Below, piece by piece: positions 1-64,000 of a stretch of DNA of 64,000 nucleotides. Source of the DNA: Betaproteobacteria bacterium (GTDB lineage: Bacteria; Pseudomonadota; Gammaproteobacteria; Burkholderiales; Rhodocyclaceae); the NCBI GenBank assembly GCA_009782565.1, contig WRIU01000006.1:1-64000 (forward strand). The letters run 5' to 3'. The stretch's first letter is position 1, and the number at the start of each line of letters is the position of its first letter. The notes below the pieces were generated by a model. That model had not been told where the DNA came from, searched no databases, and was given only the letters and a program-made list of their open reading frames with translations. A program made the position numbers and the translations under genes.

Positions 1-61
1 CAAAAAACATCATTCGTGTTTCCAGTGTCGGATGCTGTGATGGGTAGAGAGGGAACGGGCG

Positions 62-871
62 TCAGTCGTCGTCTTCATCGTTATATTTATTACCCAAGCT
101 GGCAATTTCTCCGTTCTTTGACAACATAAGATCGCCGCAATTTGAGATCATGCGAATGTGTATAGTTTTGTGATAGGGGTTGTCGTCTGTCACTGCTCTT
201 AATGAGCGGGCATAGGCTTCTTCTTTTCTCTGTAAATAATCTTTGTCATCTGAGTTTCTATTATCGCAGCACTCACGCTCAATCTCATAAATAGAACCAA
301 AATCAAAATAATGGTTCGCGTACCCAAGAAGTTTGTTGTACCAAGTCATTTTTTCCTTTGAGGCATCTTTCAGTTCTGGCGTCAAATCCGAAAACGCTAT
401 TTTTTTAAGATTGCTGGAGATAAAAATAGCAGCATCACCGCTTCTTCTTGGTTCAAAATATATCGCAAGAAAAGGTTCGCGTAACTGGCCGGGACTCAAG
501 GTATCGTATTTCTTTTTCGCCCGCCCATTCAGTAGGATTTTGTTAAGGCTGAAATTTTCTTCAAAAGATTTGCTGTTGTTATAGGAAACCTCAATCAGTT
601 TTTGGATGTTTGTTTCTTGGGTGGGGCTATTGATGCCTACCATAGAGTCTTCCTCAAGCTTATAATTATAGTAAACTGTTCGTTTGATTCTGTGGTTGAC
701 AAAATTTGCCAGAACCGTTTTTCGTAACTCATCTTCACTTAACACCCGCCCGGCTTTCAGGCATACCCCCTGCGTTTGCGCGTAATACGCCGATGAGAGG
801 AGCGTCGGGACAAAAACGCACAGGGCGATGGCTATTTTGCCCCATGTTTTTATTTGCATTTTCATTTTCAA
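62..871 (-). CDS. Hypothetical membrane-anchored/secreted protein, tandem paralog 1
   Basis: 269-aa ORF; N-terminal hydrophobic segment (IAIALCVFVPTLLSSAYYA); strongly similar over its full length to the ORFs at 938-1753 and 1821-2636; acidic C-terminus. Confidence 0.85.
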   Translation of the reverse strand: MKMKMQIKTWGKIAIALCVFVPTLLSSAYYAQTQGVCLKAGRVLSEDELRKTVLANFVNHRIKRTVYYNYKLEEDSMVGINSPTQETNIQKLIEVSYNNSKSFEENFSLNKILLNGRAKKKYDTLSPGQLREPFLAIYFEPRRSGDAAIFISSNLKKIAFSDLTPELKDASKEKMTWYNKLLGYANHYFDFGSIYEIERECCDNRNSDDKDYLQRKEEAYARSLRAVTDDNPYHKTIHIRMISNCGDLMLSKNGEIASLGNKYNDEDDD

Positions 872-937
872 TGCCGGTTATTCCGCATCGCGCGGGGCAA
901 AGAAAGAGATAGGCAAAGAGAGCCTATGGAACAGAGA

Positions 938-1753
938 TCAGTCTTCATTGCCTCCATCGTCATATTTACTGCCCAAGATGGCAAGTCCTCCGTGCTTTGA
1001 CCGCAAAAGTTCGCCGCAATTTGAAACTGCGCGAATATCTGTAATTTTGTGTTGGAATACGTTGTCTGACACATTTCTTAATGAGCTGTAATAGGCTTCT
1101 TCCTTTCTGTGCAAATAATCCTCGTCATCTGAATTTCTATTATCGCAGCATTCACGCCCAATAATATAAAATGAAGAACTAAAATCAAAATAATGATTCC
1201 CGTATCCAAGAAGTTTGTTGTACCAAGTCATCTTTTCCTTTGCCGCTCCTTTCAGTTCTGGCGTCAAATCCGAAAACGCTATCTTTTTAATGTTGTTGGA
1301 AATAAAAACATTTGCATTAAGATTTTTTCTTGGTTCAAAAACTATCGCAAGAAAAGGTTCGTGTAACTGGCTAGGTTTCAAGGTTTCGTATTCCTTTTGT
1401 ACTCGCCCATTCAGCAGGATTTTATTAAGGCCAAAGTTTTCTTCAAAAGATTTACCATTGTTATAGGAAGCCTCGATCAGTTTTTGGAGGTTTGTTTCTT
1501 GAGCGGAACTATTGATGCCCACCACAGAGTCATACTTCCACTCATGATTAGATTGGAATGCTTCTTTAATTCTCTGGTTGACAAAATTCGCCTGCACTGC
1601 TTTTCGCAGTTCATCTTCACTTAACACCCGTCCAGCTTTCAGGCATACCCCCTGCGTTTGCGCGTAATACGCCGATGAGAGGAGCGCCGGGACAAAAACG
1701 CACAGGGCGATGGCTATTTTGCCCCATGTTGTTAGATGCGCTTTCATCTTCAA
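938..1753 (-). CDS. Hypothetical membrane-anchored/secreted protein, tandem paralog 2
   Basis: 271-aa ORF; shares KEKMTWYNKLLGYxNHYFDF and RECCDNRxSDxxDYLxRKEEAY with the neighbouring paralogs. Confidence 0.85.
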   Translation of the reverse strand: MKMKAHLTTWGKIAIALCVFVPALLSSAYYAQTQGVCLKAGRVLSEDELRKAVQANFVNQRIKEAFQSNHEWKYDSVVGINSSAQETNLQKLIEASYNNGKSFEENFGLNKILLNGRVQKEYETLKPSQLHEPFLAIVFEPRKNLNANVFISNNIKKIAFSDLTPELKGAAKEKMTWYNKLLGYGNHYFDFSSSFYIIGRECCDNRNSDDEDYLHRKEEAYYSSLRNVSDNVFQHKITDIRAVSNCGELLRSKHGGLAILGSKYDDGGNED

Positions 1754-1820
1754 TGCCCCTTATTCCTCATCGCGCGGGACAAAGAAAGAGATAGGCAAAG
1801 ATGAGCCTACAGAACAGGAG

Positions 1821-2636
1821 TCAATCGTCGTCTTCATCGTTATATTTATTGCCCAAGATGGCAATTTCCCCGTTCTTTGACAGCAAAAGGTCGCCGCAAT
1901 TTGTGACAACGCCTATATTTGTATCAATGTGTTTAGTTTTGTCAACTGTCACTGCTTTTAATGAGAGGGTATAGGCTTCTTCCTTTCTCTGCAAATAATC
2001 TTTGTCATTTGAATCTCTATTATCGCAGCATTCGCGCATAATAGAATAAAAAAAAGGAAACCCAAAATCAAAATAATGATTCCCGTATCCAAGAAGTTTG
2101 TTATACCAAGTCATCTTTTCCTTTGCCGCTTCTTTCAGTTCTGGCTCCATATCCGAAAAAGCTATCTTTTTAAGATTACTTGAGATAAAAATAGTTGCAT
2201 CACCATTTCTTCTTGATTCAAAATCTATTGCAAGAAAAGGTTCGCTTAATTGGCCGGGACTCAAGGCATCGTATTTTTTTTGTTTCCGCCCATTCAGCAG
2301 GATTTTATTAAGGCCAAAGTTTTCTTCAAAAGATTTGTTGTTGTTATAGGAATCTTCAATTAGTTTTTGGAGGTTTGTTTCTTGAGTGGGGCTATTGATG
2401 CCTAGCACAGCATCTTGCTCAAACTCGTGATTATATCGAAATGTCTGTTTGATTCTGTGGTTGACTATATTTGCCAGGACTGCCTTTCGCAGTTCCTCTT
2501 CACCTAACGCCCGACCGGTCTTCAGGCATACCCCCTGCGTTTGCGCGTAATACGCTGATGAGAGGAGTGTCGGGACAAAAACGCACAGGGCGATGGCTAT
2601 TTTACCCCATGTTTTAATTTGCATTTTCATTTTCAA
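1821..2636 (-). CDS. Hypothetical membrane-anchored/secreted protein, tandem paralog 3
   Basis: 271-aa ORF; same N-terminus (MKMKMQIKTWGKIAIALCVFVPTLLSSAYYAQTQGVC) and conserved blocks as paralogs 1 and 2. Confidence 0.85.
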   Translation of the reverse strand: MKMKMQIKTWGKIAIALCVFVPTLLSSAYYAQTQGVCLKTGRALGEEELRKAVLANIVNHRIKQTFRYNHEFEQDAVLGINSPTQETNLQKLIEDSYNNNKSFEENFGLNKILLNGRKQKKYDALSPGQLSEPFLAIDFESRRNGDATIFISSNLKKIAFSDMEPELKEAAKEKMTWYNKLLGYGNHYFDFGFPFFYSIMRECCDNRDSNDKDYLQRKEEAYTLSLKAVTVDKTKHIDTNIGVVTNCGDLLLSKNGEIAILGNKYNDEDDD

Positions 2637-2642
2637 TGCCCG

Positions 2643-3719
2643 TCATTCCGTATCGCGCGGGACAAAACCATCGATAACAGGAACAGGTACAAGGAAAGGG
2701 GTAGATACGATTTTCGTCTTTATATTTGGTTTTGCATAGAGAATGCCATGGGCGTACAAGTCTTCCATTTTTTTAGCAAACCGGGAGGGGAAGCCCATCC
2801 CCTTGTCAAATATGCTGGCTTTTTGCGAATCAAGAAGCCTGTTGGTTCTTTCCAGTTCGGGTAGGTCTGCTTTGGTATAGTCCTTCCGGAAAGGATAGTT
2901 TCCGACAAATTTGATTGCAATCTTACGACCCATTTTCAACGGGTCAATCACGGGCCTCACTATCGCGTTGCTAATTTTGGCTTCCCAACTGTCGCTGTCG
3001 TAGTCATAGTTATCCTCAACCGGCTCCACCCAAATGTTCCGGACTTCGCGTCGCCCCATTTCGGAACCCTCCTGATATGGGTCGACGACAAACTGCGAAA
3101 ACCTGTTGATCTCGAAAGCGCTGGAACCGAAGACCTCGCAGCGGTCAACAAAATCCGGGTCATTCAAACCAAAATCGTACTGTTTCAGTGCGAACCGTCG
3201 TTTGATCTGATCGAAAACACCAAACTTTTGAAAAACCGCCTCTGGCCCGTATGACCCAGGCCAAAAATTCCCTTCTCCGGCCAGGAACCTCCTCACGACG
3301 CGGAACAGCGCGACGCTCATGAACCGCCCGCCGCCGTGCATCATGAACCACTTTTTATCAATCTCCACGTCCTGCCGCGTTGGCTTGGCCAGCTTCTTGA
3401 CATCGTCCCAGGTCTTGAGCGTGCCCTTTGCAGGGGGCTTGGTATCATCGTACAAGTAGATGCAGATGATTTCCTCCATCGTGGGAGCGCGGTCAACAAA
3501 CGGAAATGCCATGACGAATTCCTGTAGCGTAAGATTTACGCATACTATCTTGTTTCGCATAGGCTGCACAATGTGCAAATAATCCGCATAGCAAGGGCGG
3601 ATAAGGCCGCAGATCGCCATCCGCCGATCAACGGTTCCAATGCGAAGCAGTGCAAATTGATAGTCAGCGCCGCTTCGCGCCAAAATGAGAACGGCGGATG
3701 GTCTCGTTTCGTGGCTCAT
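2643..3719 (-). CDS. Hypothetical protein directly upstream of the tandem paralogs
   Basis: Long ORF on the same strand, about 6 bp from paralog 3; the true start may be internal (e.g. MRNKIVCVN... or MAFPFVDRAP...). No family recognised. Confidence 0.65.
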   Translation of the reverse strand: MSHETRPSAVLILARSGADYQFALLRIGTVDRRMAICGLIRPCYADYLHIVQPMRNKIVCVNLTLQEFVMAFPFVDRAPTMEEIICIYLYDDTKPPAKGTLKTWDDVKKLAKPTRQDVEIDKKWFMMHGGGRFMSVALFRVVRRFLAGEGNFWPGSYGPEAVFQKFGVFDQIKRRFALKQYDFGLNDPDFVDRCEVFGSSAFEINRFSQFVVDPYQEGSEMGRREVRNIWVEPVEDNYDYDSDSWEAKISNAIVRPVIDPLKMGRKIAIKFVGNYPFRKDYTKADLPELERTNRLLDSQKASIFDKGMGFPSRFAKKMEDLYAHGILYAKPNIKTKIVSTPFLVPVPVIDGFVPRDTE

Positions 3720-3743
3720 CCGGTCTCAAAGCTACGCTTGCTA

Positions 3744-4848
3744 TCAAACCCCCTGCTTGAGGCTTGCGGCAATGAAATCGTCAAGGTCGCCATCGAGCAC
3801 GGCCTGGGTATTGCCGACTTCGTAATTGGTACGTAAATCCTTGATTCGCGACTGGTCGAGCACGTAGGAACGAATCTGATGACCCCAGCCAATGTCGGAT
3901 TTGCTGTCTTCCAGCTTTTGCTGTTCGGCCTGGCGCTTGCGGAGTTCCAGTTCATAGAGGCGTGCCCGCAACATTTTCATGGCTTCGTCCTTGTTGCGGT
4001 GCTGTGAACGGTCGTTCTGGCACTGAACAACGGTATTGGTCGGCAGGTGGGTGATGCGTACTGCCGAGTCGGTCTTGTTGATGTGCTGGCCACCCGCGCC
4101 GGAGGCGCGGTAGGTGTCGATGCGTAAATCCGCAGGATTGATCTCGATTTCGATGGAATCATCGACTTCCGGATAGACGAACACCGAACTGAAACTGGTG
4201 TGCCGCCGCGCGTTGGAATCGAACGGGGACTTGCGTACCAGCCGATGAATGCCCGTCTCGGTTCGCAAGTGGCCGTAGGCGTATTCGCCGTTCACCTTGA
4301 TGGTGCAGTTCTTGATGCCGGCTACGTCCCCTTCGCTCTCTTCGAGCAGTTCAACAGTGAACCCCTTTTTCTCCGCGTAACGCAGGTACATGCGTTCCAG
4401 CATCGAAGCCCAATCCTGCGCCTCAGTCCCTCCTGCGCCGGACTGAATTTCGACGAAGCAATTAGCCGGGTCCATCGGATGAGCGAACATACGCCGGAAT
4501 TCGAGCGTCTCGATGGTCTCCGTAAGCGCCTGAAGGTCGCCCTCCACGGCTTCAAAAGTGTCGTCGTCGTCTTCAGCCTGGGCGAGATCGAACAATTCCT
4601 TGAGATTGCGCGCGTCAAGGTTGGCGGCCCCGAGAATCTGAACGACGTCTTCAAGCTGGCGTTTTTCGCGTCCCAATTCCTGCGCGCGCGCGGCGTCGTT
4701 CCAGACGGCGGGGTCTTCCAGGGCGCGGTTGACCTCCTCTAAGCGGGTTGCCTTGACTTCGTAGTCAAAGATACCTCCGTAGCGCGCGCGCGCGCGCGGC
4801 GATGTCTTCGATGCGTTCGGCAATGGCATTCTGGCGTTCTGCTTCCAT
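3744..4848 (-). CDS. prfB: Peptide chain release factor 2, expressed through a +1 programmed frameshift
   Basis: RF2 protein with [22 protein letters not shown] (GGQ). The leader frame from the ATG at 4848 reads [27 protein letters not shown]-stop. The CTT TGA C site at 4770-4764 then joins the [13 protein letters not shown] frame. Confidence 0.95.
4764..4780 (-). promoter_or_regulatory. prfB programmed +1 frameshift element (ACGGAGG TAT CTT TGA C)
   Basis: Reverse complement reads acggaggtatctttgac: SD-like CGGAGG, 3-nt spacer, CTT slippery codon, in-frame TGA followed by C, matching the classic E. coli prfB arrangement. Confidence 0.93.
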
Positions 4849-4923
4849 GATGGCGCTCTATCTAATGTGTCGGGGAAAGTCGCGTAGTATAGCGGCGAAC
4901 CGCTGGAGGAGCGCCGTAACAAT

Positions 4924-5568
4924 ATGGAGCCGCAGGAAGAAAAATCCCTCCTGGATACTATCGAGGCCCAGGCACAAAGAGCCGCGATACGCAAACGCGC
5001 GCTCACCGCGCGGGAAACTGCGCCTCACGCGCGCCGCGCCGCATGGGAGGCGGCCATCATGCGCCATCTCGATTCATTGATCGCCCAATTCGCGCCGCGT
5101 GTGCTGGCTTTTTGCTGGCCATTCCGCGCGGAGGCGGATTGCCGCAGATGGGTAGAACGCTGGCTGGATGGGGATACGGCCCGTATCGCGGCCTTGCCGG
5201 TCGTGGTGGGGCGGGACGCGCCGCTCGTTTTCCGGCGCTGGACGCCGGGAATGGAACTGGCGCTCGACCAGCACGGCATCCCGTTCCCAACGCACGGAGA
5301 AGCCCTTACGCCGGATGTGGCGCTCGTGCCGCTCAACGCATTTGACGCGCGCGGATACCGGCTCGGCTACGGCAGCGGCTATTTCGACCGCACACTGGCC
5401 GCAATGAGGATGATTGCGGTGGGAGTCGGTTTCGAGCTTGGGCGCGAAAACGATGTTCTGCCGCAATCCCATGACCACGCGATGAACTGGCTGGTGACGG
5501 AAGCCGGGGTTTTTCCAGCCGAGCGCGGTTCCCATACGCCGCAACCACCCCGCCCCTTCGGGGAATAA
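4924..5568 (+). CDS. 5-formyltetrahydrofolate cyclo-ligase
   Basis: 214 aa; [18 protein letters not shown] motif of the 5-FCL (YgfA) family. Confidence 0.9.
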
Positions 5569-5582
5569 ACCCCGCACTAAAC
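5527..5582. repeat. Dispersed GC-rich repeat, copy A (related to the repeat at 21.6 kb)
   Basis: ggttcccatacgccgcaaccaccccgccccttcggggaataaaccccgcactaaac closely matches the reverse complement of 21618-21691 apart from an 18-bp segment. Confidence 0.8.
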
Positions 5583-5734
5583 ATCAAAAAGGGTTGTGCA
5601 GAGCTTCCTTGGGTTGCGCGGCTTAATTTCTGACCTTCGGAGGATAGAATTAGCGGGAATGGAGGGCGAGGTGTTTGTTGAGCAAGAGCCTGTCCTCAAA
5701 AGCAATACATCTTGTTTGCATAGAGACGGAGATT

Positions 5735-7300
5735 ATGTCTGACAACAAAAAGGAACAGGAACGTGCGGAACTGCACCGCACCATCTGGAATATCGCCAAC
5801 GACCTGCGTGGAAGCGTGGACGGGTGGGACTTCAAGCAATACGTGCTCGGCATCCTTTTCTACCGCTACATTTCCGAAAACATCGCCACCTACATCAACG
5901 CCGGGGAACGTGAGGCGGGCGATGAGTCCTTCGATTACGCCAAGCTGCCAGACAGCAAGGCCGAGCTTACCCGCGTGGAACTGGTCGACACAAAGGGCTT
6001 CTTTATCCTGCCAAGCGAACTGTTCGAGAATGTCCGTAGCCGCGCCGCGTCGGACGAGAACCTGAACGAGACGCTGGAAAGGATTTTCAGGCATATCGAA
6101 TCCTCCGCCCAGGGTACAGACAGCGAGGACGACATCAAAGGGCTGTTTGACGACATCGACGTCAACAGCAACAAGCTGGGCGCCTCGGTCGCCAAGCGCA
6201 ATGAGCGCCTAGTCAAGCTGCTCAACGGCGTGGGCGAGATGCAGCTTGGCGATTACAAGGACAACACCATCGACGCCTTTGGCGACGCCTATGAATTCCT
6301 CATGGGCATGTACGCCGGTAACGCGGGCAAAAGCGGCGGCGAGTATTACACCCCGCAGGAGGTTTCCGAACTTCTCGCCCACCTGACGCTCGTTGGCAAA
6401 ACCAAAGTCAACAAGGTCTATGACCCGGCCTGCGGCTCCGGTTCGCTGCTGTTGAAGTTCGCCAAGATTCTTGGGAAAGAGAACATCCGGCAGGGCTTTT
6501 TCGGGCAGGAGATCAACATCACCACCTACAACCTCTGCCGCATCAACATGTTCCTGCACGACATCGACTACGACAAGTTTGACATCGGCCACGGGGACAC
6601 ACTCACCGAGCCGCTGCATTGGGACGATGAACCGTTCGAGGCGATTGTTTCCAATCCGCCGTATTCGATCAAATGGGCGGGCGACGAAAATCCCCTGCTG
6701 ATTAACGATCCGCGTTTTTCTCCGGCGGGCGTGCTTGCGCCGAAGAGCAAGGCTGACCTCGCCTTCATCATGCACAGCCTGTCCTGGCTGGCCACCAGCG
6801 GCACGGCGGCCATTGTCTGCTTCCCCGGCATTCTCTATCGCGGCGGGGCGGAGCAGAAAATCCGCAAATATCTCATCGACAACAATTATGTTGATTGCGT
6901 AATACAGTTGCCGGGCAACCTTTTTTACGGCACGAGCATCGCTACCTGCATCATGGTGCTGAAAAAGTCCAAGAGCGAGAACAGCACCCTGTTCATTGAC
7001 GCAAGCCGCGAATGCGTCAAGGTCACGAACAACAACAAACTCACGCAGGCGAACATTGACGCCATCCTTGCCGCGTACATGGCGCGGAAAGACGCGCCGC
7101 ATTTTGCCGCGCTTGTGCCCAACGGGGACATTGCCGCGCAGGACTACAATCTTTCTGTCAGTTCCTACGTTGAGCAGGAGGACAAGCGCGAGAAGGTGGA
7201 CATCGCCGTACTGAATGCCGAAATTGAGCGCATCGTTGCCCGTAGCGATGTTCTGCGTCGGGAGATCGCCGCCATCATCGAGGAAATAGAGGGGGCGTAA
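5735..7300 (+). CDS. hsdM: Type I restriction-modification system methyltransferase subunit HsdM
   Basis: RAELHRTIWNIANDLRGSVDGWDFKQYVLGILFYRYISENI; GGEYYTPQEVSELLAHL; DPACGSGSLLL; NPPYS. Confidence 0.95.
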   Translation: MSDNKKEQERAELHRTIWNIANDLRGSVDGWDFKQYVLGILFYRYISENIATYINAGEREAGDESFDYAKLPDSKAELTRVELVDTKGFFILPSELFENVRSRAASDENLNETLERIFRHIESSAQGTDSEDDIKGLFDDIDVNSNKLGASVAKRNERLVKLLNGVGEMQLGDYKDNTIDAFGDAYEFLMGMYAGNAGKSGGEYYTPQEVSELLAHLTLVGKTKVNKVYDPACGSGSLLLKFAKILGKENIRQGFFGQEINITTYNLCRINMFLHDIDYDKFDIGHGDTLTEPLHWDDEPFEAIVSNPPYSIKWAGDENPLLINDPRFSPAGVLAPKSKADLAFIMHSLSWLATSGTAAIVCFPGILYRGGAEQKIRKYLIDNNYVDCVIQLPGNLFYGTSIATCIMVLKKSKSENSTLFIDASRECVKVTNNNKLTQANIDAILAAYMARKDAPHFAALVPNGDIAAQDYNLSVSSYVEQEDKREKVDIAVLNAEIERIVARSDVLRREIAAIIEEIEGA

Positions 7301-7303
7301 TCA

Positions 7304-8308
7304 ATGAGGAAAGCGGGCAATCAAATCATTATCTTCAAGACGGAAGATGAAAAAATATCTGTTGATGTGCGCTTTGGCGAGGAAAGCGCCTGGTTGACGC
7401 TTGACCAGATGGCTATGCTGTTTGAGCGTGATAAATCAACGATTTCACGCCATATTAAAAATGTTTTTGAAGAAGGTGAGTTGGTGAGAAATTCAGTTGT
7501 TGCAAATTTTGCAACAACTGCCGCCGATGGCAAAACGTATCAAGTTGATTATCACAACCTCGATGTGATTATTTCCGTCGGGTATCGCGTCAAATCCCTG
7601 CGTGGTACGCAATTTCGCCAATGGGCGACGAAGCGGCTGAATGAATATATCCGTAAGGGCTTCACGCTTGACGATGAGCGGCTGAAAAATGGCGGCGGGC
7701 GATATTTTCGGGAACTGTTGCAACGCATCCGCGACATTCGCAGCAGCGAGCGCAACCTGTATCAGCAAGTGACAGATATTTATACAACAGCGATTGATTA
7801 CAACCCCAAAACAGATATTGCGCGGGAGTTTTTTGCAACGGTGCAGAACAAAATGCACTATGCCGCGCATAAACACACGGCGGCGGAAGTGATTTACGAA
7901 CGCGCGGACAGCCGCAAACCTCTGGTCGGCATGACGAATTTCAAGGGTAACTATATTACGAAAGAGGATGTCCGCATTGCCAAAAATTTTTTGAGCGAAA
8001 GAGAGTTGCAGATATTGAATCTGCTTGTATCGCAGTTTTTGGATTATGCCGAGCTGCAAGCGCTGGAAGAACACGCTATGACTATGGCGGACTGGGTTGC
8101 CGAACTCGACCGTCAATTACTGGGCAACCGGCGCGAACTGCTCATAGGCAAGGGAAGCGTCTCGCATAAGCGGGCGATTGAAAAAGCTGAAAAAGAATTT
8201 GAGATATACCGCACGCGGGAGATGAAACAATTGGAGAGTGATTTTGACCGGGCAGTGAAGCAACTGGCAAAAAACCATGCGGGAGACGAGAGCGATGAGC
8301 AAGCTTGA
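7304..8308 (+). CDS. Virulence RhuM-family protein
   Basis: SAWLTLDQMAMLFERDKSTISRHIKNVFEEGEL ... AADGKTYQVDYHNLDVIISVGYRVKS ... FRQWATKRLNEYIRKGF is typical of RhuM-family proteins. Confidence 0.9.
   Translation: MRKAGNQIIIFKTEDEKISVDVRFGEESAWLTLDQMAMLFERDKSTISRHIKNVFEEGELVRNSVVANFATTAADGKTYQVDYHNLDVIISVGYRVKSLRGTQFRQWATKRLNEYIRKGFTLDDERLKNGGGRYFRELLQRIRDIRSSERNLYQQVTDIYTTAIDYNPKTDIAREFFATVQNKMHYAAHKHTAAEVIYERADSRKPLVGMTNFKGNYITKEDVRIAKNFLSERELQILNLLVSQFLDYAELQALEEHAMTMADWVAELDRQLLGNRRELLIGKGSVSHKRAIEKAEKEFEIYRTREMKQLESDFDRAVKQLAKNHAGDESDEQA
7495..7519. repeat. 25-bp intragenic palindrome, 12-1-12 (agttgttgcaaa t tttgcaacaact)
   Basis: Perfect 12-bp inverted repeat with a 1-nt centre inside the rhuM-like CDS. 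Confidence 0.95.
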
Positions 8309-9494
8309 CCGGCTGATCGCCGAGCTTTGCCCGGATGGGGTGGAATGCGCTCCGTTGGGAGAGATTTGTGACATCACTCGCGGGCGGGTCATGTCAAAGG
8401 ATTATCTACGAGACAATGTGGGCGATTATCCTGTTTATTCTTCACAGACAGCAAATAACGGCATATTCGGTTATATAAACACGTATGACTACGACTGCGA
8501 ATCTATAACATGGACAACTGACGGTGCAAACGCTGGTTCTGTATTTTATCATGTTGGAGAAAAATTCAGTATAACAAATGTATGCGGTTTATTAAAAGTA
8601 AAAGACATAGACAAAATCAGTGCAAAATTCATATATTATATTTTGCAAATTTCTGCGAAGGATTACGTTAATGATGGTATGGGCAACCCCAAGCTAATGA
8701 GTAATGTTATGGCGAAGGTCATCATTCCCCTCCCACCCCTCTCCATCCAACAAGAAATCGTCCGCATTTTGGACAAATTCACGGAGCTTACAGCGGAGCT
8801 TACAGCGGAGCTTGCAGCGAGGAAAAAGCAATATCAATATTATCGGAACGAATTGCTGACTTTTGGCGATGATGTGCCAGTGGTGTTGTTGGGAGAAGTG
8901 TGTTTACATACGAGTAATATCCGTTGGAAAGAATCAGATGATGAATATTATTATATTGATCTAACATCTGTGGATCGAGAAACTAATAAAATTCAGCCTG
9001 AGCAGGTAATAAATTCAGCAAATGCTCCAAGTAGGGCACAGCAGATTATTAAAAATAATGATGTACTGTTCGCTACAACACGTCCTACATTACAACGATA
9101 TTGTTTTATACCATCAAAATTTGATGGGCAGATATGTAGTACTGGATATTGCATTTTGCGAGCTAATACACAAAGGATATTGCCAAAATTTCTTTATTTC
9201 ACAATAACAACCGGAAATTTCAACTTGTACGTTGAGAATAACCAAGAAGGCACAAGTTATCCGGCTATATCCGATGCCAAGGTAAAAAGATATAAATTCT
9301 CTCTCCCCTCGCTCGAAGAACAAGCCCGCATCGTTTCTATCCTCGACCGTTTCGACACCCTGACCACCGACATCACCAGCGGCCTGCCCGCCGAGATCGA
9401 AGCCCGCCGCAAGCAATACGAGTACTACCGCGACAAGCTGCTAACCTTCCCACTCCGTCATTGCGAGGAGCGAAGCGACGAAGCAATCCAGTAA
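8295..9494 (+). CDS. hsdS: Type I restriction-modification specificity subunit HsdS
   Basis: Two target-recognition halves, each ending in a conserved region (AARKKQYQYYRNELLTF; EARRKQYEYYRDKLLTF); overlaps the rhuM 3' end in an operon with hsdM. Confidence 0.93.
   Translation: MSKLDRLIAELCPDGVECAPLGEICDITRGRVMSKDYLRDNVGDYPVYSSQTANNGIFGYINTYDYDCESITWTTDGANAGSVFYHVGEKFSITNVCGLLKVKDIDKISAKFIYYILQISAKDYVNDGMGNPKLMSNVMAKVIIPLPPLSIQQEIVRILDKFTELTAELTAELAARKKQYQYYRNELLTFGDDVPVVLLGEVCLHTSNIRWKESDDEYYYIDLTSVDRETNKIQPEQVINSANAPSRAQQIIKNNDVLFATTRPTLQRYCFIPSKFDGQICSTGYCILRANTQRILPKFLYFTITTGNFNLYVENNQEGTSYPAISDAKVKRYKFSLPSLEEQARIVSILDRFDTLTTDITSGLPAEIEARRKQYEYYRDKLLTFPLRHCEERSDEAIQ
8790..8813 (+). repeat. 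Two exact tandem copies of 12-bp acagcggagctt in the hsdS central spacer (TAEL repeat)
   Basis: Encodes ...TELTAELTAELAARKK... Confidence 0.9.
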
Positions 9495-9537
9495 AAACGG
9501 TGAAATAATGCAGATGGATTGCTGCGCCCGCAATGAC
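9457..9537. repeat. Dispersed palindromic repeat element (RHCEERSDEAIQ-encoding type) at the hsdS/hsdR junction
   Basis: gtcattgcgaggagcgaagcgacgaagcaatcca (9457-9490) is followed by an internally deleted inverted arm, tggattgctgcgcccgcaatgac (9515-9537). Confidence 0.8.
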
Positions 9538-9558
9538 AAAGACAAGGAAGTTACGTAC

Positions 9559-12500
9559 ATGAGCCAATACCGCATCATCGCCGCCGACAACGAATCGACA
9601 GTCGTCGCCGAATATAAGCCTGCCCTGTGTGTGCGGGAGGATTCTTATCAATCCGAAGCGGAGCTTGAGCGGGACTTCATCAAACGCCTGCAAGGGCAAG
9701 GCTATGAACGCATCCACGTTACTGACGAAGCGGGTTTGATTGCCAACCTGCGCCGTCAGTTGGAGGCTTTGAACGACACGGCCTTTACCGACTCAGAATG
9801 GAAGCTGTTTTTCCGCGAGTGCATTTCCGGCGCGAACGACGGCATCGTGGAAAAAACCCGTCGGATACAGGACGACTATGTGCAAATCCTCAAGCGTGAG
9901 GACGGCAGCACGAAGAACATTTATCTGATCGACAAAAAGAACATCCATAACAACCGCCTCCAAGTCCTGAACCAATACGAGGAAGCGCGCGGCGCGCGTG
10001 AAAACCGCTACGACGTGACGATTCTGGTCAACGGCCTGCCGCTGATCCACGTCGAACTGAAGCGCCGGGGCGTGGCCATCCGCGAGGCGTTCAACCAGAT
10101 CAAACGCTATCAGCGGGACAGCTTTTGGGCAGCTTCCGGGCTGTATGAATATGTTCAGATTTTCGTCATCAGCAACGGCACCTACACCAAGTATTACAGC
10201 AACACCACCCGCGACCAGCACATCAGGGGGATGGGGGGCGATGAGCGCAAGAGCCGCAAAAAAACCAGCAACAGCTTTGAGTTCACAAGCTACTGGGCGG
10301 ACGCCACGAACAAGGTCATCGCCGACCTCACAGACTTTACCGCGACGTTCTTCGCCAAGCACACGATCCTGAACATCCTCACCCGCTACTGTGTGTTCAC
10401 TTCGGAAGAATTGCTGCTCGTCATGCGCCCATACCAGATCGCGGCGACCGAGCGAATCCTCTCGCGCATCGAAATTGCGGCCAACTATAAAAAAGCCGGC
10501 ACGGTCGAAGGCGGCGGATACATCTGGCACACCACCGGCAGCGGCAAGACGCTGACCAGCTTCAAGACGGCACAGCTTGCCAAGAACCTGCCCAGCATCG
10601 ACAAGGTGCTGTTCGTCGTTGACCGCAAAGACCTCGATTACCAGACCATGAAGGAGTACGACCGCTTCGAGAAAGGCGCGGCCAACTCCAACACCTCCAC
10701 GAGAGTGCTGAAACGGCAACTGGAAGACCCAAACGCCCGGATCATCATCACCACCATCCAGAAGCTCGGTATCTTTGTCGGCAAGAACAAGAATCACCCC
10801 GTATTCTGCAAGCACGTCGCGCTGATATTCGACGAATGCCACCGCTCCCAATTCGGGGAATTGCACCAGGCGATTACCAAGGCATTCAAGCGTTACCACA
10901 TCTTCGGCTTTACCGGCACGCCGATTTTCTCCAAAAACGCCGGACATGGCGGCAATCCGTTCCTGCGGACGACGGAACAGGCGTTTGGGGACAGGCTGCA
11001 TACCTACACCATCGTGGACGCCATCAACGATGGCAATGTGCTGCCGTTTCGCATCGACTACGTGAACACGGTGAAGATGTCGCCGGACGTGCAGGACGCG
11101 AAAGTCCGGGCTATCGACGTGGAAAAGGCCATGTCCGCCCCGGAGCGCGTGCGGGAGATCGTAAAGTACACGCTCGAACACTTCGACCAAAAGACCTACA
11201 GGAATAAAAACCGCGCCTTCTTCCAGCACCGGGTTATCGTGAATGTCGAAGAAGTCGCGGCCAGCAAACACGGCAAGGTAGAAGAGGAAAAAGCAAGCAG
11301 AAGGGTTGAGGGGTTCAATTCCATCTTTGCCGTGGCCTCGATTCCAATGGCGATGAAGTTCTACGAAGAATTCAAGCGCCAGAATGCGGAAAGCAGCCGC
11401 AAACTGCGTATCGCCACCATCTTCAGCTTCTGTGCCAACGAGGACGACCCGGAGGACACGCTTACCGATGAGGGGTTCGAGAACGACAAACTCGACAAGG
11501 CCTCCCGCGACTTTCTGGAAAGTGCCATTGCTGACTACAACGCCATGTTTGGAGCCAGCTACGATACTTCGGCGGACAAATTCCAGAATTTCTACAAAGA
11601 CCTGTCCTTACGTGTCAAAAACCGCGAGATTGACCTGCTGATCGTGGTCAACATGTTCCTGACGGGGTTTGACGCGACCACACTCAACACGCTCTGGGTG
11701 GACAAAAACCTGAAACAGCACGGGCTGATCCAGGCTTTTTCCCGCACCAACCGCATCCTCAATTCTGTTAAAACTTTTGGAAACATCATCTGTTTTCGTG
11801 ACCTGAAGCAAGCCACGGATGAGGCCATTGGCCTCTTTGGCGACCGGGAAGCGGGCGGTATCGTCCTGCTGAAAACCTATGACGAGTATTACAACGGGTA
11901 CGAAGAAAAAGGAAAGCACAAGCCAGGATACAAAGAACTCATTGGGCGGCTCGTCACGACCTACCCCTTGGGCGTCGACATCGTTGGCGAGATGGCAAAG
12001 AAGGGCTTTATCAACCTTTTTGGCGCAATCCTGCGCGTGAAAAACATTCTGACTTCTTTTGATGAGTTCGCGGGCAACGAAATTTTGTCCGAACGGGAAT
12101 TTCAGGATTATCAGAGCAGATACATCGATCTGTATCAGGAGTTTTCCAGGGACAAAAGCGCTGATAAAGAAAATATCAATGACGATGTGATTTTCGAGAT
12201 CGAGCTGATCAAGCAGATCGAGGTCAACATTGATTACATCCTCATGCTGGTGGCCAGATACCACGAAACGAACTGCACGGACTTGAGCATCCTTCAGGCG
12301 ATTGAAAAGGCTGTGAGTTCCAGTATCGAGCTTCGGAGCAAGAAAGAACTTATCGAAGGCTTTATTGCGCGGGTCAATACTGCAACCCAAGTGGACGACG
12401 ACTGGCAAAAGTACGTCCAGGAACAGAAGGAAAACGATTTGTCTGCCCTGATTGCTGCCGAGAAGCTGAAGCCGGAGGAAACACGGCGCTTTGTTGAAAA

Positions 12501-12660
12501 TTCCTTCCGTGATGGCGCGATCAGAACCACCGGCACGGATATTGATAGAATTTTGCCGCCCATGTCGCGATTTAGCGGCGGGGGGGAACGGACAACCAAA
12601 AAGCAGAACGTTATTGAAAAGCTGCTCAGGTTTTTTGAGAAGTATTTTGGGTTGTCATAA
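9559..12660 (+). CDS. hsdR: Type I restriction endonuclease subunit HsdR
   Basis: MRPYQIAATERIL, WHTTGSGKTLTSFKTA, FVVDRKDLDYQT, IFDECHRSQFGE, FGFTGTPIF helicase motifs; N-terminal nuclease region with LVNGLPLIHVELKRRG. Confidence 0.95.
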   Translation: MSQYRIIAADNESTVVAEYKPALCVREDSYQSEAELERDFIKRLQGQGYERIHVTDEAGLIANLRRQLEALNDTAFTDSEWKLFFRECISGANDGIVEKTRRIQDDYVQILKREDGSTKNIYLIDKKNIHNNRLQVLNQYEEARGARENRYDVTILVNGLPLIHVELKRRGVAIREAFNQIKRYQRDSFWAASGLYEYVQIFVISNGTYTKYYSNTTRDQHIRGMGGDERKSRKKTSNSFEFTSYWADATNKVIADLTDFTATFFAKHTILNILTRYCVFTSEELLLVMRPYQIAATERILSRIEIAANYKKAGTVEGGGYIWHTTGSGKTLTSFKTAQLAKNLPSIDKVLFVVDRKDLDYQTMKEYDRFEKGAANSNTSTRVLKRQLEDPNARIIITTIQKLGIFVGKNKNHPVFCKHVALIFDECHRSQFGELHQAITKAFKRYHIFGFTGTPIFSKNAGHGGNPFLRTTEQAFGDRLHTYTIVDAINDGNVLPFRIDYVNTVKMSPDVQDAKVRAIDVEKAMSAPERVREIVKYTLEHFDQKTYRNKNRAFFQHRVIVNVEEVAASKHGKVEEEKASRRVEGFNSIFAVASIPMAMKFYEEFKRQNAESSRKLRIATIFSFCANEDDPEDTLTDEGFENDKLDKASRDFLESAIADYNAMFGASYDTSADKFQNFYKDLSLRVKNREIDLLIVVNMFLTGFDATTLNTLWVDKNLKQHGLIQAFSRTNRILNSVKTFGNIICFRDLKQATDEAIGLFGDREAGGIVLLKTYDEYYNGYEEKGKHKPGYKELIGRLVTTYPLGVDIVGEMAKKGFINLFGAILRVKNILTSFDEFAGNEILSEREFQDYQSRYIDLYQEFSRDKSADKENINDDVIFEIELIKQIEVNIDYILMLVARYHETNCTDLSILQAIEKAVSSSIELRSKKELIEGFIARVNTATQVDDDWQKYVQEQKENDLSALIAAEKLKPEETRRFVENSFRDGAIRTTGTDIDRILPPMSRFSGGGERTTKKQNVIEKLLRFFEKYFGLS

Positions 12661-12701
12661 TAGGCTAGGCGTTCCGCCCCGGCTTTTCTCTCCCGCTGTT
12701 T

Positions 12702-13121
12702 TTACCCCACCTCGAAACTGCTGGTAGAAAGCTCCGCGTAATAGCGCCCCGAAACGGCGGTAAACCTCAGCACACAATAATCCGGGTCGGTCACGCCTTC
12801 GCGGTAATAGAGCGTGTCGCCCTCGCGCCAGATCATCTCCTTCGTCGCCGCGTCCTCACACACCTCCATGCTGCCCTGTAGCATCACGCCCCGGAAAGTG
12901 TCGCGGTCGAAAAAATAGATGCACGCTTTTGGATTGGCGCGGAATTGCGTCACGCGCATGCTGGACGTATTGGTTGTGAACCAGAAAGTCTTGATGCCGT
13001 CATGCTTGCGCGGTTCGAGCATGGCCTTGATGTTGGGAAAACCGTTCTGATCGACGGAACCCACGATCGACACATTCCGGCTGTCGATCAATTCACCGAT
13101 CATTTGAGCCGTTACCTGCAT
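12702..13121 (-). CDS. Pyridoxamine 5'-phosphate oxidase-like flavin/heme-binding family protein
   Basis: NVSIVGSVDQNGFPNIKAMLEPRKHDGIKTFWFTTNTSSMRVTQFRANPKACIYFFDR is typical of the general-stress PPOX family; the in-frame ATG at 13121 is preferred over the longer ORF. Confidence 0.85.
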   Translation of the reverse strand: MQVTAQMIGELIDSRNVSIVGSVDQNGFPNIKAMLEPRKHDGIKTFWFTTNTSSMRVTQFRANPKACIYFFDRDTFRGVMLQGSMEVCEDAATKEMIWREGDTLYYREGVTDPDYCVLRFTAVSGRYYAELSTSSFEVG

Positions 13122-13122
13122 T

Positions 13123-16100
13123 TTACTTCCCTCCCTCTTCACCATTTTGATCACACTTCTCGTCGCCAGTGGCCGTTTCTGAAGCGATAGGCTGTGGAAC
13201 AGTTTTTTTCTTCCACATCCGCCCGGTTTTCTTCCAGTAGCCATTCTTGAGCCACGCGGAAAATCCCCGGCTCAACCAGCGGATGAGGATATTTGCAAGC
13301 CAGAGCGTCCAGGCCAGCATGAGCGCGCGGTATAGCCAGATTGGCAGGCTGAAGACCGTGGCGACGGGCAGCAGTGAATCACTCTGGTCAGCAAACCAAG
13401 CCAAATTGTTGTTGCCGGAACCATAGCCACGAATGCCCATGTCGGGTACGCCAAGCAGACCTTCAGGCACGGTGTTGATGAGCTTGTACAGCATCATGGC
13501 GGTCAGTATGACGATGCCTACCTGCATGGCGTTAAACCTGCGCGCAGGCCAATCCGAACAGGATTCGCGCCGCACACGCCAGTCGATAACGAGCAGCCAG
13601 AGTGTAATGACAAACAGCGTCATCCACGAAAAGGTGGAAAAACCCAACACGAGCAGGAACCATTGCCAGCGTTTAAGCGAAGAAATACCGCTTTTCGCCA
13701 GCAGGAAAGCAAGGAGAAGCGCCGCCAGTAGTTCACCCCAATAGAGCACTGCCGGGCCAACTACCGGACCGCTCGTTGCAAGAATCCAGCGCTGTTTGCC
13801 GAGAACGACGCGCAAGTTGATGTTGGCCGCTGGCAAGCCAAGGGCGATGCCCGGACTGGACATGAAAAAGCCAACCTCCCCCTGATGACGCAGCCGGAGC
13901 GTGTAGGTTTGCGACCCTGGCGAAACGGGCAGGCTCAGGCGATTTTCGCGCGCTTGCAGGTTCAGGGGGACTCCGCCGCGCCGCACTTCGAGCACTTCCA
14001 GTTCCGACGGCAGGGTGATGAGATGCTCGCCTCCCTGACTCGCCCGCAGATTGAATTCCAGCGTGACATCGCTGGCATGCTGGCCGACATGGTTCTCCAG
14101 CCGCACACTGTCGATGGCGCGGATTCCGCCCTCGGTCTTGACGGGCTGCGTCAGGGTCAGCACCAATTTTTCGCCGGGTAAGGGATGGAATACAAACATC
14201 ACATCTTCCCCGCTGCTTTTGAGAGTCACCGGCACGCCTTCCCACTCCAGATGCCAAGAGGGATTCACGGTGACGCGCCAGGTTTCCGCATGTTCCGTCA
14301 GAAGCGGGGCGCGCAGTTCGATGACATTCTTCACTTTGTCCAGCCGGGCCGTCCAGTTGGCCGTATTGGTCTTGCTTGCAAAAACCGCCAGGGCGCGGCC
14401 ATCCTGAACCTTGAGTTCGGGGGTGGTGATGTGTTCGCCGGGCAACAGCGGCACAGGGAAGGTAAAACCGCCGTCCTCCGGCGCGATGCGCCTGACCTGG
14501 GTACGGACGCTCCAGTCGAGATCAAAAATGAGATCGCGCTGCACATGTACGAAAGGCGGAAATTGCTGTGCCGACGACGACAAAGCCATGGCAGCGTCTC
14601 CCCCACCTTTCCGGTCGGTGGACGGCGCAGCCGTGGCAGCGGCCACACGGGAGAAATTGAGCGTTTCCCCCAGAAGACGCCCTTCGTCGATACCATCGGC
14701 CTGCCAGTACGCGCTGCCGAATTCGATCTGCGCGGGACGAATCGGAAAGCCGAGCGAAGCGGAATCGTCATCGAGCGCATATTCGAGCTGGACATGATGG
14801 ACGCCACGCGGCAGGGCAATGTAGTTTTGCTCCCCGACGCGCAACACCGGCTGTGCCTCACCGTTGACGCGCGCACCGCGCAGGGTCATCTGCTCGTCTG
14901 GCACAGGCAGCGGCAGCGAGGTCACCGCCTCGACGTGCGCCACGAGCATCACTTTGAATTGCGATGCGTCGGCATCAATGCGAACCTTGGCGATATCCAC
15001 GCAAGATGGCGAGCATGCGGGCGCTTTGAGCAGACGGGTTCTTAATTCCTCCAGCAGATCATCGGGCGGGAATGCGCTGCTTTCAGGCGGCGCGGCAGCG
15101 GTAGGCGTGGAAAAACCCAATCCGACCGCCACAAAACCCGCAAGGCACAATATGAAGAGCGCCGCCGTAGCGGAAGGCGTCGAAGCCTTTGCCGCGCCGG
15201 GTTTCCCCCACGACGAAGGCGCACCTGCGCCGGGGAAAACCATGCGAACCGAACGCCAGACGAGCCAGCCCAACAGCGCGACGATCAGCAGGCGCAGCAA
15301 ACGGGTCAACCAGGGCGGACTGAGCAGCAGCCGCACGCTCTGCGCTTCAGTGACAGGCCCTGACCAATGCAGCCTGTAGGAATGCCCCAATGTCCAGGCC
15401 GGTTCGCCGCCGCCCGTCTGCGTGACGGTGGATTGGGCATAACGCTGGCGCTGCTCAGGCGCATAAGCGGACATACCCCTTCTCAATGTGGCGGGTTTCT
15501 CAGCTTCTTTTGACATCACTACGGCCCCTTGTGACCTCATTACGGCTTCTTGTGAGCTTTTTATTGATAATGATTCGGGCGGCGGCGGAGAAGCGGGAGA
15601 AACCGCGCCCAATTCAGCGATCCTCTCCATCCTGTCAACAGCGGAATCTTGCTCATCAGGCATGTCCGCAGGCATATCCACCAGCACGGCTTCCACCATG
15701 CCCCCCCCTTCAAGCTGAGGATACAGCGCGGTACGAATCTGCGTCGGGATGAACAAAACTGCTGCGCCGACAAAACAGAGCAGCGCAATACGTTCTCCGG
15801 CGCGCAACACCTTACGCAAACGCCCTTCCGGCAAGGCACGGCACAGCAAGGCCAGGATGATGACGGCAGCAAAAGGCTGAACCGGCGCGGACTCGTGCAT
15901 TCCAAGAGTCAGGTAGGCGATGGAGATCACTCCGCCCACCGTGCCGAACATCCGCCAGGCCAGCAACGCGAAGAAGGCTGCGAGAAAAACATCCAGAATT
16001 GTCCAACGTTCCACCCACACGTTACCCGAAGCTCTATCCACGCCCGGCGCGGCAATCAGCCGGTAACCGTAAGGCATTCGCAGAGTGGTTTCCACGCTGT

Positions 16101-17499
16101 CGAACGACTGTTGCCAACCCGTGACCGGAACCCGGCTTGAGACATCCGCCTCCAGACGCACACCCGCGTTGAGCGTGACATTCATCTGATGCCATTCCAC
16201 GCCGGTCAACGTCTCGTCCGCGCCGACTGTCACCAGCAGCGCCGCCGACAAATCATCGGGGGCTTCTCTTCGTGCCATAAGGCTATCGGCGCGTTCCAGC
16301 CTGTAAGGCTTCGCCACATCGAACCGCCAGCCCTGGCGCATGCTTCCCTCGATGCGATCCCGCGCGAAAAATCCCTTTCCGGAAAAATCCAGCCACATAT
16401 CGCGTTTCAGCACTAACCGCTGGCCTTCGCGTTCGTTCTGCCCACGGGAACGTTCCTCGATCTGGAAACGCGCCTTGGGATTGACCACGAAAGCGGGCAA
16501 CGACAACCACCCTGCTGGCACACCCGCCTGACGGGGGTCGACATTGAGCATGCTCTCGTTGGGAGAAACCGCCGTGACGCGCAAGACAGGAGTAGCTTCG
16601 TAGCTCCAAACTTCCTGCTGGCGTTCCGGAGAGAATATGGGTTCGACATCTTCCAGCGGCTTATTGAGGCGGGCTTCGACCTCGACCACTGCCTGTCCGG
16701 GCATCACCTGCACTTGCAAGCGCCCATCCGTATCCAAGCGCGCCGCCCAGGGCGAAGAAATGCTTATCGGTACGAAGTGCGCGGGTAAAACATTCGATAC
16801 GCTCCATTCGCGCGCCTTGCCTGAAACCTTGAGTAAAAACCGTGTCGTGAGGCGTGCCGGAATCCCGTCGGAGAGCTTGCGAAACACCTGAATATCGAGA
16901 CTGTCCTCCGCCCGCGTTACCGCGTCTTCCTGCGCGCCCAACATAAGCGCCTTGCCGTGACGCGCCAGCGGCAATACGGGTTTGCCGTCGATCACGAGCG
17001 AGACCAGCGCCACGTTCTCTGGAATATCCATCGCCTGTGGGCGTTCCTGCCACGAAATCCAGCCGCTTACCGCATGCCGGCCCTTCGTCAGCCACACGAC
17101 CGGAGTATCGCCTCTCAGCAGTACCGGATGCGCCCGGCCATCGACCGCGACCTGTTGCGGCCAGTATTTACGGTTACCCGGCAAGGGCACGGCGCTTTCA
17201 TACTGCAATTCCCAATTCTGGAGAAACTTCATACCGTCGCCCTGCCGCGCGGCTTCCAGCTTCAATTCCCCCGGCCAGGCGCAGAAAGAGCGATCATGCT
17301 GACCCGAAACGGATGGGCAAAGCCAAGCTTCCTGTCCGTGCAGCGCCCAGCCTTTCCACGGTTTCAGGGATTCCGGAATAGTGCTGTCACCACTGCCTGC
17401 TGCCGCCAGCACGGCTCCGCTCCACAAAACCGGCACAAGCACCATCACCCCAAACAAAAACGCCCTAAACCCCATTTTCTGCCCAAGATGGTTTTTCAT
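13123..17499 (-). CDS. Very large predicted membrane/periplasmic protein of unknown function
   Basis: 1458-aa ORF; signal-like N-terminus; hydrophobic clusters mid-protein and near the C-terminus (e.g. ILDVFLAAFFALLAWRMFGTVGGVISIAYLTLG; LYWGELLAALLLAFLLA). Confidence 0.85.
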   Translation of the reverse strand: MKNHLGQKMGFRAFLFGVMVLVPVLWSGAVLAAAGSGDSTIPESLKPWKGWALHGQEAWLCPSVSGQHDRSFCAWPGELKLEAARQGDGMKFLQNWELQYESAVPLPGNRKYWPQQVAVDGRAHPVLLRGDTPVVWLTKGRHAVSGWISWQERPQAMDIPENVALVSLVIDGKPVLPLARHGKALMLGAQEDAVTRAEDSLDIQVFRKLSDGIPARLTTRFLLKVSGKAREWSVSNVLPAHFVPISISSPWAARLDTDGRLQVQVMPGQAVVEVEARLNKPLEDVEPIFSPERQQEVWSYEATPVLRVTAVSPNESMLNVDPRQAGVPAGWLSLPAFVVNPKARFQIEERSRGQNEREGQRLVLKRDMWLDFSGKGFFARDRIEGSMRQGWRFDVAKPYRLERADSLMARREAPDDLSAALLVTVGADETLTGVEWHQMNVTLNAGVRLEADVSSRVPVTGWQQSFDSVETTLRMPYGYRLIAAPGVDRASGNVWVERWTILDVFLAAFFALLAWRMFGTVGGVISIAYLTLGMHESAPVQPFAAVIILALLCRALPEGRLRKVLRAGERIALLCFVGAAVLFIPTQIRTALYPQLEGGGMVEAVLVDMPADMPDEQDSAVDRMERIAELGAVSPASPPPPESLSIKSSQEAVMRSQGAVVMSKEAEKPATLRRGMSAYAPEQRQRYAQSTVTQTGGGEPAWTLGHSYRLHWSGPVTEAQSVRLLLSPPWLTRLLRLLIVALLGWLVWRSVRMVFPGAGAPSSWGKPGAAKASTPSATAALFILCLAGFVAVGLGFSTPTAAAPPESSAFPPDDLLEELRTRLLKAPACSPSCVDIAKVRIDADASQFKVMLVAHVEAVTSLPLPVPDEQMTLRGARVNGEAQPVLRVGEQNYIALPRGVHHVQLEYALDDDSASLGFPIRPAQIEFGSAYWQADGIDEGRLLGETLNFSRVAAATAAPSTDRKGGGDAAMALSSSAQQFPPFVHVQRDLIFDLDWSVRTQVRRIAPEDGGFTFPVPLLPGEHITTPELKVQDGRALAVFASKTNTANWTARLDKVKNVIELRAPLLTEHAETWRVTVNPSWHLEWEGVPVTLKSSGEDVMFVFHPLPGEKLVLTLTQPVKTEGGIRAIDSVRLENHVGQHASDVTLEFNLRASQGGEHLITLPSELEVLEVRRGGVPLNLQARENRLSLPVSPGSQTYTLRLRHQGEVGFFMSSPGIALGLPAANINLRVVLGKQRWILATSGPVVGPAVLYWGELLAALLLAFLLAKSGISSLKRWQWFLLVLGFSTFSWMTLFVITLWLLVIDWRVRRESCSDWPARRFNAMQVGIVILTAMMLYKLINTVPEGLLGVPDMGIRGYGSGNNNLAWFADQSDSLLPVATVFSLPIWLYRALMLAWTLWLANILIRWLSRGFSAWLKNGYWKKTGRMWKKKTVPQPIASETATGDEKCDQNGEEGGK

Positions 17500-17584
17500 T
17501 ATTCGTCCCCGCCCGGTTTACATTTAGATATTGTAAATATAAAACAGAAAACCCAACCTTCCCTTCCTGTCGCTTTTGCCCGCC

Positions 17585-19468
17585 ATGCCGATCCAGCCCG
17601 CCACGCTCCTGTTCGCCCCCGACGGTACGCCTCGTTCGGACATGTTCGATGATGTTTATCACTCTGCCGATGGCGGACTGGGGCAAGCACGGCATGTTTT
17701 TCTGGGCGGAAACGGCCTGCCGGAACGCTGGCGTGGTCGAGACCGCTTTGTCATCGTGGAAACGGGGTTCGGGCTTGGGTTGAATTTCCTGGCCACCTGG
17801 GCGGCCTGGCGGGAAGACGCTGCCCGTGCGCGCGTACTGCATTTCATTTCCTGCGAACTGCACCCGTTCCGGGTCGATGACCTGGCGCGGCTCCATGCCA
17901 ACTGGCCGGAGCTTGCGCCGCTCGCCGCCCAGTTGCGCGCCCAATGGCCCGTGCTCGCGGGAGGGATGCACCGCCTGCATCTGGATGGGGGGAGGGTGTG
18001 CCTGACACTGTATTTCGGCGATGTCCGTGAGGGATTGGCGCAGATCGACGCATGTGCCGACGCTTTTTTTCTGGATGGCTTTTCTCCCGCCAAAAACCCG
18101 GTCATGTGGTCGGCGCGGGTCTTTCATCTGCTCTCGCGTCTGGCTGCTCCGGGGGCAAGCCTGTCGACGTGGTCGGTTGCGGGGGAAGTGCGCGAGGGTT
18201 TGCGCCGCGCGCGGTTCCTCGTGGAGAAAGCGCCGGGTTTCGGCGGCAAGCGGGAAATGCTGCGCGGCGCGCTTCATCCAGAGGCGCGCGCGCGCCAGCC
18301 TTCTTTGCCTCCAGCCTTGCGTCAGGCGGTCATCATCGGTGCGGGCGCGGCGGGGACGGCGGTTTGTGAACGTTTGTGTGCGCGCGGCTGGGAGATCGAC
18401 ATCATCGACTCCGCCGATGGGCCGGGCCGGGGGGCTTCCGGCAATCACGCCGGAGTATTGCGCCCACAGCCCAGTTTCGACGACAACCGCATGAGCCGCA
18501 TCACGCGCGCCGGGGCGCTGTACGGCTGGCGGCGCATCGGGGAAATCCTTGCCTCGGGCATGAAGCTCCGCGCGGCGGCTTGCGGGGTTTTCCATCTCGC
18601 GCGCGACACGGAACAGGAAATGAAGATGCGGGCCGTGGTCGAACGCCTCGCCCTGCCCGAAGAACTGCTTCGTCAGGCCGATGCCATTGAAGCGAGCGAG
18701 AGTATTGGCTGGCGCGTCCCGCGCGGCGGCTGGCATTTTCCGGGCTGCGGATGGGTGCAGCCTCCGAGTTTGTGCGCGACCAATCTCGCCACCTTCCAGG
18801 AGCGCGTCCGCGCGCACTGGTCTTGCCCTGTCGCGGCCATCGAGCGCCGTGGAGAATGCTGGCATGCGCTCGCTGCCGATGGCTGCACCATCGCCCGCGC
18901 GCCGGTCATGATTCTCGCTGCCGGAGTCGGAGTGAACCGCTTTTCGCAGGCCGAAAATGTGCCGGTGTTCAGCGCGCGCGGGCAGGTTAGCGTATTGCCC
19001 GCCGCAACAGGCAACGCCCCGCGCGTCGTGGTCTGCCAGGGGGGTTACGTGACGCCCGAAGTCGACGGCTTGCGTTGCGCGGGAGCCAGTTTCGACGTTG
19101 GCGACCCCGACCCCGCCGCGCGCCTGATCGACCAGCGGGCCAACCTCGCCAAGCTGGAGAGCATCCTGCCTGGTTACACAGAAGGGTTGAATGCCGACAT
19201 GCTCGGCGCGCGTGTCGGTTTCCGTCCGGTTTCACCCGACCGCCTGCCATTGGTTGGAGCCATGCCCATCGACAGCCAATCCAGTCATCCGGGGCTGTAC
19301 ATCCTCTCCGGTTTCGGCGCGCGCGGGCTGGCCTGGGCAACGCTTACAGGCGAGATACTGGCATCACGGATAGAAGACGAGCCGCTGCCGCTGGAGCGTG
19401 AATTGGTCGATGCCATGAGCCCTGGGCGCTTTTTTCGTACATTGAAACCGGAAATGAATCACGGATAG
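17585..19468 (+). CDS. mnmC: Bifunctional tRNA (mnm5s2U34) methyltransferase/FAD-dependent cmnm5U oxidoreductase
   Basis: FVIVETGFGLGLNFLATW SAM domain plus AVIIGAGAAGTAVCERL FAD domain and HPGLYILSGFGARGLAWA; the ATG at 17585 or the upstream TTG may be the start. Confidence 0.93.
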   Translation: MPIQPATLLFAPDGTPRSDMFDDVYHSADGGLGQARHVFLGGNGLPERWRGRDRFVIVETGFGLGLNFLATWAAWREDAARARVLHFISCELHPFRVDDLARLHANWPELAPLAAQLRAQWPVLAGGMHRLHLDGGRVCLTLYFGDVREGLAQIDACADAFFLDGFSPAKNPVMWSARVFHLLSRLAAPGASLSTWSVAGEVREGLRRARFLVEKAPGFGGKREMLRGALHPEARARQPSLPPALRQAVIIGAGAAGTAVCERLCARGWEIDIIDSADGPGRGASGNHAGVLRPQPSFDDNRMSRITRAGALYGWRRIGEILASGMKLRAAACGVFHLARDTEQEMKMRAVVERLALPEELLRQADAIEASESIGWRVPRGGWHFPGCGWVQPPSLCATNLATFQERVRAHWSCPVAAIERRGECWHALAADGCTIARAPVMILAAGVGVNRFSQAENVPVFSARGQVSVLPAATGNAPRVVVCQGGYVTPEVDGLRCAGASFDVGDPDPAARLIDQRANLAKLESILPGYTEGLNADMLGARVGFRPVSPDRLPLVGAMPIDSQSSHPGLYILSGFGARGLAWATLTGEILASRIEDEPLPLERELVDAMSPGRFFRTLKPEMNHG

Positions 19469-19555
19469 CGGCAAGCATCTGGGCTGATAAACTCCAACGG
19501 TCGCTTCCATTTTTGTAATATAAATATCTAATAGCTTTTCAAAAAAAGTACAGCC

Positions 19556-21622
19556 ATGTCCTATCGGCTCTCCATCTTTTTGAGCAGCCTCGCACTCGCG
19601 GCTGCTTTTGCGGCTACCGGCTTTAATCTGTACGGGCAGGTTGACGAATACTTTGAAACCGAGCTTGCCAACCACAGTGTCAGGTTCCAGAACGTTTTTA
19701 CCACCCTGAACGAAGCGCTGGCTCAACGCGCGCAAGCCTTGGCTTACAGTATCGCCGCCAACACAGAAATTCAGCGCCTGCTCGTCGAAGCCAGTGAGGC
19801 CGTACACATCGCGCGTGAGCGCAACGGCAATAATAACAACGCGCGCGCGAAACATGTACGGCAGGCTTTAAGGAAACAGATGGAACGGCAATGGAATGAA
19901 CTCCGCGCCCGTCATGAAATGCGCCATCTGCAATTCCTGCTCCCCGACGGTACATCCTTCCTGCGAATGGATGCGCCAGCCTATTTTGGCGACGTATCCA
20001 CTGCGGTTCGGCCTATGCTGGCCGGCATCGTGCAAGACCGCAAGCCGCGCAGCGGTTTCGAGATTGAGCATACTTACGCTGGCATACTCGGTATGGCGGT
20101 GGTCAGCCACCACACGCCGGATGTCGGTGAACACGTCGTCGGCATTGTGGAAGTCGGCTTCGGCATGAGCGAGCTTCTGAACAGGCTGGACAAACGGCTC
20201 AACACAGGCATGGCCTTGCTGCTCGACAACAGGCGGGTTTCCGATGCCATGCTGAAGGATTACCGGCCTACGATGGAAACCCATCAGAGTTTCATCCTCG
20301 CGGCAAGCCGCCCGGAAGCGGGAGACTGGCTCAAAGAAGGGCTGCTGCCCGCAACAAGCGAAAATTTGCCACAAAACCGTCTGCTTGCCTGGAAAGGGCA
20401 TCACTTCCAACTCATCGCTTCCGCGCTCAACGATTACCAGAGCCAGACCGATCCCCAGGCCAGCCCATTGGGAACCGTGTTGATCTGGCGCGACATCACC
20501 GATCGGATCAAACGCTTGGAGAAAGACCGTTCGGCAGTGGTCGTCAACACGCTGGCCGCCTGGATATTCGCCCAATTTTTCCTGCTCGTGCTGCTGTACT
20601 TGCTGCGCCGCGAATGGGCACGCCAATTGAAGCAAAACACAACCGCCTTCGAAAACCTTCTGCAACACAATGCCATGCTTCTCAATACTGCCGCCAACGG
20701 TATTTGCGGTGTCGACAGGAACGGTCGCATCACTTTCATCAACCGCGCCGCGCTTGCTATGCACGGTTTCCGGCTTGAAGAAGTCATGGGCAGGAACCTG
20801 CACGAACTTCTCCATTTCGACGATTCCATTGATCATCCAAGTTCTGAAATGAGTCATTTGTATATGCAAACACTGGAAGACGGCAAGCCGCGCGAGTCCG
20901 AAGAGTGGCTTGCCCGGCGCGACGGCAGTTGTTTCCCCGCGCAAGTGGCGGTCACGCCCATTTTTGATCAGGGGCAAAAGAATGGCGCGGTGATCGTCTT
21001 CCATGACATCACCGAACAACGTAACCGCCAGGAAGCCCTGCTGCGATTGGCCACCACCGATTCACTCACCGGAGCCAGCAACCGCCGCCACTTCCTCGAT
21101 CAGCTCGAAACCGAATTGTCGCGCCAGCGCCGCCACGGCGGGCGGGCGTCGATTCTGATGACCGATCTCGATTTCTTCAAGCACATCAACGATGAATATG
21201 GGCACGCCACCGGGGATATCGTGTTGAGCCACTTCGTGCATATCGTTCGCCAGACCGTGCGGCGCAGCGACATCATTGGCCGTCTGGGCGGCGAGGAATT
21301 CGCCATCCTGCTGCCCGGCGACGGCACGGAAGGCGCGCGCGAACTCGCCGAACGGCTGCGGCGCGCTTTCGAGAGCAATCCGGCCAAGGTCGACAACATA
21401 GACATTACATGCACAGTCAGCATTGGCATCTCGGATTTACGCACCGATGACATGACTGCCGATGCGCCGATGCGCCGGGCCGACGAGGCGCTCTATGCCG
21501 CAAAGGCAGCAGGGCGCAACCGCACCGTCCTCTACGACCCGGCTTGGCAATGGGCTCAACCCCGCCCATGGGACGAAACCACCCCGGCGCTTTGCGCCAC
21601 CCCTCCAGGGGGGGGAATTTAG
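19556..21622 (+). CDS. Membrane-bound sensor diguanylate cyclase (periplasmic sensor, PAS, GGDEF)
   Basis: N-terminal TM, large extracytoplasmic region, second TM (LAAWIFAQFFLLVLLYLL), PAS (GICGVDRNGRITFINRAAL), RLGGEEFAILLPG. Confidence 0.92.
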   Translation: MSYRLSIFLSSLALAAAFAATGFNLYGQVDEYFETELANHSVRFQNVFTTLNEALAQRAQALAYSIAANTEIQRLLVEASEAVHIARERNGNNNNARAKHVRQALRKQMERQWNELRARHEMRHLQFLLPDGTSFLRMDAPAYFGDVSTAVRPMLAGIVQDRKPRSGFEIEHTYAGILGMAVVSHHTPDVGEHVVGIVEVGFGMSELLNRLDKRLNTGMALLLDNRRVSDAMLKDYRPTMETHQSFILAASRPEAGDWLKEGLLPATSENLPQNRLLAWKGHHFQLIASALNDYQSQTDPQASPLGTVLIWRDITDRIKRLEKDRSAVVVNTLAAWIFAQFFLLVLLYLLRREWARQLKQNTTAFENLLQHNAMLLNTAANGICGVDRNGRITFINRAALAMHGFRLEEVMGRNLHELLHFDDSIDHPSSEMSHLYMQTLEDGKPRESEEWLARRDGSCFPAQVAVTPIFDQGQKNGAVIVFHDITEQRNRQEALLRLATTDSLTGASNRRHFLDQLETELSRQRRHGGRASILMTDLDFFKHINDEYGHATGDIVLSHFVHIVRQTVRRSDIIGRLGGEEFAILLPGDGTEGARELAERLRRAFESNPAKVDNIDITCTVSIGISDLRTDDMTADAPMRRADEALYAAKAAGRNRTVLYDPAWQWAQPRPWDETTPALCATPPGGGI

Positions 21623-21790
21623 GGCGGGGTTTATTCCCCTCCTTGGAGGGGTGCCCCGAAGGGGTGGGGTGGTAGCGGCGTATGGAAACCGCTATGTGCT
21701 TCTCAACCACCGCACCACCCCGTCGCTACGCGCCACCCCTCCAGGGAGGGGAATTTAGGGCAGGTTTTTATTCCCCTCCTTGGAGGGGAA
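21578..21790. repeat. Tandem/dispersed GC-rich repeat array containing ccctcc(a/t)(a/g)ggagggg hairpins
   Basis: Units accaccccggcgctttgcgccacccctccaggg...ttattcccctccttggagggg (from 21578) and caccaccccgtcgctacgcgccacccctccaggg...ttattcccctccttggagggg (to about 21788); 21618-21691 is also the reverse complement of copy A at 5.5 kb. Confidence 0.85.
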
Positions 21791-21794
21791 TGGG

Positions 21795-23189
21795 TCAGCG
21801 CAACCGTGCCAGCCTTTGCAGCGCCCGTTTGCGCCCGAACGCTTCCAGCACGGCATCAATCGACGGCGTATGTTCCACACCGAGCAGGGCGACCCGCAGG
21901 GGAATGGCGACTTGCGGCATTTTCAGGCCGCACTCCTTCATCACGTCCTTGATCGCCTGGCTGATTGCGCCCTTTTCCCACTCCGGCAGCGCGGCGAAAC
22001 GCGCCTCAAGAGCCGCAAGCGCCTCCCGCGCCGGGGCGGTGAAATGCTTTTCGGCAAGATCAGCGGAAATCTCACCCGGTCGGCAGAACGGCGCAAGCGC
22101 GTCCGCCAGTTCATTGATGCTGCCTGCGCGCTCCTTGTAGAGCGCCACGATGGCGGCGAGATCAGGGCCAGCTTGCGGGTCGATGCCGCGTTTCAGCAAC
22201 CGGGCGGCGGCATCTTCCGCGAGACGTTTATCGTCTGCCGCCTTGATGTACTGTGCGTTGAGCCAGGTCAGCTTGTCCGTATCGAAGCGCGCCGCCGAGG
22301 GCGTAATGTGGTCGAGATCGAACCATTCGATGAACTGCTCACGGCTGAAAAACTCATCGTCACCGTGGCTCCAGCCCAGGCGCGCAAGGTAATTGACAAC
22401 CGCTTCCGGCAAAAAACCTTCTTCGTGATACTGCATCACACTCACCGCGCCGTGACGCTTGGAGAGTTTCGTCCCGTCGCCGCCGAGGATCATCGACAGG
22501 TGCGCGTACTGCGGCAACGGCGCGCCCAGCGCGGCCAGCACGTTGATCTGGCGCGGCGTGTTGTTGACGTGGTCGTCCCCGCGAATGACATGGGTGATGC
22601 CCATATCCCAATCGTCGACCACCACGCAGAAGTTATAGGTTGGCGACCCGTCCGCGCGGGCGATGATGAAATCGTCCAGCTCGGCGTTGCCGATCTCGAT
22701 TCTGCCCTTGACCAGATCATCCCAGTCCACCAGTCCGTCGACCGGATTCCGGAAGCGCACGACCGGTTCCACGCCCTGCGGCGGGGATGGCAGCGCCTTA
22801 CCGGGCTCAGGCCGCCAGCGCCCGTCGTAACGCGGCTTTTCATTGCGCGCTTCCTGCGCGGCGCGCAGGGCCTCGAGTTCTTCTTTCGAGGTGTAACAGT
22901 AATAAGCCGTTCCGGCAGCGAGCATCTGCCGGATCACTTCCCTGTAACGCTCCATGCGCTGCGTCTGGTAAAACGGCCCTTCATCATGCTCCAACCCAAG
23001 CCAGGCCATGCCGTTGAGAATGGCCTGTACCGCTTCCGGCGTGGAACGCGCGAGGTCGGTATCTTCGACGCGCAGGACGAAACTGCCGCCATGATGACGG
23101 GCATATGCCCACGAAAACAGCGCGGTACGCGCCCCTCCAATGTGCAGATAGCCGGTCGGGCTGGGCGCAAAGCGGGTACGGACAGTCAT
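21795..23189 (-). CDS. gltX: Glutamyl-tRNA synthetase
   Basis: [21 protein letters not shown] (HIGH) and GTKLSKRHG (KMSKS-like). Confidence 0.96.
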
Positions 23190-23209
23190 GGATTGTGTTC
23201 CGGATTCGG

Positions 23210-24652
23210 TTATTGTGTGCGCCCGTAAACGTCATCGAAGCGAACGATGTCATCCTCGCCCAGATAGCTGCCAGACTGCACCTCGATGATTTCAAGCGGC
23301 ATGCACCCCGGATTGCTCAGGCGGTGATGGATGCCCAAGGGGATATAGGTCGATTCGTTTTCGCCGAGAAGGAAGGTCTTTTCGCCGCATTGCACCTCAG
23401 CCGTTCCCCTTACCACGACCCAGTGCTCGGCGCGATGGTGGTGCATTTGCAGGGACAGGCTCGCCCCCGGATTGACCACGATGCGTTTGACCTGAAAGCG
23501 TTCACCGCTGTCGATGGAGTCATACCATCCCCAGGGGCGGAACACCTTGCGGTGATGATGGCCGTGGCTGCGCCCTTCCGCCTTGAGGCGCTCGACTACT
23601 TTTTTGACGTTCTGTGCATGGTTTTTTGGGGTCACCAGCACGGCATCAGCCGTTTCCACCACCACCATGTCTTCGCAGCCAACCGCTGCCACCAGCCGAT
23701 GGCTGGCGTAGACGAGAGTGCCAAAGCTGTCGTGCAAAAGCACATCCCCCTGTGTCACGTTACCGTCGGCATCATGCGGCAAAACCGTCCAGAGCGCGTC
23801 CCACGCCCCCACGTCCGACCAGCCAGCCGCCAGCGGCACGACGACGCCCTGTCCCAGTTGCGGCGCGGCACGCAATTTCTCCATCACCGCGTAGTCGATG
23901 GAATCGGCAGGGCATGCCTCGAAAGCGGCGTGTTCCACGCGCAGAAAATCGGCATCCTTCACGCTCCCGGCATGGGCATCGCGGCAAGCCCGGTCGATGT
24001 CAGGCCGGAAATGCACAAGCGCCGCCAACCATACCGAGGCGCGGAACATGAAGATGCCGCTGTTCCAGAAATACGCGCCGCTGGCGACATAGCGCGCGGC
24101 GGTTTCGGCGTCGGGTTTTTCAACGAATTCCGCCAGTTCCCGCGCCCCGTTCCCGGAAACGGCATTGCCCGCGCGGACATAGCCATAGCCGGTTTCCGCA
24201 CGTTCAGGCACAACGCCGAAGCACACCAGCGCACCGTTTTCAGCCTGTCGCGCACCTTCGGCAACGGCTCGCTGGAAAGCGGCGCGGTCGTTGATGACAT
24301 GGTCGGCCGGCATGACCAGCAGCACCGGGTCTTCACCGACCGCTTCCAGGGCTGCCAGGGTCAAGGCGGGCGCAGTATTGCGGCCTATGGGTTCGAGCAG
24401 GATGCTCGCTTGCCCCACGCCGATCTGGCGAAGCTGCTCGGCAATGATGAAGCGGTATTCCTCGTTGGTTACCACCAACAGGCGCGGATCAACTTCATCC
24501 TCGCCGCTGGAGTCTTTGAGCCGCAGCACCGTCTCCTGCAACAAGGAGCGCTCGCCGGTCAGCGGCAGGAGTTGCTTGGGACAAGTCTCACGCGAAGCCG
24601 GCCACAAACGGGTTCCCGAACCGCCGGAAAGAACGACCGTTCTGATTGTCAT
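23210..24652 (-). CDS. manC: Mannose-1-phosphate guanylyltransferase/mannose-6-phosphate isomerase
   Basis: [35 protein letters not shown]...[25 protein letters not shown]. Confidence 0.93.
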
Positions 24653-24700
24653 TTGCTATTTCCTCATATTCTACCTGGACACCAGAGCGTTCGATTTAAG

Positions 24701-24791
24701 CGGGCGGCAGGATGCCGCCCCTACGTGTAATCATGACCTTTCAGGCAATTGGATTTGCGAATGGGCTGTAGGGGCGGCATCCTGCCGCCCG
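24701..24791. repeat. Compound palindromic repeat (BIME/REP-like)
   Basis: Perfect 24-bp inverted arms cgggcggcaggatgccgcccctac (24701-24724) and gtaggggcggcatcctgccgcccg (24768-24791); each arm contains ggcggca-gga-tgccgcc. Confidence 0.9.
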
Positions 24792-24821
24792 TCTCCATCG
24801 AACCGAAAAAATGCCATGATC

Positions 24822-25379
24822 TTACAGGTCACAGACTTCCGCATCTTTCAGCAGCTTCCCTGCCCGGTCTTTCTCAGACAACAGGGGGTCACCCACCCCC
24901 TCCAGCGGCCATTCGATGCCGATGTCCGGGTCGTTCCAGAGAATGCTTCGCTCATGTTCCGGAGCGTAGTAATCGGTGGCCTTGTACATGAAATCGACTC
25001 TTTCGCTCAAAGCAATGATCGCATGTGCAAAACCGGGCGGAACCCAGAACATGCGATGCGTCTCCTCGCTCAGTTCAACCCCAGCCCAACGCCCAAAATG
25101 CGGGGAACCCCGACGCACATCCACCGCCACATCGAACACCCGCCCGTGCGTCACCCTGACGAGCTTGCCCTGTGCTTGCCGGACTTGATAGTGCAGCCCC
25201 CGCAACACCCCACGCGTCGAGCGCGAGTGGTTGTCCTGCACGAAAACGGGATCGAGCCCGGTTGCCTCGCGGAACGCGCGCGCGTTGTAGCTTTCAAGGA
25301 AAAAACCGCGCGCGTCGCCAAACACTTTCGGTTCGAGGATCAGCACGCCAGGCAGCGCGGTGGGAATGACATTCATCAA
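24822..25379 (-). CDS. rfbC: dTDP-4-dehydrorhamnose 3,5-epimerase
   Basis: [42 protein letters not shown]. Confidence 0.95.
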
Positions 25380-26260
25380 AATACCTTGTCTTCAAGCAAA
25401 CGTTGCAGATAGCGGCCATAGTCGTTCTTTGCCAGCGCCGCCGCTTGACGCATGAGCGCCTCGTCGTCGATCCAGCCCGCGCGCCAGGCGATTTCTTCCG
25501 GACAGGCCACTTTGAGTCCCTGGCGCTTTTCGATGGTCTGAATGAAAAGCCCCGCCTCCAGCAAACTCTCGTGAGTCCCGGTATCGAGCCAGGCATGGCC
25601 GCGCCCCATCACCTGCACATCGAGCGCCCCCCAGGCCAGGTATTGAGAATTGACATCGGTGATTTCCAGTTCCCCGCGCGCACTAGGCTTCATCCCGGCG
25701 GCAATATCAATCACCCGCTCATCGTAGAAATAGAGTCCCGTCACCGCGTAACGGCTTTTCGGGCACGTCGGTTTTTCTTCCAGGCTCACGGCATGACCGG
25801 CAGAGTCAAATTCAACTACACCGTAGCGTTCAGGGTCGTTGACCGGGTAAGCGAACACCGTCGCGCCCGATGACCGCGCATTGGCACGGGTCAGGTCGTT
25901 GCCCAGATCGTGGCCATAAAAAAGATTGTCGCCCAGCACCAACGCCGAAGGCGCATCACCAACAAAGTCCCTGCCAATGATGAAAGCCTGCGCCAGCCCA
26001 TCTGGGCTTGGTTGTACCGCGTAGGAGATATTCACCCCCCACTGCCCGCCGCACCCTAGCAACTGCTCGAAACGCGGGGTGTCTTGCGGTGTGGAGATGA
26101 CGAGAATATCCCGGATACCCGCGAGCATCAGCGTCGAGAGTGGGTAATAGACCATCGGTTTGTCATAGACCGGCAGTAATTGCTTGGAGACAACCAAGGT
26201 TGCCGGATGCAGGCGGGTTCCGGAACCGCCCGCAAGGAGGATGCCTTTGCGCGCTTTCAT
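25376..26260 (-). CDS. rfbA: Glucose-1-phosphate thymidylyltransferase
   Basis: [45 protein letters not shown]. Confidence 0.96.
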
Positions 26261-26264
26261 CCTC

Positions 26265-27167
26265 TCATGATAATACGGAACTCATAATCTCATCCAGCAG
26301 CCGTTTCACTCCAAACTGCCAATCGGGCAAATGGATGCCGAAATCCGTCCGCAGCTTCAAAGTATCGAGACGCGAATTCAGAGGGCGCACAGCGGGCGAC
26401 GGCCAATCAGCCGTAAGAATCGGCACGATTTCCTTTACCTTGAGAGCCAACCCCTGGCGACGAGCCTCATCAATGACAAAACTGGCATACGCATGCCAAT
26501 TCGTTTCCCCCGCCGCAGCAAGGTGATACAAGCCGCCGGGATGGTTCATGGCCAAGGCGCTACGCACAAGATGGGCGGTTACATCGGCAAGCAGATCAGC
26601 TCCAGTCGGCGCGCCAACCTGGTCGTTCACGACCGTCAAACGATCACGCGCGGCTGCCAGTTGCAACATGGTGCGCGCGAAGTTGCTGCCCCGCGCGCCA
26701 TAGACCCAAGAAGTACGCAAAATCAGATGACGGCAGTTGCTCGCCCGAATCGCCTCTTCACCCGCAAGTTTACTTTTGGCATAGACCGAGAGCGGCCCGG
26801 TTGGGTCATCCTCGCGCCACGGACGTTCGCCGCTACCGTCAAACACGTAATCGGTCGAGTAATGCACGAGCCAGATACCGCGTGCAGCGGCCTCTCCGGC
26901 AAGCACTTCAAGCGCGGCAGCATTAATACGATGTACGAGTTCCGGTTCAGTCTCGGCGTGGTCGACGGCAGTATAGGCGGCAGCATTGACGATCACATCG
27001 GGCAAAACCGCCGCCACCGTGGCGCGCAGACCCGCTACGTCCGTCAGGTCGCCAACCAGACCTTCTCCGCCGCCCTGATCCAAGGCCACCACTTCACCGA
27101 GCGGCGCAAGCGTACGCTGCAACTCCCAGCCAACCTGGCCGTTCTTTCCAAAAAGCAAAATCTTCAT
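26265..27167 (-). CDS. rfbD: dTDP-4-dehydrorhamnose reductase
   Basis: [38 protein letters not shown]. Confidence 0.95.
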
Positions 27168-27259
27168 TTACACCTATCCAGTGGATGTCCTACAGACTGA
27201 CCTTAAGCGTTAGACGAAGCATCCACAGGGGAAAGTTCCTCAAATCCGACTTCTATCCG

Positions 27260-28333
27260 TTACGTCTCGTTCCCAACCATACCATATTGCACAGCCAGCC
27301 AGTTACGGTAAGCCCCGCTCTGCACATCGGCAACCCAGCGGGGATGTGCGAGATACCACTGCACCGTTTTACGCAAACCCGTCTCGAAAGTTTCCTCCGG
27401 ACACCAGCCGAGTTCGCGTTCAATCTTCCTCGCGTCAATCGCGTAGCGGCGGTCATGCCCAGGACGATCCGCCACGAAAGTAATGAGCCGGTCACGGCGT
27501 CCCGCCGCCTCATCCGGCCAGAGTTCATCCAGCAACGCGCAGACCATCCGCACAATGTCGATATTGGTTCTCTCGTTCCCGCCCCCGATGTTGTACGTCT
27601 GCCCCGGCAGCCCCTTCGCCAGCACGGTACGCAACGCGCGGCAATGATCGCCCACATAAAGCCAGTCCCGCACGTTCAGGCCATCCCCGTACACCGGCAG
27701 CGGTTTCCCCGCAAACGCGTTGGTGATGATGAGCGGAATCAGTTTTTCCGGAAACTGATACGGCCCGTAATTGTTCGAGCAATTCGTCGTCACCACCGGC
27801 ATCCCGTAGGTATGGAACCACGCCCGTACCAGATGGTCGGAAGCCGCCTTGCTCGCGGCATACGGACTGTTGGGCTGATACAGATTTTCCTCAGTAAACG
27901 GCGCATCCTCCGCCCGCAAGGAGCCGAACACCTCATCCGTACTTACATGCAGAAAGCGGAAAGCATCCCGTTCCGCCCCTTCCAGCGTGTTCCAGTAAGC
28001 ACGCGCCGCTTCGAGCAGGGAAAACGTACCCTCGATATTGGTATGGATGAACTCGCCCGGTCCATGAATCGACCGATCGACATGGCTCTCGGCGGCAAAG
28101 TGCAAAATCGCCCTGGGTTTGTATTTCTCCAATACCCCGCTGAGTAGGCTGCGGTCGCAGATGTTGCCCTGCACGAACACATGGCGCGGGTCGTCCATCA
28201 CCGCCTCCAGCGTCTCCAGATTGCCCGCGTAAGTCAGTGCATCCAGATTAAGCACCGGCTCCCCGTTTTCCGCCAGCCAGTCAAGAACGAAGTTGCCCCC
28301 GATAAAACCAGCGCCACCTGTTACCAGAATCAT
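27260..28333 (-). CDS. rfbB: dTDP-glucose 4,6-dehydratase
   Basis: [51 protein letters not shown]. Confidence 0.96.
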
Positions 28334-28457
28334 GAAAACACCCCACTACAAGCAAAATATAGAGAAAGGTCGTGATGCTAGCGCATTGAATGGAACCGCG
28401 CCAAGCTGTAGCATGCAGCATCAGCATTATCTGTCAGGGCAAACGCCCTCTTGCGAC

Positions 28458-29168
28458 ATGACCCTTTCCACCCATCGTGCCATCATCCTCGCTACGCTCA
28501 TGTTGAGCGCGTTCGTGCTATCTGCCGCGTTCACTCCGACTAGGAGCGCTATAGCAGAGGCTAATCAATTTCAACTCGAAGCCATCATTCCCCAGCAGTT
28601 CGGTGACTGGCAGATGGATAAACGAATCGCTCAAGCTGTTATCAACCCACAGGTGCAAACATCCCTGAGTCACATTTACTCACAAATCCTATCGCGTACC
28701 TACATCAACAGCGATGGTCGTCGCATTATGCTGTCACTGGCATATGGCGAAGATCAGACAAGTGACAGTAGGATTCATAGACCAGAGGTTTGCTATCCGT
28801 CTCAAGGATTTCAAATAATCTACAAACGGAAAGATACCGTTTTCACTGGTTCAGCGGAGCTTCCGGTCATGCGAGTTATGACACAACTAGGAAATCGTCA
28901 TGAACCAGTAACCTACTGGATACGAGTAGGAGATTCGCTGGTTCGGGGAGCAATCGAGCAGACTGTCGCCCGAGTCAGTTACGGGCTCAGGGGACATATT
29001 CCGGACGGCATCCTTTTTCGCATTTCCGAAATCAATGCAGATGCCCAAGATTCAATTGTTCTTCAAGATCAATTTATTCGTGCGCTGTTGTCTTCACTGA
29101 CACCACTTGCTCGCAAGGTCTTAACTGGCTCGGTCGAACCACATACAGATGGAGTCATGGCGGAATGA
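28458..29168 (+). CDS. epsI: Exosortase-associated EpsI family protein
   Basis: IPQQFGDWQMD, SRTYINSDGRRIMLSLAYGEDQTSDSRIHRPEVCYPSQGFQI, PVTYWIRVGD, typical of EpsI (DUF3485). Confidence 0.88.
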   Translation: MTLSTHRAIILATLMLSAFVLSAAFTPTRSAIAEANQFQLEAIIPQQFGDWQMDKRIAQAVINPQVQTSLSHIYSQILSRTYINSDGRRIMLSLAYGEDQTSDSRIHRPEVCYPSQGFQIIYKRKDTVFTGSAELPVMRVMTQLGNRHEPVTYWIRVGDSLVRGAIEQTVARVSYGLRGHIPDGILFRISEINADAQDSIVLQDQFIRALLSSLTPLARKVLTGSVEPHTDGVMAE

Positions 29169-29251
29169 GTAAAAAATTACACATATATCTTATAAACAAA
29201 CTCAAAAAAAACCTTATCACTAGCACATTGACACGCTCATAAACAATTGCC

Positions 29252-30523
29252 ATGAACATAAAATATACAGAATTTTTAACGAAAATCAGTGTTATAACAT
29301 TAATTATTTCTTCGCTGCTTCTACCTTCTGGCAACCTTGCAGGAATCCCTGTAAAACATGCTGCATATATATTTTGCGTTACAGCACTTTTAGCTCACTG
29401 GCTTAAAGGTGCAAAAATAAGCGGAAGAATTCTTTTATTATTTATGGCAACTTTACTATTTTGTTTCTTTTATTTGCTTGTAGCAACACTACGATCAGCG
29501 GTTCACTTTTACTACGCATTTACTGAGGGAATGACCTTTCTTGTTACCCTGACTATTTCTCTGCTTATATTAATGGCCAATTCATGTAAAGCAATTAAAA
29601 ATGAAGAGGTTATTCTAGCCGCATTTTATGGGATATTCGCCTTCTCAATAATGAAAACCACAATAGTGGTGCTAGCGGCATTAAATATAGTGCCGCTTGA
29701 AAATCTATTGGCTTTTATAGAAAAATATATGAGATTTCAACCTATTGCTGATGAAATACCAGGAGGGCTCCATAGAATAACTCTTGGTCTTGGCGATTTT
29801 GTAGCTGTTCTTTTTTTATTTCTGGTTCCCACGTATCCACAATTATTTTTACGAGTGCCTATCCCTTTTCGTGCCATATTCATGATAATGGGTATATTCG
29901 TTCTTATTTCCTCATTTTCTCGGTATAAATTCGGTTTTATTGCAATGCTTTGGGCTTATAGCTTCTTGTTTAAGTTCTCGTTTAAGCAACGCTTAATTAC
30001 CTGTTTTATAATTGCCGTTGTTTTACTTTCTTCACTCCCCTGGCTCATAGAAGTATATGAATATAGGTTTAGCTCTGTAAGAGCAGAATATAGTGACTCT
30101 CTTCGCTTTGAACAAATCCCGCCCTTGATCGCCGCTTGGGAGAATTTACCACTCATAGGAGGCGGACTTGGTTACTACGCCAAAGATTACACCCGAAGCA
30201 ATGTCCTTTTATATGCCTATGAAGTTCAATGGGTAAGTTTCTTAGCAAAATTTGGCATACTCGGCATTTCATTTTTGGGTTTTCTTGTATTTCTGCTTTT
30301 TTATAAAATTCTATCTGGAAGAAGATCACTAGATCATTATGCTTTAGCCTTTGCTCTTCTATGTTTTATTTTGAGTGGCTTCACAAACCCAATACTTCTT
30401 AATTCTACAGCTGCTGTTTTTTATATACTTCCTCTGATAATCGCTTCAGCACTGCGTGAAACTAGCTCGAGCCCATTCCCTACGAGTAAACTCTCACTTG
30501 GCGACTCTCGAATTAATCAGTAG
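29252..30523 (+). CDS. O-antigen polymerase/ligase-like polytopic membrane protein
   Basis: 423 aa with many hydrophobic segments, inside a polysaccharide locus; Wzy/WaaL-like by context and topology. Confidence 0.6.
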   Translation: MNIKYTEFLTKISVITLIISSLLLPSGNLAGIPVKHAAYIFCVTALLAHWLKGAKISGRILLLFMATLLFCFFYLLVATLRSAVHFYYAFTEGMTFLVTLTISLLILMANSCKAIKNEEVILAAFYGIFAFSIMKTTIVVLAALNIVPLENLLAFIEKYMRFQPIADEIPGGLHRITLGLGDFVAVLFLFLVPTYPQLFLRVPIPFRAIFMIMGIFVLISSFSRYKFGFIAMLWAYSFLFKFSFKQRLITCFIIAVVLLSSLPWLIEVYEYRFSSVRAEYSDSLRFEQIPPLIAAWENLPLIGGGLGYYAKDYTRSNVLLYAYEVQWVSFLAKFGILGISFLGFLVFLLFYKILSGRRSLDHYALAFALLCFILSGFTNPILLNSTAAVFYILPLIIASALRETSSSPFPTSKLSLGDSRINQ

Positions 30524-30535
30524 TCTGATTTTGAT

Positions 30536-30722
30536 ATGAAAGAAGCCAAACTCACGCACAAAAAAATCTTCCTGTCTAAGATGGAACGAGTGTTGCACTG
30601 GTCTCGCCTAGAAGCATTAGTCGAGTTGCACTACTTCGTCAAAGAAACAAAAGGAAGTCGCTCTACGACGTCCTTGCCGATGATGTGCGGATTCAATTTC
30701 TGCAACACTGGTTCAGCACAAT
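30536..30722 (+). pseudogene. Decayed 5' fragment of an IS5-family transposase
   Basis: KKIFLSKMERVLHWSRLEALVELHYF...TTSLPMMCG in one frame, continuing in another frame as VRIQFLQHWFS; resembles the N-terminus of IS5-type transposases (EMExVVPWxxLEALIEPHYP...LRIxFLQxWFxLSD). Confidence 0.7.
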
Positions 30723-30758
30723 TTGAAACTTGTTTGTCCTCGTACAAGGAAGCTATGC

Positions 30759-31736
30759 ATGCTTTGCAAGATCATTTTGGTAAACTGGAAAAGAGCGGCT
30801 GATACCTGTGCCTGTATCACCAGCCTCGAACGAACCATTGGCATCAAGTGGTTCGCAGTGATATGTGAAAACGGATCACCAGATGGCTCGGCTACACAGC
30901 TCCAAGATTTTCTTGCAAAAAAGTATACTGAACGTATTCGCTCACCCATAGTTCCGCAGGTTTTTGACTATTATGCTGAAAATGCTTTTGCCCCACATAT
31001 TACGCTCGTGCTGAGTCCAACCAATCTTGGGTTCGCTAAAGGTAACAATCTTGCCTACCACTATGCACACGCAGACCTGAAGGCAGAATTTGTATGGTTT
31101 CTTAATAACGACACAGAGGTTGAACCAGATACGTTATCTCGAATGATCGAGCGGATGAAGCAAGACCCAACTATTGGTATCTGCGGGAGTACCATTGTTT
31201 ATGCACACGACAGAAAAACCATACAGGCTCTTGGTGGAGCCGCTTATTACCCTTGGTCTGGCATCATACGCGAAATTGGACAAGGAAAAACTTGGCCATG
31301 TACTGTGAACGTTAGCGAAATAGAGGCTCGCATGCACTACGTATCAGGTGCCTCAATGCTAGTAACGAATGAGTTTATTAACCGAGTAGGATTGATGGCA
31401 GAGGATTATTTTCTCTACTATGAGGAAATCGATTGGGCTGAACGAGCCCGCAAAGCAGGCTTTCGACTTGGATACGCATCACAGGCGGTAATTTTTCATA
31501 AAGAAGGAGCAGCACTCGGTTCAGGTAAAAGCACACACCGAAGCATGCTATCGGAGTATTATGGTATTTTAGGACGCTTAACCGTAACCCGCCGCTTTTT
31601 CCCTTGGGCTTTACCTAGCGTCTACCTGTTTTCCTTGCTCCAGATTCTTCGCCGCTATATGCAGGGATACCGAACACGTGCGCGTATGATGGCCGAGGTA
31701 TTACTGGGACTTCGGCGCACCCCCCCGGAGGAGTAA
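30759..31736 (+). CDS. Glycosyltransferase family 2 protein
   Basis: CKIILVNWKRAADT, ENGSPDGS, SPTNLGFAKGNNLAYHYA, FVWFLNNDTEVEPD, FLYYEEIDWAERARKAGF. Confidence 0.92.
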   Translation: MLCKIILVNWKRAADTCACITSLERTIGIKWFAVICENGSPDGSATQLQDFLAKKYTERIRSPIVPQVFDYYAENAFAPHITLVLSPTNLGFAKGNNLAYHYAHADLKAEFVWFLNNDTEVEPDTLSRMIERMKQDPTIGICGSTIVYAHDRKTIQALGGAAYYPWSGIIREIGQGKTWPCTVNVSEIEARMHYVSGASMLVTNEFINRVGLMAEDYFLYYEEIDWAERARKAGFRLGYASQAVIFHKEGAALGSGKSTHRSMLSEYYGILGRLTVTRRFFPWALPSVYLFSLLQILRRYMQGYRTRARMMAEVLLGLRRTPPEE

Positions 31737-34528
31737 TGAAACTGCGTTTCTTCCTCGCCTTGTTTGGCTCTATCGTTTTAGCACAAGCCTCGCCACCCGC
31801 AATGGCGTTGCAATGCACAAGCAAGCCTATTGATCTCATCGTGAAGGCTCGTGCAGAACAGACTGTGGAATCGAACATACTTGACTGCACACTCGAAGGC
31901 GAAGCTGCTATTCATCTGACCGGAAAATTGGCTTCATCTTTGGTTCGAGCACGGGGTTATATTAAGATACGCTTCCTCAACCAGCAAGGAAAGCAACTTT
32001 GGACGTCTCGCCAAGGGCCTTGGCTCGGAACTTTTTCCGGCCTTGCTCTTGGCGAATCTATTATCGTCCCGCCAGGTGCCATGCGTGTCCATGTCGTAGC
32101 GCAAATCGAAAGTGTCAATAAAGAAACTGTAGGCAAGTGGTGTATCGCTGGCCTTACGATATCTCCAGGCATAGTTGTGACAGGGAAAGCGACGGAAGGC
32201 ACAGTGATCTCGACCGCTCAGACTGTCCGCTGGCGTTTTTCCACCGTACCGGCGGAAGCACGAGGAGAGTTTCACATAGAACTACGTGATCTGGCTAGAC
32301 GAATAAAGAAAACACGTACTATTGCAAAAACAGGAATACAAACCGAGATTGACTTAGGAATGCTGCCTGTCGGCTACTATCAAGTACTCGCTCAGTTCAC
32401 TCCAGAGTACGCTCACACAGGCATGTGGACAAGCGCACTGGTCGTATTGCCCAACGACGTATCGCCCAATGAACCCCGGTTCGGAATGGATGGCGCACTA
32501 AGTTGGTATCGCAGCGGCAAATTGGAAGCTGTAAAACAATCGGTAAAAATGATGCGTCAAGCCGGAATTGGCACTGTACGTGACCGCATGGCATGGAGCC
32601 AAATTCAACCTACGCGTGAACGTCTGGGCTGGGAGCCTTTCGAAGAAGTCGCCAAGACTGTCGCGCAGGCAGGAATGGAATTGGTACAGGTATTCCACGA
32701 TTCTCCAGTCTGGACACGTCCCGGCGGTCGCTCTCAAACAAACCAGCAAGTACCGATTGACAATACTGCTGTTTTTGAATTCGGGCAGGCTTTTGCAAAG
32801 GGGCTTGGCAAAACAGTTCGCAGCATTGAGTATTGGAATGAACAAAACAGTGGTTTTTTCAGGGGCTACCCATTTCAATATACTAATGGATTAAAGTCGT
32901 TCTACGCAGGAGTCAAGTCGATCGACCCGAACATTCGCGTCCTGATCGGTGCCGCAGCTGGACAACCAGGGCAGTTTTTTAGAGAAACCTACCAAAACAA
33001 TGCCGCAAATTTTTTCGATGTACGCAACCTTCATTACTATAGAGAAATCAATGAGCTAGACGACTTTCTTAACTCTCACACAGCATCAATGGAGCGTAAT
33101 GCCGGGGTTTCCGGGCGACCTGGCTGGATAACCGAGACAGGCTTTTCACTGCATAGAGACGCGCATGGTGACTGGGAAACAGCTGAACGCAAACAGGCGG
33201 AATACTTAGTCAAAACCTACGCAGCCGGCTTTGCTGCAGGCTATGAGCGGGTTTTTTTCTTTTTCTGGGGCGAATTAACAGAAGGTAACCTCCATACATG
33301 GGGCATCCTCCGCGAGGATTTCTCCCCTCGCCCAGCATATCTCACCCTGGCCCTTCTCACCCGGCATCTGGCTGGAGCCTCCACAATAGCATCCGAACGT
33401 CATGGTACAGGACGTACCGTTTACTTTCGCAGAAGTGATGGTAGCTTGGTTGCGGTAACCTGGGGCGGCGGTGCACTGATCAACCGTTTTGGCTCCAAAG
33501 TAGAAGTTCACGACATTTTCGGGCAACGGCTGGACGGTGCATCGATAGAAATCAACAACTCAATTCCGCTCCTGCTTTCGCAAATTGACAAACTACCAGA
33601 ACAAGTCAAGCGAGTAAACTTTCCGAAACAAGCGCTACGCGGGCTACCACCATTGTGGCTTAATGCCAACATGCTAGTCGAAGGCAATAATACAGTATAT
33701 CTCTCTGGTGATAAAACTGCAGCAAGCGTTAGCGACGGGAAATCAGTAGAAATCACCGGACGCGCTTACCTGACCAACTCAGGTGCTGAAAAGTTGACCA
33801 TTGGCTGCATCCCCGGGCCGGGACTTGTACTGCTTTCTCCGGCGCAATACACGATTGAACACCCCAGGCCAGATGGTGAGACGTTTACGTGCCGTTTTCA
33901 GGCCAACCTGATGGCAGTAGGTAAAAGCTACGCGATGGCTCAAGTTAAAAGTGAAAGTGGCAATGACATCGTGCGGATTGCGTTGACCCCGGACATAACC
34001 TCCACCAAAGCGACGAACATAACAACCCATCCGCTAATGCCAAACAGCGCGTGTCCACGCTGGATACCAAAACACTCCAAAAATATTGACTTAACGATTG
34101 AACGAGCACACAGCACGCCAGAAACGTGTTCTGTAACCATAACAAGCCGCATCAGTCAATCTGGAAATTCGTGGGTTTTCCCCGCAATGCAGCTTCCGGC
34201 GAGCGGACTCGATGCCATGATCGGAGTACGCCTGCAAATAGCCAGAACACCTGGATGGTCTTTCCCTCCAACCCTTCTGCGGCTCCAGCTGATTGAAAAA
34301 ACAGGAGGGATATGGGTCGTCGACCTACAGAATGAGAGTGGAGGCAAGGTATACTCCGGGCTGTTTATCCTTGCAAGCCAAGCCTCTTGGGCACGCGACA
34401 ACAATGGCCGACTGGATCTCGGCGATGTTCAGCAAATCCTAGTCGGTTGGGGCGGACATAACGGTGTCGTGGGTCAACGGTATGGCTTCACGATCGAAGC
34501 AATAGATACACTTCTGACATCACAATGA
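31736..34528 (+). CDS. Secreted glycoside hydrolase-like protein (PslG/GH39-like, clan GH-A)
   Basis: Signal-like N-terminus; MMRQAGIGTVRDRMAWSQIQP, IEYWNEQNSGF (NE acid/base), PGWITETGFSLH (E nucleophile-like). Confidence 0.75.
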   Translation: MKLRFFLALFGSIVLAQASPPAMALQCTSKPIDLIVKARAEQTVESNILDCTLEGEAAIHLTGKLASSLVRARGYIKIRFLNQQGKQLWTSRQGPWLGTFSGLALGESIIVPPGAMRVHVVAQIESVNKETVGKWCIAGLTISPGIVVTGKATEGTVISTAQTVRWRFSTVPAEARGEFHIELRDLARRIKKTRTIAKTGIQTEIDLGMLPVGYYQVLAQFTPEYAHTGMWTSALVVLPNDVSPNEPRFGMDGALSWYRSGKLEAVKQSVKMMRQAGIGTVRDRMAWSQIQPTRERLGWEPFEEVAKTVAQAGMELVQVFHDSPVWTRPGGRSQTNQQVPIDNTAVFEFGQAFAKGLGKTVRSIEYWNEQNSGFFRGYPFQYTNGLKSFYAGVKSIDPNIRVLIGAAAGQPGQFFRETYQNNAANFFDVRNLHYYREINELDDFLNSHTASMERNAGVSGRPGWITETGFSLHRDAHGDWETAERKQAEYLVKTYAAGFAAGYERVFFFFWGELTEGNLHTWGILREDFSPRPAYLTLALLTRHLAGASTIASERHGTGRTVYFRRSDGSLVAVTWGGGALINRFGSKVEVHDIFGQRLDGASIEINNSIPLLLSQIDKLPEQVKRVNFPKQALRGLPPLWLNANMLVEGNNTVYLSGDKTAASVSDGKSVEITGRAYLTNSGAEKLTIGCIPGPGLVLLSPAQYTIEHPRPDGETFTCRFQANLMAVGKSYAMAQVKSESGNDIVRIALTPDITSTKATNITTHPLMPNSACPRWIPKHSKNIDLTIERAHSTPETCSVTITSRISQSGNSWVFPAMQLPASGLDAMIGVRLQIARTPGWSFPPTLLRLQLIEKTGGIWVVDLQNESGGKVYSGLFILASQASWARDNNGRLDLGDVQQILVGWGGHNGVVGQRYGFTIEAIDTLLTSQ

Positions 34529-35622
34529 AACTGATTTGCAATCTTTCCATGCTCGGCCCTCAGCCTACGGGTTTAGGCACGTACTCGGAGAACTGCGTCA
34601 CAGGCTTGGCCGAGCGATTCGATCTCGATTTCGTCGCGGGAAACGGGAGGCTACCTCGTGGCAATGTGCTGACCAAGGCACCTGAATCGGTTGCCATTGA
34701 CAAAGGAAGATTCGTTGGTATGCGACGCTACCTGTGGGCACGTTCGCTGCGTTTCGACCCTGATAGGTTAGTGTACTCACCAACGCATCACGGATTACCC
34801 AATCAGCCCGGGCAAATCATTACTGTGCACGATCTCATTCACCTGCACTTTCCCAGCCAGCATCCACAAGTCTATATCTACTTTCGTTTTCTGCTCCCGC
34901 GCCTCATGAAGAAATGTCGTGCAGTTTTCACTGTTTCCGAAACAACCCGTCAGGACATCTTTAGATCATATGGCTACCCTCTGGAACAGATATTCGTCAT
35001 ACCCAATGGGGTCGACACCGGTGCCTTTAGTCCGAATCCCTCTCTACGCGCCAACGGCGATCCCTACCTGCTGATTGTTGGTGGGCGCCATCCACACAAG
35101 AATGTGGCTGAAGTGCTCGACATGTCGCAACACTGGAAAAAGAACTATCGACTGATCATTGCTTCCTGCAACCAAGGTGCATACCGACGATTGCTGGAGC
35201 GGAAAGTACACGATTTTGGTCTATCCGATCAGGTCGAGTTTAAGGATTATCTCACGCATGACGAATTGCTGCGCCTCTATCAGGGAGCAGCCGCCCTGCT
35301 GTTCCCTTCGCTCATTGAGGGGTTTGGTATTCCGCCGCTCGAAGCGCTTGCATGTAGAACACCGGTAATTGCTTCTGATATCTCAGTGCTTAGAGAAGTA
35401 TTGGGCAATGCCGCCCAATTTGTAGGACTAGGTAGCCATCAAAGCTGGGCTGAAGCCATTGATTCGATCACATCCCCTTCCATTGTTGAAAACCACCTGA
35501 TTGAGGGACAAAAGCTATTATCGAAGTTTACCTGGAAAAATGCAGTAAATGCTCTTGAACGAGCATTACTCAGTATCGAACCTCGTCTTGAAAACACGCG
35601 GCGAAACCCCGAAACCTACTGA
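34525..35622 (+). CDS. Glycosyltransferase family 4-like (GT-B)
   Basis: TVHDLIHLHFP, VFTVSETTRQDI, VIPNGVDTGAF, LIVGGRHPHKNV, LLFPSLIEGFGIPPLEALACRTPVIASDIS. Confidence 0.93.
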   Translation: MKLICNLSMLGPQPTGLGTYSENCVTGLAERFDLDFVAGNGRLPRGNVLTKAPESVAIDKGRFVGMRRYLWARSLRFDPDRLVYSPTHHGLPNQPGQIITVHDLIHLHFPSQHPQVYIYFRFLLPRLMKKCRAVFTVSETTRQDIFRSYGYPLEQIFVIPNGVDTGAFSPNPSLRANGDPYLLIVGGRHPHKNVAEVLDMSQHWKKNYRLIIASCNQGAYRRLLERKVHDFGLSDQVEFKDYLTHDELLRLYQGAAALLFPSLIEGFGIPPLEALACRTPVIASDISVLREVLGNAAQFVGLGSHQSWAEAIDSITSPSIVENHLIEGQKLLSKFTWKNAVNALERALLSIEPRLENTRRNPETY

Positions 35623-35632
35623 CAAATCGAGC

Positions 35633-36562
35633 ATGAATATTAATAAACTCACAATAGGCATTGTTATTCCTACTTATAACGCAGGCTCCTTGTGGCAAAA
35701 AGTCATAGAAGCTTTACAGGCTCAACGTTCTGACTTCGATAAAATATTAATAATCGATTCAGGCAGCGTAGACGACACTATCACAATAGCTCGACGAGCG
35801 GGATTTGCTGTTGAACAAATACCTTCCTCTGAATTCAACCATGGAGCTACACGAAATCTTGGAGTACAAAAAATTGACTGTGATATCGTTGTTTTTCTTA
35901 CACAGGACGCGATACCTGTGGGCAAGGCCATTTCGTTGATAGCTAAGGCATTTGATAACGAACGCATAGCGATTGCTTACGGAAGGCAACTTCCGCACGA
36001 TGATGCTACTCCAATATCTCAGCACGCAAGGCTGTTTAATTATAAAAAAGAAAGATATATATATGAACTACATGACAAGAATAAGCACGGCATTAAGACA
36101 GCTTTTGCGTCCAATTCTTTTTCCGCTTACAGCAGAAAAACTTTTATTGAAATAGGAGGGTTCTGCAACAACATCATTTTTGCAGAAGACATGTACTTCA
36201 CTGCCAAAGCTCTTTTATCCGGGTATAAGGTATGCTACGCTGCAGAAGCAACATGTAAACATTCACATAATTATTCGCCAATTGAAGAATTCAGGCGCTA
36301 TTTCGATATAGGTGTTTTTCATAAAAACGAATCGTGGATCAGTAAAACGTTTGGCAAATTACAAGGAGAAGGAATTAAATATATTCTGTCGGAACTCTTT
36401 TTTTTATGGAAGCAAAGGAATATACTTTGGATTCCTGCCGCTTTCGTCAATAATTTTTTTCGGCTACTAGGCTATAATTTGGGGTTAAGCTACAAAAAAC
36501 TCCCTCAAAAACTTGCTGTTCGTTTCAGCAGCAATAAAACCTACTGGAGCAGGACACAATGA
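35633..36562 (+). CDS. Glycosyltransferase family 2 (rhamnosyltransferase-like)
   Basis: IGIVIPTYNAGSLWQKVIEAL, IIDSGSVDDT, SSEFNHGATRNLGVQ, FLTQDAIP. Confidence 0.92.
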   Translation: MNINKLTIGIVIPTYNAGSLWQKVIEALQAQRSDFDKILIIDSGSVDDTITIARRAGFAVEQIPSSEFNHGATRNLGVQKIDCDIVVFLTQDAIPVGKAISLIAKAFDNERIAIAYGRQLPHDDATPISQHARLFNYKKERYIYELHDKNKHGIKTAFASNSFSAYSRKTFIEIGGFCNNIIFAEDMYFTAKALLSGYKVCYAAEATCKHSHNYSPIEEFRRYFDIGVFHKNESWISKTFGKLQGEGIKYILSELFFLWKQRNILWIPAAFVNNFFRLLGYNLGLSYKKLPQKLAVRFSSNKTYWSRTQ

Positions 36563-37524
36563 ACTACCTTATCTTTGGAGGCTCAGGCTTCATTGGGTCG
36601 CACCTTGTATCCTGCATCAAGGAGCAGGAGGCAACTGCAACTATTTATAATATTGACTTAGTCGAATCCGATCATAACAACCGGTCGGTTTTCATTCGCT
36701 GTGATGTACGAAATCCGATCGAGATAAATATACCCGCATCATCAGATGATGTTATTTTTAATCTGGCAGCAAGATATCGTTTCCCAGAGTATGCTGACTA
36801 TGATTTCTTTGAGACAAATCTCCAGGGAGCCAAAAATGTCTGTGCATTTGCAGAAAAGCATGGAATTCAAAAAATAGCATTTACAAGCTCCATTGCTATA
36901 TATGGAGCATCTGAAGAATTAAAAGAGGAGACAACCCTACCAACTCCCGACACTCCATATGGAATCTCAAAGCTAGTAGCTGAAAAAATTCACGAAACTT
37001 GGCAAGCGCATGATAGCAATCGAAAACTGCTGATTGTTCGTCCTGGAGCAGCATTTGGAAAAAATGAAAATGGGAATTTTACTCGCTTATACTGGGGAAT
37101 ACGCAGGCGAAGTTTTTTTTATGCTGGCCGCACAGACACTATAAAAGCATGTATTTACGCTAAGGATCTGGTACACCTCATGTTAACCATGATCGGAAAG
37201 CAGCAAGCCGGAACAGAACTATTCAACTGTGCATTTTCTCCCGCTTGCAGCATCAAACAAATAGTGGAAACCATAAAGAAAGTAACAGGCTTAAAACGAA
37301 AAATCATTAAAATTAATGCTTCACTACTGACCTTCGCAGCATCATTCATAAGTGTTTTAGGGGGAAATAAGCTTGGAATCCATCCGACAAGAGTTAAAAA
37401 AACAATGATTTCCACAAATATTTCATGCAAAAAGCTTAATCTAACGGATTATCGTTTCAAATATACCTTCGAAGAGGCTTTAGCGGATTGGTACAGTGAC
37501 AATAACAACCAATGTCTAAAGTAG
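36559..37524 (+). CDS. NAD-dependent epimerase/dehydratase
   Basis: YLIFGGSGFIGSHLV, AFTSSIAIYGAS, TPYGISKLVAEKI. Confidence 0.92.
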   Translation: MNYLIFGGSGFIGSHLVSCIKEQEATATIYNIDLVESDHNNRSVFIRCDVRNPIEINIPASSDDVIFNLAARYRFPEYADYDFFETNLQGAKNVCAFAEKHGIQKIAFTSSIAIYGASEELKEETTLPTPDTPYGISKLVAEKIHETWQAHDSNRKLLIVRPGAAFGKNENGNFTRLYWGIRRRSFFYAGRTDTIKACIYAKDLVHLMLTMIGKQQAGTELFNCAFSPACSIKQIVETIKKVTGLKRKIIKINASLLTFAASFISVLGGNKLGIHPTRVKKTMISTNISCKKLNLTDYRFKYTFEEALADWYSDNNNQCLK

Positions 37525-37558
37525 CAAGAAAAATTCAGGCTTCACTAAGGACTGTGCA

Positions 37559-38452
37559 ATGACTACCCCTTCCCCTGCTAATCGCTCTTACATCGATACC
37601 AAGGCATTGAACTCCTGGCTTATTGTTCTCGTCGGGTTATGCTTCATGTATGTTCCAACCTTTATCGATCTATTCAGAGGCATCTGGCGTTCAGACGAAA
37701 ACGCCCATGGTCCTATCGTGTTCGCCATTTCGTTATGGCTGCTCTACCGTAAATGGCCAGAAATGCGTACTGCAGAGACCGAACAAAAGGGTTCGGTCTC
37801 TGCTTGGCTTATTCTGATCGTCGGCTTGCTGTTTTATATTGTAGGTCGTTCTCAGAATATCATTCTGCTTGAAGTTGGTTCCATCATTTTACTATTGCTC
37901 GCTAGTGTGCTAATTCTGTTTGGGACGCGCTCCGCCAAGATCGTCTGGTTCCCCCTATTTTTCATGCTGTTCATGATTCCACTGCCAGGCACTATCGTTG
38001 TAGCAGCCACGATGCCGATGAAAATCGCCGTCTCTTACGTGGCTGAGCAACTACTTTACGCAATAGGCTATCCAATTGCCCGAAATGGCGTCATTCTGCA
38101 GATTAGCCAATATCAGTTGCTCGTTGCCGACGCTTGTGCTGGGCTGCACACCCTGCTTACACTGGAATCTCTCGGATTGCTTTATCTTAATCTTGTACGA
38201 CATGAGTCATTCATTCGTAATTTCATTATGGTATTTTTGATCGTACCTATTTCTTTTACCGCCAATGTTATTCGCGTCATAGTGTTGACTCTGATCACTT
38301 ACTACTTCGGCGACGAGGCAGGGCAAGGCTTTTTACATGGATTTGCGGGCATGCTGTTATTTTTAAGTGCCCTTTTGCTGATCATCGGCACCGATGCGCT
38401 GGTTCGTACAGTGTTTGCCCGGAGAAATTCCACCGAGCAAATGTCCGGCTAA
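37559..38452 (+). CDS. xrtB: Exosortase, XrtB-like
   Basis: Polytopic; VADACAGLHTLLTLESLGLLYLNLV (Cys), ANVIRVIVLTLITYYFG (Arg), QGFLHGFAGMLLF (His) exosortase signatures. Confidence 0.9.
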   Translation: MTTPSPANRSYIDTKALNSWLIVLVGLCFMYVPTFIDLFRGIWRSDENAHGPIVFAISLWLLYRKWPEMRTAETEQKGSVSAWLILIVGLLFYIVGRSQNIILLEVGSIILLLLASVLILFGTRSAKIVWFPLFFMLFMIPLPGTIVVAATMPMKIAVSYVAEQLLYAIGYPIARNGVILQISQYQLLVADACAGLHTLLTLESLGLLYLNLVRHESFIRNFIMVFLIVPISFTANVIRVIVLTLITYYFGDEAGQGFLHGFAGMLLFLSALLLIIGTDALVRTVFARRNSTEQMSG

Positions 38453-38463
38453 AGAACCCATCT

Positions 38464-38519
38464 GATTTACCATGCTGATTTCCCCCCTCTTCCAGGAGAG
38501 GGGAATACGAGGGTAAATC
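38464..38519. repeat. Nested inverted repeat: GATTTACC ... GGTAAATC around a cccctc/gagggg hairpin
   Basis: gatttacc (38464-38471) and ggtaaatc (38512-38519) flank ccccctcttccaggagagggg. Confidence 0.75.
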
Positions 38520-38544
38520 ATACATTCCTAAGGGTGATCAACAC

Positions 38545-39804
38545 ATGCTTCGCAATATTTTCTGGATGGGATTAAGTAATGCCGTTAGACTATTCACGGG
38601 TCTCATTCTATTCATCCTGATCGCTCGTCACCTTGGGCCGGAAGAGTTTGGACATTACATGTTCTGGTATGGAACCACCTTACTTTGTGCCCTGCTTGCA
38701 CATTACGGATTATCCAACATGCTTCTGAAGGAAATTGCACAGCATCCAGAAAACGTGGCAGATGTGCTAGGTGCATCCTTGAGTCTGCGATTCATGCTCT
38801 CTACAGGCATTATTTTGTGTGCACTGGGAGCTTCCGTAATGACGGAACGTCCAGAACTACTTCTTATGCTTTTGCTTGCACACCTCGTTGAAACCATTTC
38901 GGAAACATTTTACGTTGCATACCGGGCATTAGGGCACTATGCGCGCGAATCTCAGCTTGCCGCATGCGCGGCCACCATCCAACTTGCTTTTATTGCTGTA
39001 GCAGTGATAACGAGCCAGAGTGCGGGAGTAATCGCATTCGTTCATCTGGCAGGAAAAGTTGCTCAACTTACATTGATTCTACCATTCTCCAAGCGAATTT
39101 TTGGCGCGTTTTCTTTACAATCAACCTATACTGCATTCAATCTAGCAATACGTACAAAAGCTTATGCACTTGACCATTTTTTGGGTAGCTTATTCGGAAA
39201 TATCGACAGCCTAATGCTTAGGGCATATGCAGCCATAGACACTGTTGGTATCTATCAATCTGGAATGCGTATATTTCAAGGGGGAAATCAGGCTGCACCA
39301 ATTTTAGCCAATGTTTTTCTACCTGAAATCGCTAGACAAGCAATTGGTAAAAAAAATCCATTTATAGTGTTTGCTTTACAAACTTCCTTCTTGATATATG
39401 GTTTAATTTTCGGTCTCATATTGACCTATTTTTCAGATCAAATCGTAAATTTTGCTTTTGGAGAAGACTACCAGCAATTGACTGCTTTGCTTCCGTTTTT
39501 TGGGTTGCTCTTCTTCGTTCGTTTTTTTGCTGCCGCATGGGGAATTATTCTAACTGCTACCGGTCATCAAAAATATCGTGCAAAGTCAACAGCCATTCAT
39601 CTGATATTTGTATTATCAGTAGGAAGCTATCTCACGCACAGTATGCAAGCGCAGGGTTGGTTAATCGCGCTTATTTTAGCAAATGTTTTACTTGGCATGC
39701 TTTACATGATCCGTGTAGTGCGTTCAGGCTCAGGGGTATCGGCAACGTTAGGAATGGGGACAATGTTGCTAGGATCGCTACTTTTTGTTCCTCGCCTTTT
39801 TTAA
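38545..39804 (+). CDS. Polysaccharide flippase (Wzx-like, MOP superfamily)
   Basis: MLRNIFWMGLSNAVRLFTGLILFILIARHLGPEEFGHYMFW N-terminus and polytopic pattern. Confidence 0.85.
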   Translation: MLRNIFWMGLSNAVRLFTGLILFILIARHLGPEEFGHYMFWYGTTLLCALLAHYGLSNMLLKEIAQHPENVADVLGASLSLRFMLSTGIILCALGASVMTERPELLLMLLLAHLVETISETFYVAYRALGHYARESQLAACAATIQLAFIAVAVITSQSAGVIAFVHLAGKVAQLTLILPFSKRIFGAFSLQSTYTAFNLAIRTKAYALDHFLGSLFGNIDSLMLRAYAAIDTVGIYQSGMRIFQGGNQAAPILANVFLPEIARQAIGKKNPFIVFALQTSFLIYGLIFGLILTYFSDQIVNFAFGEDYQQLTALLPFFGLLFFVRFFAAAWGIILTATGHQKYRAKSTAIHLIFVLSVGSYLTHSMQAQGWLIALILANVLLGMLYMIRVVRSGSGVSATLGMGTMLLGSLLFVPRLF

Positions 39805-39817
39805 TCGGAGATCATTC

Positions 39818-41026
39818 ATGAACAAAGCAATAAATAACATTGTGAAAAAGAACCTCTGTACTGGTTGCGCTATTTGTGCAGAAATGTTTCAACAAACCAT
39901 AGTTGAAATGAAAATATCTCCGGATGGCTTTCTTCGACCGAAAGCAATCAGAGAATTAAGCCATTCAGAAGTTGATTTATTCAATACCGTCTGCCCCGGA
40001 AGTAGTATTTCCCATCTACATCGTAATAATTCATTTACTCCTATCTGGGGGCCTGTGAAAGAAGTCATGACAGGCCATGCAGCAGATGATGAGGTTAGGC
40101 ATAAAGGGTCGTCAGGTGGTATTGTGAGTGCACTAGCAATCCATTTGCTAGAAACAAGGCAAGTGCATGGTGTGCTTCATATTGTTTCCTCAGATCAGAA
40201 CCCATTTGAAAACGTTGCTCAAATTAGCTATGCCCGTGAGGATATTCTTCGTGGCGCGGGATCACGCTATGCCCCCGCCGCGCCTTTGTCGCGCCTTTCA
40301 GATTGCTTAAACCAAGAAGGTATGTTTGCTTTTATTGGAAAACCTTGCGACGTTGCGGCTCTAAGGTCACTAATGCGAACACATTCTGAGATCGAAAAAA
40401 AATTCCCACTTTTAATTGCATTCATGTGTGCAGGAACACCGAACCTAAATGGGACAAAAGAAATTATCCAAGAAATGGGATTTGACTTTCTTGAAGTCTC
40501 TAATTTCAGATATCGCGGAAATGGCTGGCCTGGTAAGGCTCGTGCGGAAACAATAGATGGACGATCAGCAGAAATGGATTACGACACATCTTGGGGTCGT
40601 ATTCTTGGTCGATATGTACAGTTTCGATGCAAAATCTGCCCTGATGGAACGGGAGAGTTCGCAGACGTAAGTTGTGCTGATGCATGGAATACAGACGAAA
40701 AGGGTTACCCTCTTTTTACCGAAAACCAAGGCCGAAGCTTAATAATAGCACGGACTGACAAAGGTTTAAGTCTCATAAAAGAGGCTCAAGCACATAATAA
40801 AATCTTGCTTGATGCATGTTCTTTGACAGAAGCAGAAAAAATGCAACCTTACCAAGTTCAGCGTAAACGGACTTTACTTGCCCGTTTAATCGGTTTCAAA
40901 TTAGCGTTCAAAACAGCGCCAAATTATCGAAATATGGGACTTTTTGCTGCAGCTAAAGAAAGCTCCTTCATCAAACAACTCAAGGCCGTCGTAGGCTCTT
41001 GGCTACGAGGACTAAAAAGCAGCTAA
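39818..41026 (+). CDS. Coenzyme F420 hydrogenase/dehydrogenase beta-subunit (FrhB)-like iron-sulfur protein
   Basis: CTGCAICAEMF cluster motif; HKGSSGGIVSALAIHLLE; FIGKPCDVAALRSL; CKICPDGTGEFADVSCADAW. Confidence 0.9.
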   Translation: MNKAINNIVKKNLCTGCAICAEMFQQTIVEMKISPDGFLRPKAIRELSHSEVDLFNTVCPGSSISHLHRNNSFTPIWGPVKEVMTGHAADDEVRHKGSSGGIVSALAIHLLETRQVHGVLHIVSSDQNPFENVAQISYAREDILRGAGSRYAPAAPLSRLSDCLNQEGMFAFIGKPCDVAALRSLMRTHSEIEKKFPLLIAFMCAGTPNLNGTKEIIQEMGFDFLEVSNFRYRGNGWPGKARAETIDGRSAEMDYDTSWGRILGRYVQFRCKICPDGTGEFADVSCADAWNTDEKGYPLFTENQGRSLIIARTDKGLSLIKEAQAHNKILLDACSLTEAEKMQPYQVQRKRTLLARLIGFKLAFKTAPNYRNMGLFAAAKESSFIKQLKAVVGSWLRGLKSS

Positions 41027-41036
41027 TGTTTTATAA

Positions 41037-42218
41037 CTATAAAAAATCGCTAATCTGTTTGACATATTGCTCAAGCTTAGCTTGAGCAATGCGGTTCCCT
41101 GCTTCTACCTCGATAGCTAGTTGGGCACGACGTTCAAATGCCTGCCTGAGCATCTGCAATGCGTTTTCTGTATCAAACCTCAAGCAATCAAGTACATAAG
41201 GATATTTCAGAGAGCTGAAAAGCCCATTGAATTTCCGACTATACGCCATTGGTAACACAGGCACACCACTGGAAAAAGCTGCGATGCAGGCATGCATACG
41301 AGCACCTGTAAAAAAATCCAACCCCGAAATAAAGCTTTTTGCTTCAATTGGAGAGGAAAACCGCGGAGCCAAGCGCAGATCTGGGTAACGTTCAACTAAT
41401 TTTTTACTGACTCGTAAATCATCCTCTACTTCTATTGTATCCGAAATCACATGTGAGACGAGGTACACCTCTACGCTAGGCTGGGCAAGAAAAAACTCAC
41501 AAGTAGCATCAATCAAAGCTCGGTAGTCAAGAGCAAGCCCGAATTCATTGCGACCGCTATAGCCCCCATTATAGAGTAAGCCCGACACGTTGACCCCAAT
41601 CCGCGTAGAGTTATTACTTTCATGAGATGGGCGCTCGAAAGGCAATGCAAAAGCAACATCAATTACTTCTTCTGACTTATTGTAACATTTTGTTTTGCTC
41701 AGATATTGCATTGACAAGTGATCACGAGCATAAATACGGTTTGCGGCATACAATCCAATTTTGCCAAGCTGTTTGCCAAAGAAAGAGGCAAAGGGGCCAA
41801 TAGTTTGCGGAGCCATAACCAGTGGTTTACGGTATAAACGCACTAATAGGTTCGCAAGAACCTGCATTGCCAGCCGCTTCTTGCCGTAGATGTCTGAGAA
41901 ACTATCTCCTGCGCCTATATTGAACACAACGCAGCATTGACGCAACAGCGTCATCGCCTCGAAGTGACCTGTCATGAATGCACGCTGAGAAAATCCTGCA
42001 CTATGTGCAACTTCAAACCCTTCGACCAAAAATGATGTTTCTGTGTAAGGTGCGCTAGGGCTAACAATGATGAAACGAACCCGCGCCTTGTTTCGACGCG
42101 CAGCTTCGGTAATGACTTTCATCTGGCTTATGGTCAGGGCTCCCACGCCGAGATTGTCCGACGTAAGAGTATGCCATAATAGTCCTACGGTCAAAGTACG
42201 TTCCAATAGTTCAGTCAC
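41037..42218 (-). CDS. Polysaccharide pyruvyl transferase family protein
   Basis: NLGVGALTISQMKVI, GAGDSFSDIYG, PLVMAPQTIGPF, ARDHLSMQYL, FFTGARMHACIAAFSSGVPVLPMAYSRKFNGLF. Confidence 0.9.
   Translation of the reverse strand: MTELLERTLTVGLLWHTLTSDNLGVGALTISQMKVITEAARRNKARVRFIIVSPSAPYTETSFLVEGFEVAHSAGFSQRAFMTGHFEAMTLLRQCCVVFNIGAGDSFSDIYGKKRLAMQVLANLLVRLYRKPLVMAPQTIGPFASFFGKQLGKIGLYAANRIYARDHLSMQYLSKTKCYNKSEEVIDVAFALPFERPSHESNNSTRIGVNVSGLLYNGGYSGRNEFGLALDYRALIDATCEFFLAQPSVEVYLVSHVISDTIEVEDDLRVSKKLVERYPDLRLAPRFSSPIEAKSFISGLDFFTGARMHACIAAFSSGVPVLPMAYSRKFNGLFSSLKYPYVLDCLRFDTENALQMLRQAFERRAQLAIEVEAGNRIAQAKLEQYVKQISDFL
41066..41090. repeat. 25-bp perfect palindrome, 12-1-12 (attgctcaagct t agcttgagcaat)
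   Basis: Perfect 12-bp inverted repeat with a 1-nt centre at the 3' coding end of the pyruvyltransferase gene. Confidence 0.95.
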
Positions 42219-42273
42219 TTTCTTTCATCTCCACCTTCGATTCGCCCAAACCAATCGGGATTTTTTGAAATAC

Positions 42274-43011
42274 TTAAATGAATGGCAAAGGTCTTCCGTT
42301 TAGCACATAATCAATGTCTCTACTCCTTTCTCCAACCTTTTTCGCTGGAATCCCTGCGTTAATTGTAAAAGGTTCAATATCTTTCGTCACAACAGATCCC
42401 GCCCCGATAACAGCCCCTTCTCCGATTATGCATCCAGGTAAAACTGTGACTCTCGGACCAAGCCATACTCTATCATGAACTACTATTTTCATTACTTTTG
42501 AAAACTTATTATCAAATTTCTGACTCCTATGATTATGCTGCGTTGACCACAACCATACACCATTACCTATATTGACGTTTTCTCCTATCTCTATCATATT
42601 ACGAGCATCTAAAATACAATCATGCCCAACAACAGACCCTTTTCCTACAGTCAGTTTATCCGGCCTTCTTATTTCCACGCCGCCATAAATAATCGCTCCT
42701 TTCATCATTTTCATTCTGAAAACATATTTATAAATAAAATTACGTATAAAGTGAAATGAAATTTTCCCTGTCTGTAATGTCGCATAGTACACAAGCCCAG
42801 ATACATAACGCCCTATTAGTTTCCGCAACCCAGGTTTTGACAAATCAGTAGGGGGGTAAACTTTTTGGAAAGATGTTACCCTGTTATTTATTAAACGAAT
42901 ATATATAAAACTAACAACATAGGCACAAATATTAAACAACGGCTTTAACAGCAAAAGAAATAAACAGGCAGAAATTAAAGCGGTCATGACCTGAACATCC
43001 CCCTTATTCAA
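42274..43011 (-). CDS. Hexapeptide-repeat (LbH) acyltransferase
   Basis: VGHDCILDARNMIEIGENVNIGNGVWLWSTQHNH ... VHDRVWLGPRVTVLPGCIIGEGAVIGAGSVVTKDIEPFTINAGIPAKKVGER. Confidence 0.92.
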   Translation of the reverse strand: MNKGDVQVMTALISACLFLLLLKPLFNICAYVVSFIYIRLINNRVTSFQKVYPPTDLSKPGLRKLIGRYVSGLVYYATLQTGKISFHFIRNFIYKYVFRMKMMKGAIIYGGVEIRRPDKLTVGKGSVVGHDCILDARNMIEIGENVNIGNGVWLWSTQHNHRSQKFDNKFSKVMKIVVHDRVWLGPRVTVLPGCIIGEGAVIGAGSVVTKDIEPFTINAGIPAKKVGERSRDIDYVLNGRPLPFI

Positions 43012-43281
43012 AAGTTTTTATTTTAGCATTATTTGCAGTATTGTCAACTGCGGCATGAGTCTACATTTCTAGATTTTTTACTGCCTCATCAGCGAGATGT
43101 TCATACCACCGAACCTCGAGCATCACCAGCATAGCAATATCATGCAAACGTCTGGCTCTTACCCTATACTGCACGACGCACCTGACCACCTTAATGATCA
43201 TCCGAAAACTATCGGTTTGTTCATTTTGCAGCGCCTTCCCCTTTTACGAGAAAATTGTATCTCTTCAGCTTTTAGGAAGGA

Positions 43282-44346
43282 CTACAGAGCATGACGTGGA
43301 AACAGAAAATTTGACAAATATTTTGTAAACTTATTCTCTATACAATACCACAAAATATAGGCTGATAAAATGGAACAAATAATAGCAGCAAAGGCAGTTA
43401 TTAAAGAAAAAACATCAATTTTACTCATCGAATACACTACTCTATCAAAAAATATAACCACAGGAAGGTGCACGAGATAAAGGGAAAAACTCATATCTCC
43501 CATTACGACCATTAACTTAGGCAGCTTACATCCCTTAAAAGCCATTATAAAGCATAGCAATAAAATCATTGAAGGAATTCCGTACAAAACAGAGCGGTGA
43601 ACGTGAATGTCAAATATGATAAAGCTATGGTAGAGAAACGGTATATAATAAGCTATTAAAAACATAGCCAAAAATGAAATAAATGATGCTATTTTAAGCC
43701 TAGCACTGCCAGCAGAATTGATATTGTATTTTTTGAATATTATATATGCAAACATACCTAACGCAAATTCTAAAATTATTGGATTTGTAACAAAAGTAAA
43801 AATCACATTCTCTGTTTTTATAAACAATCCCAAAAGCACAATAAACGCCAGCGCTCCACTACAGATAAAATGCCGATAATTCTTATTAATCTTTACGCTT
43901 ATAAAGAATAAAACATAGAACATAATTTCAAAATTTAAAGTCCACCCCACTGGTATAATCGGCTGAGTAAGGCCATTTCTTTTATACGGTATAAAGAACA
44001 AAGATTTAAGCAAATATTCCACACTAGCCTCGTTAGAATTTACTAGTTTTGGCGCTATTAAAATAACAAAAAACATGACGAAAGTTATCAACCAATACAA
44101 TGGCAAAATTCGCATAGCCCTCTTTTGTAAAAAACGCCTACTTTCATTTTCTGTAACATACATCATTATGAACCCGCTTATACAAAAAAATATATCTACT
44201 CCGAAGACCCCTACCCCAATAAAAGATATGTGAGCCAGAACCACAACGAATGCGGAAACGCCTCTTAAAGCTTGAACCGTGTCAAGGCGATCCTTACTGA
44301 CTATATTTAAAGAAATCATTGGCGATCCTTTCATTTTGAGCACCAT
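43282..44346 (-). CDS. Acyltransferase 3 (OafA-like) membrane protein
   Basis: LDTVQALRGVSAFVVVLAHISFIGVGVFGVDIFFCISGFIM; polytopic. Confidence 0.93.
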   Translation of the reverse strand: MVLKMKGSPMISLNIVSKDRLDTVQALRGVSAFVVVLAHISFIGVGVFGVDIFFCISGFIMMYVTENESRRFLQKRAMRILPLYWLITFVMFFVILIAPKLVNSNEASVEYLLKSLFFIPYKRNGLTQPIIPVGWTLNFEIMFYVLFFISVKINKNYRHFICSGALAFIVLLGLFIKTENVIFTFVTNPIILEFALGMFAYIIFKKYNINSAGSARLKIASFISFLAMFLIAYYIPFLYHSFIIFDIHVHRSVLYGIPSMILLLCFIMAFKGCKLPKLMVVMGDMSFSLYLVHLPVVIFFDRVVYSMSKIDVFSLITAFAAIICSILSAYILWYCIENKFTKYLSNFLFPRHAL

Positions 44347-44475
44347 CTAAAAATACCGTGATGCACAGCTGCGGTACTAACAGACCTGTTTCCATTCACC
44401 CAGGCGCCTCGAATCTGGCCGCCTGTTAATCTCGACTTCTTCATTTGCTAGAACTCCCTTAATCGGAATACTGTA

Positions 44476-46173
44476 TTAATGCACTGCTTCTGCCATTGTA
44501 CCCTGACTTAAGTTATAAAAACCTCCACTCCCCGTCACAGTCAGCCTAGAGGCACAAACCATATAGTACCTCGTGTCTCCGGGGTTCGTATGCGTCCAAG
44601 TAGTTCCCTTCACTATGCTAAGCCGCATATAAACCCCGTCCGGGCTTGATGCCCCATAAACATAGTATTCCTTAACCGCACTGTCCGCAGAGGCATCCCA
44701 CCGTAACGCGGTCGATCCGCCCGACACCCTGGTTGCTTGCAGATTCGACGCTGGAGGTATCGGGAACATCCGTAAAGTCGGGTCGCCCATCAGGGCTATA
44801 TGAATTTGTTTAGCAAACATTCCGGTCGGCGTGTATAGACCTCCATTGATGCCCTTGTTATTTTGTGTCAGCCGAGTGCTGTAGCCGATGGTTTCTCCCA
44901 ACGCCATGTGGTGAAAAAACCAATTTGGCCGCCCAACCCACGCATTGGCAAGGCCATAATCCGGCATGGCGAGAAACGCGCGCATAAAGTTGTTTTGAAG
45001 ATTCCAGTCCCCAAAATAACTGCCGAAGGTTTGCCAAAAGACGGCTCCATAATTCTGCTCGGAAGCAAGCTGCTTTGTTGTCAACCTACCGCCGACCGCA
45101 GCGCACGAAGTGGCTCCGCCCGCCCCATTGATGTGCCCCCACGTATACGTGTCCCGGGGTAAATGCTGAACCCACGATCCTTTAACGACCCGCGCGTTGT
45201 TTCCCCATAACGTTGGAAACAACCTGAAAGCGTTTGGAAGGGCGGCATTATTGGCACTGTTGCGGCCAAACCCTTCAGAAACAAAAGCGTCCTTCGTCGT
45301 CGTCATCTGACCGATCCTGTACTTGTGATCTTTGTTCAGATACTGGCGCAAAAGCTCTGTCGCACTCTTTTGAAAGGCGGGCATATTGTCAAAATCTACC
45401 CGCCCTACCTGTAATTGCACATCGCCGGGGATTGTTGAAGGAGAGCCGTCCCACGACGCGGCCATACTTCCGTAATACGCGTCCGCCGGCCATGAGCCAA
45501 AGTGATCTCTATGCCCATCCGGCGCGATGTCGCCGGATTTGAAAACGGGGATATGACCCAATAAAAATACCGCTTTGACGGTGGTTGGGTCTGAGTTGTA
45601 ATCTGCTTGTATCAAGGCTCGCGCCGACTGCGGCGTAGCGTCTCTTGACACGTCGTGGCGCAAAACGATCCAGCCGTCGCCGATCAGGTCATTTTTAAGT
45701 GTTTCAAGTTCAGCGCTTAACGCTGCCGCTTGTTCCGCCTCCACCAGCAAAACAACCTTGCCACGGAACTCCACGGGCGGCACTTTTATCCCCGCCCAGA
45801 TGTAACCCACATAGTTCTTGTTTTGAACCTTGTATTCATACGTTTGCCCGACGGCGACGTTCGTATCCTCATAAAAAATCTTGCTGCCGCTCAAAGTCGC
45901 AATCGGCTCTCCCCAGGACGACGCTTCCTTGGCCTTTCGGTAGACGGTATAGCTGTCCAGCGGCGTTGGTTTCCTGATCCATTGCAACCGGATCGTTGGC
46001 GGCGATTCACTTACCTTCGCGCTCAACATCAAAACATATTCACTGGGTCTCTTCTCTTGCTTGGCGTCATTAAAGACGACGGCTTCAACGCTCTGAGGTT
46101 GGTGTGAACAGCCCGCAAGCATTCCGGGCAGAATGAAGCAAATAACTGTATACGCTCGCCGAAAATTGACCAT
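44476..46173 (-). CDS. Putative lipoprotein with a FN3-like region and C25 (gingipain)-like peptidase features
   Basis: Lipobox-like ILPGMLAGC; FN3-like PPTIRLQWIRKPTPLDSYTVYRKAKE; VFLLGHIPV, GHINGAGGATSC, IALMGDPTLRMF. Confidence 0.55.
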   Translation of the reverse strand: MVNFRRAYTVICFILPGMLAGCSHQPQSVEAVVFNDAKQEKRPSEYVLMLSAKVSESPPTIRLQWIRKPTPLDSYTVYRKAKEASSWGEPIATLSGSKIFYEDTNVAVGQTYEYKVQNKNYVGYIWAGIKVPPVEFRGKVVLLVEAEQAAALSAELETLKNDLIGDGWIVLRHDVSRDATPQSARALIQADYNSDPTTVKAVFLLGHIPVFKSGDIAPDGHRDHFGSWPADAYYGSMAASWDGSPSTIPGDVQLQVGRVDFDNMPAFQKSATELLRQYLNKDHKYRIGQMTTTKDAFVSEGFGRNSANNAALPNAFRLFPTLWGNNARVVKGSWVQHLPRDTYTWGHINGAGGATSCAAVGGRLTTKQLASEQNYGAVFWQTFGSYFGDWNLQNNFMRAFLAMPDYGLANAWVGRPNWFFHHMALGETIGYSTRLTQNNKGINGGLYTPTGMFAKQIHIALMGDPTLRMFPIPPASNLQATRVSGGSTALRWDASADSAVKEYYVYGASSPDGVYMRLSIVKGTTWTHTNPGDTRYYMVCASRLTVTGSGGFYNLSQGTMAEAVH

Positions 46174-46225
46174 TTTGAAGAGTTGATACGCGTTTAGATT
46201 CGACCAGTGTATTCAACCTATGGCA

Positions 46226-46645
46226 TCAAAGCGCTTCCGCGCAGAATGTGGCAGGGATGACGATGCGTGTACGGCCAATGCTGCCACGTTGCAGCAATCC
46301 GGCGCGATAGTCGCCGGTTACGAGGTAATCGGCCTTGCTTTCCAACGCCATCGCCAGCAGGAATACGTCGTTCGGATCGACTGCCTCAATACCTTCGGGT
46401 AACGATGGCAAGGTATCCAGTACGATTGAGCGCCACATGTTGTTGACCATTGTGCCGACGCGGCGCGGCTGAAGCACATCCTTAAATTTCGCGTAGCGGC
46501 TTGCGCGGCGCAGTTCATCAATTTGAGTGGTCGAAGTCACCAAATCGAAACGACCCTTTTGCCATGCACGGTAGATGGCATCCGGTAAGCCGTGCGGCGA
46601 GAGCAGGGCACTGAGAAGCACGTTGGTGTCCAGGACGACACGCAT
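46226..46645 (-). CDS. PIN-domain putative toxin (COG1569-like)
   Basis: MRVVLDTNVLLSALLSPHGLPDAIYRAWQKGRFDLVTST...DPNDVFLLAMALESKADYLVTGD. Confidence 0.9.
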   Translation of the reverse strand: MRVVLDTNVLLSALLSPHGLPDAIYRAWQKGRFDLVTSTTQIDELRRASRYAKFKDVLQPRRVGTMVNNMWRSIVLDTLPSLPEGIEAVDPNDVFLLAMALESKADYLVTGDYRAGLLQRGSIGRTRIVIPATFCAEAL

Positions 46646-46884
46646 CAGTACCCACGCGCCCATTGCACGGCTTCGTCTACGATAGCGGTCAAATCCGCCT
46701 CACTCACGTTTGCGTTTGCCGCCTTGGCCTGTTCAACGGCGCGCTCGAAGATATAGGTGCGTACTGCTTCTTCGATGAAACGCGACAGATCGCCCTTTCG
46801 ACCACCACCTTGCGACGCAAGAAACATACGCACAGACTGATCCGTATCCGGCGATACGGCAATGTTCCATCGCACAGTGCTCAT
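46645..46884 (-). CDS. Cognate putative antitoxin (RHH-like)
   Basis: 79-aa ORF directly upstream of and overlapping the PIN gene; RWNIAVSPDTDQSVRMFLASQGGGRKGDLSRFIEEAVRTYIF. Confidence 0.8.
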   Translation of the reverse strand: MSTVRWNIAVSPDTDQSVRMFLASQGGGRKGDLSRFIEEAVRTYIFERAVEQAKAANANVSEADLTAIVDEAVQWARGY

Positions 46885-46912
46885 GATGCCCCCAAACAGC
46901 GCTTATCTACAT

Positions 46913-46928
46913 AGGTGTTTATACACCT
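46913..46928. promoter_or_regulatory. Candidate TA operator palindrome (aggtgt-ttat-acacct)
   Basis: 6-bp inverted repeat with a 4-nt spacer, about 29 bp upstream of the antitoxin start. Confidence 0.5.
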
Positions 46929-47063
46929 TGTCCAGCGCGCTTGCAATGGATCGAAAAACGACTGTTTTGCAGAACGGAAGGCAAACCACCGTTGGCCTTG
47001 GTCAAACTGTTTAAGCTGCTGAATCGTCACCTCGATTTGAAAAAATTATTCTTATATCATATT

Positions 47064-48248
47064 TTAAGATGGATGATAAACCAGTGGCTCCCCAGGCGGC
47101 CACTTTCCCGCTTCGCTCAGTTTCTGATACCAGCGGTGCATCGCCAGATCGTCCGCCGCGTACTCGCCGCGCGCGGACTTCCAGACGAGCGGCGGGGTTC
47201 TTTGCCTCAGCGTATCAATTGCACTCTTGACCGTCGGGGCCACCACCTTCCTGCCCGTTACTTTCTGATAGAAGGCGAGCGCGTCGGCATCGTAGGGCCG
47301 GAAGCGCTCGCCCTTTTCCAGTATTCGCCAGAGCACCGCGCGTCCGAGCGGCGACAGACCCAGGTACTCGGATTCTATTTGCGCCTCGTCGATGGCTTCC
47401 TGCCGCCTCGCGGCCTCCAGTAACCTATCCTCGAAGCAGATGGTCTGATCCTCCACAAGCGGATTCAGGGCTTGGCCGAGACTATCCATGAAGTATTGCG
47501 GACGTTCCCCGAAAAGCTGGAATGCTTCAGCGAGTTTTGCCACATCGACAGGCTTCAGATCGTGCCTTTGCGCTTCGACAAGCGCGGCGGTGTAGTCAAT
47601 GAAGTCCGAGCCGAGTGGCGGCAGGTCTTTTACCGTGGAACCGAAAAAGGCCGCCGCGTGGCTATTGACCAGCCGCATCAGCTTGTCGCGGTCCGAGCCG
47701 GACATCACCAGCATCAATTCGACCTTGCCGGGGCCGTTGAGCTGATCGCGGGCGGATTTCAGCGCCATCATGGCGTTCTCTCCCGCTTCGGTTGTCAGTG
47801 CGTGCTGCGCCTCGTCGATGATGAAGGCGATGGGTTTCTTCGCGGCTTTCAGCAACGCCTTGAGCGCGGTATGCAAGGTCTCGCCATCCTTCTGCCCGAT
47901 CTTGTGCGGATCGAGCCTGATGCCGCCAAAGGTGACGCTCTCCAGTCCGGTCGCCTTGGCGGCTTTGTGCAGCAGGCCGCGTTGCGCTTCAAGCGCATCC
48001 CCGATGGTATTGGCGATGAGCGCGCCGGGTTCGCGGTTTGCGTTCGCCCAAAGATCGACATACAGGACGAGCACGCCTTGCCGCTCCAGTTCGGGTGCAA
48101 GGTCATTTTGCAGGAAGGTCGATTTTCCCGTGCGGCGCGGGCCGGTGAGAAATAGCCCGTTCGGCGCGTCATTGAACAGGACTTTCCCCTGCATCGCGGC
48201 GGCGTACTGGCGAGCCAGATCGGGGCGTGGAAAATGATGATAATTCAT
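47064..48248 (-). CDS. AAA/P-loop ATPase
   Basis: LFLTGPRRTGKSTFLQNDL Walker A; IAFIIDEAQHAL Walker B; the ATG at 48248 (MNYHHFPRPD) is a likely start. Confidence 0.88.
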   Translation of the reverse strand: MNYHHFPRPDLARQYAAAMQGKVLFNDAPNGLFLTGPRRTGKSTFLQNDLAPELERQGVLVLYVDLWANANREPGALIANTIGDALEAQRGLLHKAAKATGLESVTFGGIRLDPHKIGQKDGETLHTALKALLKAAKKPIAFIIDEAQHALTTEAGENAMMALKSARDQLNGPGKVELMLVMSGSDRDKLMRLVNSHAAAFFGSTVKDLPPLGSDFIDYTAALVEAQRHDLKPVDVAKLAEAFQLFGERPQYFMDSLGQALNPLVEDQTICFEDRLLEAARRQEAIDEAQIESEYLGLSPLGRAVLWRILEKGERFRPYDADALAFYQKVTGRKVVAPTVKSAIDTLRQRTPPLVWKSARGEYAADDLAMHRWYQKLSEAGKWPPGEPLVYHPS

Positions 48249-48417
48249 GATGCTCACATTTTAGCCTGTTTTATGGTGAGCATCACTAGTTTTTGTGTTG
48301 TTTTATATAAATTTGGCTGTAAACGCTGCCTGAACGTGGACACAGCCAAATCTGGATACCCGGGAAAATTCGCCTATCGTGATATAATGCTGTCATTTCT
48401 TCATTGGGGTATAACCC

Positions 48418-49272
48418 ATGAGCGATTCAAAGAATACAATCAGATTGTTTGAAGAGCGCCAAGTGCGTGCGGTATGGGATGAGGAAAAGGGAAAGTGGTG
48501 GTTTTCCGTTGTCGATATTATTGCCGTGCTGACTGAACAAAGCAATTACACAACTTCGCGCAAATATTGGGGCGTTTTAAAGGTACGCCTGAAAAAAGAA
48601 GGAAATGAGTTGGCTACAAATTGTAGTCAACTGAAACTGGAAGCCGCTGACGGTAAAAAATACCTGACCGATGTCGCCGATACTGAACAAATTTTGCGCT
48701 TGATCCAGTCAGTTCCCAGCAAAAAAGCCGAGCCCTTCAAGCTATGGCTTGCCAAAGTAGGCAATGAGCGCATTGACGAAACCATTGACCCGGAACTGTC
48801 CATCAACCGCGCCATTCAAAACTACCGACACTTGGGATATAGCGAAAACTGGATCAATCAACGCATCAAATCCATCGAGGTCCGCAAAGCGCTATCAGAC
48901 GAATGGAATAAAAGCGGCGTTCGGCGGGAAGAAGAATATGCCGCATTGACTGACCTGATGAGTAAAACTTGGAGCGGTATGACCACTCATGAATACAAAC
49001 GCTTTAAGGGACTGAAAAAGGAAAACTTACGCGATAATATGACCAACACCGAACTGGTGCTCAATATGCTGGCCGAAGTTGCCGCGACGGATATTTCCCT
49101 TGTGCGGCAGCCTGCGGGATTCAAGGAAAGCGCGTTTGTCGCCGAAGAAGGCGCAAAAGCTGCTAAAGCTGCGCGCGTTCAAATTGAAAAAAGCACGGGA
49201 AAATCCGCCATCAGTCGATCGAATGCAAAGAATCTTGGGTACATTGCGTCGGAGGAGGATAAGGACGCATGA
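48418..49272 (+). CDS. BRO-N-like/antirepressor-type protein
   Basis: WFSVVDIIAVLTEQSNYTTSRKYWGVLKVRL...AADGKKYLTDVADTEQILRLIQSVPSKKAEPFKLWLAKVGNERIDETIDPE. Confidence 0.85.
   Translation: MSDSKNTIRLFEERQVRAVWDEEKGKWWFSVVDIIAVLTEQSNYTTSRKYWGVLKVRLKKEGNELATNCSQLKLEAADGKKYLTDVADTEQILRLIQSVPSKKAEPFKLWLAKVGNERIDETIDPELSINRAIQNYRHLGYSENWINQRIKSIEVRKALSDEWNKSGVRREEEYAALTDLMSKTWSGMTTHEYKRFKGLKKENLRDNMTNTELVLNMLAEVAATDISLVRQPAGFKESAFVAEEGAKAAKAARVQIEKSTGKSAISRSNAKNLGYIASEEDKDA
48608..48632. repeat. 25-bp intragenic palindrome, 12-1-12 (agttggctacaa a ttgtagtcaact)
   Basis: Arms match at 11 of 12 positions; the single mismatch is G:U-compatible in RNA. Confidence 0.92.
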
Positions 49273-49744
49273 ACACACCGGACGATACCACCCAAACCCC
49301 CAACACCGACTGCACAAGATAAATCACGCTCGATACCCCGTGCAGCATCGCAAACCGTCCGCGTTGCGCGCTTTCCATTACGTCCATCGACTCCAATCCA
49401 GCCTTGAGCGCGGCCATTTCCATCTGGAGGATGGAACCTGCCGCCACGCAGACGAGCATCGCTACGACAACCCAGAATAAAGCATTCCGCAATACCGCCC
49501 GCTTCTGCCGCACAGCCATGAAACCGAGCAGGTAGGCTGCCGCGACAAAGCCGATACAGGCAATAGCACTGAACAGCCGCCCGGCGATATGGCCAGCCAG
49601 AATGCGGTCATCGAGTGAAGCAAAGAGCGTGGGCGTGACGATGTAGCCGATTATCCACATGCCGCCAACCCACGCGGTGACGAGCAATCGCGCAACGGCA
49701 GCGGCAAGGCGGGCAGGCAGGCTTTCGCCTTCGGACTCAGACAT
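49211..49744 (-). CDS. DUF4149-like membrane protein downstream of greA
   Basis: Polytopic; [47 protein letters not shown]; start at 49744 preferred because the upstream ORF extension overlaps greA. Confidence 0.8.
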
Positions 49745-50213
49745 ACGCCACTTCAATAAGCTCATACTCGCGTATGCCGTTCGGAGCCTGCACTTCGGCG
49801 ATGTCTCCGGCGTACTTTCCAATGAGGGCGCGGGCGACCGGGGAGTTGACGGAAATCTTGCCGATCTTGATGTCCGCTTCGTCGTCGCCGACAATCTGAT
49901 AGCTCACGTTCTGGCCGGAATCCATGTCCTCCAGCGTCACCGTGGCGCCGAACACGCAACGGCCATCGGCATCGAGCAAGGCAGGGTCGATGATCTGGGC
50001 GTTGGCGAGTTTGTTTTCGACTTCGAGAATGCGGCCTTCGATGAAGCCCTGGCGATCTTTGGCCGCGTCGTATTCGGCATTCTCGGAAAGGTCTCCGTGC
50101 GAACGCGCTTCGGCAATGGCGGCAATGACGGCGGGGCGCTCGACGGTTTTCAAACGGTGCAACTCAGCGCGCAGGGCGGCTGCACCCGCGAGGGTCAAAG
50201 GTATCTTGGTCAT
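49737..50213 (-). CDS. greA: Transcription elongation factor GreA
   Basis: [59 protein letters not shown]. Confidence 0.96.
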
Positions 50214-50217
50214 CAGT

Positions 50218-53200
50218 TTATTTCAGTTTCGCGTGGAGTTCTTGCAAGGCGTAGACTTCAAGCCCGGCCAGATGGCGTATGCCCATACATGCCGCCTGCG
50301 CGCCTTCAATGGTAGTGAATACGGTAACTTTGGCCGCCAGGGCGCTGACGCGGATGGAACGCGAATCAGAGACCGCCTGACGTTTGCTTTCGACGGTATT
50401 AATGACAAGAGCAATTTCGTCGTTTTTGATCATGTCGACGATGTGCGGCCGCCCTTCATTGACTTTGTTGACCGCCGTCACCGGCAGTCCGGCGGCTTCG
50501 ATGACTCCTGCCGTGCCGCGTGTGGCAACGAGCGAGAAGCCTATCTCGATCAGGTCGCGGGCGATTTCGACCGCTGCCGGACGGTCGGCGTTCTTGACGC
50601 TGATGAACACCTTGCCCGAACTCGGAAGCCGTACCCCGGCACCCAGTTGGCTCTTGATGAAAGCCTCTGGGAAGCTCTCGCCTACGCCCATGACTTCGCC
50701 GGTCGATTTCATTTCGGGGCCGAGGATGGTGTCGACGCCAGGGAATTTGATGAAGGGGAAGACGGCTTCTTTCACCGAGTAGTACGGGGGTACGACTTCG
50801 CCCGCGATGCCCTGGCTCTTCAGGCTTTGCCCGGCCATGCAGCGGGCGGCGATTTTCGCCAGTTGCAGGCCGCATGCCTTGGAGACGAAAGGCACGGTGC
50901 GCGAAGCCCTCGGGTTGACTTCGAGTACGTAGACGGTGGCATTGTCCCCTTCTCCCTGAATGGCGAATTGCACATTCATGAGGCCGCAGACGTTGAGCGC
51001 GCGCGCCATGGCGCGGGTCTGCCGCCGCAGTTCATCCTGGAGGGCAGGGGTCAGGGTGTAGGGCGGCAGCGAACAGGCAGAGTCGCCCGAATGTACGCCC
51101 GCTTGTTCGATGTGCTCCATGATGCCGCCGATGATGATTTCTTCTCCATCGGAGAGAGCGTCAACGTCGACTTCGGTAGCATCGTCGAGGAAGCGGTCGA
51201 GCAGAACCGGGGACTCGTTGCTGACCTTGACCGCTTCACGCATGTAGCGCTCGAGGTCTTTTTGTTCGTGGACGATTTCCATCGCCCGCCCGCCCAGGAC
51301 GTAGGAAGGCCGCACGACCAGCGGATAGCCGATTTCGGCGGCCAGTCGCATGGCCGCTTCAGTGGTGCGCGCGGTACGGTTGGGCGGCTGGCGCAGGCCG
51401 AGATCGTTCAGGAGTTTCTGGAAACGCTCGCGGTCTTCGGCAGCGTCGATCATGTCCGGGCTGGTTCCGATGATGGGAACACCGTTTTCTTCCAGCGCAC
51501 GAGCGCGCTTTAAGGGGGTCTGCCCGCCAAACTGGACGATGACGCCAACAGGTTTTTCGACATGGACGATTTCCAGGATGTCTTCCAGGGTAATCGGCTC
51601 GAAGTACAGGCGGTCGGAAGTGTCGTAGTCGGTGGAGACGGTCTCAGGGTTGCAGTTGACCATGATGGTCTCGAAGCCGTCTTCCCGTAGCGCCAGCGCC
51701 GCATGTACACAGCAGTAGTCGAATTCGATGCCTTGCCCGATACGGTTCGGCCCGCCGCCGAGCACCATGATTTTCTTGCGGTCGGTAGGCCGGACTTCGC
51801 ATTCTTCCTCGTAGGAGGAATACATGTAGGCGGTCGTGGTGGCGAATTCGCCCGCACAGGTATCGACCCGCTTGAACACGGGACGCACGCCGAGCGTGTG
51901 CCGCGCCAACCGCACCGCCGTTTCCGTGCTGTTGAGGAGATTCGCCAGACGGCGGTCGGAAAAACCCTTGCGTTTCAGTTCCCGAAGCTCATCTTTGGTT
52001 AGCGCCTTGAGCGAACGGCCAGCGAGCGCCTTTTCACTGATGATGAGGTCTTCGATCTGGGCGAGGAACCACGGATCGATCCCCGTAAGCTGGTTGATCC
52101 TCTCCTGGCTGTAGCCTTCGCGGAAGGCTTGCCCCACGTACCAGATACGCTGCGCGCCGGGATTGCCGAGTTCGTGTTCCAGGTCTTCATGGTCGGTTTC
52201 GATTTCATCCAGCCCGTATGCGCCCACTTCCAGCCCGCGCAGGGCTTTCTGGAAGGTTTCCTGGAAGGTGCGGCCGATCGCCATGACTTCGCCCACGGAT
52301 TTCATCTGTGTAGTCAGGCGGTCGTTGGCCTGGGGGAATTTCTCGAAGGCGAAACGCGGCACCTTGATGACGACGTAGTCGATGGTCGGCTCGAAGGAAA
52401 CCGGCGCAGCTCCGCCGGTCATGTCGTTCTTGAGTTCGTCGAGCGTGTAGCCCACAGCAAGTTTGGCCGCAACCTTGGCAATCGGGAAACCCGTGGCCTT
52501 GGACGCCAGCGCGGAGGAGCGCGACACCCGTGGGTTCATCTCGATCACGACCATGCGCCCATCCTTGGGATTGACCGCGAACTGCACATTCGATCCGCCG
52601 CTATCCACGCCGATTTCGCGCAGGATGGCAATCGAGGCGCTACGAACGAGTTGGTATTCCTTGTCGGTCAGGGTCTGCGCGGGGGCAACGGTGATGGAGT
52701 CGCCGGTATGCACACCCATTGGGTCGAGGTTTTCGATAGAACAGACGATGATGCAGTTGTCTTTTTTGTCGCGGATGACTTCCATCTCGATTTCCTTCCA
52801 ACCCAGGAGGGATTCTTCGATCAGGAGTTCGTTGGTGGGGCTGGCTTCCAGCCCGCGCTTGCAGACTTCGTGGAATTCCTCTGTGTTGTAGGCCACCCCC
52901 CCGCCCGTGCCGCCCAGGGTGAAACTGGGGCGGATGATGACCGGGAAGCCGATGCCGCCTTGCACCTGCAAGGCTTCTTCCATGCTGTGGGCGATGCCGG
53001 AGCGCGCGGAACTAAGCCCGATGCGGGTCATCGCGTCCTTGAACTTGAGCCGGTCTTCCGCTCTGTCGATGGCCGAGCGGGAAGCGCCGATGAGTTCGAC
53101 GTTGTATTTTTCCAGCACACCGTGCTTGGCCAGGTCGAGCGCGCAGTTGAGCGCGGTCTGCCCACCCATCGTCGCCAGGATCGCGTCCGGGCGTTCTTTT

Positions 53201-53436
53201 TCGATGATGCGCTCGATGACTTGCCAGGTGACGGGTTCGATGTAGGTCACATCCGCCGTGCCAGGGTCGGTCATGATCGTGGCCGGATTGGAATTGACCA
53301 GTACGACCCGGTAGCCTTCCTCGCGCAAAGCCTTGCACGCCTGCGCGCCGGAGTAGTCGAATTCGCATGCCTGGCCGATGATGATTGGGCCTGCGCCGAT
53401 GATCAGGATGGTATGGATGTCTGTGCGTTTGGGCAT
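50218..53436 (-). CDS. carB: Carbamoyl-phosphate synthase large subunit
   Basis: [58 protein letters not shown]; 1072 aa. Confidence 0.98.
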
Positions 53437-53499
53437 GTTTTGCCTCGGATAAAACAGGAACCACAGGGTCGTGCCACTGTGTTCCTTATGGATGCGAAA

Positions 53500-54633
53500 T
53501 CAGCGGGGGGATTTGAGAAGATTGATGAAGCGGTCGAACAAATGAACCACGCCGTGCGGGCCGGGAACCGCGTCCGGGTAGCCCTGGAAGGAAAACGCGG
53601 GCGCGTCCATGCGGGCAAGCCCCTGGATGGAACTGTCGAACAGCGACACATGCGTTACCCGCAAGTTATCCGGGATCGTGGCCGGATCGACCGCAAAGCC
53701 GTGATTCTGGCTGGTGATGATGACTTGCCCGGTATCGAGGTCTTTGACCGGATGGTTCGCACCGTGGTGGCCGAATTTCATCTTCATGGTCTTTGCACCG
53801 GAGGCCAGCGCGAGCAGTTGATGCCCCAGGCAGATGCCGAAGGTCGGCACACCCGCCGCCACGATTTCCCGGATTGCGGCAACCGCGTAGCCGCAGGGCG
53901 CGGGGTCGCCCGGCCCGTTGGAGAGAAAAACGCCATCGGGCTTCATCGCCAGCACGTCGCGGGCGCTCGTCCCGGCAGGTACCACAGTCAGGCGGCAAGC
54001 ACGCGAAGCAAGCGAGCGCAGCAGGCCGCGTCTGGCTCCAAAGTCAAACACCACCACATGCCAGCGCGGCGCGTCCTGCGACCCGTAGCCTTCCCCAAGC
54101 CGCCATTCGCTCTGCGTCCACTCGAAAGGCTCGGAAGCCGTTACCTCTTTCACCAAATCCATCCCGGTCAAGCCGGGGAAAGCGCGCGCGGCAGCAATCG
54201 CCGCCTCGGCATTCAGCGACTCGCCCGCGACGATGCAGCCCGCCTGAGCGCCTTTCTCACGCAACAAGCGGGTCAGCTTGCGGGTATCCAAACCGGCAAT
54301 CGCCACGACGTTCTCGCCGCGCAACCAGTCATCCAGCTTTTGCGACATGCGGAAATTGCATGGCAGGATCGGCAAATCCCGGATGACGAGGCCAGCCGCT
54401 TGCACACGCCCGGATTCCATGTCTTCGGCACTTATGCCGGTATTGCCGATGTGTGGATAGGTAAGCGTGACGATCTGTTTGCAATAGCTTGGATCGGTCA
54501 GGATTTCCTGGTAGCCCGACATGGCGGTGTTGAACACCACCTCGCCTACTGTGCTACCTGCCGCGCCGATGCCTTTGCCATGAAAAACCGTGCCATCAGC
54601 GAGCGCAAGAAGGGCTGGGGGAAAAGCAGTCAC
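53500..54633 (-). CDS. carA: Carbamoyl-phosphate synthase small subunit
   Basis: [45 protein letters not shown]; glutaminase [15 protein letters not shown] start at 54633 inferred. Confidence 0.96.
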
Positions 54634-54855
54634 GAAAAACTCCCGGATGCGACAATGGCGGACAGGGCGTAAACCCACGTACATCCGCCCCATATACGCG
54701 AAAAACGGGACGGCTGTTGGCCGATCCCGTGCTAAACGAGTAGGATTCTAACGTTTCTGCGCCTTCAAGGCAAACCCGTGTATTGATCCAGTACCTTCTC
54801 AACACCCCCCTCAGTGCCAAAGGTTTTTGAACTTACACATACGACATCACAGCGC

Positions 54856-57800
54856 TCACGCGCGACGTGTTGTGAAATTTTCCTCCATCACGTCTTCCCG
54901 GTTCATCCGCATATTTTTGAACGCTACCGAAAGCATTAGTTTGATACGGTTCAACTGGTTGACTTCCGAGGCGCCGGGGTCGTAGTCGATGGCGGTGATG
55001 TTGGCGTTCGGGTAGCTTGCTTTCAGCACTTTGATGACGCCTTTTCCGGCAATGTGGTTGGGCATACAGGCAAAAGGCTGCATGCAGATGATGTTGGGGA
55101 CTCCTTGCTCGATGAGTTCCACCATTTCGCCGGTCAAAAACCAGCCTTCCCCGGTTTGATTGCCGCGCGACAAAAATGGCGCTGCGCCAAAAGCAATTTG
55201 GCCGATGGACGGCGGCGCGACGAACCGTTTGCTTGCGGAAAGCGCCTTTTTCAAGTCGCGGCGGTAAAACTCCATCGCCTTGATGGCCGCGTTACCCGCC
55301 AGAGCCGCGAACCTGCTGCGTGACATGGCGCGGTAGTTGAAATCGTAGTCGTAGGCACAGTAGAGCAGGAAATCCATGAGCCCCGGCATCACGGCTTCAC
55401 CGCCTTCCCGTTCAATGATTCGTACGATGTCGTTGTTGGCGCCGGGATTGAATTTAACGAGGATTTCGCCCACCAAGCCAACGCGGGGCTTGCGCTCATT
55501 GGAGAGCGGCAAGGTGTCGAAATCCCGCACGATGTCGCGGATGTTTCGCCCGAAATGCCTGAAACTGCCTTTGAAAACGGCTTCCTTGCAGCGTTCGACC
55601 CAGGTTTCGTAAAGAGCGTCCGCCGAACCCGCTTTTCTTTCGTAGGGCCGGGTGCGGAACAGCACCTGCATGAACAGGTCGCCGTACACCAGCCCCATCA
55701 TCAAGCGATTGAGCAAGGACAGGTTCAGTTTGAAGCCTTCGTGCTTTTCCAGGCCGAGCGTGTTGAACGAAATGACCGGCACGTCGGAAAATCCGGCGTC
55801 CTGAAGTGCCTTTCTCATGAAACCGATGTAGTTGGTCGCGCGACAGCCGCCGCCTGTCTGCGCGATCATCACCGCCGTCTTGGCCGGGTCGTGTTCGCCG
55901 GATTGCAGCGCCTCGATGATTTGCCCGACGACGATGATGGAAGGATAACAGGCGTCGTTATTGACGAAACGCAGGCCGTGGTCGATGGCCTGCGCCGATA
56001 CGTCTTCCAGCACCTTCACACGGTAGCCGCAAGCCCTGAAAGCCGAGTCGATGAATTGGAAATGAATTGGCGACATCTGCGGGACGAGGACGGTCGCGAC
56101 GTCACGCATCTCACGGGTAAATACCGGACGTGGTTTTCGCTGTGGCGGATGAAAATGGATGATTTGCGCGGGCGAACGGGCGCCACGTTCTTCCAGCGCC
56201 GCTTTGAGCGAACGGACGCGGATGCGCGCCGCGCCCAGATTGCTGCCTTCGTCGATTTTGATGCCGGTGTAAATCCGGCTGCGGCGGGTGAGGATTTCAT
56301 GAACCTGTTCGACCACGATGGAATCCAGCCCGCAGCCGAAAGAATTCAGATGGATCACGTCCAGCGTCGGCTCGCGCGCGGCCAGCGCGGCGGCACGGTA
56401 AAGGCGCGCGTGGTAAGTCCATTGGTCGACGACCCGTAGCGGCTCGTCGAGCTTGCCCAGATGAGCCACCGAATCTTCGGTGAATACCGCCATGCCGAGC
56501 GAAGTAATGAGTTGCGGGATGCCGTGGTGAATGGCCGGGTCGATGTGATAGGGCCGTCCGGCGAGAACGATACCATGCTTACCCGTTTCTTTAAGATAAT
56601 CAATGGCTTCCTCGCCTTTTCTGGCAATTTCGGCCTTCACGCGCACCTGTTCGGCCCATGCGAGGCCAAGGGCGCGGCGGATTTCAGCGGGAGCAATGTC
56701 CGGGAAAATGCGCGTCAATTGTTGGGCGAGTTTTTTCTCATCCTCCAGCGAAAGAAAAGGCTGAATCATGGCAACGCCGTTTTCTTTCAGGAAGTCGATA
56801 TTGTTGCGGATCAACTCCGGGTAGGAAGTGACGACCGGGCAGTTGTAATTATTGTCGCAATCGGCGAATTCCTTTTGTTCAAAAGGAATGCAGGGATAGA
56901 AAATTCTTTTCGCCCCCTGCTTGACGAGATCCACGATATGCCCGTGCACCAATTTGGCCGGGTAGCACACCGTGTCCGATGGGATGGTGTCGACTCCCTG
57001 CTCCAGTAGCGCGCGGGAAGACGGCGAGGATAGGCGCACCTCGAAGCCGAGTTCGGTGAGAAAAGTGAACCACAGCGGGTAATTCTCGAAAATGTTGAGC
57101 GCACGCGGTATGCCGATCACCCCGCCCGGCGCGTCCTTGAGCGGCTCGTAGTCAAACATCCGCTCATACTTGTAGGTGTAAAGGTCGGGCAGGTCGCTCG
57201 CCGCTTTTTGCTTGCCAAGCCCGCGCTCGCAACGGTTGCCGGAAATGAGCTTGCGCCCGTCCGGGAAGCGGTTGACGGTCATCGCGCAAGTGTTCGTGCA
57301 CAAGCGGCAGCGCGCCAGGGAATGTTTGACCTCGAAGCCGCGCAAGTCTTCGACTTGCAGCATCGAACTTACGTCCTGCCCTTGCCAGCGCTCCTTTGCG
57401 ATCAGCGCCGAACCGAACGCGCCCATCAGTCCGGCGATGTCGGGCCGCACGGCTTCGCGCCCGGAAATTAGCTCAAAAGCGCGCAGCACCGAATCATTGT
57501 AGAAAGTGCCGCCTTGCACGACGATATGACAACCAAGTTCTTCGGGGTTCTTGATCTTGATGACTTTGATAAGGGCGTTCTTGATGACCGCGTAAGACAG
57601 CCCTGCCGAAATGTCGGCCACCGACGCGCCTTCCTTTTGCGCCTGTTTGACGCTTGAGTTCATGAAGACGGTGCAGCGCGAGCCAAGGTCGGACGGCGCG
57701 CGTGAAGCGAGCGCCTCGCGGGCGAATTCATCGACCGGCATTCCCAACGATTGCGCGAAAGTTTCGATGAACGAGCCGCAGCCCGAAGAGCAGGCTTCAT

Positions 57801-59271
57801 TCAAAAGAATGTTGTCGATGACCCCGTCCCGGATGCGTAGGCATTTCATGTCCTGCCCGCCGACGTCCAGAATGAAATCGACTTCCGGCAAAAAATGCTT
57901 CGCCGCCTTGTAGTGCGCGATGGTCTCCACTTCCGAGTGATCGAGCTTGAAGGCTTCCCGGATCAGCGCCTCGCCATAGCCCGTCACGGAAGAAGCGGCA
58001 ATGCGCGCGCCTTCGGGCAACTGGGCGTAAATGTCTTCAAGGATGTTGCCTACAATCCGGACGGGCGTCCCTTCGTTGCTGCTGTAATACGTGTAGAGCA
58101 ATTCGAGGTTTTCCCCAAGCAGTACCGCCTTGGTCGTGGTCGAACCGCCGTCGATGCCCAGGAAAACCGGGCCGCGATAGTCCGCCAGATGGCCGCGCCT
58201 GACCCGCGCCTTTTCGTGCCGCGCGAAAAACGCCTGACGTTCCGCGTCATCGAGAAAGAACGGGCGCAGGGCGCTCGCCCCCATCACGGCCAAAGTCGCC
58301 AGCTTTCTGAACGCCGCCAGCACCTCCCCGAACGGCTGTGTTTCCTTTTCCACCCCGTGCAAGGCTGCGCCGAGTGCGACGAACAGTTCGCTGTCTTTGA
58401 TCGGTACCTGGTTTTCCGGCTTGACGGCAAGCGTTTCGATGAAGCGGTTTTTGAGTTCCGGCAGAAAGTTGAGCGGCCCCCCCAGAAACGCGACATTGCC
58501 GCAAATCTTGCGCCCGCAGGCCAGCCCGCTGATCGTTTGATGCACAACCGCCTGAAGTATCGAGCGCGCAATGTCTTCGCGCGCCACGCCCTCATTCAGC
58601 AGGGGTTGCACGTCCGTCTTGGCGAACACGCCGCAACGCGCCGCAATCGGATACATGTTTTTGGCGCGGCTTGCCAATTCATCCAACCCTGGGGCATCGG
58701 TCTTGAGCAGCACGGCCATCTGGTCGATGAATGCCCCCGTCCCCCCGGCGCAGGAGCCGTTCATCCGCTGTTCGACGCCGTTCGTGAAAAACGTGATCTT
58801 GGCGTCCTCGCCGCCCAGTTCGATCGCTACGTCCGTTTGCGGCGCGCGAACCTCGATAGCCTGGGCGCAGGCAATCACTTCTTGTACGAAAGAAAACCCG
58901 AGTATCTCAGCCGTACCCACGCCGCCAGAACCGGTCAATACCACGGAGACAGGCGTTTCCGGACTCAATACCCCATCCGCAGCCAGTTCTTCGAGACAGC
59001 GCGCCACCGTTTTTCGCACTTCGGAGAAATGGCGGGTATACGACCTGAACACCAGTTCCCCCAATCCATCCAGCACAGCTACCTTGACGGTTGTCGAACC
59101 GATGTCGATACCGACACGATACCAATCCCTGCTCACTCCAGCCTCGCGAAAGGGTTTCAAAACCCATGTAAGAATTTGAGTCACCCCAACTCGAAGGCCA
59201 GGGATTCCTCGATACGGTTTCGGGGAGCCTTCGGCTCCATAAACATCTGTCTCACTTATCCCGTTACTCAT
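54856..59271 (-). CDS. Acyl-CoA dehydratase activase-related protein (BcrA/BadF/BzdQ/HgdC-type double ASKHA ATPase plus C-terminal DUF2229-type region)
   Basis: Two ASKHA starts (GIDIGSTTVKVAVLD; GIDGGSTTTKAVLL); DVGGQDMKCLRIRDGVIDNILLNEACSSGCGSFIETFA; 1471 aa. Confidence 0.92.
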   Translation of the reverse strand: MSNGISETDVYGAEGSPKPYRGIPGLRVGVTQILTWVLKPFREAGVSRDWYRVGIDIGSTTVKVAVLDGLGELVFRSYTRHFSEVRKTVARCLEELAADGVLSPETPVSVVLTGSGGVGTAEILGFSFVQEVIACAQAIEVRAPQTDVAIELGGEDAKITFFTNGVEQRMNGSCAGGTGAFIDQMAVLLKTDAPGLDELASRAKNMYPIAARCGVFAKTDVQPLLNEGVAREDIARSILQAVVHQTISGLACGRKICGNVAFLGGPLNFLPELKNRFIETLAVKPENQVPIKDSELFVALGAALHGVEKETQPFGEVLAAFRKLATLAVMGASALRPFFLDDAERQAFFARHEKARVRRGHLADYRGPVFLGIDGGSTTTKAVLLGENLELLYTYYSSNEGTPVRIVGNILEDIYAQLPEGARIAASSVTGYGEALIREAFKLDHSEVETIAHYKAAKHFLPEVDFILDVGGQDMKCLRIRDGVIDNILLNEACSSGCGSFIETFAQSLGMPVDEFAREALASRAPSDLGSRCTVFMNSSVKQAQKEGASVADISAGLSYAVIKNALIKVIKIKNPEELGCHIVVQGGTFYNDSVLRAFELISGREAVRPDIAGLMGAFGSALIAKERWQGQDVSSMLQVEDLRGFEVKHSLARCRLCTNTCAMTVNRFPDGRKLISGNRCERGLGKQKAASDLPDLYTYKYERMFDYEPLKDAPGGVIGIPRALNIFENYPLWFTFLTELGFEVRLSSPSSRALLEQGVDTIPSDTVCYPAKLVHGHIVDLVKQGAKRIFYPCIPFEQKEFADCDNNYNCPVVTSYPELIRNNIDFLKENGVAMIQPFLSLEDEKKLAQQLTRIFPDIAPAEIRRALGLAWAEQVRVKAEIARKGEEAIDYLKETGKHGIVLAGRPYHIDPAIHHGIPQLITSLGMAVFTEDSVAHLGKLDEPLRVVDQWTYHARLYRAAALAAREPTLDVIHLNSFGCGLDSIVVEQVHEILTRRSRIYTGIKIDEGSNLGAARIRVRSLKAALEERGARSPAQIIHFHPPQRKPRPVFTREMRDVATVLVPQMSPIHFQFIDSAFRACGYRVKVLEDVSAQAIDHGLRFVNNDACYPSIIVVGQIIEALQSGEHDPAKTAVMIAQTGGGCRATNYIGFMRKALQDAGFSDVPVISFNTLGLEKHEGFKLNLSLLNRLMMGLVYGDLFMQVLFRTRPYERKAGSADALYETWVERCKEAVFKGSFRHFGRNIRDIVRDFDTLPLSNERKPRVGLVGEILVKFNPGANNDIVRIIEREGGEAVMPGLMDFLLYCAYDYDFNYRAMSRSRFAALAGNAAIKAMEFYRRDLKKALSASKRFVAPPSIGQIAFGAAPFLSRGNQTGEGWFLTGEMVELIEQGVPNIICMQPFACMPNHIAGKGVIKVLKASYPNANITAIDYDPGASEVNQLNRIKLMLSVAFKNMRMNREDVMEENFTTRRA

Positions 59272-59610
59272 TATGGGGATTGCGTTCGACGTGTGTTCAA
59301 ACCTGTTTCATTCTACAGAACATAACGGCCAGAAAAAATCTTCTGTGCGTACGGCTCAAACAGATCGGGAGTTGATTCTGAGCTCGCTACCGTTGCATTT
59401 GCCTCTCAACGGAAAAAAATCCTTACAATCCGGACAACACCGCCTTGACTACGGGGCTTTCATCGCATACCTTACCGAAAACCTTGTCCGGGCGTGGTTC
59501 TTGCGCCTCTCCCATGCGAGCAAGAGGCGGAACGCGAAACGCGGCTTTCCCGCCCAACCCAAAAGCTTTTTTCCACGAGCGGTTTCCGACCCTCTCTCCT
59601 GTGAGGCATC

Positions 59611-59920
59611 ATGAGCGAGCATATCCACTCTGTGACAGACGGCGATTTCGAGGCTGAGGTGCTGAAATCGCCGCTTCCCGTACTGGTTGACTACTGGGCC
59701 GACTGGTGCGCGCCTTGCCGGGCGCTCGTGCCTGTGCTCGACGAAATTTCCGCCAATTTCGAGGGGCGTCTCAAGATTGCCAAGATCGACATCGACAAAA
59801 ACCCGCAAACCCCTGCCAACTATGGCATCCGCAACATTCCGACCCTCATGCTGTTCAAGGATGGCGACCTCGTTGCCACCACGGTCGGGATCCTTTCAAA
59901 ATCTCAACTGACTTCCTTCA

Positions 59921-59937
<17 letters not shown>
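59611..59937 (+). CDS. trxA: Thioredoxin
   Basis: [34 protein letters not shown]. Confidence 0.95.
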
Positions 59938-61363
<1,426 letters not shown>

Positions 61364-61375
61364 CTCCAGGCGCTA

Positions 61376-61422
61376 AAAACGAACGCCCATCCCGTCAACA
61401 TGGCGGGATGGGCGTTCGTTTT
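61376..61422 (+). terminator. Intrinsic terminator after rho
   Basis: aaaacgaacgcccatcccg-tcaacatgg-cgggatgggcgttcgtttt followed by further T residues. Confidence 0.9.
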
Positions 61423-61471
61423 TTAGTTTCCGACCGCCCCGGTTTTATGGGGGCAGGGATTGCCGGGTTTA

Positions 61472-61933
61472 TCAGCGGAGCTTGAACTCGTCGTGGCAAG
61501 ACTTGCAAGTGGTGCCGACCTTGCCATGAGCGGCTTTGATGGCGGCAACATCACCGCTGTCGGCGGCTTTGACGAGCTCGTTTGAAGCGGCGGCAAAGTC
61601 GCCGGCCATTTTGGCGACTACGTCACCCTTCTGGAACAGTTCCGGTTTGACGGAGGTTTTCTGTTCGCCGATGGATTTTTCAGTTCCTGGGCTGAAAAGC
61701 GCGCCGAGGCCAGAACTCGCCACTGCGGCAATGGCATTGGCGGCAGCCTTGACCTGCGCGGCGTCATACGTACCTTCGAGGTTGGCCTTGATCTTGCCCA
61801 TGTTCCAGCTTGCGAAACTGTAAGCCGCTTTCCGGAACTTGATCTGTTCTTCAGGTTTGACCTGGGCAACGGCGCTGCTCGCCAGGGACAGGGCTGCGAT
61901 ACCGAGGATGGTGGTGATGGTGACTTTTTTCAT
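61472..61933 (-). CDS. Cytochrome c' (class II c-type cytochrome)
   Basis: Signal peptide; C-terminal CKSCHDEFKLR heme motif; IKFRKAAYSFASWNMGKIKANLEG. Confidence 0.92.
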   Translation of the reverse strand: MKKVTITTILGIAALSLASSAVAQVKPEEQIKFRKAAYSFASWNMGKIKANLEGTYDAAQVKAAANAIAAVASSGLGALFSPGTEKSIGEQKTSVKPELFQKGDVVAKMAGDFAAASNELVKAADSGDVAAIKAAHGKVGTTCKSCHDEFKLR

Positions 61934-62209
61934 GTTTTCCTCATAGGGTGATGGATAGGATGCGGTGAGTGACTGTCTGCCATAGCCTCATATCGCATCG
62001 CGCGAAACCGCAGTGGGCTTTGCGGGATTGATGATGATAGCGATAGCTGATTCGTGTCGCAACCAAGGCAAATGTTACAGCACGGAGGCGTAATGGGCTT
62101 AGACACATGCGCCTTTTGCCGTTAGTCAGGAGTGGCAATCAGTAGCGATGACATGAGTTTGATCGCTTAGTTCCGCTACTGATGCGGGAATCAGGAGAAA
62201 GGAAAAATC

Positions 62210-63829
62210 ATGCGCCACTTTGCAGATACACCTATCTGGATACGCCTTACGGGCACAATCGGAATCCTGCTATTGGCTGCGTGGATCGGCATGATCGCAT
62301 GGGGAAACCGAGCCAGCCGCCACCTTGTCATCGACCAGTCGAAGGATTTTGCACATACGATCAATGAAATGACGATGGCTGGCCTGACCGGGATGATGAT
62401 TAGTGGAACCGTGGATCAACGCAATGTGTTTCTCGATCAGATCAAGGAACTGTCTCTGGTCAATGATCTCAAGGTACTCAGGGGCGATGCAGTGAGCAAA
62501 ATCTATGGCCCTGGTAACGGCATGTCGGAGATACCAGATGCGTTTGAGCGCCAGGTCATGGAAAAGCGCAAACCTTACATGCAGGTGGAAAGTGGCTTGG
62601 AGGGCGAATACCTGCGGGTAGTGATTCCGACACTGGCATTAAAGAATTATCTTGGCAAGGATTGTATTGCATGCCACATGGTTGAAGAAGGTGAGCCTCT
62701 GGGGGCGGTGAGCATGCACATTTCCCTGAATCATGTGAATGAGGTTGCCAATCGTTTTCTCAGTGAGAGCATTTTGGTTGCCATCGCTATTTCCTTTCCG
62801 CTGTTGTGTTTCGTTTACTTTTTCATTCGGCATTTCGTGACCCGCCCGTTATCGCATCTGGCCGAAGGCATGTCTGAAATTGCTCATGGCGATGGTGATC
62901 TGACCCGGCGGCTGGAAGATGTGCACCAAGATGAAGTCGGACGTGCGGCCAACATGTTCAACCATATGCTTGGCGTGATTGCTGGCCTGGTGCGACAGGT
63001 GAGTGCTTCGGCTATTGCCGTTTCCGGACAGGCGCGCGATATGGCCGAAAAGTCGGAACAGATTGCAGGAAGTTCGCGTCGCCAGACAGATTGTTCGGTA
63101 CAGGCAGCCAAAGCGGTTGAGGATCTCAACACCAATATTCTCCTGGTCGCAGAGAATACCGAGAAGGTGAGTTTGCGCTCGCATGAGGGACTGGAACGTT
63201 CACAGGCTGGACAAACCAGCCTCCATCAACTGGTCGATGAAATGGGTCAGGTGCAGGAGACTGTCAATCACATGGCTGATTCGATGGGTGCATTCGTCCA
63301 GTTGACTCAGTCCATCAACGGCATGACCCAGGAAGTGCGAGAGATCGCCGAACAGACCAATCTGCTCGCGCTCAATGCGGCCATTGAGGCTGCTCGGGCG
63401 GGAGAATATGGGCGGGGTTTCGCAGTGGTGGCCGATGAAGTACGTAAGCTGGCCGAAAAATCGGCCCGTTCAGCAGGGCAGATCGACAAGATCACCAAGG
63501 ATATTGGTCAACAGTCGAGCCAGGTGCAGGAGTCCATCGTTCATGGATTGAAGCACCTCGAAACGAGCCGCAACAAGGCAAAGGGAGTGGTGGAGGTATT
63601 GGATGGCGCCAGCGAACTGGCCGTAGAAGTTGGCGAGGGGGTGGATCAAATCGCTGCAACGACTGAGGTGCAGGAAAAAGTAAGCGCATCAGTGAAAGAG
63701 GGTATTGCCGCCATTGCCGACATGGCACGCGAGAACGATACTGACATCGGACTTACGGCGGCGGCGGCACACGAAATGGAGTTGCTTGCCTCGCAGTTGC
63801 AGGAATCGGTAGCGCGTTTCAAGGTGTGA
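62210..63829 (+). CDS. Methyl-accepting chemotaxis protein with a periplasmic c-type heme motif
   Basis: TM, periplasmic region with [70 protein letters not shown]. Confidence 0.94.
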
Positions 63830-63841
63830 GGGGGGTAGCAC

Positions 63842-63877
63842 AAAACACGCCGGGCGGGGAACCGCCCGGCGTGTTTT
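63842..63877 (+). terminator. Intrinsic terminator after the MCP gene
   Basis: aaaacacgccgggcgg-ggaa-ccgcccggcgtgtttt: perfect 16-bp arms with a T-tract. Confidence 0.9.
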
Positions 63878-63916
63878 TGCGATGCCTGATGTATTGCAGA
63901 TTGTGTTTGACGCAGT

Positions 63917-64000
63917 TCAATCGAGCTTGAACGGAACGAAAAGCCTCGCGTCGCCACGCTGAATCAGCAGGGCGAAGCGCTTACCCGCTTTTTCGGCCAA
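63917..64000 (-). CDS. C-terminus of a Do/DegQ (MucD)-like serine protease, truncated by the window edge
   Basis: Reverse complement reads LAEKAGKRFALLIQRGDARLFVPFKLD-stop, like the C-terminal PDZ end of Do-family proteases. Confidence 0.65.
   Translation of the reverse strand: MAEKAGKRFALLIQRGDARLFVPFKLD

What the first reader, a model, noticed from the sequence alone, without database searches (positions are those of the whole stretch)
62..3719. Triplicated anchored/secreted protein array behind an orphan 358-aa gene: possible effector with multiple immunity paralogs
Three roughly 270-aa paralogs repeat with a period of about 876-883 bp, and the intergenic spacers are also duplicated (cgcgcgggacaaagaaagagataggcaaag). 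Conserved cores alternate with short divergent patches (e.g. IKRTVYYNYKLEE / IKEAFQSNHEWKY / IKQTFRYNHEFEQ), and the N-termini suggest periplasmic location. In polymorphic toxin and T6SS effector loci, one effector followed by duplicated periplasmic immunity genes is an established layout. Here that role is inference only.
Basis: partly seen in the sequence, partly recalled or inferred. Interest (0 to 1): 0.6.

Follow-up and report, generated by a model that had tools for sequence, protein, structure and literature searches.

The report
T6SS toxin with triplicated immunity genes
A betaproteobacterium carries an undescribed antibacterial toxin gene followed by three diverged copies of what is almost certainly its antidote gene, wired to the type VI secretion 'harpoon'; the same toxin-antidote pair occurs elsewhere inside giant secreted RTX proteins, so one weapon domain appears to have been used by two delivery machines.

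Summary
The array is real: three intact paralogs (70-79% identical, dN/dS below 1) follow the orphan gene in one apparent operon. The orphan is probably 289 aa, not 358, because the extra 5' stretch is a dispersed repeat. A second, diverged copy (orphan plus two paralogs) lies on another contig of the same genome. In related MAGs the orphan and one to three paralogs travel together, followed by an hcp gene at all five intact loci. Contig ends imply the same here. Each spacer keeps an in-frame relic of the orphan's 3' end, so 'orphan tip plus paralog' was the duplicated unit. The orphan domain also forms the N-terminus of RTX proteins (P. aeruginosa plasmid Rms149, Rhizobium, Sphingobium, Nostoc), usually with a membrane-anchored, cysteine-bearing partner directly upstream. 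No Pfam, NCBIfam or PDB family matches either protein. The predicted fold weakly but selectively hits colicin M-family toxins, and the conserved D-x-[YF]-D-[FY] segment matches part of colicin M's active site, without its His-Arg. Best reading: a T6SS periplasmic toxin, perhaps a lipid II hydrolase, with a homogeneous polyimmunity locus. A new family of a known kind.

The parts
2643..3512 (-). orphan = candidate toxin, 289 aa (MAFPFVDRAPTMEE...), probable true CDS; motif D167-N-Y-D170-Y
   Evidence: C18 homolog (87% id) starts at the same residue; conserved in 17 sequences
3513..3719 (-). in-frame 5' extension, probably not part of the conserved protein; contains the dispersed repeat 3594-3699
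   Evidence: not conserved in the C18 copy; 85% and 74% DNA matches on C5 and C15
1821..2636 (-). candidate immunity gene 3 (271 aa from TTG; ATG at 2630 likelier): N-terminal membrane helix, ectodomain with four conserved Cys
938..1753 (-). candidate immunity gene 2 (most diverged copy)
62..871 (-). candidate immunity gene 1
1754..1820 (-). spacer between genes 3 and 2; keeps relic of the toxin gene's 3' end (F-V-P-R-D-E-E-stop, in frame)
872..937 (-). spacer between genes 2 and 1; same relic with small changes
1..123 (.). contig end shared base for base with the end of contig C18 (second array); implies both arrays run into the same collapsed repeat

Best explanation
This is a type VI secretion effector-immunity cassette in which the immunity gene has been tandemly triplicated. 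The 289-aa protein is a stand-alone (cargo) toxin. By analogy with its relatives' loci it would be loaded with the Hcp encoded just downstream and injected into the periplasm of neighbouring bacteria. The ~265-aa proteins sit in the inner membrane by one N-terminal helix, present a disulfide-bearing domain to the periplasm and neutralise the toxin there. Diverged copies, changing mainly in two short patches, extend protection to variant toxins made by kin or neighbours (a homogeneous polyimmunity locus). The toxin's most likely activity is colicin M-like attack on lipid II (a divalent-metal phosphoesterase using the D-x-[YF]-D cluster); that step is the least certain. Shown: the gene arrangement, conserved pairing, hcp linkage in relatives, a T6SS core gene in this genome, relic-marked duplication. 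Inferred: toxicity, immunity, T6SS export, topology, enzymatic target. The confidence given is for the T6SS effector-immunity reading; the lipid II step alone is about 0.4.
For: Pairing: orphan and paralog adjacent in this genome (two loci), in the 'Azoarcus sp.' MAGs Cc175, Iy174 (two loci), Gx481 (three) and Gsp477, in Zoogloeaceae Cd354, and on P. aeruginosa plasmid Rms149. hcp follows the cassette at all five intact loci outside this genome (Pfam 95). Own genome: contig ends pair both arrays (123-bp shared end) with two contigs that start inside hcp (123-bp shared end), one continuing into a PLD-family protein; TssC at C12:25275. Same genome, contig C11: hcp, then a Tlde1 effector, then four tandem two-helix paralogs, an independent case of the same layout. 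Copies are under purifying selection, and each spacer keeps the toxin gene's last codons and stop. Anchored topology and four conserved Cys. Colicin M: the top six PDB fold hits are all colicin M-family (best E 0.084, prob 0.57), against best prob 0.06 in the viral library. Motif D-x-[YF]-D-[FY] resembles DKYDFNASTHR, whose D226, Y228 and D229 are essential (PMC8469651). Precedent: DUF3289 T6SS effectors are colicin M-like with a membrane immunity partner (PMC11148199, PMC12135965).
Against: No experiment. The hcp linkage in this genome is inferred from contig ends, not read through. The fold hits are below significance (TM about 0.25) and come from one family, so they count as one hit. The His-Arg half of the colicin M motif is missing, and no sequence search reaches PF14859, DUF3289 or any PDB chain. 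The domain also heads RTX proteins, where it could serve another role. Binding of toxin and partner was not modelled.
Confidence: 0.78

Rival explanations
1. Same effector-immunity pair and T6SS delivery, but the toxin is not a colicin M-like lipid II hydrolase: it attacks another envelope target (membrane, phospholipid, peptidoglycan) by a different mechanism.
For: Fold similarity to colicin M is sub-significant; His-Arg of DxYDx5HR absent; no sequence-level link. A membrane-anchored immunity protein fits any periplasmic target.
Against: The only coherent group of fold hits is colicin M, and the best-conserved acidic segment matches half of its active-site motif.
Confidence: 0.5
2. The conserved domain is not a toxin but a structural or export domain of RTX-type surface proteins, and the anchored partner is its dedicated chaperone or anchor; the short T6SS-linked form is a derivative.
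For: In P. aeruginosa Rms149, Rhizobium, Sphingobium, Nostoc, Gloeothece and several MAGs the domain is at the N-terminus of RTX proteins, twice with type I secretion genes beside it.
Against: The stand-alone form is a well-supported clade (99/100), sits with hcp, and its two copies here are under purifying selection; only the partner gene is multiplied; a broken toxin copy keeps an intact partner (G019 C24), as expected of immunity genes.
Confidence: 0.1
3. The three copies serve gene dosage (more of one antidote) rather than protection against variant toxins.
For: All copies are intact and share most of the ectodomain; they are adjacent in one apparent operon.
Against: Copies differ by 21-30% in aa with substitutions clustered in two patches; dosage alone does not need divergence.
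Confidence: 0.25

Closest known systems
T6SS Hcp-linked cargo effector-immunity modules
   Same: Small toxin gene, adjacent immunity gene, hcp next door, T6SS in the genome
   Different: Toxin and immunity families match no Pfam or NCBIfam model; export not shown
DUF3289 (PF11692) T6SS effectors with DUF943 or short membrane immunity proteins (PMC11148199, PMC12135965)
   Same: Colicin M-like fold prediction; membrane-linked immunity partner; T6SS context
   Different: No profile match to DUF3289; the 269-271-aa partner is longer than the 95-aa Aeromonas immunity protein and matches no Pfam family
Colicin M / PF14859 bacteriocins and Cmi-type immunity (PMC5821083, PMC8469651)
   Same: Weak fold match; D-x-[YF]-D-[FY] segment; Cmi is also inner membrane-anchored, periplasmic and disulfide-stabilised
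   Different: No His-Arg after the motif, no sequence match; the partner shows no match to the YebF/Cmi family in Pfam
Homogeneous polyimmunity loci (PMC3482391)
   Same: Tandem, same-strand, closely spaced diverged paralogs of one immunity family
   Different: Here the array directly follows its toxin, and each spacer carries a relic of the toxin gene's end
RTX giants exported by type I secretion (Rms149, Rhizobium, Sphingobium)
   Same: Share the N-terminal domain and, in most, an upstream anchored partner
   Different: The window protein has no RTX repeats and no T1SS genes beside it

Membership tests
T6SS effector-immunity module | Candidate toxin next to a T6SS secreted component gene (hcp/vgrG/PAAR) | tested here: met
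   hcp directly downstream in G015, G005 (two), G019 (two); in this genome inferred from contig ends
T6SS effector-immunity module | Genome encodes the apparatus | tested here: met
   TssC/VipB at C12:25275 and four Hcp hits; other core genes not searched
T6SS effector-immunity module | Adjacent, co-inherited immunity gene located where the toxin acts | tested here: met
   adjacency and co-occurrence; N-terminal membrane helix and conserved Cys
T6SS effector-immunity module | T6SS-dependent secretion; toxicity neutralised by partner | not testable with these tools
   needs bench work
Colicin M family (PF14859) | Profile match to PF14859 | tested here: not met
   no such Pfam hit at E up to 10
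Colicin M family (PF14859) | DxYDx5HR catalytic motif | tested here: inconclusive
   D-x-[YF]-D-[FY] conserved (first residue Glu in the two cyanobacterial proteins), His-Arg absent; degenerate motifs are known in the family
Colicin M family (PF14859) | Colicin M catalytic fold | tested here: inconclusive
   top six Foldseek hits, E 0.084 at best, TM about 0.25
Colicin M family (PF14859) | Lipid II hydrolysis | not testable with these tools
   needs assay
DUF3289 T6SS effectors | Profile match to PF11692 | tested here: not met
   no hit in members nor in this genome
Homogeneous polyimmunity locus | Several tandem paralogs of one immunity family, same strand, short spacers, not interrupted by toxin genes | tested here: met
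   three here, two on C18, three in G019; spacers about 67 bp here
RTX / T1SS exoproteins | GGxGxDxLx repeats and T1SS genes | tested here: not met
   absent from the window protein; present in relatives

The most novel reading that the evidence does not exclude
A previously unnamed toxin-immunity module, spread over Pseudomonadota, Campylobacterota and Cyanobacteria, has switched delivery machine: in most lineages the toxin domain heads giant RTX proteins exported by type I secretion, and in one betaproteobacterial genus it was cut loose as a T6SS Hcp-linked cargo, after which its immunity gene was amplified. Its active site would be a His-Arg-less variant of the colicin M lipid II hydrolase.
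Probability: 0.3. Interest if true: 0.72.

Novelty: new member of a known kind. Interest (0 to 1): 0.52.

Why it matters
It gives a testable new antibacterial toxin-antidote family with no domain annotation, found from betaproteobacterial MAGs to a P. aeruginosa plasmid and cyanobacteria. If the same domain is delivered by T1SS and T6SS, it shows a toxin module crossing between secretion machines together with its immunity gene. If it cleaves lipid II, it adds a divergent enzyme to a short list of lipid II toxins. The relic-marked arrays (three, two and three copies) are a clean record of how polyimmunity loci grow.

Tried and rejected
Pfam, NCBIfam, PHROGs and PADLOC gave no family; PsbM, ACCA_BT, SOBP and MGT hits are weak or low-complexity and were rejected. 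PDB profile searches with orphan and paralog alignments found nothing. Fold search of the paralog model gave no meaningful match; the viral fold library served only as background. Viral contigs and phages hold no relative. PF14859 and PF11692 scans of 274-369 class-level genomes rang in none, so no natural sequence was at hand for a direct profile-profile test. A1/A4 profiles found almost nothing in evenly drawn class or phylum samples, so the family is patchy. G013 L031 (weak match inside a porin-like frame) was rejected as a relative. The C. coli and Nostoc partners resemble the paralogs (anchor, Cys, [RK]-x-L-x-x-[EN], C-terminal NCG), but profile comparison is not significant. Promoter scan no better than chance.

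Full report
OBSERVATION. The window is the first 64 kb of contig C6 of a 2.27-Mb, 19-contig genome. On the minus strand an ORF at 2643-3719 is followed by three open paralogs at 1821-2636, 938-1753 and 62-871. The repeats keep register at 882/883 bp with 72-87% DNA identity. The paralogs share 70-79% aa identity with dN/dS 0.26-0.53. Variable residues cluster in patches, chiefly aa 63-78 and 227-240. The orphan gene stops 6 bp before the first paralog and the other gaps are about 67 bp, consistent with one operon.

START OF THE ORPHAN. The 358-aa reading is probably too long. Nucleotides 3594-3699 are a dispersed repeat with relatives on C5 and C15, and a second copy of the gene on C18 (87% identical) begins at the residue corresponding to nt 3512. 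I take 289 aa, 2643-3512.

A SECOND ARRAY. C18 ends with a homologous gene (16923-17792) and two more paralogs. The end of C18 and the start of C6 share exactly 123 bases, and the starts of C2 and C7 (both beginning inside hcp) also share exactly 123 bases. Such equal overlaps are what an assembler leaves around a collapsed two-copy repeat. The simplest reading is that each array continues into an hcp gene; on C2 that hcp is followed by a PLD-family protein. This junction is inferred, not read.

RELICS. Each spacer between paralogs carries the last codons and stop of the toxin gene: FVPRDTE-stop in the gene, FVPRDEE-stop in the par3-par2 spacer, VVPRDAE-stop in the C18 spacer, and a close variant in the par2-par1 spacer. 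The duplicated unit was therefore the tip of the toxin gene plus the immunity gene.

CO-OCCURRENCE. Searching 150 related genomes, the orphan was found in ten (some weak, broken, or a rejected match) and full-length paralogs in five, all of which carry the orphan. By chance alone this overlap would be about 4e-7 (hypergeometric, my arithmetic, not corrected for kinship). Named records for the same contigs are 'Azoarcus sp.' MAGs Cc175_bin81, Iy174_bin16, Gx481_bin58, Gsp477_bin173 and TD116_bin18, with Zoogloeaceae Cd354_bin109 and Accumulibacter Pcl387_bin123. In Cc175, Iy174 (two loci) and Gx481 (two intact loci) the order is toxin, one to three paralogs, hcp (Hcp confirmed by Pfam in Cc175 and in one Gx481 locus, and by sequence in the others). 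A broken toxin copy in Gx481 C24 keeps an intact paralog and has no hcp. TD116 and G020 keep only remnants of the partner.

TWO ARCHITECTURES. In Gsp477, TD116, Cd354 and Accumulibacter the domain is the N-terminus of a protein with RTX-type repeats; in Gsp477 and Cd354 the partner gene lies upstream. On P. aeruginosa plasmid Rms149 the order is T1SS ABC transporter, HlyD, glycosyltransferase, partner, then an RTX protein of about 3,060 aa with the domain at its N-terminus. Further plasmid relatives are in Rhizobium, Nostoc, Gloeothece, Methylobacterium, Sphingobium and Campylobacter coli. In Rhizobium, Nostoc and Sphingobium the ORF directly upstream is a short membrane-anchored (or lipoprotein-like) protein with Cys...CC...Cys; Sphingobium has T1SS genes just before it. 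No such partner was seen in Gloeothece or Methylobacterium. Remote homology of these partners to the paralogs is suggestive only. The C. coli domain is a confident relative (hhalign E 1.8e-18). In a tree the stand-alone, hcp-linked form is one clade (99/100).

SAME LAYOUT ELSEWHERE IN THE GENOME. C11 carries hcp, a Tlde1-domain effector (PF10908, E 2.7e-27) and four tandem two-helix paralogs of about 100 aa, 47-83% identical. TssC is on C12. The genome thus has the apparatus and an independent effector with a multiplied partner gene.

MECHANISM. [quoted passage not shown] The toxin model (pLDDT 80, pTM 0.76) hits pectocin M2, pectocin M1, PaeM and syringacin M as its top six PDB matches, best E 0.084 and probability 0.57 but TM about 0.25. 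The viral library gave nothing above probability 0.06. The best-conserved acidic segment of the family is [DE]-x-[YFW]-D-[YFL]; colicin M's essential segment is DKYDFNASTHR. The His-Arg half is missing, as in some degenerate colicin M-type proteins. DUF3289 T6SS effectors are an established precedent for colicin M-like T6SS toxins with membrane-linked immunity. I give the lipid II step about 0.4 on its own.

WHAT IS KNOWN. The layout is a homogeneous polyimmunity locus (PMC3482391) attached to a T6SS cargo effector. Neither protein has a Pfam, NCBIfam or PADLOC family or a PDB relative. Filing: a new effector-immunity family; not a member of PF14859 or PF11692 by profile.

LIMITS. No toxicity, immunity, secretion or enzymology is shown. 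I believe the related MAGs come from termite guts, from their naming; this is recollection and was not checked.

Noticed in passing
G000:C11:17296-19675 (L056:12296-14675): hcp, Tlde1-domain effector and four tandem two-helix ~100-aa paralogs: a second effector with a multiplied candidate immunity gene in the same genome.
   Followed up: partly
window 3594-3699; G000:C5:74411-74539; G000:C15:9841-9933: Dispersed repeat of about 106 bp (74-85% identical) overlapping the 5' part of the 358-aa ORF; possibly a MITE-like element.
   Followed up: no
L054 (G000:C2:1-2558): hcp followed by a 662-aa PLD-family protein, a possible Tle5-type lipase effector.
   Followed up: partly
NC_007100.1 15746-30608 (L072): P. 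aeruginosa plasmid Rms149 carries T1SS genes, a glycosyltransferase, the anchored partner and an RTX protein of about 3,060 aa with the toxin domain at its N-terminus.
   Followed up: partly
L073:6732-9467 (C. coli plasmid CP059370.1): The annotated gene start (8016) is too late: the ORF runs from 7590 and holds the whole toxin domain; the 274-aa anchored ORF before it is a possible partner. A 132-aa ORF further upstream (2978-3376) looks like a VgrG tail by eye, without a Pfam hit.
   Followed up: partly
L070 (G289:C5): A 239-aa protein weakly related to the toxin domain (hhalign E 9e-7) overlapping an upstream lipoprotein-like gene; a possible more distant pair.
   Followed up: partly
window 5675-12660: Type I restriction-modification genes (hsdM, hsdS-like, hsdR) with a RhuM-like gene between hsdM and hsdS, named from the translations by eye only.
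   Followed up: no
G015:C19:16949-17686 (L087): Decayed paralog (stops in frame) with no toxin-gene match on its contig: an orphaned immunity relic.
   Followed up: no
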